A stretch of DNA of 35,515 bases from NCBI RefSeq assembly GCF_025128055.1, contig NZ_JAHLYS010000008.1, positions 1-35,515 of the forward strand, given 5' to 3'. The notes beneath the pieces are model-generated. The model worked only from the letters and a program-made list of their open reading frames with translations, did not search any database and was not told where the DNA came from. Of this stretch, positions 1-35,515 are shown one piece after another (the first letter of the stretch is position 1; every line of letters starts with the position of its first letter). The DNA comes from Synechococcus sp. CS-1329. GTDB taxonomy: Bacteria > Cyanobacteriota > Cyanobacteriia > PCC-6307 > Cyanobiaceae. A program made the translations under genes and the position numbers.

Positions 1-152
1 CCGGTGGCTCGCGGTGGTCTCCCGACCGCTTTTGAAACTTACAACACCGTTGGCCGGCTTCCGCCTTCCTCAGTTGTGTAAGCCCTGCAGCGCCCGCCTT
101 CCGGCTCACGCGCAGTCCAAAAACATACCACAGAACCAGCCGGCTCCACCGA
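1..152. other. Left-edge non-coding stretch
   Basis: This is the stretch between the window edge and the stop of the inositol-monophosphatase-family gene. I see no convincing reading frame in it. A weak hairpin (GCGGT at 11-15 pairing with ACCGC at 25-29, followed by four T) could be the end of a terminator for a plus-strand gene to the left. The stem is only five pairs with a nine-base loop, so it is not called as a terminator. Confidence 0.4.
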
Positions 153-959
153 TCAACCCTGCAGAAGCGCTTCGGCCCAGGGCATGAAACGCTCGAGAGC
201 CTCGGGGCTGCTGGCAGCCAGCACCGGAAAATCCGTGCTGCCATGGTCGTCGCCTGGGACCAGCTGCTCGGGGCTGCGCACCAGCCAGCGCAGGGGGCAC
301 TGCAATTCGCTCAGCACCAGCCAGGCCGCCGCCAGGTCCCAGATCTTGGGGGTGGCCTCCAGGGCCATCACGGTCTGGCCCATGGCCACGCTCACCAGGT
401 TGAGACTGGCCACCCCCAGCAAGCGGATCTTGCCGGGGAAGCGCCGGTCAGGCAGTTTCTGCAGCACACCGATCGAGCGGCTGCAGAGCGAAGCGCAGCC
501 AGCCGCCTGGGCTTCATGGCCCGGAGGTTTCAGAGGTTTGCCATTGCGCCAGGCACCCACGCCGCGCACCGCGATGATCCGCTGACGCAGGGGAGGCACA
601 TCCAGCACCGCCAGCACCGGGACACCGCCTTCGAAGCGGGCCATGGAAATGGCCCAGTAGGGAATGCCAGCGGCGAAGTTGGTGGTGCCATCGAGGGGAT
701 CCACCACCCAGTAAGCGGAGGAGGAAGGCACCAGCTTGCGGCCCTCCTCACTGAGAACCCCCTCACCGGGGTAGAGCTGGCCAAGCCCCTGCACCAGAGT
801 TTCATCACTCCAGCGGTCACAGGCGGTGATCAGGCTGCCGTCGGCTTTGGCTTCGGAGGCCATGTGGCCGAAATCCCGGCGCTGCCTCTCGGCAACGGCA
901 TCAAGCAGATCCGTGAGCCTGAGAGCCTCGGCTGGAATGGCGGAGAAGGTGGCGGTCAT
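153..959 (-). CDS. Inositol monophosphatase family protein
   Basis: A 268-residue Mg-dependent phosphatase of the inositol monophosphatase/FBPase/CysQ superfamily. The metal-binding signature WVVDPLDGTTNF is at about residues 84-95 (metal ligands D87 and D90). An upstream acidic pair, E71-E72, and the C-terminal WDLAAAW element with D208 are also present, so the active site looks complete. The substrate cannot be told from sequence: inositol-1-phosphate, another sugar phosphate, or 3'-phosphoadenosine phosphate are all possible. The start ATG (957-959) overlaps by two bases the TGA (956-958) that ends the ancestral frame of the upstream pucC-like gene. That ATGA junction indicates translational coupling in the original operon. 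It is the last gene of a five-gene minus-strand run beginning with uppP. Family sure, substrate unknown. Confidence 0.93.
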   Translation of the reverse strand: MTATFSAIPAEALRLTDLLDAVAERQRRDFGHMASEAKADGSLITACDRWSDETLVQGLGQLYPGEGVLSEEGRKLVPSSSAYWVVDPLDGTTNFAAGIPYWAISMARFEGGVPVLAVLDVPPLRQRIIAVRGVGAWRNGKPLKPPGHEAQAAGCASLCSRSIGVLQKLPDRRFPGKIRLLGVASLNLVSVAMGQTVMALEATPKIWDLAAAWLVLSELQCPLRWLVRSPEQLVPGDDHGSTDFPVLAASSPEALERFMPWAEALLQG

Positions 960-1105
960 CCGAGTTCAGTGGTCAGGACCTGGGTCAGCTGTCTGGACGT
1001 GTCGTCGCGGAAGCGGTGAACATTGACGGCGACCAGCACCCGCAGCGCCGCCAGGGCGATCAGCGCAGCTGTACCGAGCACCAGGGCATAGGGGAGGAAG
1101 GGACC
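956..1105 (-). pseudogene. Orphaned C-terminal codons of the PucC-family gene (after in-frame amber)
   Basis: Directly after the TAG stop at 1106-1108 the same frame continues for 49 sense codons. It ends in a TGA at 956-958 that overlaps the start of the next gene as ATGA. The conceptual peptide begins GPFLPYALVLG, runs through an Ala/Leu/Val-rich membrane segment, and continues NVHRFRDDTSRQL. In the BCD/PucC transporter family the last helix is followed by a short basic cytoplasmic tail, which fits this segment. The open frame, the helix and the tight overlap with the next gene all say that this was coding until recently. The amber could be a true nonsense mutation or a base-call error. Confidence 0.8.
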
Positions 1106-2389
1106 CTAGCCGGGGATGATGGCACGACCTAGATCCAGCAAGCCACCGCCCAGCAACTTGGCCGTGGCGCGGGAGAAGGCCTGGGCCAGCCCCCAGACGC
1201 CAATGAAGGTGCCGGCGGCTTCCGGCAGGGTGAGATCGAGCATCAGACAGAGGGTGCTGTTGGTGCCGATACCGGAGGCCAGCCCAAAGAGCAGAAGCAC
1301 CGCCTGGAGCAGAGAAACCTCACCCACCAGACCACAGAGGATCAGCAGCAGCATCGAGGCCAGGATCAGCTGACAACCCAGCCGGGCCGTGGCGTACTTC
1401 CCCAGCCTGGGCACGATCCACCAGCCCGCCAGCACCAGACCGAGCAGGGTGCCGACCCCCCAGAAGGCATTCAACGAGGCGGTGGCGGCGATCGGCATGC
1501 CGAACACGTCGGCCCCATAGCTCTCCAGGATCGGATCCTGAATGAACAGGGCGAGGGTGAAGAGCACCAGGAACACAAAAAACACAGCCACCTGCCGGCT
1601 GGAGGTGATCAGAGCCCAGGCCTGGGGCACCGTGATCGCATCGTCGCGGGCTGGACTGGCGGATCCGAACTCCGTACTGGCCTTCGCCGTGGCCACCTGC
1701 GGCAGAGCTGGCTCGATGCCCCAGGTGGCCAGCAGGGTGAGGCCCATCACCGCCAGGGCCGCCCGCACCATGAACCTGGAGAGCACAGCCTCCAGCACCA
1801 GTGGGTCGGTGACCCCATCGAGGCCCTTGAGGCTGTTGGAGATCACGATGGCCCCCACCACGATCCCCACGGTGAGCATGCACCAGATGATTCCCACCGC
1901 CCGCGAGCGCTCCCGCTCCTGGGTGCGATCGATCACCAGGGCCAGGTAGGGGGTGGTGGCCATCGAAACCGCCAGCCCATAGGCGGCGAAGAGGGCACAC
2001 ATCAGCACCGTTCCCAGGGTGATGGCAGCCCCATCCCCCAGCTCCCGGGCAGCGGCAAGCCGGAAGATCACCGGCACCACCAGGACCGCCAGCCCGCAGA
2101 AGAGAGCGGCGCCCAGCCAGATGTAAGGGGTGCGGTGACGCCCCCCCAGCGGCCTGGAATCGGAGAGCTGGCCGAAAAGGATCCTGGAGGGGGCCACAAA
2201 TTGCTCGAAGGCCAGGGCCCCACCCACCAGCAGACCCGGGAAGCCCAGCTCGCTGATCATCACCCGGTTGAGCATGCCGGCGAAGATCACCGCCAGAAAA
2301 CCGAGGCTCCCCTGGAACAGCCCCAGCCGCACGGTGCTGGCGATCGAGAGGCTGGGCGGCGAGCTGGTGTGGACCATGGTGGAGCGCAA
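1106..2389 (-). CDS. BCD/PucC-family major facilitator transporter, truncated by amber codon
   Basis: A 427-residue polytopic membrane protein of the PucC/BCD branch of the major facilitator superfamily. Relatives include PucC and LhaA of purple bacteria, implicated in light-harvesting complex assembly, and cyanobacterial homologues thought to handle chlorophyll or its proteins. Family features are the N-terminal GLFQGSLGF and LNRVMISELG segments, and FGQLSDSRPLGGRHRTPYIW at the loop after helix 2. The product ends in RAIIPG at a TAG, but the same frame runs on for 49 more codons encoding one more helix and tail. As read, the protein lacks its last helix. The start may be the listed ATG or the ATG four codons later. 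It sits between the tolC-type gene (54-base gap) and the inositol-monophosphatase-family gene. The exact substrate is unknown. Confidence 0.88.
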   Translation of the reverse strand: MRSTMVHTSSPPSLSIASTVRLGLFQGSLGFLAVIFAGMLNRVMISELGFPGLLVGGALAFEQFVAPSRILFGQLSDSRPLGGRHRTPYIWLGAALFCGLAVLVVPVIFRLAAARELGDGAAITLGTVLMCALFAAYGLAVSMATTPYLALVIDRTQERERSRAVGIIWCMLTVGIVVGAIVISNSLKGLDGVTDPLVLEAVLSRFMVRAALAVMGLTLLATWGIEPALPQVATAKASTEFGSASPARDDAITVPQAWALITSSRQVAVFFVFLVLFTLALFIQDPILESYGADVFGMPIAATASLNAFWGVGTLLGLVLAGWWIVPRLGKYATARLGCQLILASMLLLILCGLVGEVSLLQAVLLLFGLASGIGTNSTLCLMLDLTLPEAAGTFIGVWGLAQAFSRATAKLLGGGLLDLGRAIIPG

Positions 2390-2443
2390 GATTCAGGCAA
2401 CGAGACCTTCCGGATCCCTGGACTGATCCCCCCCGAGCGCTCC

Positions 2444-4195
2444 CTAGGGAGAGAGAGGACCGCGCCCATCCGGCGCACGCAGCACAGCCTGACAGGCCGG
2501 CATCAGCGGTTGCGGTTCGATCGGAATCTGGGTGGTGGGATCGCTGGCCGGCTTGACCGAGGGGAGGGAGGGCGGTTGGCAGAAGGCCACCTGATCCAGG
2601 CCCGTGCGGCGCCTCAGTTCCGCCAGGCGGCGGTTGTAATCGGTGACGGCACGGGCGTAGCTCACCTCGGCCTGGGTGAGGTCCCTCTGGCTGTCAACCA
2701 CCTCCCGCTGGGTGGTGACGCCGGCCTGGAAGCGCAGCCGGGCCAGGCGCAGGGCCTCACGCGAAGAGATCACCGCCCGGGAGGTGGTGGTGATGTCGCG
2801 GTTGTTCTGGAGCAGCTGATAGAAACTGGTTTCCACCTCCAGCCGAATCTGATCGCGGCGATCGGCGAAGGTGAAGCGCTGCTCTTCAGCGGCTTGCTTC
2901 TGCTGGCGGAACTGAGCCGCGGCGCGGCCTCCGTCAAACAGATTCCAACTGAGATTCAGGCCAAAGGAATTATCGAACCCATAGGTGTAACTGCCCATGT
3001 TGATGGATCTGTCCTCAGGGACACCGGTCTGGCCATTGCTGCGGTCCCAGCCGAAGTTGTTGACGATGGTCAGGAATGGCTGAACAGCGCCGATCGCCGC
3101 ATTGGCATTGCTGTTGGCGATGGAGATCTGCAGGATGATCTGGTCGAGTTCCTCGCGGAAGGCATAGGCCGCCACGATGCTCTCCTGCAGCGAAGGCATC
3201 CAGGTGCCCACCACCCGCGCCGGCTCCTTGGCCGTGGGGGTCACGTTCTGGGGAAGGTCGAGCAGGGAAGCCAGAGCACGGCGGGAGATCGACTGCTCCG
3301 CCAGCGAGTTGGTGAGGAGCTGCTGGTCGCGGGCCAGCTGCGTTTCCGCCTGGAGCACCTCCAGCTTGGTGGAGACACCCGCCTGGAAGCGGGCCCGGGC
3401 ATCCTTGAGGCTCACCAATGAGGCCCGCACCGACTCCTGACCGATGCGCACGCCCTCATCGGCGAGCTGAAGGTTGAAGTAGTTCTGGGCCGCCTGGAGA
3501 CGCAGGTCGCGCAGGGCGATCAGATATTGGTTCTGGGCCTGCTCGAATTGATCACGGGCCGCAGCGATCTGGGGAACCCGCTGGGGGTTGATCAGATCCC
3601 AGTTGATCCCGATTGACATGGCCGCACCGATGGTTCTGCCCTTGGTGCGCGATGTCGACGGAAGCAGGGGCCCGGCATCGGCGTCGAAGCGAAATCGAGA
3701 GCTGTTGGTCAATCCCGGAAAGGTGTTCCCTGTCGAAAGATTGATGTTGGGGTACCAGGCCGAAATCTGAGCACGCAGATTGGATTGGGCCTGATCCACC
3801 TGGGAGGCCACCGCCTTGAGGCTGGGGTTGTTGGCCTCGGCCAGAGTTTCCACGTCCCGCAGACCCAGGGGCCGCAGTTGCTGGATCTTCACCTGAGCGG
3901 GCCGGATCGGCAGGGCCAGGGATGGAGGCGAAGCCAGAGGCTGGAGGTCGGGCTGGAGCTGCGTGGCCGCCGGAGGCAGAACGGTGGGATCCGAGAGAGG
4001 CCGATTGCCCAGCACCTCCGGTGCCAGGGGAACCGGCACGGGACTGGCCGAGGGAACAGGGCTGAGTTCGGCGGCGGGAGGCTCTGGAGCAAGGTCCTGG
4101 GCCTGGGCCAGGCTCACCCCCTGAAGACCAGGGACGAGCGCCATACCCGCAAGGGTTGCCGAGGCAAGGAAGGAGCGACGCACACCAGAACCCAT
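2444..4195 (-). CDS. TolC family outer membrane efflux protein
   Basis: A 583-residue outer-membrane channel of the TolC/OEP family, which forms a trimeric barrel and periplasmic tunnel for type I secretion or drug efflux. The N-terminus (MGSGVRRSFLASATLAG, ending ...SLAQAQ) is a signal peptide. It is followed by a Pro/Ala/Ser-rich linker to about residue 100, longer than in enterobacterial TolC and common in cyanobacterial homologues. Two OEP repeats follow, each with long amphipathic helices rich in Ala, Gln and Arg; near-repeated phrases RARFQAGVSTKLEVLQAETQ (first half) and RLRFQAGVTTQREVVDSQRD (second half) mark the internal duplication. No inner-membrane pump or adaptor gene is adjacent, so it probably serves several exporters. 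The gene lies 14 bases downstream of the PDZ/radical-SAM gene, consistent with one transcript. Confidence 0.93.
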   Translation of the reverse strand: MGSGVRRSFLASATLAGMALVPGLQGVSLAQAQDLAPEPPAAELSPVPSASPVPVPLAPEVLGNRPLSDPTVLPPAATQLQPDLQPLASPPSLALPIRPAQVKIQQLRPLGLRDVETLAEANNPSLKAVASQVDQAQSNLRAQISAWYPNINLSTGNTFPGLTNSSRFRFDADAGPLLPSTSRTKGRTIGAAMSIGINWDLINPQRVPQIAAARDQFEQAQNQYLIALRDLRLQAAQNYFNLQLADEGVRIGQESVRASLVSLKDARARFQAGVSTKLEVLQAETQLARDQQLLTNSLAEQSISRRALASLLDLPQNVTPTAKEPARVVGTWMPSLQESIVAAYAFREELDQIILQISIANSNANAAIGAVQPFLTIVNNFGWDRSNGQTGVPEDRSINMGSYTYGFDNSFGLNLSWNLFDGGRAAAQFRQQKQAAEEQRFTFADRRDQIRLEVETSFYQLLQNNRDITTTSRAVISSREALRLARLRFQAGVTTQREVVDSQRDLTQAEVSYARAVTDYNRRLAELRRRTGLDQVAFCQPPSLPSVKPASDPTTQIPIEPQPLMPACQAVLRAPDGRGPLSP

Positions 4196-4209
4196 GGTTA
4201 CCGCAGAGC

Positions 4210-5598
4210 TTAAAGAGCCGTGGCCTGCCTGCCGAGGCAGGCAGCCACGAAATCATCCGCACCCTGCACCAGGCGGATCGGCAGCCGCAAGCGTTGCTCG
4301 ACGTCCTCCAGCCTGAGGTCGTCGAGGAAGACGGGCTCCCCCTGGCGCAACATCACCGAAGGCAGCAGCAGCTCATCACCCAGCTCCTGGCCCGCCAGTC
4401 CCGCCAGCAGATCGGAGCCGGTGAGCAGGCCCGTGACCACCTGCTCCTGTCCCCAGTAGGGACTGGGCAATCCATGGAGCCGCAACGACAGTCCTTCGAC
4501 GGCATTGAGGCGATCGACCACGGGCTGCAGAGCCTCGGCCACCAGCCCCCCCACCACCCAGCTCAGGCTTCGGGGCTGGGGCAGGCGGGGAGGCAGCTGG
4601 GTGGTGGCCAGATCCAGGGCTTCGAGAAAGGCGCGGATGCTGCCCACTCCATTTTCCTGCTGGGGCAGGTCCTCATAGCTGGCGCGCTCCGGCAGGGGAA
4701 GACCGGCCATGAGAAACCACTCGTCGGAGAGCCAGGCAAAGCGGCTGCCGAGGGCCGCCTGGAAGCGGGCCTGGAGGGGCTCCACCTGCTGGATCACCCG
4801 CCGGGCGCAGGCGCGGTCGACCGGCACCAGACCATCTCCCGGCGGACGGAAGCGCGTGAGACCCACGGGCACCACAGCGGCGGAGAGCACCGCCGGCCAA
4901 TCGCCGGCCCCGAAACGGGCGAGATCCAGCAGGGTGCGCTCCAGGTCCGGGCCATCGTTCACCCCAGGGCAGACCACCACCTGGGCATGGATCTGCAGCC
5001 GCCGCTCGGCGAACCAGCCCAGCTGATCAAGCAGCAGACCGGCCCGGGGGTTCACCAGCAGCCGGCTGCGCAGGTCCGGATCAGTGGCATGGACCGACAC
5101 GAACAGCGGCGAGAGCCTCTGCTGCTCGATCCGCTGCCAGTCGGCCGCCGTGAGGTTGGTGAGGGTGAGGTAGGAGCCGTAAAGAAAGCTCAGGCGGTAG
5201 TCGTCGTCTTTGACATAGAGGCTCTGGCGCCGGCCGGGCGGCTGCTGATCGATAAAACAGAAGGCGCAGTGGTTGTTGCACTGACGCAGACCATCGAAGA
5301 GCGCCTCGGTGAAGGCCAGACCCAGACCGTCATCGGGATCCTTCTCCAGCTCCACCTGATGCAGCGTGCCGCCGGGATCCTCCACCTCCAGACAGAGCTC
5401 CTCCTCCCCCACCAGCACCTGCAGATCGATCAGGTCGCGGGGGCGCACACCGTTGATGCTGATCAGCCGGTCCCCCGGCTGGAACCCCAGTTCCTCGCCG
5501 ATGGACCCCGGCTCCACCGTGGCCACCACGGCGGGTTGGGGCTGGCGAGCTGAGTCCGCAGGGGCCAGGGGCAGACCTGAGGAGGGTTCGTTCCACAC
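4210..5598 (-). CDS. PDZ-DUF512 radical SAM protein (TIGR03279-type)
   Basis: A 462-residue protein of the cyanobacterial family annotated as putative Fe-S-containing oxidoreductase (DUF512, TIGR03279). An N-terminal PDZ-like segment (about residues 22-85; PGSIGEELGFQPGDRLISING) is followed by a radical-SAM-type cysteine motif, C107-x3-C111-x2-C114 (CNNHCAFC), which would bind a 4Fe-4S cluster. A conserved middle block (YGSYLTLTNLT, SVHATDP) and the C-terminal DUF512 region follow. The reaction is not known; the family is nearly universal in cyanobacteria. It lies between uppP and the tolC-type gene on the minus strand with short gaps. Family assignment is strong; function is open. Confidence 0.92.
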   Translation of the reverse strand: MWNEPSSGLPLAPADSARQPQPAVVATVEPGSIGEELGFQPGDRLISINGVRPRDLIDLQVLVGEEELCLEVEDPGGTLHQVELEKDPDDGLGLAFTEALFDGLRQCNNHCAFCFIDQQPPGRRQSLYVKDDDYRLSFLYGSYLTLTNLTAADWQRIEQQRLSPLFVSVHATDPDLRSRLLVNPRAGLLLDQLGWFAERRLQIHAQVVVCPGVNDGPDLERTLLDLARFGAGDWPAVLSAAVVPVGLTRFRPPGDGLVPVDRACARRVIQQVEPLQARFQAALGSRFAWLSDEWFLMAGLPLPERASYEDLPQQENGVGSIRAFLEALDLATTQLPPRLPQPRSLSWVVGGLVAEALQPVVDRLNAVEGLSLRLHGLPSPYWGQEQVVTGLLTGSDLLAGLAGQELGDELLLPSVMLRQGEPVFLDDLRLEDVEQRLRLPIRLVQGADDFVAACLGRQATAL

Positions 5599-5667
5599 GG
5601 GAGGGGCCTGGAGCAGAGGTCTTCAGTGTGGGCCGCCGGGGGCATCGGTTGGTGGCGTCGGGTGGCC

Positions 5668-6540
5668 TCAGCTGGCGCTGGGCCCCACCCGCCAGACCCA
5701 GAGCAGCAGCAGCAGCCCGAAGGCGAGCCGGTAGATCACGAAGATCCAGGTGCTGTGGTTCTGCAGGAAGCGCAACAGCCAGGCGATCGCCAGCCAGGAC
5801 ACCACGGCAGCCGAGGCAATGCCGATCAGCAGGGGGATCGGACCGAGGCTGGCGCCACTGGCGAAGGCCGATTTCAGCTCCACCAGTCCGGCCAGGGTGA
5901 TCGCCGGAATTCCCAGCAGAAAGGAGAACCGGGCGGCCGCTGCCCGCTGCCAGCCATCAAAGAGCGAGGCCGTGAGGGTGCTGCCGGAGCGGGAGACCCC
6001 CGGAATCACGGCCAGCGCCTGGGCGAGGCCCACCAGCAGCCCATCGATCGGGCGCACCTGGGGCAGATCTCTCTGGCGGCGACCGACTCTCTCGGCCACG
6101 GCCAACAGCAGAGCCATCAGGATCGAGACCAGGGCGATCGAGGTGATGCTGCGCAGCGGTGAGCTCTCGTAGGCCGGCCAGAGGGTTTTGATCGCCAGGC
6201 CCGCCAGCACGATCGGCAGGGTGCCGATGGCCATGGCCACCCCCAGCCGAGCGGAGGGGTCCCCCCACTGGCCGTAGCGGAAGGCACGGCTGACGCCCGC
6301 CAGCACTTCAGCGAGGTCGTGGCGGAAATACACGAGCACCGCCGCGATGCTGCCCAGCTGGATCACCGCCGTGGCGGCCACCCCCGGATCACCCCAGCCG
6401 AGCAACACCGGCACCACCTTGAGGTGGGCCGTGCTGCTGATCGGCAGAAATTCAGTGAGGCCCTGCACGATGCCCAGCACCAGGGCATGCCAGCAGGCCT
6501 CAAGAAACCCTGGTACCGGTGTGGAGAGGGCAGAGCCCAT
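5668..6540 (-). CDS. uppP: Undecaprenyl-diphosphate phosphatase
   Basis: A 290-residue integral membrane enzyme (UppP/BacA) that dephosphorylates undecaprenyl diphosphate, recycling the lipid carrier for peptidoglycan and surface polysaccharide. Both family signatures are present: GLTEFLPISSTAHL at residues 27-40, and PGVSRSG at 180-186. Together these supply the acidic, serine and arginine residues of the active site. About eight hydrophobic helices are visible and the length is close to the usual 270-290. The ATG at 6538-6540 begins a short hydrophilic stretch before the first helix. It is the first gene of the minus-strand run and is divergent from the DUF3120 gene, with only a 32-base gap that must contain signals for both. 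Confidence 0.96.
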   Translation of the reverse strand: MGSALSTPVPGFLEACWHALVLGIVQGLTEFLPISSTAHLKVVPVLLGWGDPGVAATAVIQLGSIAAVLVYFRHDLAEVLAGVSRAFRYGQWGDPSARLGVAMAIGTLPIVLAGLAIKTLWPAYESSPLRSITSIALVSILMALLLAVAERVGRRQRDLPQVRPIDGLLVGLAQALAVIPGVSRSGSTLTASLFDGWQRAAAARFSFLLGIPAITLAGLVELKSAFASGASLGPIPLLIGIASAAVVSWLAIAWLLRFLQNHSTWIFVIYRLAFGLLLLLWVWRVGPSAS

Positions 6541-6572
6541 GCGCGGCTTGGCACGGCAGAACCAGTGACCCT

Positions 6573-7412
6573 ATGTCTCCCAGGCCCACGGCTCCCCCAC
6601 GGGCGTCCCTTAAGGTTGCTTACCTTTCTTCACAGAACCTGGTGATCGGGGCCGCCGCCACTCCTGCCACTGCCGCCCTGGTGCCCGAGACACTCGTTGT
6701 GGCCTGGCCCCCGTCCAGCACGGCCGCCAGGCCTGGGCTCAGGAGCACTCAGGAGACCGCTGGGGCGGGCATCCTGCCCGTCCTGGCTGGCGCCCTGGTG
6801 GTGGTGCCGGTGTTCCTGCAGGCCCCCTGGGTGCGCCTGCACCCCAGCAGCGCCACCCTGTTCACGGCCGTGATCCTGGCCATCGGAGTGCTGCTGGAGT
6901 TGCGAGGCCCTGGCCACTGGCGCGCCCTAGGACCGCTGCTGGTGGGTTTCAGTGGCAGCTGGCTGGCCGGTTGCCTGTTCTGGGGGTGGTGCCGCCTGCA
7001 TCCGCTCTGGCACCTGCCGATCGAAGCCTTCGCTCTGCCCCTGGCCCTGGCTGGCCTCAGCGGCCGCTGGCGCAACGCCTCTCTCTTTTATCTGGCCTCA
7101 CTGCTGGGCACCGCCTGCACCGATGGAGCCATGGCGCTCACCGGAGTGATGCCGCTCTGGCCGCAGGTGCTGAGCGCACCGGTCGCTGAGGCCCCGGCTC
7201 TCCTGCATCAGGCTGCCCTGCAGGTGCTGCAGCCGGCCCCCCTGGCCCTGGTGCTGGGCCTGGCGGTAGTCCTCACGCTGGTGGCGCGCCGCTGCCGACG
7301 CTCTGGAGCAGGCGGGCGCCTGGCCGCGGCCACCCTGGTGACCACGGTGGTGGTGGACGGTCTGTTTCTGATCGCCGCCCTGCTCAGCCCCCAGCTCAGC
7401 GGCCTCATCTGA
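6573..7412 (+). CDS. DUF3120 family integral membrane protein
   Basis: A cyanobacteria-specific membrane protein of unknown function (DUF3120), 279 residues from the ATG at 6573. A hydrophilic N-terminal segment of about 65 residues precedes six or more hydrophobic helices. Conserved-looking stretches are the loop around FWGWCRLHPLWHLPIEAFALP and the short GTACTDGAMALTG. The reading frame is open further upstream to an ATG at 6519, but that lies inside the divergent uppP gene; 6573 or a later internal start is more likely. DUF3120 genes are often found near psbU in picocyanobacteria (from memory), and here psbU follows 176 bases downstream. That gap carries psbU's own promoter candidate, so co-transcription is not certain. 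Confidence 0.82.
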   Translation: MSPRPTAPPRASLKVAYLSSQNLVIGAAATPATAALVPETLVVAWPPSSTAARPGLRSTQETAGAGILPVLAGALVVVPVFLQAPWVRLHPSSATLFTAVILAIGVLLELRGPGHWRALGPLLVGFSGSWLAGCLFWGWCRLHPLWHLPIEAFALPLALAGLSGRWRNASLFYLASLLGTACTDGAMALTGVMPLWPQVLSAPVAEAPALLHQAALQVLQPAPLALVLGLAVVLTLVARRCRRSGAGGRLAAATLVTTVVVDGLFLIAALLSPQLSGLI

Positions 7413-7477
7413 ACACAAGCGGAGCCCACCGTCACAACGGGAATTGAAGAACTGCAAAAGCCTTGGCGCTGGTGAGA

Positions 7478-7503
7478 TTGATTGGCCATCTGGCCTGTAG
7501 CGT
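7478..7503 (+). promoter_or_regulatory. Candidate psbU promoter
   Basis: TAGCGT at 7498-7503 fits the loose cyanobacterial -10 pattern TAnnnT. TTGATT at 7478-7483 resembles a -35 box, but the spacing is only 14 bases, shorter than ideal. The predicted leader would be roughly 80 bases before the psbU ATG at 7589. The call is by pattern only. Confidence 0.3.
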
Positions 7504-7588
7504 TGCCGCTGACCCTGTTCGGAGAGCTTCCGAGTCAAGGTCTGCATCCAACGGCGATCCTCACCGATCCACACCACGGAGAACTGCG

Positions 7589-7966
7589 ATGAAACGGCTG
7601 GTTGCCTGGATGATGAGCGGCGTGCTGCTGGCTGGTCTGCTGGTGTCGTTGCTCCTGCCCCCGGCGGCCCAGGCCGAGGAGCGTCGCAATGTGGCCGATG
7701 ACATGATCGCGACCCGCCAGGGCAAGGTGGATCTCAACAACTCCCCTGTGCGCAGCTTCCAGCAGTTCCCCGGCATGTATCCGACCCTGGCGGGCAAGAT
7801 CGTGATCGGCGGCCCCTACGACGAGATCGACGACGTGCTGGGCCTTGATCTGACCGATCGCCAGAAGGAACTCTTCGAGAAGTACAAGGACAATTTCACG
7901 GTGACACCCCCCTCAATCGCCCTCAATGAAGGCGACGATCGCATCAATCAGGGCGTGTACCGCTGA
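7589..7966 (+). CDS. psbU: Photosystem II 12 kDa extrinsic protein PsbU
   Basis: A 125-residue lumenal subunit of the cyanobacterial oxygen-evolving complex that stabilises the Mn cluster and the chloride requirement. The N-terminus (MKRLVAWMMSGVLLAGLLVS...PPAAQAEE) is a signal peptide with an A-Q-A cleavage motif. The mature part carries the family's helix-hairpin-helix-like region (KVDLNNSPVRSFQQFPGMYP, then IVIGGPYDEIDDVLGL and LTDRQKELFEKY). The start chosen is the ATG at 7589, preceded by GGAGA at a good ribosome-binding distance. The open frame extends upstream but lacks a signal peptide there. The gene is followed within about 25 bases by an intrinsic terminator, suggesting a short, mostly self-contained transcript. 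Confidence 0.97.
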   Translation: MKRLVAWMMSGVLLAGLLVSLLLPPAAQAEERRNVADDMIATRQGKVDLNNSPVRSFQQFPGMYPTLAGKIVIGGPYDEIDDVLGLDLTDRQKELFEKYKDNFTVTPPSIALNEGDDRINQGVYR

Positions 7967-7991
7967 CCCCTTAAAGTCTCGACCCTCCGAA

Positions 7992-8018
7992 AGCCGTCGG
8001 TCTCCGGCGGCTTTTTTT
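7992..8018 (+). terminator. Intrinsic terminator after psbU
   Basis: A nine-pair stem, AGCCGTCGG (7992-8000) with CCGGCGGCT (8004-8012), contains one G-U pair and a three-base TCT loop. It runs into seven T at 8012-8018. This is a textbook rho-independent terminator for psbU. It ends only eight bases before the nadB ATG. Confidence 0.9.
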
Positions 8019-8026
8019 GTGGCCCC

Positions 8027-9715
8027 ATGCCCTCGACGCCCCGCCCCCAACCACCCCTGGCTCCACGCTGGGATGTGGTGGTGGTGGGTGGCGGAGCTGC
8101 TGGGCTGATGGCCTGTCTGGAGTTGCCTGCCCAGTTGAGGGTGCTCCTGCTCAGCAAGGAGCGCGGACCGCGCACCGCCAGCCGATGGGCCCAGGGGGGC
8201 ATCGCCGCGGTCACCCGAGCTGAGGACAGCCTGGCGAGCCACCGCGACGACACCCTGCGGGCAGGTGCAGGCCTGTGTGATCCCGGTGCCGTTGATCTGC
8301 TGGTGCGGCAGGCTCCGGCCTGCGTTGAGCGGCTGCTGGGGCTGGGCATGGCCTTCGACCGCGATGGCCCCGACCTGAGCACCACCCTCGAAGCCGCCCA
8401 CAGCCACCGGCGGGTGCTCCACGCCCAGGACCGCACCGGTGGCGCCCTGGTGGATGCCCTGGAGCGGGAAGTGCTGCGCCGCCCTGGGCTGGTGCAGCGC
8501 AAGGGGCTGATGGCTCTGCAGATCTGGGTCGAGCAGGGCCGCTGCCTCGGGCTGCAGGTGCTGGAGAACGATCAGGTGCGCTGGCTGGCGGCCGGCGCCG
8601 TGGTGCTGGCCAGCGGCGGTGGCGGCCACCTGTTTGAGAAGACCACCAATCCCTCCCAGTCCACCGGTGATGGGGTGGCGATGGCCTGGCGGGCCGGGGC
8701 CGCCATCCGCGATCTGGAATTCGTCCAGTTCCATCCCACCGCGCTGATGCTGCCGGGGGCTCCCCACTTCCTGATCTCCGAAGCCGTGCGCGGAGAGGGG
8801 GCCCGCCTGATCGACAGCCACGGCCACAGTCCGGTGGCCGGCCTCGCCAGCGCCGATCTGGCTCCCCGTGATCAGGTGAGTCGTGCCCTGGTGCGCACGA
8901 TGCAGGCCCAGGCCGTGGACCACCTCTGGCTCGACCTGCGCCCGGTGGGAACGGAGCGGTTGAACCGTCAGTTCCCCACGATCCTGCGCCGCTGCCGCGA
9001 GTTGGGCCTGGAGCCCACCGAGGGGCCGATCCCCGTGGCCCCTGCCGCCCACTACTGGATGGGTGGCGTGAGCACCGACCTGAACGCCGCCACCAACCTT
9101 CCAGGCCTCTACGCCGTGGGTGAGGTGGCCTGCACGGGCGTGCATGGCGCCAATCGCCTGGCCAGCAATTCACTGATGGAATGTCTGGTTTTTGCCGGCC
9201 AGTTGCGCCATCTGTCCGTGCCGGAGCTGCCGCCCCTGCCCCACTCCTTGTGCTCTCCAGCGAGCGCCAGCGATGGCAGCGCTTCTCCCCAGCTCGCCGA
9301 CGGCCAGCCGCTGGCGAGCGAGTTACGGGCCCAGAGCGAGCGGCTGCGCCAGCTCTGCTGGCGGGTGGCGGGGGTCGAGCGCCAGGGGCGGGAGCTGCAG
9401 GAGGCTCTGGGCCTGATCCGCCGTCAGCGGCTGCAGCTTGAAGAGCAACCCTGGATTCAGGCCCTGACCCGGCTCGAGCCCGGCGCGCAGCTGCCCCTGG
9501 GGCCGGGCGGTGGCAGCGTGCTGCGCCCCCTCAACGATCTGCGCCAGCTGCTCACCCTGGCGGATCTGCTGGTGGACGCTGCGCTGTTCCGCCGCGAGAG
9601 CCGCGGCGGCCACTACCGCACAGACGACCCGGCACCCCAGCCGTTCTGGCAGCGCCATTCCCAGCAACAACGCGGCGCCGCGATCCGCACGACACCGCTG
9701 CTGCAAGGGGAGTGA
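8027..9715 (+). CDS. nadB: L-aspartate oxidase
   Basis: A 562-residue FAD enzyme that oxidises L-aspartate to iminoaspartate, the first step of de novo NAD synthesis before quinolinate synthase (NadA). The FAD-binding Rossmann motif WDVVVVGGGAAGLMAC lies at residues 15-30. The flavin/substrate block RTASRWAQGGIAAV follows, then HSHRRVLHAQDRTGGALVDAL, and the family hallmark HGANRLASNSLMECLVFA in the substrate-binding part. The C-terminal helical domain is complete. Length matches the family (about 530-560). The ATG used is the only plausible start upstream of the Rossmann strand. It has no Shine-Dalgarno and lies eight bases after the psbU terminator, so the transcript start is puzzling. Succinate dehydrogenase flavoprotein is unlikely given the NadB-specific motifs. 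Confidence 0.95.
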   Translation: MPSTPRPQPPLAPRWDVVVVGGGAAGLMACLELPAQLRVLLLSKERGPRTASRWAQGGIAAVTRAEDSLASHRDDTLRAGAGLCDPGAVDLLVRQAPACVERLLGLGMAFDRDGPDLSTTLEAAHSHRRVLHAQDRTGGALVDALEREVLRRPGLVQRKGLMALQIWVEQGRCLGLQVLENDQVRWLAAGAVVLASGGGGHLFEKTTNPSQSTGDGVAMAWRAGAAIRDLEFVQFHPTALMLPGAPHFLISEAVRGEGARLIDSHGHSPVAGLASADLAPRDQVSRALVRTMQAQAVDHLWLDLRPVGTERLNRQFPTILRRCRELGLEPTEGPIPVAPAAHYWMGGVSTDLNAATNLPGLYAVGEVACTGVHGANRLASNSLMECLVFAGQLRHLSVPELPPLPHSLCSPASASDGSASPQLADGQPLASELRAQSERLRQLCWRVAGVERQGRELQEALGLIRRQRLQLEEQPWIQALTRLEPGAQLPLGPGGGSVLRPLNDLRQLLTLADLLVDAALFRRESRGGHYRTDDPAPQPFWQRHSQQQRGAAIRTTPLLQGE

Positions 9716-9716
9716 G

Positions 9717-9732
9717 GCTGGCGGAGGCCAGC
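9717..9732. other. Hairpin between convergent nadB and the VKOR gene
   Basis: GCTGGC (9717-9722) and GCCAGC (9727-9732) form a perfect six-pair stem with a GGAG loop, starting one base after the nadB stop codon. There is no T-tract on either side, so it is not a standard intrinsic terminator. It could protect the nadB 3' end or assist termination between the convergent genes. Confidence 0.35.
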
Positions 9733-9767
9733 TGTCAGCTCAGCTCATGGCGGGGTCAGGGTCAGAT

Positions 9768-10682
9768 CTAACCCTTGAACCCACTCAGTTCGGCCAGTCT
9801 GGCGAGGGGCTTGACGCCGGAATCCAGCTTGCCGTTGATCTCCCAGGTGGGAAATCCCTCCAGATTCTTACTGTCACAGAGGGCCTTCTGATTGTTGACG
9901 CCATCGGCGGCGCATTCGATCACCTTGAGCTTGGCGGTGGCCTCCTTGCCGAAGAGTTCCTTCTGCTCATGGCAATGGGGGCACCAGTAGGCGCTGTACA
10001 TCACCGCTCCGGCTTGGCTGAGGTGTTCCGCCAGGGCCAGAGTGGCCGGGGTGCTGGATGTGAGCACGGGGGGCGCTGAACCGCGGGTAGCCAGGGCGGC
10101 GGGTCGATCGACGGAGGCGGCCCAGCCGAGGCCCACCAGACCCACCAGCAGGGCCACCAGCACCCCGCGAAACACCAGCTGGCCGCGGTCGTCCCACTGG
10201 CCACCGATGAGGCTGAGCACGAACAGGCTCAGGCTGAGCACAGCCGAGAGCACACAGAAGAAGCAGAAGGCCTGGATCTTGAATACCAGCAGCCCCATCA
10301 GCAGCAGGCTGAACACGGCCATGCCACCGCTGAGCAGGAACAACCCCCACCAGCTGCGCTCGCCCATGGCGGCTCGGGCCTCACCTTTGAGCACCAGCGG
10401 CAGCAACGCCAGCACCAGCACCGTGGCGTAAGCGAGGAAGCCGAAGAGCGAGAGCGGCTGGCCAAACAGGCTGCCCCAGACGCTGTTGAGCACCTTGTCG
10501 CAGCCTTCGGCGCCGCCGGGGCAGCTGAGGGGGCCGATCAGCCCCCAGCGCTTGAGGGTGATCGCGCCGGTGTCGATGGCACCGATCGTGGCCAGAACAG
10601 CCATCACCACACGAACCCAGCGCAGTCCCGGGTCGGATCGGCGACGGCTGCTGAGGCGGCTGCTCAAGCGGGTGGAGGTCAC
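9768..10682 (-). CDS. Vitamin K epoxide reductase-thioredoxin fusion (VKOR-DsbA type)
   Basis: A 304-residue membrane disulfide-forming protein. The N-terminal VKOR domain (about residues 20-190, four to five helices) has the loop pair C54 and C61 and the quinone-site motif C140-F-F-C143. After a short linker comes a lumenal/periplasmic thioredoxin-like domain with the active site C234-P-H-C237, a further pair C257/C269 and a cis-Pro loop (GFPTW). This matches the VKOR homologue known structurally from Synechococcus, in which electrons pass from substrate to the Trx domain to VKOR to quinone. It is the cyanobacterial route for oxidative folding. The start is a GTG at 10680-10682, overlapping the btpA stop as GTGA, so the two are translationally coupled. 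Confidence 0.95.
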   Translation of the reverse strand: MTSTRLSSRLSSRRRSDPGLRWVRVVMAVLATIGAIDTGAITLKRWGLIGPLSCPGGAEGCDKVLNSVWGSLFGQPLSLFGFLAYATVLVLALLPLVLKGEARAAMGERSWWGLFLLSGGMAVFSLLLMGLLVFKIQAFCFFCVLSAVLSLSLFVLSLIGGQWDDRGQLVFRGVLVALLVGLVGLGWAASVDRPAALATRGSAPPVLTSSTPATLALAEHLSQAGAVMYSAYWCPHCHEQKELFGKEATAKLKVIECAADGVNNQKALCDSKNLEGFPTWEINGKLDSGVKPLARLAELSGFKG

Positions 10683-11515
10683 GGCAGGGGCTGAGGCTGG
10701 GCTGATTGTGGCAGCAACCGTTTCAGCGCACTGACTCGATCCGCGTCCACCGGCGCCGAGATCAGGCCGTTGCGCTTCAGCGCCGTGCCGGCGATCACAC
10801 CGTCACAGGCCAGCGAAAGCCGCTGCAGCGTCTGCTCACTGGCCCCGCTGCCGATCAACACCGGTGCCCCGCCCGCCGCGGCCCTGGCCTGCTCCAGATC
10901 GACCGGATCGGTGGGTCGACCGGTGCCCGTACCCGAGACGATCACCCCATCGGCACCGCCGCGCTCGAGCACATCGCTGACCGCCTCCGCCATCGACAGC
11001 GGCGCCAGGGGCGCCCCGTGCTTGACCAGCACATCCGCCAGGATCCGCACCGATTCGGCCCCCAGCAGCCGGCGCCGGCGCAGCAGCTCGGCCGCCACCC
11101 CTTCGACCACCCCCTGGTCGGTGACCGTGGCACCGCTGAGCACGTTCACCCGTAGAAAAAGGCCGCCACTGGCCTGGGCGATCGCCAGGGCCGCCAGGGC
11201 GTCGTTGCGCAGCACATTGATGCCCACAGGCCGCTGCGTGGCCCTCACCACCGCCAGGGCCAGCCGAGTCATGGCGGCCACCGTTTCCGGCGGCACCGAG
11301 CCCCGCCAGAAGGGCACGTCACCGAAGTTCTCGACGATCAGGCCATCGGCGCCGCCGCTGAGGTAGGCCTCGGCATCGGCGAGGGCGGCGGCCTCCAGCG
11401 CCCCCAGATCCCCTGCCCAGCCCGGCGAGCCCGGCAGGGGACCCAGGTGAATCACCCCGATCAACGGGCAGGGCTGGGGGAACAGCTGCCGCCAGCGGGA
11501 TGCAGAGGTGAGCAT
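10679..11515 (-). CDS. btpA: BtpA-family protein, photosystem I biogenesis factor
   Basis: A 278-residue TIM-barrel protein of the BtpA/SgcQ family. In Synechocystis BtpA is a thylakoid-associated factor needed for stable accumulation of the photosystem I reaction-centre proteins. Family features are [16 protein letters not shown] near the N-terminus, [33 protein letters not shown] and the C-terminal [17 protein letters not shown] with GSGA. The start chosen is the ATG at 11513-11515. An in-frame ATG 18 codons upstream and a much longer open frame exist but run toward the divergent rimO start, and the extra sequence does not look conserved. The stop overlaps the start of the VKOR fusion. The intergenic stretch 11516-11629 must hold the divergent btpA/rimO promoters. 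Confidence 0.93.
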
Positions 11516-11629
11516 GGCGATGGCCGCACGGAGGAGAAGGCGCCGGGCCCAGGTACCCGGATATCCCATAGGGTGATGGATTGGCCCCAGGGGTTCGCCC
11601 ACGGCCAAGGTTTTCGGCCACCGCACCCA

Positions 11630-13063
11630 ATGTCTCCCGTCAGCGCAGCTTTCCCCGCAGGATCGGTTCGCCCAGGGGGGCCTGGCGCCAGCCGTCCCAC
11701 GGTGGCCTTCGCCCACCTGGGCTGCGAGAAGAACCGGGTCGACACCGAACACATGCTCGGACTGCTGGCCGAGGCGGGCTATGGCATCAGCGCCGATGAG
11801 CGCGAGGCGGCGGTGGTGGTGGTGAACACCTGCAGCTTCATCCAGGACGCCCGCCAGGAATCGGTGCGCACGCTGGTGGAACTGGCGGAGCAGGGCAAGG
11901 AACTGATCATCGCCGGCTGCCTTGCCCAGCATTTCCGCGAGGAACTGCTGGAATCACTGCCGGAGGCGCGCGCGATCGTGGGCACCGGCGACTACCAGCA
12001 CATCGTCGAGGTGCTCGAGCGGGTGGAGGCCGGTGAGCGGGTGAACCGGGTGAGCGATGTGCCCACCTTCGTGGGGGATGAGAATCTGCCCCGCTACCGC
12101 ACCACCTCCGAGGCCATTGCCTACCTCAAGGTGGCTGAGGGCTGTGACTACCGCTGCGCCTTCTGCATCATCCCCAGGCTGCGGGGCGACCAGCGCTCCC
12201 GCACGATCGAATCGATCGTGGCCGAGGCCCATCAGCTGGCCGCCCAGGGAGTGCAGGAGCTGATCCTGATCAGCCAGATCACCACCAACTACGGCCTCGA
12301 CCTCTACGGCAAGCCCCAGCTCGCGCCGCTGCTGCGGGCCCTGGGGGAGGTGGAGATCCCCTGGATCCGGGTGCATTACGCCTATCCCACCGGCCTCACG
12401 CCCGAGGTGCTGCGCGCCTACCGGGAAGTGCCCAACGTGCTGCCCTACCTGGATCTGCCACTGCAGCACAGCCATCCCGAGGTGCTGCGGGCGATGAACC
12501 GCCCCTGGCAGACCGGCCTGACCACCGAGCTGCTGGGCCGGATTCGCGAGCTGCTGCCCGATGCCGTGCTGCGCACCACCTTCATCGTCGGCTTCCCCGG
12601 CGAAACCGAGGAACAGTTCGAGCACCTGCTCCGGTTCGTTGAGGAGCAGCGCTTCGACCATGTGGGCGTGTTCACCTTCTCGCCGGAAGACGGCACCGCG
12701 GCGGTGGATCTGCCCGATCCGGTGCCGGCTGAGGTGGCGATCGAGCGTCGCAACCGCCTGATGGCGGCTCAGCAGCCGATCGCGGCGGAACGCAATGCCA
12801 GCTGGGTGGGCCGGATCGTCGATGTGCTGATCGAGCAGGAAAACCCCAGCAGCGGCGAGATGATCGGCCGCTGTGCCCGCTTCGCTCCCGACGTGGACGG
12901 GGAAGTGCGGGTGAGCCCGGGCCCAGGCGGCCTCTGCGCCTCCCCCGGAACCATGGTGCCGGTGCGTCTCACGGCCTCCACCCCCTACGACCTCCAGGGC
13001 GAGGTGGTGGGTGCCCGGGCGATGGTGGAGGAGGCACTGGCCGGGATCGAGGGCCGCGGTTGA
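11630..13063 (+). CDS. rimO: Ribosomal protein S12 methylthiotransferase RimO
   Basis: A 477-residue radical SAM enzyme that adds a methylthio group to the conserved aspartate of ribosomal protein S12. The N-terminal UPF0004 domain provides the auxiliary-cluster cysteines C32 ([12 protein letters not shown]), C68 (NTCSF) and C97 (AGCLAQ). The radical SAM cluster is C172-x3-C176-x2-C179 (CDYRCAFC), followed by [12 protein letters not shown]. The C-terminal TRAM domain begins near [15 protein letters not shown]. The RimO-specific HLGCEKN signature separates it from MiaB. The start chosen is the ATG at 11630. The open frame extends about 60 codons further upstream into the divergent btpA gene and is rejected. 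The stop overlaps the TTG start of the MFS gene by three bases. Confidence 0.96.
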
Positions 13064-14298
13064 GGCACTGGATCCACCGCCACCAGCGCACCACTTTTCT
13101 GATCGCCTCGGGGTTGAGCACGGCTGGCTCCTTTGCCGGGCTCACCGCCAAGGGCTGGATCCTGATGGACCAGACCAGCAATCCACTGCTGCTGGCCCTG
13201 CACTTCGGCGTCCTGGCGCTACCGAGCCTGCTGGTCAGCGGCAGGGCCGGCGTTCTCACCGACCGGATCGGCTGCGAACGGGTGCTGATCCGCTCCCAGT
13301 GGGGGTTGGTGGCCGGTGCCGGCCTCGGGGCCGTGGCGATTCCCCTCCTGACGGGGGCCGCCCAGGTGAGCCTGCTGCTGCTGAGCACTCTGGTGGTGGG
13401 CCTGGCCAGCTCCTTCGAGCTCACCGCCCGCAACAAATACTGCGCCCTGCTGGTGGATGGGCCGGCCCAGCTGGCCCCCTATCTCACCTCCTTCTCGGTG
13501 GTGTTCAACGTCGGCAAGCTGGTGGGGCCACCCATCGGTGGTTTGCTGCTGGCCCTGACGGGGCCGGCCACGGCCCTGGCCATTGACGCGGCCTCCTATC
13601 TGCTGCCGATCGCGACCGTGCTGTGGCTGCTGCAGCCCGACCTCGGCGCCGAGCGGCGCAGCGGCAGCGGTGCTGGCTCCAGCCTGGCCAGTGCCTGGCG
13701 GGGCTGCGGCGCCAGCCTTCGCCATGTGCTCGTGTTCACGGGTCTGGCTTGCCTGGCGGTCTTCTTCCATCCCGGGCTGGCCCCCTTGATCGCCGCCCAG
13801 GTGCTGGGACCCTCTCCCCAGGCCCTGGGTTGGTTCACCAGCGTGCTGGCGGCCGGCAGCATCTGCGGAGGATTGCTGTTGCAACGGCGCAGCCAGTGGC
13901 TGAGCGAGCGGCCATCGCTGCTGCTGGGCAGTTGCGCGGTACTCACCAGCCTGGGCCAACTGGGGATGGCCCTGACGGCACCCTCGGCCTTCCACCTGGG
14001 GATGACCTTTCTGATCGGAGCGGGCACTGCCGGACTGCTGGCGGGCAGCAATCTGATCCTGCAGGTAGGAGCCCCCCTGGTGTTGCGCGGACGCATGGCA
14101 GGGCTCGGGCAGATCGCCTTCCTCGGCGGCGGCGGCTTCAGCGGGCTGATCGCCGCCGCTTTGTCTCTGCGGGTGGGACTGCCGGCCACCTTCGCCCTGA
14201 TGGGCAGCGTGGGACTGGCGCTGGGGCTGCTGGAGCTCAGCAGCCGCTGGGGGCTGCGCCTGAACCCAAACGACTCAGATCAGCTTGACGCCGCGTAG
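13060..14298 (+). CDS. MFS transporter, DHA3/EntS-like
   Basis: A 412-residue major facilitator with about 12 helices. Its arrangement resembles the EntS/DHA3 drug- or siderophore-exporter group: [17 protein letters not shown] in helix 1, and [21 protein letters not shown] as the loop 2-3 signature. [23 protein letters not shown] lies in the loop region, followed by [13 protein letters not shown]. The substrate is unknown. The start is inferred as TTG at 13060-13062 because it overlaps the rimO TGA in a TTGA junction and leaves room for helix 1; the next ATG would cut into it. The 3' end overlaps the antisense petL gene by 24 bases. Confidence 0.85.
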
Positions 14299-14367
14299 GA
14301 CGGTGGAGATCAGAAAGGCCGTTACCAGTCCAGCGGCCACCAGAGCGAGGTAGAGAACTGCCGCCAT
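14275..14367 (-). CDS. petL: Cytochrome b6f complex subunit PetL
   Basis: A 30-residue single-helix membrane peptide reads from the ATG at 14365-14367 to a TGA at 14275-14277. Apart from a short N-terminus it is one hydrophobic helix (LYLALVAAGLVTAFLI), ending in VLRGVKLI. The basic-V-K-L-I tail matches PetL of other cyanobacteria, where the Mastigocladus protein ends KSIKLI (from memory). PetL is a peripheral one-helix subunit at the edge of the b6f dimer. An in-frame GTG three codons upstream is an alternative start. The gene overlaps the MFS gene tail-to-tail by 24 bases. Identification rests on the length, the helix and the tail; other one-helix photosynthetic subunits fit less well. Confidence 0.78.
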   Translation of the reverse strand: MAAVLYLALVAAGLVTAFLISTVLRGVKLI

Positions 14368-14404
14368 GGCCAGCACGGAAAGAGAACCCTCTCATTAGAG
14401 CAGA

Positions 14405-14436
14405 GCAACCCTGCAGCCGTGGGTTGCCCTTAGGCT
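14405..14436 (+). promoter_or_regulatory. Hairpin and -10-like element upstream of the B12 radical SAM gene
   Basis: GCAACCC (14405-14411) and GGGTTGC (14421-14427) form a perfect seven-pair inverted repeat with a nine-base loop. They are followed by TAGGCT at 14431-14436, which fits TAnnnT. The position is about 90 bases before the radical SAM start and also upstream of petL on the other strand. It may be an operator over the promoter; function inferred. Confidence 0.35.
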
Positions 14437-14524
14437 GGCGCCCAACCAACGTGGGGGCAGGCGCAAGGCCTCCCGACCCCGAGTCACCGTCCCCGTCCGT
14501 CCCCGCCCTACGAACCCGATCAGC

Positions 14525-16129
14525 ATGCGCGCTCTGCTCGTCTACCCGGAGTTCCCCAAGACCTTCTGGAGCTACGAGAAAATCCTCGAGCTCGTGAACC
14601 GCAAGGTGCTGCTGCCACCGCTTGGCATGGTCACCGTGGCGGCCCTGTTGCCCCAGCAGTGGGACTTCAAGCTGGTGGACCGCAACGTGCGTGAAGTCAC
14701 CGAGGCCGAGTGGAACTGGGCCGAGCTGGTGATCATCTCCGGAATGATCGTGCAGAAGGCCGACATGGCCGCCCAGATCGCCAAGGCCAAGCAGCGGGGC
14801 CTGCCCGTGGCCGTGGGGGGTCCGTTTGCCAGCTCCACTCCCGATGCTCCAGAGATCGCTCTGGCCGACTTCAAGGTGCTCGATGAGGGTGAAATCACCC
14901 TGCCGATGTTCATCGAAGCCCTGGAGCGCGGAGAGCGGCAGGGCCGCTTCAGCTCCGAGGGAGAAAAGCCCGATGTGACCGGCACCCCCATTCCCCGCTT
15001 CGATCTGCTCGAGCTCGACGCCTACGACTCGATGAGCGTGCAGTTCTCCCGGGGCTGCCCGTTCCAGTGCGAATTCTGCGACATCATCGTGCTCTATGGC
15101 CGCAAGCCCCGCACCAAGAATCCCGAGCAACTGATCGCCGAGTTGCAATACCTGTACGACCTGGGCTGGCGGCGCTCCATCTTCCTGGTGGACGACAACT
15201 TCATCGGCAACAAGCGCAACGCCAAGTTGCTGCTGCCGGCGCTGAAGCAATGGCAGATCGAGCACGGCTATCCCTTCAGCTTTGCCACCGAAGCCTCGGT
15301 GGATCTCGCCTCCGACGATGAAATGATGCTGATGATGGCCGAGAGCCGTTTCGACAGCGTCTTCCTCGGCATCGAGACCCCCGATGAGGCGAGCCTGGAA
15401 ACGGCTCGCAAACTGCAGAACACCCGCAGCTCCCTGGAGGAATCCGTTGATCGGATCACCTCCTATGGCATCCGGGTGATGGCTGGCTTCATCATCGGCT
15501 TCGACGGCGAAAAAACCGGGGCGGGCAACCGCATCGTTGAATTCGTGACCCGCACCGGTATTCCCGCGGCGATGATGGGCATGCTCCAGGCTCTGCCCAA
15601 CACCGGCCTCTGGCACCGGCTGGAGAAGGAAGGTCGCCTGATCCAGGACAAGGCCGACGCCAAAGGGGTGAATCAGACGAACCTGCTCAACTTCGTGCCC
15701 ACCCGTCCGATTCGCGACATCGCCAACGAATACGTGGAGGCCTTCTGCGACCTCTATGAACCCAAGGCCTACATGGATCGGGTCTTCAGCTATTACCACA
15801 AAGTGGGCAAGCCCCGCTGGATCCCTTTCCTCAAGCCCGAACATTCCGGCTTCAAGCTGCCCAGCTGGACCGATGTACGCGCCCTGCTGATCGTGATCTG
15901 GCGCCAAGGCCTGATCCGCGACACCCGCAGCCGCTTCTGGCGGTACATGCTGGCCATGGCGCGCAGCAATCCCGCTCAGCTGGAGCAGTTCCTGGTGGTG
16001 CTTGCCCATAACGAGCACTTCATGGAATATCGCAGCATCGTCACCGAGGAGATCCAGGAGCAGCTGCAGTCACTGCCGCCGGAGCCCCCGCCTGCCCCTT
16101 CCGAAGTGAGGGAACTGCAGCCCGCTTGA
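14525..16129 (+). CDS. B12-binding domain radical SAM protein (DUF4070-type)
   Basis: A 534-residue class B radical SAM protein. The N-terminal cobalamin-binding-like domain spans about residues 1-135 (MRALLVYPEFPKTFWSYEK, PPLGMVTVAALLP, GLPVAVGGPFASS). The radical SAM cluster is C178-x3-C182-x2-C185 (CPFQCEFC) in the context SRGCPFQCEFCDI. SAM-barrel elements (FLVDDNFIGN, FATEASVDLA, VFLGIETPDEASL, GFIIGFDGE) and a C-terminal helical DUF4070 region follow. Relatives include BchE and the hopanoid C-2 methylase HpnP. Whether this protein methylates hopanoids or another substrate is not decidable here, and no hopanoid genes are nearby. The canonical B12 His motif is not obvious, so cobalamin binding is an expectation from domain layout. 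The family is widely conserved in picocyanobacteria. Confidence 0.9.
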   Translation: MRALLVYPEFPKTFWSYEKILELVNRKVLLPPLGMVTVAALLPQQWDFKLVDRNVREVTEAEWNWAELVIISGMIVQKADMAAQIAKAKQRGLPVAVGGPFASSTPDAPEIALADFKVLDEGEITLPMFIEALERGERQGRFSSEGEKPDVTGTPIPRFDLLELDAYDSMSVQFSRGCPFQCEFCDIIVLYGRKPRTKNPEQLIAELQYLYDLGWRRSIFLVDDNFIGNKRNAKLLLPALKQWQIEHGYPFSFATEASVDLASDDEMMLMMAESRFDSVFLGIETPDEASLETARKLQNTRSSLEESVDRITSYGIRVMAGFIIGFDGEKTGAGNRIVEFVTRTGIPAAMMGMLQALPNTGLWHRLEKEGRLIQDKADAKGVNQTNLLNFVPTRPIRDIANEYVEAFCDLYEPKAYMDRVFSYYHKVGKPRWIPFLKPEHSGFKLPSWTDVRALLIVIWRQGLIRDTRSRFWRYMLAMARSNPAQLEQFLVVLAHNEHFMEYRSIVTEEIQEQLQSLPPEPPPAPSEVRELQPA

Positions 16130-16193
16130 GCCTCTGAGCCTCAAGGGCGGGTTCAAGGGGCTGGGGGCTGGGGCCTGCAACCACCGGTGACGC

Positions 16194-16616
16194 TCAGTCC
16201 TGGATGTAGCCATCGCCGGTGCACAGGGCTGCTTCGGCCTTCTGCAGCTCACGGCCCAGGTAGAGGGCGTGGTCCAGTCGGCTGATGGGCGCAGGGCCTG
16301 GGCCTTCGGTGAGCTGAATGCCCAGCTGTTTGGCGGTGCAGCCTCGAAACACCGTCACAGGCCGACGGGGAGCGCCGCCACGGCAACTGAGCACCTCACC
16401 GGTGTCGGGATCCGTGGCCAGACCCCGGTCATTGATGCCGTTGCTGTAGAGCTCCGCCACCAGCTCCCCGCGCTCGCGATCCAGGCTGATCAGCACATAG
16501 CCGGCCGGATCGAGATCAATGGGGCGCTGCGACAGCCGTTCGTCGAGGGCACGCCGCTCCTGCAGGGGCCAGGGGCTGGGCGACGGAGAGGTTGCGGCAG
16601 GGGCTGACTGATCCAT
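16194..16616 (-). CDS. DUF4346 family protein
   Basis: A 140-residue soluble protein of the cyanobacterial DUF4346 family, function unknown. Diagnostic stretches are RLSQRPIDLDPAGYVLISLD, ELYSNGINDRGLATDPDTGEV, VFRGCTAKQLGIQ, and the C-terminal SRLDHALYLGRELQKAEAAL ending in GYIQD. The first 20 residues are Ser/Pro-rich and not part of the domain. The start is the ATG at 16614-16616; a much longer open frame upstream overlaps the FemAB-like gene and is rejected. The neighbour on the same strand, the FemAB-like gene, ends 22 bases upstream, so they may be co-transcribed. Confidence 0.88.
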   Translation of the reverse strand: MDQSAPAATSPSPSPWPLQERRALDERLSQRPIDLDPAGYVLISLDRERGELVAELYSNGINDRGLATDPDTGEVLSCRGGAPRRPVTVFRGCTAKQLGIQLTEGPGPAPISRLDHALYLGRELQKAEAALCTGDGYIQD

Positions 16617-16638
16617 GGGCCGATCGTAAGCAGCAGCC

Positions 16639-17817
16639 TCAGCAGGCGCCCAGGGGCAGGTCGCGGCGGCTGAAGGGCAGCTCGGCATTTTCCGCTGCGA
16701 TCTCTTCGAGCATCTGAGCATTGGCCTCGGGCAGCCAGCGGCGCAGCAATCGATCAAAGCCGGGATCCCGCCAGCGGTGCAGGCTGGCCCGCGGCTGGGC
16801 CAGAAAACCCCGACGCCGCTTGTGGCTCCCACCAGCACCTGGATCAAAGCCGCGGATCCCCTGAGCGATCGCCCATTCGATCGGGGCGTAATAGCAGACC
16901 TCGAAATGCAGATTCTCGATCTCCTGATCGCTGCCCCAGTAACGGCCCCAGAGGGCATCGCCATGGCGCACGCACAGCGACATCGCCACCGGCTCAAGCG
17001 GATCACCCCGATGGGCACTGAACAGCACCAGATGCTCCCTCAGCTCGATCGCATCCACGTGAAAGAACTCCTCACTGAGGTACTTGCTGCCCCAGGCCCC
17101 CCAGCGGCTGCAGTGCTGCGCGTAGAAGTGATGCATGCGCTGGAGCATGGCGGCGGGAATCTCACTCCCCACCAGCGGCGTCACCTGCAGGCCGGCCGCC
17201 GCGATCGAGCGCCGCTCCCGGCGGATGTTGCGGCGCTGGTTGGCATTGAAGCCAGCCAGATAATCCTCGAAACAGCTGAACCCAGCATTGATCCAGAGGC
17301 TCTGCTGGTTCAGCCAGGTGGCACAGCCGGCGGCCTCGGCCCAGGGCTGCCACTGGGGATCCACATAGAGAAAGTTACAGCTGAAAATCTGCTGCTCAAG
17401 GCAGAAGCGATCAATCAGCTCCAGCATCAGGGCCGTGAGTTCTGCCCCGTCTTCTCCGGGATCGATGTGAAAGCGGTAGCCCTGCACCGGGCTGATCGGG
17501 CTCATGCCCACCAGCTTCGGGTAGTAGCGCAGCCCCAGCTGGCCGGCGAGCTGGGCAAAGGATTGATCAAAGACGAATTCGCCGTAGCTGTGGCCCTTGA
17601 GGTAGAGGGGCGCCACGGCAATCAGCCTGTCCTGGCGCCACAGGCTCAGGTGACAGGGCTGCCAGCCCTGGCGGGGCACGATGCTGCCGGAGCGCTCCAG
17701 GGCGTGCAGCCAGGGCCAGCTGTAGAAGGGCAAACCCTCGGCCCCCATGAGCGCCTGCCAGGCTTCCGGGGGAATCTCCGTCATGGCCCGGTGCCATCGG
17801 GCCTGCAGCTCAGCCAT
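16639..17817 (-). CDS. FemAB-like acyltransferase (DUF482/PF04339 type)
   Basis: A 392-residue protein of the FemAB-like, DUF482 family, which has a double GNAT fold and is often named peptidogalycan biosynthesis protein. Actual substrates are unproven. Characteristic blocks are PFYSWPWLHALERSGS, APLYLKGHSYGEFVFDQSFA, YYPKLVGMSPISPVQGYRF, FNANQRRNIRRERRS, and the C-terminal FEVCYYAPIEWAIAQGI followed by FDPGAGGSHKRRRGF. These match the family throughout. The start chosen is the ATG at 17815-17817 (MAELQARWHRAMTEIP), where family similarity begins. An ATG at 17863-17865 would add 16 hydrophobic residues and would overlap the divergent gene's ATG. Function in acyl or aminoacyl transfer is inference. 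Confidence 0.9.
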   Translation of the reverse strand: MAELQARWHRAMTEIPPEAWQALMGAEGLPFYSWPWLHALERSGSIVPRQGWQPCHLSLWRQDRLIAVAPLYLKGHSYGEFVFDQSFAQLAGQLGLRYYPKLVGMSPISPVQGYRFHIDPGEDGAELTALMLELIDRFCLEQQIFSCNFLYVDPQWQPWAEAAGCATWLNQQSLWINAGFSCFEDYLAGFNANQRRNIRRERRSIAAAGLQVTPLVGSEIPAAMLQRMHHFYAQHCSRWGAWGSKYLSEEFFHVDAIELREHLVLFSAHRGDPLEPVAMSLCVRHGDALWGRYWGSDQEIENLHFEVCYYAPIEWAIAQGIRGFDPGAGGSHKRRRGFLAQPRASLHRWRDPGFDRLLRRWLPEANAQMLEEIAAENAELPFSRRDLPLGAC

Positions 17818-17863
17818 GGCGGAGAACCACGTGGTCACAACGGCGAGGGGCAAAACTAACGGC

Positions 17864-18319
17864 ATGGCGCATCGACTGCACCGCTTGCCGCCCCCGGGGG
17901 CGGCACACCTGGCACTGGCCGCAGCGCTGACCACCGGGCTGCTCAGCCCAGCACCCGCTGCCGCCAGCCTGCTGGGGCCGGTGTTGCGGCTGATGCGGCC
18001 CCAGCTGGAGCGAAGGCTCCGCGAGGTCTGCATCAGCACGGCCGCCGGCGGCCAGGCCAGCCTGGAGCGCAGCTTGAGGGAACCCTGCCGCCGCCTGGCG
18101 GCTCCGGCCAGTGCCTGCCTGATCGCGGAGGCCGAGAGCAGCGGGCGCAGCTTCGGAGTGATCAGCGAACTGGCCCAGGGCCGTTTCGGCGACGACAGTG
18201 AGGTGGTGGTGAAGCGCTGCGTCGCCAAGCTGCTGGGGCTGCCCGCCGACAGCCTCAAGGAGGTGTCCCTGGAGGACCTTCAGCGCCGCTTCAAGCGGCC
18301 CCTCTCACCCCAGAAGTAG
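17864..18319 (+). CDS. Hypothetical secreted protein with four cysteines
   Basis: A 151-residue protein that I do not recognise. It starts at the ATG 17864-17866 with a signal-peptide-like N-terminus: basic residues, then a hydrophobic stretch HLALAAALTTGLLS, then a likely cleavage at PAAA-S near residue 35. The mature part has cysteines C56, C75, C85 and C119 and is predicted to be mostly helical (ELAQGRFGD, VVVKRCVAKLLGLP, LKEVSLEDLQRRF). The paired cysteines and export signal suggest a periplasmic or lumenal protein with disulfides. It is divergent from the FemAB-like gene, and its last 29 bases overlap the RibD-like gene on the other strand. Coding is supported by the open frame, the signal peptide and sensible composition. 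Confidence 0.7.
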   Translation: MAHRLHRLPPPGAAHLALAAALTTGLLSPAPAAASLLGPVLRLMRPQLERRLREVCISTAAGGQASLERSLREPCRRLAAPASACLIAEAESSGRSFGVISELAQGRFGDDSEVVVKRCVAKLLGLPADSLKEVSLEDLQRRFKRPLSPQK

Positions 18320-18950
18320 GACTGCGGCGATAGCGCAGCAGCAGCTCACCACCCCCCAGGGGCCGCTGCTCCAGCGCCTGCCAGCTCTGGCCGGAGAGGT
18401 CGGGCGCCAGGGGACTCAGCCAGCCATGCGCCCCCCCCAGCAGCAGCGGGCAGAGGCTCAGCTGCAGCTCCTGCACCAGGTCCTCCGCCAGCAGGGCCGT
18501 GGCCAGCTCAGCTCCACCAAGCAGCACCAAGCGCTGCAGGCCGCGCCTTCCCAGCTCCGCCAGGGTCGCCCGCCAGGGCCCCAGGGTCAGGTGGGCCCCA
18601 AAGGCCGGCTGGGCTGGCCCTGGCGAGAGCAACCAGCGCTCCAGCGGTTGGCGGAAGAACGGCAGAGATGGCTCCAGCCCCCGGCCCCGGCTCACCACCA
18701 CGGCGATGGGTTGGGGAGAGCGCCCTTCGAGCCGACGTCGCTCCAGCAGCTCGGGGCGGTGGATCAGACAGGTGCCGCGGTGCAGACGAACCGTGGCCGC
18801 CCCCACCAGGCAGCCGTCGGCCCAGGCCAGGGCCTCCTCCAGCACAGCGCGATCGCCGGCACCACCCAGCTGGGCGGCACCACCCTGGGCTGGAGCGAGA
18901 CGGCCATCGAGGCTGATGGCCAGCACCAGCCGCAGCTGCGGCTGGCTCAA
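18291..18950 (-). CDS. RibD C-terminal/dihydrofolate-reductase-like reductase
   Basis: A 219-residue stand-alone reductase domain related to the C-terminal half of RibD and to dihydrofolate reductase, expected to use NADPH on a pyrimidine or pterin substrate. Family motifs are LRLVLAISLDGRLAP at the N-terminus, DGCLVGAATVRLHRG, then PIAVVVSRG and the C-terminal GGAELATALLAEDLVQELQLSLCPLLLGG. There is no deaminase domain, so it is not a bifunctional RibD. The start is inferred as TTG at 18948-18950, overlapping the stop of the tandem PTPS gene as TTGA. This pairing suggests coupled translation and a shared pteridine pathway, though a riboflavin role is also possible. Confidence 0.86.
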   Translation of the reverse strand: MSQPQLRLVLAISLDGRLAPAQGGAAQLGGAGDRAVLEEALAWADGCLVGAATVRLHRGTCLIHRPELLERRRLEGRSPQPIAVVVSRGRGLEPSLPFFRQPLERWLLSPGPAQPAFGAHLTLGPWRATLAELGRRGLQRLVLLGGAELATALLAEDLVQELQLSLCPLLLGGAHGWLSPLAPDLSGQSWQALEQRPLGGGELLLRYRRSPTSGVRGAA

Positions 18951-19933
18951 GCGCTGGCCAGGGCCTCCAGCACGGCCGGACGGGCTTCGAGCAGGGGTGT
19001 TTCAGCGAACACCTCGGCGGCGTTGTTGGGGCTCTCCTGCAGGCGCACCTTGTGCAGGGCGGCGCCGGTGGCGGCGATCGGGGCGCTGAGCAGATCAGCG
19101 ATGTGCAGGGCGATGTTCTCGGCGGTGGGCACGCAGCTGGCGAAGTGGGCCACGTCCTTGTTGAGGAAGGTGTGATCGAAGGGTTCCACCACCAGGTCAT
19201 TCACCAGGCTTTGCAGCTGGGCGAGGTCGCAGACCATGCCGGTGCGGGGATCGATCGTCCCGCGCACAGTCACATCCAGCAGATAGTTGTGGCCGTGGCC
19301 GTGGGGCCGGGCGCACTTGCCGTAGATGGCTTCGTTCTCACTCAGGGAGAGCTCCTCGCGGGCCAGGCGGTGGGCGGCGGCGAAGTGGGTGCGGATCGAG
19401 AGGAAGGCTTCCATGGAGTTGCCGATGACATCGGCCCAGAGGGTGGGTTGCTCGTAGAGGCGCAGACCGACGAGCGGCAGGTGCGGGGTCAGCCGTGTCC
19501 AGATCGCCTGAAGCACGGCCTCGGTGGTGGGCAGGCACCCCTCGGGGCGGCTCAGATCGAATTCCGGCCAGCAGTCGTTGAGGAAGCGGAAATCGAGGGG
19601 ATCGGTGACCTCCCGACGGATGGCGTGCTTCACATCGGAGAGGTTGAGCACCATGCCGTCACCATCGAGCGGGCCGGCCATCGCCACGATCAGCTCGTAG
19701 TTGTGGCCATGGCCAGGAGCCAGGCTGCAACGGCCGAAACGGCGGCTGTTCTCCCCATCACTCAGCTCCGGCAACCGATAGAGGTGGCTGGCACTGAACA
19801 GGGCCCGGCGGGTGATCACGCAGCCGCGACCGCGGCCGTGGCGAGGGGTGCCGGCTGAGACGCCAGCGCTGGGGGTGGCGGGCATCGCCAGGGTCCCGGT
19901 GGCCATCGACTCGGCGGCATTCTGCTGAGTCAT
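18947..19933 (-). CDS. Tandem 6-pyruvoyl-tetrahydropterin synthase/QueD-family protein
   Basis: A 328-residue protein with two PTPS/QueD-type domains in one chain, where usual family members have one of about 120-150 residues. Domain 1 (about 38-170) has the zinc ligands H50 (FSASH), H75 and H77 (GHGHNY) and C69. At the place of the catalytic His it reads LDFRFLN, so the His is replaced by F115. Domain 2 (about 176-305) has AHRL (H188), GKC (C207), HGHGHNY, D253-H254 (FDHTFLN) and E300, a complete set. The product may be 6-pyruvoyltetrahydropterin for cyanopterin-like pterins, or 6-carboxytetrahydropterin for queuosine. The first 35 residues look disordered. It is coupled by a TTGA overlap to the RibD-type reductase and is divergent from aroK. 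Confidence 0.93.
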   Translation of the reverse strand: MTQQNAAESMATGTLAMPATPSAGVSAGTPRHGRGRGCVITRRALFSASHLYRLPELSDGENSRRFGRCSLAPGHGHNYELIVAMAGPLDGDGMVLNLSDVKHAIRREVTDPLDFRFLNDCWPEFDLSRPEGCLPTTEAVLQAIWTRLTPHLPLVGLRLYEQPTLWADVIGNSMEAFLSIRTHFAAAHRLAREELSLSENEAIYGKCARPHGHGHNYLLDVTVRGTIDPRTGMVCDLAQLQSLVNDLVVEPFDHTFLNKDVAHFASCVPTAENIALHIADLLSAPIAATGAALHKVRLQESPNNAAEVFAETPLLEARPAVLEALASA

Positions 19934-19934
19934 C

Positions 19935-19953
19935 CTAGGGATTCCATCCCTGG
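19935..19953. promoter_or_regulatory. Hairpin abutting the start of the tandem PTPS gene
   Basis: CTAGGGAT (19935-19942) and ATCCCTGG (19946-19953) form an eight-pair stem, including one G-U, with a three-base loop. It sits one base upstream of the ATG at 19931-19933 on the minus strand, within a 55-base divergent gap to aroK. Such a stem could mask the ribosome-binding region. It may also be chance; no protein or ligand is suggested. Confidence 0.35.
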
Positions 19954-19988
19954 CAACGGCGGAGCCACCGCCTCACCCTTCCGCCCCC

Positions 19989-20651
19989 ATGGCCCCTGAA
20001 CCAGCCTCCACCAGCAGCGACTCCCCAGAGCTGCCAGCGCGCCTGGAGGGCCTGAGCCTCTACCTGGTGGGGATGATGGGATCGGGCAAAAGCAGTGTGG
20101 GGCGTCCGCTGGCTGCGGCCCTCGGCTACCGCTTCATCGATGCCGACAGCGTGATCGAGCAGCACGCCGGTTGCTCGATCCCCGAGCTGTTCGAGCACCA
20201 CGGGGAAACGGGCTTTCGCGATCTGGAGTCGGCCGTGCTCAATCGGATCGCCTGCTGGCATTCCCTGGTGGTGGCCACCGGCGGTGGCGTGGTCAGCCGC
20301 CCAGCCAACTGGGGACAGATGCGGCAGGGGCTGGTGGTGTGGCTCGACGCCCCTGAGGAGATGTTGCTGGAGCGGCTGCGGGCTGATCCGGGTCAGCGGC
20401 CGCTGCTGAGCAGCGCTGATCCGGCGGCTCGCCTCCGCCAGCTGCTGGCCGAACGCCTTCCCCTCTACGGCCAGGCTGATCTGAGGGTGCTCCAGGACGG
20501 CCGGCCGCCGGCAGCAGTGGCCCAGCAGGTGCTGGAGTCGATCCCCACGGTGCTGCGCCAACGGGAGGCTCCACCGCAGGGTCCCGCTCAACTGATCGCC
20601 GAAAACGGAGCCCGCACGGCCAGCCTGAACGCCACAGCCGAGCTGAACTGA
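19989..20651 (+). CDS. aroK: Shikimate kinase
   Basis: A 220-residue P-loop kinase that phosphorylates shikimate to shikimate-3-phosphate in aromatic amino acid synthesis. The Walker A motif GMMGSGKSS is at residues 28-36. The shikimate-binding DADSVIE and GETGFRDLE follow, then the GGGVV block and the lid region RPLLSS. A 20-residue acidic N-terminal leader and a roughly 30-residue C-terminal tail extend beyond the normal core of about 175 residues. The start is the ATG at 19989; no other start fits the P-loop distance. Divergent from the tandem PTPS gene and convergent with crr7. Confidence 0.95.
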   Translation: MAPEPASTSSDSPELPARLEGLSLYLVGMMGSGKSSVGRPLAAALGYRFIDADSVIEQHAGCSIPELFEHHGETGFRDLESAVLNRIACWHSLVVATGGGVVSRPANWGQMRQGLVVWLDAPEEMLLERLRADPGQRPLLSSADPAARLRQLLAERLPLYGQADLRVLQDGRPPAAVAQQVLESIPTVLRQREAPPQGPAQLIAENGARTASLNATAELN

Positions 20652-20655
20652 GCCC

Positions 20656-20919
20656 TCACCGGGCCGGCGGCTCCAGTCGTACGGCATACCACTGGACGGC
20701 CATCCCGGGCTCCAGCTCCAGCTCACAGGCCGTTTCCAGCAGCCGCTCAGCCCGCTCGCGGTCGCTGGCCAGGGACAGCAGATCAGCGGGGGGCTCCTCC
20801 AGGCCGGCCAGCTGGGCGGTGAGCCAGCTGAGGGTTTCGGCGGCCGTGAGGATGCGCTCCCCACGGGTGGGCTCCAGCACCACGTAATGATCAAGTTCCC
20901 GCAGCAGGGGATCGGACAT
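20656..20919 (-). CDS. Chlororespiratory reduction protein 7 (CRR7)-like
   Basis: An 87-residue soluble protein resembling CRR7, an assembly factor for the chloroplast NDH-1-like complex with cyanobacterial homologues. Recognisable parts are the N-terminal YVVLEP, LTAAETLSWL, LLETACELELEPG, and the C-terminal QWYAVRLEP. The start chosen is the ATG at 20917-20919 (MSDPLLREL). Upstream in-frame ATGs would extend it by up to eight residues but overlap the divergent DUF6816 gene further. The chosen ATG shares a CATG with that gene's start. NdhS, another NDH-1 part, is encoded in the same window at 32944. Confidence 0.82.
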   Translation of the reverse strand: MSDPLLRELDHYVVLEPTRGERILTAAETLSWLTAQLAGLEEPPADLLSLASDRERAERLLETACELELEPGMAVQWYAVRLEPPAR

Positions 20920-21622
20920 GCTCAGCTCACGCATCGCTTTCATCCTGGTCGCCTTGCTGGGCCTCTGGCCGGCTCAGGCCCTGGCCGCCAACGGGGCCCC
21001 AGGGCCGCTGGGGCGGCGGCTGCTGGCCTGGCCGGACTGGAGCTTGCCGGCTCCCCTCAGCCGCCCCGGCCGCAGCGACCTGATCTACCCCGACTGGTTC
21101 GCCGGGGCCTGGTGGGTGTACAGCCTGGAGGAGGGCAGTGCTGAATCGATCCCGCCGTACCCCGTGCGGTTCCTGCGCGATGAGCGCGGGGCGGTGGTGG
21201 GTGATCGCGCCTTCAATGCCACCCAGGTGGGCGATGCCCTGCTGGGGGGGCAGCTGCTCTCGGTGGCCAGTGATCCAGCCAACCCCAACCGCCAGCTGGC
21301 CCTGCTGCGCGGCGATCTGGAGCTGGAATCCACCGTGATCGGGCGCCGCAGCCAGAGAGCAGCAGCGGCCGGGTCCCGGGGCGATGGGTTCCTGGCCGAT
21401 GAGCTGGCCCTGCAGGTGCTGCACGGCCCCGGCGGAGCGCGGATCAGCCGTGTGGAGACCCTCAGCCGCTACCGACTTGTGGCCAGCACTCCAGGCCAGG
21501 AGCTGATCCGCGCGGACCAGTGGCAGGCCAGCTACCCATCACCGGAGCAGGGATTGGTGGCCCGCCCCAGCGGCAGCCATCACATTTGGTTGCTGCTCAG
21601 CCGCACGGCCTCTGGGGCCTGA
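20918..21622 (+). CDS. DUF6816 family secreted protein
   Basis: A 234-residue exported protein of a family conserved in cyanobacteria and plastids, function unknown. The signal peptide (MLSSRIAFILVALLGLWPAQALA) has a clear ALA cleavage site near residue 23. The mature part carries DLIYPDWFAGAWWVYSL, YPVRFL, VVGDRAFNATQVG, then ISRVETLSRYRLV and IRADQWQASYP, a lipocalin-like pattern of short strands. The gene is divergent from crr7 with overlapping start codons (CATG) and converges on the glutathione transferase gene, one base from its end. A lumenal role is inferred from the signal peptide only. Confidence 0.82.
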   Translation: MLSSRIAFILVALLGLWPAQALAANGAPGPLGRRLLAWPDWSLPAPLSRPGRSDLIYPDWFAGAWWVYSLEEGSAESIPPYPVRFLRDERGAVVGDRAFNATQVGDALLGGQLLSVASDPANPNRQLALLRGDLELESTVIGRRSQRAAAAGSRGDGFLADELALQVLHGPGGARISRVETLSRYRLVASTPGQELIRADQWQASYPSPEQGLVARPSGSHHIWLLLSRTASGA

Positions 21623-21623
21623 T

Positions 21624-22367
21624 TCAGAGGGTGGGCGGGGAGACCGGCTCACGGACGTCACCCAGACCGAGGGAGAGGTACAGCCCATCTCGCCAGGCGA
21701 AGAGGCTGGTGAGCAGGGGATGGTCGGCGAGACCGGCCACGCCGCGACCCGAGAGGGGGGCGCCGGCGCTGGCCGGGAAGAGCAACAGCGACAACTGGGC
21801 CGCCACCGCCAGATCGGCCAGGGAGAGCCGATCCCCCACAAGGAAACGCCCCGGGGCCAGCAGCACCGCCAACTGCTCGAGGTTGACCTGCAGCTGGCGC
21901 CGCTCGCTCTGACCGATGGTGTCGCCCAGGGGCGTGAGCAGATCGGTGGGCAGGGCCCCCACCAGCGAACGCAACAGCGAAGGAGTGGCCTCCGGCAGCA
22001 GGGCGCCGCGCATCACGGCGTCGGAGCTGGCCGCCTGCAACAGCGCCTGACGCGCCCCAGCCGCCAGGGCGGTGTCGGCCCAGTCTTCGAGCAGGAGCAC
22101 CCGGGCCCGGTCGGCTGGATCTTCGGGAATCAGGGGAGGGGTGGGCACCTGGCTCTCCAGGTGCTGGGCAATGGCGCTGGAGTCGGCGATGACCTCAGGA
22201 CCATCCACCAGCACAGGCACCTGTCGCTGACCCGAGAGGCGGAACAGCTCCAGCTGCCCCAGGCCGGGGGTGACCTCAATGGAGTGATACTGAAGCCCTT
22301 TGGCGGCCAGAATCAACCGCACCTTCTCGCAGAAGGAAGAATGGCGGAACTGGTGGAGCTCGAGCAT
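21624..22367 (-). CDS. Glutathione S-transferase family protein
   Basis: A 247-residue two-domain glutathione transferase-like protein. The thioredoxin-fold N-terminal domain (1-80) begins LELHQFRHSSFCEKVRLILA. S10-S11 and C13 lie in the active-site region, followed by QRQVPVLVDG (cis-Pro) and the glutathione-binding ADSSAIAQHLE. The helical C-terminal domain ends with the N-capping-type segment FLVGDRLSLADLAVAAQL. The substrate is unknown. The frame is complete from the ATG at 22365-22367. It is divergent from the DUF751-rbfA operon with a 107-base gap, in which I see no strong promoter. Confidence 0.92.
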   Translation of the reverse strand: MLELHQFRHSSFCEKVRLILAAKGLQYHSIEVTPGLGQLELFRLSGQRQVPVLVDGPEVIADSSAIAQHLESQVPTPPLIPEDPADRARVLLLEDWADTALAAGARQALLQAASSDAVMRGALLPEATPSLLRSLVGALPTDLLTPLGDTIGQSERRQLQVNLEQLAVLLAPGRFLVGDRLSLADLAVAAQLSLLLFPASAGAPLSGRGVAGLADHPLLTSLFAWRDGLYLSLGLGDVREPVSPPTL

Positions 22368-22474
22368 CAGCGGCGCGGTCCTCTGGGCGGCAGAGTAGCC
22401 CTCACGGCCACCCGGCGTGGGCAGCGTCCCGCCTCACGGTTCAGCCCCTTGCCTCCCGTCTCCCCACCTGCGCC

Positions 22475-22681
22475 ATGAAGGACTTCTTCCTCAACGTGAC
22501 GCGCTACCCGCGCTATCTGGTGGCCTTCAGCCTCGGTGTGTTCAACTCCGTGCTCGAACCCCTGGCGAAGCGGCGCAGCAACCCGGTCACCGCGGTGGCC
22601 CTGGTGGGAGCGCTGGTGAGCGGAATGATCAGCCTGAGCCTGGTGCTGCGTGCGATGGTGAACCCAGCACCACTGGCATAG
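22475..22681 (+). CDS. DUF751 (Ycf33-like) small membrane protein
   Basis: A 68-residue protein with two hydrophobic segments, [21 protein letters not shown] and [20 protein letters not shown], matching the DUF751/Ycf33 family of cyanobacteria and plastids, function unknown. Starts at the ATG 22475. It is the first gene of a plus-strand run and lies three bases before rbfA. Confidence 0.87.
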
Positions 22682-22683
22682 GC

Positions 22684-23115
22684 ATGGCACAGGGCCGACG
22701 GGTGGAGCGCATGGCCTCCCTGATCCGCCGGGAGATCAGTGAGCTCCTGGTCAATGGCATCAAGGATGAGCGGGTCTCACTGGGCATGGTCAGCGTCACC
22801 CAGGTGGAGGTGGCGGGTGATCTTCAGCACTGCAAAGTCTTCGTAAGCATCTTCGGCAGCGACGAGGACCGCCAGACGGCCCTGGCCGGTCTGAAATCAG
22901 CAGCGCCGTTTGTCAAAGGTGAGCTGTCACGGCGGTTGAACCTGCGCCGCACCCCCGAGATGCAGTTCCTGCTGGATCGCGGCCTGGAGAAGGGCAGCTC
23001 GGTGCTGGGGCTGCTCAACCAACTGGGGGAGGAGCGCCTGCAACGGCAGCCCCTGGCGGGTGATGACACCCCCGGCACTGAAGCTGGCGACGGGAGCGAC
23101 AGCAGCGAGCCATGA
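22684..23115 (+). CDS. rbfA: Ribosome-binding factor A
   Basis: A 143-residue protein that binds the 30S subunit and is needed for 16S rRNA 5'-end processing and cold adaptation. The KH-type core shows [18 protein letters not shown], then [25 protein letters not shown]-like (CKVFVSIFG), [18 protein letters not shown]. An acidic 25-residue tail follows. The start is the ATG at 22684, three bases after DUF751. Its stop overlaps the ATG of the GH3 gene by four bases (ATGA). Confidence 0.96.
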
Positions 23116-24761
23116 CCACGGTTCAGCCACCGGCCCAGACGCCCCTGCCGGCGGACACTGAGCTGCGCCGGCAGGTGGCCCGGCTGCTGGTGATCCGCGC
23201 CAGCGGCCACCTGGGGGATGGCCAGCGGCGCTACCCCCGCTGGGAACTCGAGAACGCCACGATCAGGCGGCTGCTGGCCGAGGGAGTGGGTGGCGTGATC
23301 CTGCTGGGGGGCAGTGCCGCTGAATTGCGCCTGCGCTGTGAGCAGTTGCGTGGTTGGTCGCAGCAGCCGCTGCTGATCTGTGCCGATGTCGAGGAGGGGG
23401 TGGGCCAGCGCTTCGAGGGGGCGACCTGGCTGGCGCCGCCCCTGGCCGTGGGGCGCCTGCAGCGCAGCGATCCGCAGCGCGCCATCGCTCTGGCCCGCCG
23501 CTACGGCCACTGCACGGGCCGCCAGGCGCGGCTGCTGGGGCTCAACGGCGTCCTGGCGCCCGTCTGCGATGTCAACAACAACCCCCTCAACCCGGTGATC
23601 AATGTGCGCGCCTGGGGGGAGACCAGCAGCACTGCCGCTCTTCTGGCAACAGCCTTCCTGGAGGGCGCCCAGGCCGAAGGGGTGCTCTGCTGCGCCAAGC
23701 ATTTCCCCGGCCACGGGGACACCTGCGACGACTCCCACCTGGAGCTGCCGCGGCTGCCCCATGGGCGGGAGCGGCTGGAGGCGATCGAGCTGCCACCCTT
23801 CCGCGCCGCCATCGCCGCGGGCTGTGCGGCAGTGATGACCGCCCACCTGCAGCTGGACGCCCTGGATCCCCTGCGGCCGGCCACCCTCTCGCGCCCCGTG
23901 CTCACGGGGCTGTTGCGGCAGGAGCTGGGCTTCACGGGGCTGGTGATCACCGATGCCCTGGTGATGGAGGCGATCGCCTCCCGCTGGGGGGCTGCCCAGG
24001 CCGCCGTGCTGGCCTTTGAGGCCGGCTCGGATCTGATTTTGATGGCCGCCGATGCCGATGCCGCCATCGACGGCCTGGTGGAGGCGTTCAGCAGCGGCCG
24101 ATTGCCACTGGAGCAGCTGCAGCAGAGTCTGCGCCGACGGGAGCAGGCCCTGGCCAGCGCAAGCTCCCGTGCTCCCGCCGCCGCCTTGGCCGCACTGGGG
24201 GATCTCGGTGAGCTGGACACGCCGCAGGAGCAGGCCCTGGCGCGGGAGCTGGTGGAGATCAGCCTGGACAGCCGCGGCCCCCAGCTGTCGGCGGGGCCTG
24301 GGGTCAACCTGATCCGCCTGGACAACAGCCTGAACTGCGCCTTCCTGCCGGCGATGGCCCCGGCCCTGCTGCGGCCGGCCGCGGCCGGCTACCAGTGCTG
24401 CCTGCTGGACGCCCGCGGGCCCAGCCCCTGGAGCGGCGATCCCAATGCACCCCTGGCCCTGGAGCGCCTGCCGGATGGGGCCCTGCTCCTGCAGCTGTTC
24501 GTGCGCGGCAATCCCTTCCGCGGCAGCGCCGGCGCTGATGAACCCTGGCCGGCGGTGATCCGGCAGCTGCTGCGGGTCGGCCGCCTGGCGGGTCTGACCG
24601 TGTTGGGCAGCCCCTACCTGTGGGAGGCCCTTGAGCCCCTGCTGCCAGGCACCATCCCCGCGGGCTATAGCCCCGCCCAGATGCCCCTGGCCCAGGCGGC
24701 CCTGCTCAGCCGGCTGGGGCTGGCCGCCGGCAGCATCGCCGAGGGCGGCTTCACCGACTGA
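23112..24761 (+). CDS. Glycoside hydrolase family 3 beta-N-acetylhexosaminidase-like protein
   Basis: A 549-residue GH3 enzyme, NagZ-like in its first 340 residues and followed by about 200 residues of a less conserved C-terminal domain. The NagZ signature KHFPGHGDT is at residues 196-204, including the general-acid His/Asp region. The nucleophile Asp is expected at D281 in [10 protein letters not shown]. Typical NagZ releases N-acetylglucosamine from muropeptides during wall recycling. No signal peptide is visible, in agreement with a cytoplasmic NagZ. The C-terminal part makes a different glycoside possible. Overlaps rbfA by four bases. Confidence 0.9.
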
Positions 24762-24795
24762 GCCGGCCCACAGTTCGAGCCCTGCCCGCCTGCCC

Positions 24796-24802
24796 CTAGC
24801 CT
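24796..24802 (+). promoter_or_regulatory. -10-like element before the GT2/TPR gene
   Basis: CTAGCCT, containing TAGCCT (24797-24802), fits TAnnnT. It lies in the 65-base gap after the GH3 gene, about 25 bases before the GTG start at 24827. No -35 box is obvious. Weak pattern call. Confidence 0.25.
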
Positions 24803-24826
24803 CACGCGCAGATCAGGGCCGCCGCC

Positions 24827-26020
24827 GTGCTCAGCCTCTCGATGATCGTGCGCAACGAGGCGGGGCGCCTCGGCCGCTGCCTGGAGTCGGTGGCGGGCTT
24901 CGCCGATGAACTGGTGGTGGTGGACACCGGCTCGAGCGACGACACGGTGGCAGTGGCCGAAGGCCATGGTGCCCGGGTGGAGCGGATCCCCTGGCCGGGG
25001 GATTTCGCCCCCGCCCGCAACCAGGCGCTGGAATGGGTGCGGGGCAGCTGGGTGCTGGTGCTCGATGCCGATGAGCAGCTGCTGGAGGCGGCCAAGGAGC
25101 CCCTGCGGGCCCTGATGGCCGAGCCCGACATCCTCTTGATCAACCTGCTGCGTCAGGAGGTGGGTGCGCTGCAATCGCCCTACTCCAGCGTCAGCCGTCT
25201 GTTCCGCCGCCACCCGCAGATCCGCTGGAGCCGCCCGTATCACGCGATGGTCGATGACAGCGTGGTGGAGCTGCTGGCCCGCGAGCCCCACTGGTGCGTG
25301 GCGGATTGCCGGCAGCCGGCGATCCGCCATGAGGGCTACCGCCCGGAGCTGCTGGCCGATGGGCGCAAAGCCCGGCACCTGCGGCGGGCCATGGAGCAGG
25401 AGCTGCGGGACCACCCCGGTCAGGCCTATGCCAGCGCCAAACTCGGCGGCCTGGAGATCAGCGAGGGACGCGTGAAGCGCGGCATCAGCCTGCTGAAGGC
25501 CGGACTGGCCGGCTGCTCGCCTGGAGCCCATCCGGAGCGCTTTGAGCTGCTGCTGCACCTGGCCATGGCCGAGTCCAGCCGCCACCCCGGCCGGGCCGCC
25601 GCCCTCTACCGGGAAGCCCTGGAGCTGCCGCTGGACCCACGGCTGCAGGTGGCGGCACAGCTGAACCTGGCGGCGCTGCACCTGCAGGAGGGCGCCCCAG
25701 CGGAGGCCGCCCAGCTGGCGGAAGCCGCCACCCGCGGCGCCCCCGAGCTGGCCCTGGGCTGGTACAACCTCGGTCTGATCCGTCGCCGTCTCGGCGACAT
25801 CCGCGGCGCCCTGCAGGCCTACGACACCGCCCTGGGCCTCGCCCCTGAACACGCTGAAACCCACCAGAACCGGGCGGTGGCGCAGCTGCTGGCGGGTGAC
25901 ATCAGCGCAGCCCGCGCCAGCTTTCGCCAGGCCATCGCCCTGCTGCGCGATCAGGGCCAGACCAGCGCCGCCGAGCAGTTGCAGCGGCAGGCCGGGTCGA
26001 TGATGAGACTGGGCGACTGA
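24827..26020 (+). CDS. Family 2 glycosyltransferase fused to TPR repeats
   Basis: A 397-residue protein. The N-terminal GT-A domain (about 1-220) reads LSLSMIVRNEAGRLGRCLES, the nucleotide-sugar-binding VVDTGSSDDT, then WPGDFAPARNQALE and the metal-binding LDADEQ (D80-A-D82). The C-terminal half (about 225-397) carries tetratricopeptide-like helices, for instance LALGWYNLGLIRRRLGDIRGALQAYDTALGL. Acceptor and donor are unknown; related proteins glycosylate lipids or proteins. The start is a GTG at 24827-24829. The stop overlaps the hemD ATG by one base (TGATGG). Confidence 0.92.
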   Translation: MLSLSMIVRNEAGRLGRCLESVAGFADELVVVDTGSSDDTVAVAEGHGARVERIPWPGDFAPARNQALEWVRGSWVLVLDADEQLLEAAKEPLRALMAEPDILLINLLRQEVGALQSPYSSVSRLFRRHPQIRWSRPYHAMVDDSVVELLAREPHWCVADCRQPAIRHEGYRPELLADGRKARHLRRAMEQELRDHPGQAYASAKLGGLEISEGRVKRGISLLKAGLAGCSPGAHPERFELLLHLAMAESSRHPGRAAALYREALELPLDPRLQVAAQLNLAALHLQEGAPAEAAQLAEAATRGAPELALGWYNLGLIRRRLGDIRGALQAYDTALGLAPEHAETHQNRAVAQLLAGDISAARASFRQAIALLRDQGQTSAAEQLQRQAGSMMRLGD

Positions 26021-26817
26021 TGGAGGTGGCCGTGCTTTCAGGTCGAGTGGTGGCGGTGACGCGGGCCGAGCAGCAGCTGGGGGAGGCCCGGGCGCTGTTC
26101 GAGCGCGCCGGAGCCCGGGTGCTGGACCTCCCCGCCCTGGTGATCGGCCCTCCCGATGAATGGGGCCCCCTCGATGACGCCCTTGAGGAGCTGGAGGCCT
26201 TTCATTGGCTGGTGTTCTCCAGCATCAACGGGGTGGAGGCGGTGGAGCAGCGGTTGCAGCGGATCGGGCGCAACCTCAGCGATCGCCCCCGCGGCCTCAA
26301 GATCGCGGCGGTGGGCCGCAAGACCGGCGCGCGCCTGGAGCAGCTGGGGGCCCCCGCGGATTTCGTGCCGCCCAATTTCGTGGCCGACAGCCTGCTGGAG
26401 CATTTCCCGGTGTCGGGCTGGGGTCAGCGCCTGCTGCTGCCCAGGGTTCAGAGCGGCGGGCGCACGCTGCTGGCCGAAGCCTTCGCCGAAGCCGGGACGC
26501 GGGTGGTGGAGGTTGCCGCCTATGAGTCCAGCTGTCCGCCCCACCTGCCCCTGGCCACCGCCGCCGCCCTGCGCCAGGGCGACGTGGAAGCCATCACCTT
26601 CACCAGCGGCAAGACCGTGCGTCACAGCAGGCAACTGCTGCAACAGGACCTGGGGGAGCGCTGGCAGGAACTCCTGGCCAGGGTGGCCCTCGTTTCGATC
26701 GGCCCTCAGACCAGTGCCACCTGCCTGGAGCTGCTGGGCAGGGTGGACGCCGAAGCCGACCCCTACGACCTGGAGGGGCTGGTGGCGGCCTGCGGGCGCG
26801 CCCTGGGGGAGTGCTGA
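26020..26817 (+). CDS. hemD: Uroporphyrinogen-III synthase
   Basis: A 265-residue enzyme that closes and isomerises hydroxymethylbilane to uroporphyrinogen III, the common precursor of haem, chlorophyll, bilins and cobalamin. The two-domain HemD pattern is seen: VAVTRAEQQLGEARALFERAGARVLDLPAL at the N-terminus, WLVFSSINGVEAV, VGRKTGARLEQLGAPADFVP, and the second-domain AITFTSGKTVRHS and SIGPQTSATCLELLG. The sequence family is very divergent, but these blocks are diagnostic. The ATG at 26020 shares a base with the previous gene's stop. Confidence 0.94.
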   Translation: MEVAVLSGRVVAVTRAEQQLGEARALFERAGARVLDLPALVIGPPDEWGPLDDALEELEAFHWLVFSSINGVEAVEQRLQRIGRNLSDRPRGLKIAAVGRKTGARLEQLGAPADFVPPNFVADSLLEHFPVSGWGQRLLLPRVQSGGRTLLAEAFAEAGTRVVEVAAYESSCPPHLPLATAAALRQGDVEAITFTSGKTVRHSRQLLQQDLGERWQELLARVALVSIGPQTSATCLELLGRVDAEADPYDLEGLVAACGRALGEC

Positions 26818-26848
26818 GGGCCTGAGCCTGCAAAGGCCCACTTCGGCC

Positions 26849-27448
26849 TCAGAGCTCTGCGGTCACCATCTGGCTGCTGCCCTGACGCTGACGACCCTCC
26901 AGGGTGAGCCGGCCGCGCTGCAGATCGATCGAGGACACCCGCCACGCCTTGGGCAGGAGATCGGTGCTGCGGCCGCCGATATCGCCGATCACCAGGGACC
27001 CACTCTGATCGCCGAACTGAACAAGAGCCCTGGGCCGGCCGCCGCTGCTGATCACTCCCTGGAAGCGAAAACCAGCGGGCAACGTGAGAGCTGGGGTCGG
27101 CGGCGTGGGTTGCGCCGCCCTCCCGCCAGAGCCGGTGGCCGCAGCGGATTCAGACCTGCTGGCCGCGGGGGTGACCGCCAGTGGCGCGAAGGGATCAAGC
27201 CGGCCTGGGGGCCTCGCCGCCTCCAGCTGCTGGGCTGTGGGCAGCGGGGTGAACCCGGCCTCAGCAACGGCCTCAGAGCCAGAGCCAGAGAGAGATTCAG
27301 TGGCGGGCTCAGTGGCGGCCTCCGCAGCAGGCATGGGTGGGCTCGGCGACTGGCTCGTTGGAGGTGTGGGCGTCGTTGCACAGCCCGCCAGGCCAGCGAG
27401 CAGCGGCAGCAGCAACACCAGGCCGGTTCCGCCGGGCGCCGGTGTCAT
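26849..27448 (-). CDS. Proline-rich lipoprotein with a PilP/GspC-like C-terminal region
   Basis: A 199-residue protein. The N-terminus is a lipoprotein signal with lipobox LAGC, the lipidated Cys being C23. A low-complexity Pro/Ala/Ser/Glu linker runs to about residue 80. Then comes GRLDPFAPL at 82-90, similar to the GRRDPF motif of PilP inner-membrane lipoproteins. After a second linker a strand-rich block follows: FRFQGVISSGGRPRALVQFG, then GSLVIGDIGG and WRVSSIDLQRGRLTLEG. This layout resembles PilP or GspC periplasmic domains of type IV pili and type II secretion. Homology is inferred, not shown; it could be an unrelated outer-surface lipoprotein. It follows the SRPBCC gene and crtQ on the same strand. 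Confidence 0.75.
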   Translation of the reverse strand: MTPAPGGTGLVLLLPLLAGLAGCATTPTPPTSQSPSPPMPAAEAATEPATESLSGSGSEAVAEAGFTPLPTAQQLEAARPPGRLDPFAPLAVTPAASRSESAAATGSGGRAAQPTPPTPALTLPAGFRFQGVISSGGRPRALVQFGDQSGSLVIGDIGGRSTDLLPKAWRVSSIDLQRGRLTLEGRQRQGSSQMVTAEL

Positions 27449-27463
27449 ACCGGGCGGTGCCGC

Positions 27464-27910
27464 TCAGGGCAGGCCATGCTCCTGCTCCACAAGATCGCGG
27501 AAGCGATCCAGATTCGCCTGGAGTTCCCGGGTGACGATGCCTCCCAGGATGCTCGGCTCCATCAGCGGTGCCAGAACTCCCGGCAGCTCATAGCTCACGG
27601 TCAGCTTCACCATGGTGAGGCGATCCGACTGGGGGTAGAAGCGCACCGCCCCCTTGGTGGGCAGGCCTCCCACCGACTCCCAGTGCAGTTGCTGGGCTTC
27701 GATCCTCTGGGAGATGCGCGCCTTCCAGTGGAAGCGGAATCCCTGGGCCGCCAGGGTCCAGTCGGTGAGATCGGGATCATCAAGCGTGACCACCGATTCA
27801 ATCCAGCGCATCCAGAGCGGCATCGCTTCGAGATCGCTCCAGACCTCCCAGACCCGATCTGCCGGGGCCTTGATCTCCGTGGTCACACTGTGCTCGAGCC
27901 AACGTCCCAT
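27464..27910 (-). CDS. SRPBCC (START/Bet v1-like) family protein
   Basis: A 148-residue single-domain protein of the polyketide cyclase/dehydrase type, a helix-grip fold that binds hydrophobic ligands. Visible blocks are VTTEIKAPADRVWEVWSDLE, MPLWMRWIESV, LTDWTLAAQGFRFHWKARI, and the C-terminal VTRELQANLDRFRDLVEQE. The gene begins five bases after crtQ, and this neighbour pair is common in cyanobacteria (from memory). A role in carotenoid handling is therefore plausible but unproven. Confidence 0.88.
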   Translation of the reverse strand: MGRWLEHSVTTEIKAPADRVWEVWSDLEAMPLWMRWIESVVTLDDPDLTDWTLAAQGFRFHWKARISQRIEAQQLHWESVGGLPTKGAVRFYPQSDRLTMVKLTVSYELPGVLAPLMEPSILGGIVTRELQANLDRFRDLVEQEHGLP

Positions 27911-27915
27911 GCGGA

Positions 27916-29400
27916 TCAGGCCACCGCGACGGCTGAAGCCAGTCGCACCGGCTGATCGAGGATCGCGGCAGCCGCCAGTCGGCCACTCATCGTGGCTCCC
28001 TCCATCGAATCGATGTAATCCTGACGGGTGTAGCTGCCGGCCAGGAAGAAATTGGCCACCGGCGTGCGCTGCTCCGGTCGGAAGGGTTCCATGCCGGGGG
28101 CCTCGCGATACAACGACTGAGCCAGTTTGACCACGTTGCTCCAGATCAGCTTGAGATCACGGGCCGAGGGGAACAGCTCTCGCACCTGGGCGTCCACCAG
28201 GGCAGCGATCTCGTCGTTGCGGCGGGGGATCCAGGGATCACCGGGGGTGAGCACGCACTGGAGCAGGGAACCTTCCCCCTCCCGCCTGTAGTCGGCCGGG
28301 CTGGCCAGGGCCAGGTCGGCGAAACAGCTGAAATCGGCGTCGGCGGTGTACAGCAGGTTGTTCAGTCCGCTGGCGGTGCTGAGGTCACGGCGGGCGGCGG
28401 CATGGGCCTCGCCCTCTCCCAGCTCAGTCACCCAGCCGTCGTAGCGCAGCTGCACGGTGGCCACCGGCACCGCTTCGAGCCGGTAGATGTTCTCGAACTG
28501 GGCATAGCGGCGCCAGGAGGGCGGCAGCAGCCTCTGGATGCCGGGCACATCACAGGCGGCCAGATAGGCATCCGCCTCCACATGGATCTCGCCATCGGGG
28601 CTGCCCAGCTTCAGGCCCGTCACCTGAGGCGGCGCCTCAGGTGAGGCCCCCTCGTCGAAGCAGACCTCACTGACCCGGTGGCGCAGGTGCAGCCTGGCCC
28701 CACGGGCTTCGATGTAATCCAGAATGGGCTGGTGCAGCCAGCGGTGCGGCGAGCCCTTGAGCAGATTCAGCTTGGACGCCTCGGTCTTGGAGGCGAACAT
28801 CAGGAAGATGGTGAGCATGCAGCGGGCCGAGATGGCCTCGCAGTCGATGAAGCCCAGGGCATAGGCGATCGGATCCCACATCCGCTCGATGCTGCGCGCG
28901 CTGCCGCCATGGCCGAGGAACCAGTCGCGGAAGCTGATCCGATCGAGGGAGCGGATCACCCCCATCGCCCCCTCGTAATCCACCAGACCGCGCACGATTG
29001 GGCTGGTGCCCAGCGCCAGGGCATTGCGCAGCTTGTCGATCCAGTCGAGTTGCGGCGTGGTGAAGAAGGCCTTGAGACCGTTGAAGGGGGCGCCGATCGG
29101 GAAGCGGAAATCCAGTTCGCGCAGGTCGCCGCCCTTGTTCACGAACAGATGGGTGTGCTGCTTGGGCAGGAGGTTGCCGAAGGCCCCCACCTTGCGCATC
29201 AGGGCAAAGAGGTTGGCGTAGTTGAAGAAAAAGACGTGCAGGCCCATCTCGATGTGGTGGCCACCGTCATCGACCCAGCTGCCCACCTTGCCGCCCACGA
29301 ACGGGCGGGACTCGTAGAGGTCCACCTGGTGGCCGGCATCACAGAGATCGACAGCGGCTGAGAGACCGGCCAGACCCGCTCCGACGATGGCGACGCGCAC
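27916..29400 (-). CDS. crtQ: Zeta-carotene desaturase
   Basis: A 494-residue FAD-dependent desaturase of the plant-type carotenoid pathway, converting 9,9'-di-cis-zeta-carotene to prolycopene via neurosporene on the thylakoid membrane. The N-terminal Rossmann motif [17 protein letters not shown] is complete. Next come [20 protein letters not shown], a block shared with plant ZDS, and the [19 protein letters not shown] segment. The C-terminal FAD-binding [20 protein letters not shown] is also present. These, together with length, favour CrtQ over phytoene desaturase CrtP. The start is a GTG at 29398-29400, with GGAGTCAAGG as possible ribosome-binding sequence. It is divergent from an A-type Fe-S carrier gene across a 122-base region that holds an inverted repeat. 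Confidence 0.95.
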
Positions 29401-29423
29401 CCTTGACTCCTTCAGGTGTGCTG

Positions 29424-29484
29424 ACTCTATGGAGCCATCCGCGGCGGCTGCGGGGCACCAGAGTTCGGGTGGCCTCCATAGAGT
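29424..29484. promoter_or_regulatory. Inverted repeat in the crtQ/Fe-S carrier divergent promoter region
   Basis: ACTCTATGGAG (29424-29434) and its exact reverse complement CTCCATAGAGT (29474-29484) face each other across 39 bases. In each outward direction the arm contains TAGAGT, a TAnnnT -10-like element, placed upstream of crtQ (minus) or of the Fe-S carrier gene (plus). The arms may be paired -10 regions or an operator shared by both genes. No -35 boxes are clear. Confidence 0.5.
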
Positions 29485-29522
29485 GATTCGACATCCCGTT
29501 TCATCCGCCGCAGGCCTCGCCC

Positions 29523-29951
29523 ATGAGCAGCCCCAGCACAGAGACCCTCGCCCCGGTTCAGGAGGCCCTGGCCCCCGAGCTGGCCACCCACACCGGCAAG
29601 GACGGCAAGGGCATCCGCATCACCGAACCGGCCATGAAGCAGCTGGCCGCCCTGATGCAGCAGCAGGGCAACGACAAGCTGCTGCGGGTGGGGGTGCGCT
29701 CCGGTGGCTGCAGCGGCATGAGCTACACCATGGATTTCATCGACAGCGCCGCGATCCTCAGCGACGATGAGCTGTACATCTATGAGCCCAGCGGCTCCCC
29801 CAGCTTCCGGGTGGTGAGCGATCCCAAGAGCCTGCTGTACATCTACGGCATGCAGCTGGATTTCAGCTCGGCCCTGATCGGTGGTGGCTTCAACTTCACC
29901 AACCCCAATGCCAGCCAGACCTGCGGCTGCGGCAGCTCCTTCGCCGTCTGA
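29523..29951 (+). CDS. A-type iron-sulfur carrier (SufA/IscA/ErpA family)
   Basis: A 142-residue protein with the HesB-type domain from about residue 30. The three ligand cysteines are C63 (GGCSGMSY), C134 and C136 (CGCGSSF), with the usual spacing. Such proteins receive 2Fe-2S or 4Fe-4S clusters from the SUF scaffold and pass them to apoproteins. The first 25 residues form a non-conserved hydrophilic leader. No suf genes are adjacent, so the specific subfamily cannot be stated. Divergent from crtQ. Confidence 0.93.
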
Positions 29952-30011
29952 TCCGCCGAAGGCCCGGCCCTCCAGCGTGGGAATCTGGGTGTCCCTCAGC
30001 TGCCGCAGCCG

Positions 30012-30440
30012 ATGACGGCCCCCGCCAAGTCTGCCGAATCCCTTTTTGATCAGGCCATCGGCCGCTACCAGCAGGGTGCTGCGGCCGCTGATGTGATCGA
30101 CGACTTTCTGACGATCACGGAGCAGGCTCCCCGGCTCTCGGCCGCCTGGACCTGCCTGTCCTGGCTGCAACTGCTCGAAGACCAACCCGAACCGGCCCTG
30201 CGCTCGGCCCGGATGGCGGTCAAGCTCAACCCCCAGGATCCCCAGTCACGGGTGAACCTCTGCCTGGCCATGCTCGAGTCGGGCGCCAAGGGAGTGCGGG
30301 AGCACATCGATCTCGTGCTGCGCATCACCGCCGTATCGCCTGAGCTGGCCAGCGAACTGAATGAGGCGCTCGCCGACGGGCTCAGGCGCCGTCCAGGCTG
30401 GACCTCGCTGGAGAAAGTTCAGGCCTGGCTGCAGGGTTGA
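30012..30440 (+). CDS. TPR-like protein
   Basis: A 142-residue small soluble protein with tetratricopeptide-type helical hairpins: SLFDQAIGRYQQGAAAADVI, LSAAWTCLSWLQLLEDQPEPALRSARMAVKLNPQDP, and VNLCLAMLESG. The 'x-KLNPQDP' turn is typical of TPRs. No transmembrane or signal segment is seen. It is placed before the LpxB-like gene with the stop at 30438-30440, only 17 bases before that gene's ATG, so a joint role is possible. The function is unknown. Confidence 0.82.
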   Translation: MTAPAKSAESLFDQAIGRYQQGAAAADVIDDFLTITEQAPRLSAAWTCLSWLQLLEDQPEPALRSARMAVKLNPQDPQSRVNLCLAMLESGAKGVREHIDLVLRITAVSPELASELNEALADGLRRRPGWTSLEKVQAWLQG

Positions 30441-30457
30441 TCCCCGGAGCCCTGCCG

Positions 30458-31684
30458 ATGGGCGATCGCCGCCGCCGCCTGCTGCTGCTCAGCAATGGCC
30501 ATGGAGAAGACCTCAGCGGCAGCCTGATCGGGCAGGAGTTGCAGCAGCGGGGGCTGGAGGTGGTAGCCCTGCCTCTGGTGGGCCATGGCAGCGCTTACCA
30601 GCAGGCCGGTCTGCCCGTGCTTGGCCGCACCCGCGAATTCAGCACCGGGGGCCTGGGTTACACCAGCCTCGGCGGACGCCTGACGGAACTGATGCAGGGC
30701 CAGGCCCTCTACCTGCTGGGCCAGCTGCTGCTGTTCTTCCGGGAAGCCCGCCACTGTGCCGCGGTGGTGGTTGTCGGCGATGTGATCCCCGTGCTGGCCG
30801 CCTGGTGCAGCCGCCGGCCGGGGATCACCTATCTGGTGGCCTACTCCAGCCACTACGAAGGCCGCCTGCGCCTGCCCTGGCCCTGCGGCCCCTGCCTGCG
30901 CAGCCGCCGCTTCCGACGGGTGTTCAGCCGCGATGCCTTCACCGCCACGGACCTGAGCCATCAGCTGGGTCGGCCGGTGGATTTTCTTGGCAACCCCTTC
31001 CTCGATCGGGTGCTGGAGAGTGCAGCGCCCCTCGAGGCCTCCCCAGCCGGGGCACCCATCCCGCGGCTGGGGCTGCTGCCGGGCAGTCGCCTGCCCGAGG
31101 CCCTGCGCAACGTCGAGTTGATGCTGCAAGTGCTCACTCGCCTGCCGGAGCACCTGCAGACCAGCGGCGGCCTGCGTCTGAATGCCGCTCTGGTGGGAGC
31201 AATCGATGCGGCGGCGGTGGCCCGGCTCAGCCGCCCCCTGGGCTGGAGCCTGGAGCCAGGGGGCTGCCTGCGCCGCGGCGCCCTGGAGCTGAGGCTGCAC
31301 TGGGGGGAGTTCCCGGCGGTGGTGCAGCAGGCCGACCTGCTGCTGGCCATGACCGGCACGGCCACGGAGCAGGCCGTGGGCCTGGGCAAACCCGTGCTGC
31401 AGCTGGCGGGGGGCGGCCCCCAGTTCAGCCCCAATTTCGCCGAAGCCCAGCGGCGCCTGCTGGGGCCCTCCCTGTTCAGCGCTGAAGGGGAGCCGGGCTC
31501 AGAGCGCAGCCTGGGGGGCACCGCCAAGCTGGTGGCTGAGGTGCTGCACCAGCTGCGGCACAGCGATCTGGCGGAGCGCTGCCGGCGCAATGGCCTGGAG
31601 CGCATCGGCGGGGCGGGCGGTGCGGCCAGGATGGCGGCGCAGATCCTGCAGGCCCTCGATGAACGCAAAGCCCCGCTCCAGTGA
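30458..31684 (+). CDS. Lipid-A-disaccharide synthase-related protein (TIGR03492-type)
   Basis: A 408-residue GT-B-fold protein of the cyanobacterial/plastid family related to LpxB. It begins LLLLSNGHGEDLSGSLIGQEL, a nucleotide-sugar-type loop. Next come VVALPLVGHGSAYQQAGLPV, VVVVGDVIPVLAAW, the C-terminal-half RLGLLPGSRLPEALRNVELML and LLLAMTGTATEQAVGLGKPVLQLAGGGPQF. These fit the family. The acceptor is unknown; true LpxB makes the lipid A disaccharide. The start is the ATG at 30458-30460; an in-frame TTG seven codons upstream, overlapping the TPR gene's stop, is less likely. The last 26 bases overlap the next gene. Confidence 0.9.
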   Translation: MGDRRRRLLLLSNGHGEDLSGSLIGQELQQRGLEVVALPLVGHGSAYQQAGLPVLGRTREFSTGGLGYTSLGGRLTELMQGQALYLLGQLLLFFREARHCAAVVVVGDVIPVLAAWCSRRPGITYLVAYSSHYEGRLRLPWPCGPCLRSRRFRRVFSRDAFTATDLSHQLGRPVDFLGNPFLDRVLESAAPLEASPAGAPIPRLGLLPGSRLPEALRNVELMLQVLTRLPEHLQTSGGLRLNAALVGAIDAAAVARLSRPLGWSLEPGGCLRRGALELRLHWGEFPAVVQQADLLLAMTGTATEQAVGLGKPVLQLAGGGPQFSPNFAEAQRRLLGPSLFSAEGEPGSERSLGGTAKLVAEVLHQLRHSDLAERCRRNGLERIGGAGGAARMAAQILQALDERKAPLQ

Positions 31685-31979
31685 TGCCGCAGGCCAAGAT
31701 GGCGGCAGCCCTGAAGCCCTGGCGCCGCGGTTGAAGCGCTGGATCGACACCGTGCTGGTGTTCAACGTGTTCCTGGTGATCGCCGGAGCGATCTGGTTCG
31801 CCGTGGCGGTGGCCCTGCACAGCCAGCATGTGGAGGCACCGCTGCAGTTGCTGCAGCGGCTCTGGGATCCCCTGTTCACCCCGGCGATCGGACTGCTGAT
31901 GGGGGCCGCCCTGCTCAGTGGGCTGCTGGGCTGGTGGCAGCGGCAAGGGCTGAGTCGAGATCGGGGTAGCGGAACCTGA
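31659..31979 (+). CDS. Small membrane protein with two helices
   Basis: A 106-residue protein starting at the ATG 31659-31661, inside the end of the LpxB-like gene. After a polar 30-residue N-terminus are two hydrophobic helices, TVLVFNVFLVIAGAIWFAVAV and FTPAIGLLMGAALLSGLLGW. I do not recognise the family. Its 3' end overlaps the epimerase gene on the other strand by 65 bases. Coding is supported by the helix pair and overlap with its neighbour; conservation is not checked. Confidence 0.7.
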   Translation: MNAKPRSSDAAGQDGGSPEALAPRLKRWIDTVLVFNVFLVIAGAIWFAVAVALHSQHVEAPLQLLQRLWDPLFTPAIGLLMGAALLSGLLGWWQRQGLSRDRGSGT

Positions 31980-32865
31980 ATCCCTCGGACTCCAGCCGCT
32001 CGGAGACCACCTGCTGGCCCTCCAGCACCACCGCGGCCCCATCGCCGAGCATCAGCTGCAGCACCGCCGCCGGCACCGGCAGCAGGCTGGGGCGCTTCAG
32101 TGCCCGGCCAAGGGCCGCCGCGAACGAGCCCATGCGCGCGGGCTGGGGCGCCACGGCGTTGTACACCCCCTGGTAAGCCGGGGTCTCGAGAGCGGTGGAG
32201 ATCAGCGCGCAGAGGTCGGTGCGCTGAATCCAGCTCATCCACTGGCGGCCGGAGCCGATCGGACCGCCCAGGCCGGAGCGGAACACCGGCAGCATTTTGC
32301 CGAGGGCGCCGCCATCGGGGCCAAGCACGATTCCGATCCGCAGCTTCACCACCCGGCAGTCGGTGGAAGCCTGATCAGCCGCCGCCTCCCAGTGAAGGCA
32401 GAGCTGGCCGAGCAGATCCGACGCCGCGGGGCTGGATTCACTGAAGCGGGCGTCCTCGCTGCTGCCGTAGTAGCCCACGGCTGAACCGTTGACCAGCACC
32501 CGGCCGGGCCTGGGATGGGCCTGGAGCGCCTCCACCAGATTCCTGGTGCTTCCCAGACGGCTGTCCAGCAGCCGTCGCCGTTGCGCCTCGCTCCAGCGCT
32601 TCTCCGCGATCGGTTCCCCAGCCAGATTCACCACCCCCTCCGCCTCGGCCACGGCGGCGAGCAGGGCAGGCTCCTGCCACGTGGCCGCCAGGGCGGGATC
32701 CGCCTGAATTCTCAGCAGGTCCGGATGGTCCAGCCCCGCCAGCGGCCGGCTCTGGCGGCTCACCACCACCAGCTGGTGCCCCCGAGCGAGCAGGTGGGGC
32801 ACCAGCTCACGCCCCACAAAACCCGTACATCCCAGCAGCAGCAGTCTCACGGGCCCAGGCAGCAC
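31915..32865 (-). CDS. TIGR01777-type NAD-dependent epimerase (YfcH-like)
   Basis: A 316-residue short-chain dehydrogenase-like protein with N-terminal nucleotide-binding motif LLLGCTGFVGRELVPHLL. It is followed by VVNLAGEPIAEKRWSEAQRRRLLDSR, SAVGYYGSSE, and the C-terminal LKRPSLLPVPAAVLQLMLG segment with ALIEGQ-like VVLEGQQVVSERL. This is the TIGR01777 family (YfcH), NAD(P)-dependent and of unknown substrate. The old description 'cell division inhibitor SulA' is unsupported. Divergent from ndhS, with 78 bases between. Confidence 0.92.
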   Translation of the reverse strand: MLPGPVRLLLLGCTGFVGRELVPHLLARGHQLVVVSRQSRPLAGLDHPDLLRIQADPALAATWQEPALLAAVAEAEGVVNLAGEPIAEKRWSEAQRRRLLDSRLGSTRNLVEALQAHPRPGRVLVNGSAVGYYGSSEDARFSESSPAASDLLGQLCLHWEAAADQASTDCRVVKLRIGIVLGPDGGALGKMLPVFRSGLGGPIGSGRQWMSWIQRTDLCALISTALETPAYQGVYNAVAPQPARMGSFAAALGRALKRPSLLPVPAAVLQLMLGDGAAVVLEGQQVVSERLESEGFRFRYPDLDSALAAATSPAAH

Positions 32866-32908
32866 ACACCACCGGCGAGGCTAGGGGGACCTAATGCCTG
32901 CGGAGAGG

Positions 32909-32926
32909 GCTTAGCTTGAGCTGAGC
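32909..32926 (+). promoter_or_regulatory. Hairpin and -10-like element before ndhS
   Basis: GCTTAGC (32909-32915) and GCTGAGC (32920-32926) form a seven-pair stem with one G-U and a TTGA loop, 17 bases before the ndhS ATG. TAGCTT at 32912-32917 fits TAnnnT. It may be the promoter, a 5' stem, or both. Confidence 0.35.
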
Positions 32927-32943
32927 GCAGTGTCGACTGTTCC

Positions 32944-33192
32944 ATGGCCGAGACCCCAACCGATGCCACCGCCCCGAAGGCGGTCCCCATCAAGAAAGGC
33001 ACCCTGGTGAAGGTCAGCAGGAGTGCCTACCTGGGCAGTCTTGAAGCGGCCGCCAGCGATCCCACTCCTCCCGACTACCTGTTCGAGGGACCCGGTGAAG
33101 TGCTGGCCCTCAACGGCGACTTCGCGCAGCTGCGCTGGCGCCTGCCGGTGCCGGATGTCTGGCTGCGGCTCGACCAGCTCGAAGCCTGCTGA
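32944..33192 (+). CDS. ndhS: NDH-1 subunit NdhS
   Basis: An 82-residue SH3-like subunit at the ferredoxin-binding site of the cyanobacterial NDH-1 (NAD(P)H dehydrogenase-like) complex, where it promotes cyclic electron flow. After about 16 polar residues the conserved block runs KGTLVKVSRSAYLGSLEAAA, then PDYLFEGPGEVLALNGDFAQ and LRWRLPVPDVWLRLDQLE. Length matches the family. It starts at the ATG 32944 and is divergent from the epimerase gene. Confidence 0.95.
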   Translation: MAETPTDATAPKAVPIKKGTLVKVSRSAYLGSLEAAASDPTPPDYLFEGPGEVLALNGDFAQLRWRLPVPDVWLRLDQLEAC

Positions 33193-33284
33193 AGGCCGTC
33201 AGGTCGCTCATTGAAGCGAAGCGGAAGGTCGTCAGAACCAGCGGCAGTCTTTTCAGTGTTCCCCTGCCTGGATCGCGCCGGGCC

Positions 33285-33965
33285 TCAGAGATCGAGGCGC
33301 CGGCGCTCTTCCTTGAGCCGACTGCGACGTTGCTTGGCCTCTCGCAGCATCTCGCGGCCATCGTGGAGGTAACTGTCCACATAGCCCATGGTGTAGCGCT
33401 CCAGTTCCAGCAGGGCATCCTGCACCTGGCTGAGGCAGTGGTAAAGGCTGAGGCCAAATCCCCGGGCCTCACTGGGGCAGGGCAGTGAGCGATAGAGGGT
33501 CTCCACCTTGTCCAGGCGGCCCTTGCTCTGCTCCAGATAGGCGCAGAACGCCTCCATCAGCCTGTCGTCATAGGGGTCGGCCGCCAGGGCACGCAACTGA
33601 GCGGGGAAAGGGTTGATCACCTGGGCCAGCAGGCGATCGATCGGCCCATAGACCTGCTGCAGCCAGCCCAGCAGGGCCCCATCCCGGTGCAGGCCGCGAT
33701 GGGCTGGAGTGGAAACGGCAACGGCGCCAGACCGCCTGTTCCGGAGCGGGGTTTGCCGGCCGAGATCGTAGCTGCGCCGGCGGTCGCCGTCCCCCAGCAC
33801 CGCCCAGGCGGCATTGATGGCCAGGATCGCGGTGTCGTCCCCACCGGCATCGGGATGGTGGCGCTTCACCAGACCGCGATAGGCCGCCTTGATCTCATCG
33901 GCCCCAGCCGTGGCTGGCACGCCCAGAACGGCATAAAAATCACTGCTGGCCAGGGCTGCCTTCAA
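33285..33965 (-). CDS. J-domain protein
   Basis: A 226-residue protein with a J domain at residues 8-68 (DFYAVLGVPATAGADEIKAAY, VKRHHPDAGGD with H-P-D intact, INAAWAVLGDGDRRRSYD), so it could stimulate a DnaK ATPase. There is no G/F-rich, zinc-finger or CTD-like DnaJ part, so it is a type III J protein. The C-terminal 140 residues look mainly helical and end RSRLKEERRRLDL. Partner and client are unknown. The gene is downstream of the porin gene and its terminator, on the same strand. Confidence 0.92.
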   Translation of the reverse strand: MKAALASSDFYAVLGVPATAGADEIKAAYRGLVKRHHPDAGGDDTAILAINAAWAVLGDGDRRRSYDLGRQTPLRNRRSGAVAVSTPAHRGLHRDGALLGWLQQVYGPIDRLLAQVINPFPAQLRALAADPYDDRLMEAFCAYLEQSKGRLDKVETLYRSLPCPSEARGFGLSLYHCLSQVQDALLELERYTMGYVDSYLHDGREMLREAKQRRSRLKEERRRLDL

Positions 33966-34013
33966 GGCGGGTGATGGCGGCTGGAGCCATCATGACAAAA
34001 AAGCCAAGCCATG

Positions 34014-34035
34014 AAAAAGCCCCCTGACGGGGGCT
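34014..34035 (-). terminator. Intrinsic terminator after the porin gene
   Basis: On the minus strand, AGCCCCC pairs with GGGGGCT in a perfect seven-pair stem with a four-base loop (stem bases 34018-34024 and 34029-34035). It is followed by five T (34014-34018), some 40 bases beyond the porin stop. A second T-run lies at 33997-34002. Strong rho-independent terminator for the porin transcript. Confidence 0.9.
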
Positions 34036-34077
34036 CGGATGGGTGTGTGAGGGTTGGAGGGGCTTAAGTCAACTGAC

Positions 34078-35515
34078 TCAGAACTTGAAGGTGGTCTGCA
34101 CGAGACCGCCGAAGTTGCTGAAGCTGCTGTCGTTGCCGGTGAGCTGACCCAGGGGGCGGCTCAGGTAGAAGATCGCCGGGGTGACGGCGATGTTGTCGGT
34201 AACCTGGAACTTGTACCACCACTCCCAGACGAAGTTGCCATCGGCCGGGGTGGTGTTGCCGGAGTTGTCACTGCCGCGGCTGAGGGCCGTGGCGAAGACG
34301 GGCTGACCGACAGCCATACCGGCGGCGTTGCCTTTGGCGAACAGATCGTTCCACTGCAGGCCGACGAACCAGCTCTGGCTTTCGGTCACATAGGGGTCAA
34401 TGAACTCAACGCCAAGGGCATTGCTGTCGTTGCCGGAGAGGCTGTTGAGACCCCAGCCGAGGCTGACGGAGGGCATCCAGCCACTGTTCTTGGGCTGCCA
34501 GTAGGCGTTGGCGGCCACACTGTTGGTGTCACCGGTGGTGAGGAACCAGCTGTTGCTGGCGGCAAAGTTCGTACCCCGGCGGAAATTGGTGGCCTGCTGG
34601 CCGTAGCGATAGGCCAGGGACACGTTCCACTGGGGAGCCGTGTAGTTCAACTGGGCCAGGAAGTTGCCACGGGCACAGTCGGTACCGATGCCGCCTTCGC
34701 TGCTGGAACAGGCGTTGTCGTTGCCATCAAACACCTGACCCACGTTGCCCTGCTGGGCCACGTAGCTGGCGCCGAAGCTGAAAGCACCCCGACCTTTCTC
34801 GACTTTCTGCTTCCAGATGCCGGCGAGCAGGGAGCCAGTGGCCTTGTTGTAGACACCGGGGGCGCCGTTCAGGCTGAACAGGTCAAGGATGCGATTACCC
34901 TTGCCGCTGCCATAGACCGAAGGGGTGACAGCCAGTGATTCGGTGTTGCGGGCCTTGGGACCGACCACGAAGGTGAAATCGCGACCAACCGGGAAGCGGT
35001 AGTAGAGACGATCGACGCCGATCGAATCGGTGCCGCCGATGCCATTGCTGGCCACATCCAGGGCGGTGAGGTTAACTCCTTTGCCAGCAAAGGCATTATT
35101 GAAGTTGCCCGAACGCAGACGGGTGTAGAGAAGATCCTTACCGGTGAAGCTGGTGAGCAGGTTCAGCCGCAGGTCATAGCTGAAGGTGGTGGCCCCATAC
35201 AGCTGATTGTATCTTTCAGCAGCATCACGGCTGCCAAATGTTGGCGCAGCGCCGAAGGCTCCTGAATTCTGGCTGTCACCGCTGGCGGTGATCGCGCCCA
35301 CCACGAAAGTGGCCTGACCCTTAAGTTTGGTGGTGGTGGAGAACTGGGTGGCTTCCAGTTCACCAACTTTGGCCTCGAGGTTGTCGACGCGACCACGCAG
35401 GATCGCCAGTTCCTTCTCGAACTCCTTGAGCAGGCGGCGCAGCTCGTCGGTCACTTCGGTGATCCGATCGAGGCAGGCGTTGAGCAGAGCAGCGGCTTCC
35501 CAGCGGCTCAGGGGC
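34078..35515 (-). CDS. SLH-domain outer-membrane porin (OprB/iron-uptake porin type), 5'-truncated
   Basis: The C-terminal part of a cyanobacterial porin; the start lies beyond the window edge at 35515. The visible frame begins with the tail of an SLH domain (LSRWEAAALLNACLDRI). It continues with a coiled-coil stretch (RLLKEFEKELAILRGRVDNLEAKVGELEA), then the beta-barrel: alternating strands rich in Tyr, Trp, Asn and Ser (for example YNQLYGATTFSYDLRLNL, NVSLAYRYGQQATNFRRGT). It ends in TTFKF, the terminal Phe typical for outer-membrane insertion. The SLH-coiled-coil-barrel arrangement binds peptidoglycan-linked polymers and forms a large diffusion channel; iron or solute uptake is inferred from family naming. 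An internal GTG at 35452-35454 is not the start. A terminator lies downstream. Confidence 0.92.
   Translation of the reverse strand, partial: PLSRWEAAALLNACLDRITEVTDELRRLLKEFEKELAILRGRVDNLEAKVGELEATQFSTTTKLKGQATFVVGAITASGDSQNSGAFGAAPTFGSRDAAERYNQLYGATTFSYDLRLNLLTSFTGKDLLYTRLRSGNFNNAFAGKGVNLTALDVASNGIGGTDSIGVDRLYYRFPVGRDFTFVVGPKARNTESLAVTPSVYGSGKGNRILDLFSLNGAPGVYNKATGSLLAGIWKQKVEKGRGAFSFGASYVAQQGNVGQVFDGNDNACSSSEGGIGTDCARGNFLAQLNYTAPQWNVSLAYRYGQQATNFRRGTNFAASNSWFLTTGDTNSVAANAYWQPKNSGWMPSVSLGWGLNSLSGNDSNALGVEFIDPYVTESQSWFVGLQWNDLFAKGNAAGMAVGQPVFATALSRGSDNSGNTTPADGNFVWEWWYKFQVTDNIAVTPAIFYLSRPLGQLTGNDSSFSNFGGLVQTTFKF

Follow-up and report, generated by a model that had tools for sequence, protein, structure and literature searches.

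A probable recent nonsense mutation in the only PUCC-family gene of Synechococcus sp. CS-1329

The PUCC gene and its in-frame TAG codon

The stretch of DNA analyzed here, referred to as the window, covers bases 1 to 35,515 of contig C6 of Synechococcus sp. CS-1329, the genome of which amounts to 2.58 Mb in 49 contigs, with an estimated completeness of 99.98%. Close to its left end, the window carries a gene for a membrane protein of the PUCC/BCD family, which is preceded by an efflux gene and followed by a phosphatase gene (Table 1). The ORF starts with TTG according to the ORF tool, with an in-frame ATG 4 codons further in, and its translation ends in ...LGRAIIPG directly before a TAG at 1108-1106 on the minus strand. 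Beyond this codon, the same frame continues for 49 sense residues, GPFLPYALVLGTAALIALAALRVLVAVNVHRFRDDTSRQLTQVLTTELG, and is closed by a TGA at 958-956 on the same strand. The positions that the first-pass annotation had given for the TAG, the 49-codon extension, the TGA, and the ATGA overlap with the next gene were all correct when reread in the sequence.

Table 1 Features of the PUCC locus and other stops considered in the window
Feature	Position	Strand	Remarks
PUCC/BCD-family (MFS) membrane protein, ORF as it stands	1106..2389	-	427 aa, closed by premature TAG; PF03209, E 1.4e-107
In-frame TAG, codon 428	1106..1108	-	CAG (Gln) in 8/8 congeners
Former C-terminal coding part, conserved, 49 codons	959..1105	-	Membrane helix 12 and terminal helix, from relatives and model
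Original TGA stop of the PUCC gene	956..958	-	Overlaps the next start as ATGA
Inositol-monophosphatase-family gene, downstream	153..959	-	268 aa, intact; ATG at 959-957
Stops reflecting length differences	8027-9715 (end); 18947-19933 and 30437-31684 (upstream sides)		Judged by eye

The Pfam PUCC profile (PF03209) matches the short ORF with 360.6 bits (cut-off, 21) over profile positions 1 to 367; when the frame is read across the TAG, the score rises to 371.6 bits and the match covers positions 1 to 400 of 401. The 49-residue tail by itself has no Pfam match. Because the profile match crosses the TAG and because a near-identical tail and the ATGA recur in all eight congeners, the in-frame continuation is not a chance open frame. 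A profile search of the genome yielded this single PUCC match, and there is thus no recognizable paralogue that could cover for the truncated gene.

Conservation of the full-length gene among relatives

The eight other genomes of the genus that were searched all carry the gene (loci L003 to L010), with proteins 89 to 95% identical to that of the window over 427 residues. All eight read CAG at the site and stay in frame up to the same TGA, with the ATGA overlap likewise unchanged. A further search yielded 78 named loci (L011 to L088), the nearest of which belong to Cyanobium and Synechococcus. Its query was the 427-residue part without the tail, so that the tail had no influence on the choice of loci. 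The tail is kept in 77 of the 78, and the remaining locus (L077) is cut by its contig end inside the gene. The counts of 8 congeners and 78 loci are not independent, since some loci come from the same genomes. The full-length orthologues of the genus, such as that of Synechococcus sp. WH 5701 (L015), thus represent the same gene with the same ATGA overlap at its end, but they have about 473 residues and run open to the TGA with CAG at the site, whereas the gene in the window has TAG. The open frame in the congeners and the tail in the named loci uphold the earlier claim that the coding region once reached position 956. This claim was also examined by asking whether relatives end at the position of the TAG and share no similarity with the extension; all of those with a complete end keep the tail, so the claim was not refuted. 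In an alignment of the window's protein with those of 50 of the 78 loci (51 sequences), the tail residues V437, A448, L452, and F460 are invariant. Residue 428 itself is variable, being Q in 19, D in 16, E in 11, and G in 11 of the 78 loci and N, A, S, P, or a gap in the others.

When 300 genomes sampled from the family were searched, 192 had a match to the full-length PUCC protein of a congener. Among the matches listed, stops occur in three other genomes (G138, G235, and G031), and these are read as lying upstream of the start, since the open frames of 459, 467, and 482 residues suffice for the whole gene; for G031, the profile search gives a full PUCC match without a stop. Also among the matches listed, the PUCC gene of a number of relatives lies about 1 kb from a contig start. 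A strong PUCC match, defined by our own threshold as a best E value of 1e-50 or lower and counted by us, is present in 48 of 69 family genomes sampled and searched with the Pfam profile, and among these 48, an internal stop is found only in the genome of the window. The other 21 genomes have no strong match, and five of them (G025, G026, G037, G063, and G074) are 99 to 100% complete; the PUCC gene therefore seems dispensable in some lineages. Viral contigs yielded no relative.

The phosphatase gene also recurs beside the PUCC gene, lying no more than 1.2 kb downstream in 53 of the 78 loci, and by pattern count only, 42 of these 53 have ATGA, GTGA, or TTGA at the stop. Together with the ATGA overlap kept in the eight congeners, this pattern makes translational coupling of the two genes plausible, in which case the early stop could lower translation of the phosphatase.

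Predicted structure and the part removed by the TAG

An AlphaFold2 model of the read-through protein, obtained with the 51-sequence alignment, has a mean pLDDT of 90.5 and a pTM of 0.89. In this model, the protein has the 12-helix MFS fold, with 12 membrane helices by our own count from the helix list, 11 of which remain in the truncated ORF. Codon 428 falls in a loop (residues 425 to 430), which is followed by the last membrane helix (431 to 454) and a terminal helix (457 to 476). The model and the full-length genes of the relatives thus bear out the claim that the amber codon removes the last helix. The best match of the model among solved structures is human SLC37A4 (Z score, 36.6; rmsd, 2.9; 373 aligned), followed by SPNS2, NorA, VMAT, and similar proteins; we take these four to be MFS transporters. 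A sequence search found no solved structures at an E value of 0.01.

PucC and LhaA of Rhodobacter are described as having 12-helix topologies within the MFS, with both ends cytoplasmic, and as playing a role in the assembly of pigment-protein (light-harvesting) complexes in purple bacteria (PMC4949548). These proteins of the BCD family (PF03209) share the Pfam family and the reported 12-helix architecture with the protein considered here. Unlike them, the gene in the window is cyanobacterial, has efflux and phosphatase genes as neighbors, and lacks helix 12 through the TAG. The 11-helix form would be one helix short in its C-terminal half, with its end on the opposite side of the membrane, and is probably inactive. 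C-terminal deletions of PucC were reportedly studied by LeBlanc and Beatty in 1996. Our literature searches returned no description of function for a cyanobacterial PUCC protein. Together with the lack of a strong PUCC match in some complete genomes of the family, this leaves the notable physiological change proposed in the first-pass annotation a putative one.

Age of the stop and selection on the gene

Changes were assigned to branches by parsimony, and those with no assignable branch were left out. Of 32 hand-picked ORFs, 31 were counted and one was skipped for coverage below 80%; the set left out 8027-9715 and some short ORFs and includes two doubtful members, 11954-12661 and 16194-17018, which overlap other genes. 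On the branch leading to the window after its split from the nearest relative (G008), the tail acquired 5 synonymous and 0 amino acid changes, and its 49 residues are identical to those of two relatives (G001 and G004). For an unconstrained tail, the chance that all five changes would be synonymous is 0.002 to 0.004, and the stop is no older than about a quarter of the window branch (a rough 95% bound); both figures come from simple site counts with few changes and serve only as a guide. This pattern indicates that the stop either is very young or is absent from the organism. In the gene body, 43 synonymous changes stand against 11 others (the stop included) on the same branch, giving a ratio of 0.101, compared with 0.042 on the sister branch and 0.030 to 0.389 for the other window ORFs on the window branch, and pN/pS against five relatives ranges from 0.15 to 0.22. 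The substitution counts give no clear sign of relaxed selection in the body, which would fit a very young stop and equally a base error.

The adjacent outer-membrane efflux gene (2444-4195) is unusually diverged in the nearest relative, G008, with which it shares 78.5% identity, versus 85 to 89% with four others. The G008 branch of this gene carries 42 amino acid and 25 synonymous changes, suggesting its replacement or fast change in G008.

Other stop codons in the window

A second in-frame TAG, at the end of the plus-strand ORF 10706-11155 and CAG in five of five relatives, was considered and rejected, as this ORF is antisense to a BtpA-family gene (10679-11932, minus strand; PF03437, E 1.1e-78) that shares a syntenic block with the PUCC gene. 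Differences from the five relatives at 10706-11155 fall mostly on third codon positions of the minus frame (from 42 of 60 to 62 of 91), so that the change at this TAG is Leu to Leu in the BtpA gene. The first part of the BtpA gene, to about residue 100 to 120, is poorly conserved and has stops in relatives; its true start therefore probably lies further in, and its overlap with 11447-13063 is likely a matter of annotation. When ORFs of relatives were compared with the window, the other stops were assigned by eye to antisense ORFs or to length differences on the start or end side (Table 1); the automatic choice of gene at flagged stops used codon-position G+C and is rough. The VKOR-family gene (9768-10682) ends in TAG in the window and in G008, whereas four of five relatives run two residues further, with CAG, AGG, or CGG at the site, which represents a shift of the stop at the end of the gene.

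Origin of the TAG codon

Of the three origins offered by the first-pass annotation, a recent nonsense mutation is the best supported, a base error keeps a lesser share of the probability, and amber readthrough is without support from release factor 1, the tRNAs found, and the other TAG codons of the window. The TAG is probably a real and recent nonsense mutation with loss of function in the only PUCC match of the genome. Homologous coding sequence continues in frame past the stop, and a sense codon occupies the site in relatives, as in point-nonsense pseudogenes, which have one in-frame stop in a frame that is otherwise intact and constrained-looking; in this single assembly, no difference from such pseudogenes was seen.

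The strongest competitor, which we consider possible but clearly less probable, is that the TAG is a base error of the assembly, or a minority or strain allele or a culture variant that entered the consensus, and that the usual gene is full length. The departure amounts to one base only, both tail and body still look like parts of a gene under constraint, and the TAG is known from one assembly of one strain of the species, an assembly of 49 contigs in which only 1.1 kb separates the site from the end of its contig. However, comparison with five syntenic relatives (judged partly by eye) revealed no further broken gene in the 35.5 kb of the window, so that errors do not look frequent there. Within the genome, the stretch bearing the TAG has no match besides itself, and the nearby contig end is explained by a repeat, as bases 1 to 141 recur identically at the end of contig C9. 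The complete chromosome of one congener has a 16S-23S operon, with two tRNAs, immediately past the phosphatase gene, and in view of these shared 141 bases, the contig probably breaks at the rRNA repeat; rRNA was found neither in the window nor in contig C9. The right end of the window (35297-35515) also carries a dispersed repeat, which matches contigs C15, C11, C40, and C45 with 91 to 100% identity over 73 to 211 bases.

A functional 11-helix protein, the shortening of which would be adaptive or neutral, is highly improbable. The 427-residue body lacks a clear relaxation of selection on the window branch, but the stop is too young for this pattern to be informative about a short form; all 77 loci that are complete at this end have helix 12, and the 51-sequence alignment shows no variation at four tail residues.

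Readthrough of the TAG by a suppressor tRNA, by programmed readthrough, or by recoding, with the full-length protein still made, would agree with the tail free of amino acid changes on the window branch and with the variability of residue 428, owing to which any inserted residue might be tolerated. Against it, release factor 1 is intact (prfA profile, 470.4 bits; cut-off, 423.25; no internal stop), and the anticodon CUA occurs in none of the 40 tRNA genes found and typed, a list that is probably incomplete for the tRNAs of rRNA operons. tRNA-Ile (GAT) and tRNA-Ala (TGC), the usual tRNAs of rRNA spacers, are missing from these 40, and since rRNA likewise was not found in the window or contig C9, whereas the congener chromosome has the operon there, the list is probably short of them; the tRNA-Leu with the anticodon TAG reads CUA and not UAG. 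In addition, TAG serves as an ordinary terminator nearby, closing the outer-membrane efflux gene in the window and in all five relatives compared and closing the gene at 13060-14298 in the window and in two of five relatives, with TAA in the other three. No conserved extension was seen beyond the TAG-ended genes of the window except for the two residues at 9768-10682, no further gene with an in-frame TAG was found in the window apart from the antisense candidate at 10706-11155, and no relative examined has a stop at the PUCC site. Taken together, readthrough is extremely improbable.

Consequences of the truncation

Most likely, no new mechanism is involved, and the TAG reflects either a commonplace loss-of-function mutation of recent date or a base error in a single assembly. 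Under a nonsense mutation, a single substitution from CAG to TAG, a C-to-T transition, would have struck the only PUCC match of a Synechococcus/Cyanobium-type genome. Translation would stop at codon 428, leaving 11 helices, and the C-terminal half would be unable to pack as in 12-helix MFS proteins, so that PUCC function would be lost or strongly lowered. The downstream phosphatase may be translated less, as ribosomes would now halt about 150 bases earlier.

It is unlikely that the stop has reached fixation in a natural population and that a picocyanobacterium has just lost its sole PUCC-family assembly-type protein or lowered it to leaky amber translation. If the TAG is not in the organism, it is a single-base problem that should be flagged, lest the gene be entered as a short form within its family. 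Should the organism carry the stop, the strain would be a naturally occurring loss-of-function mutant for a cyanobacterial PUCC protein that is conserved. If it is also fixed, the loss would have been caught within about the last quarter of the divergence of the lineage, before other decay, and the strain would provide a natural truncation mutant for asking what role the PUCC protein plays in oxygenic phototrophs.
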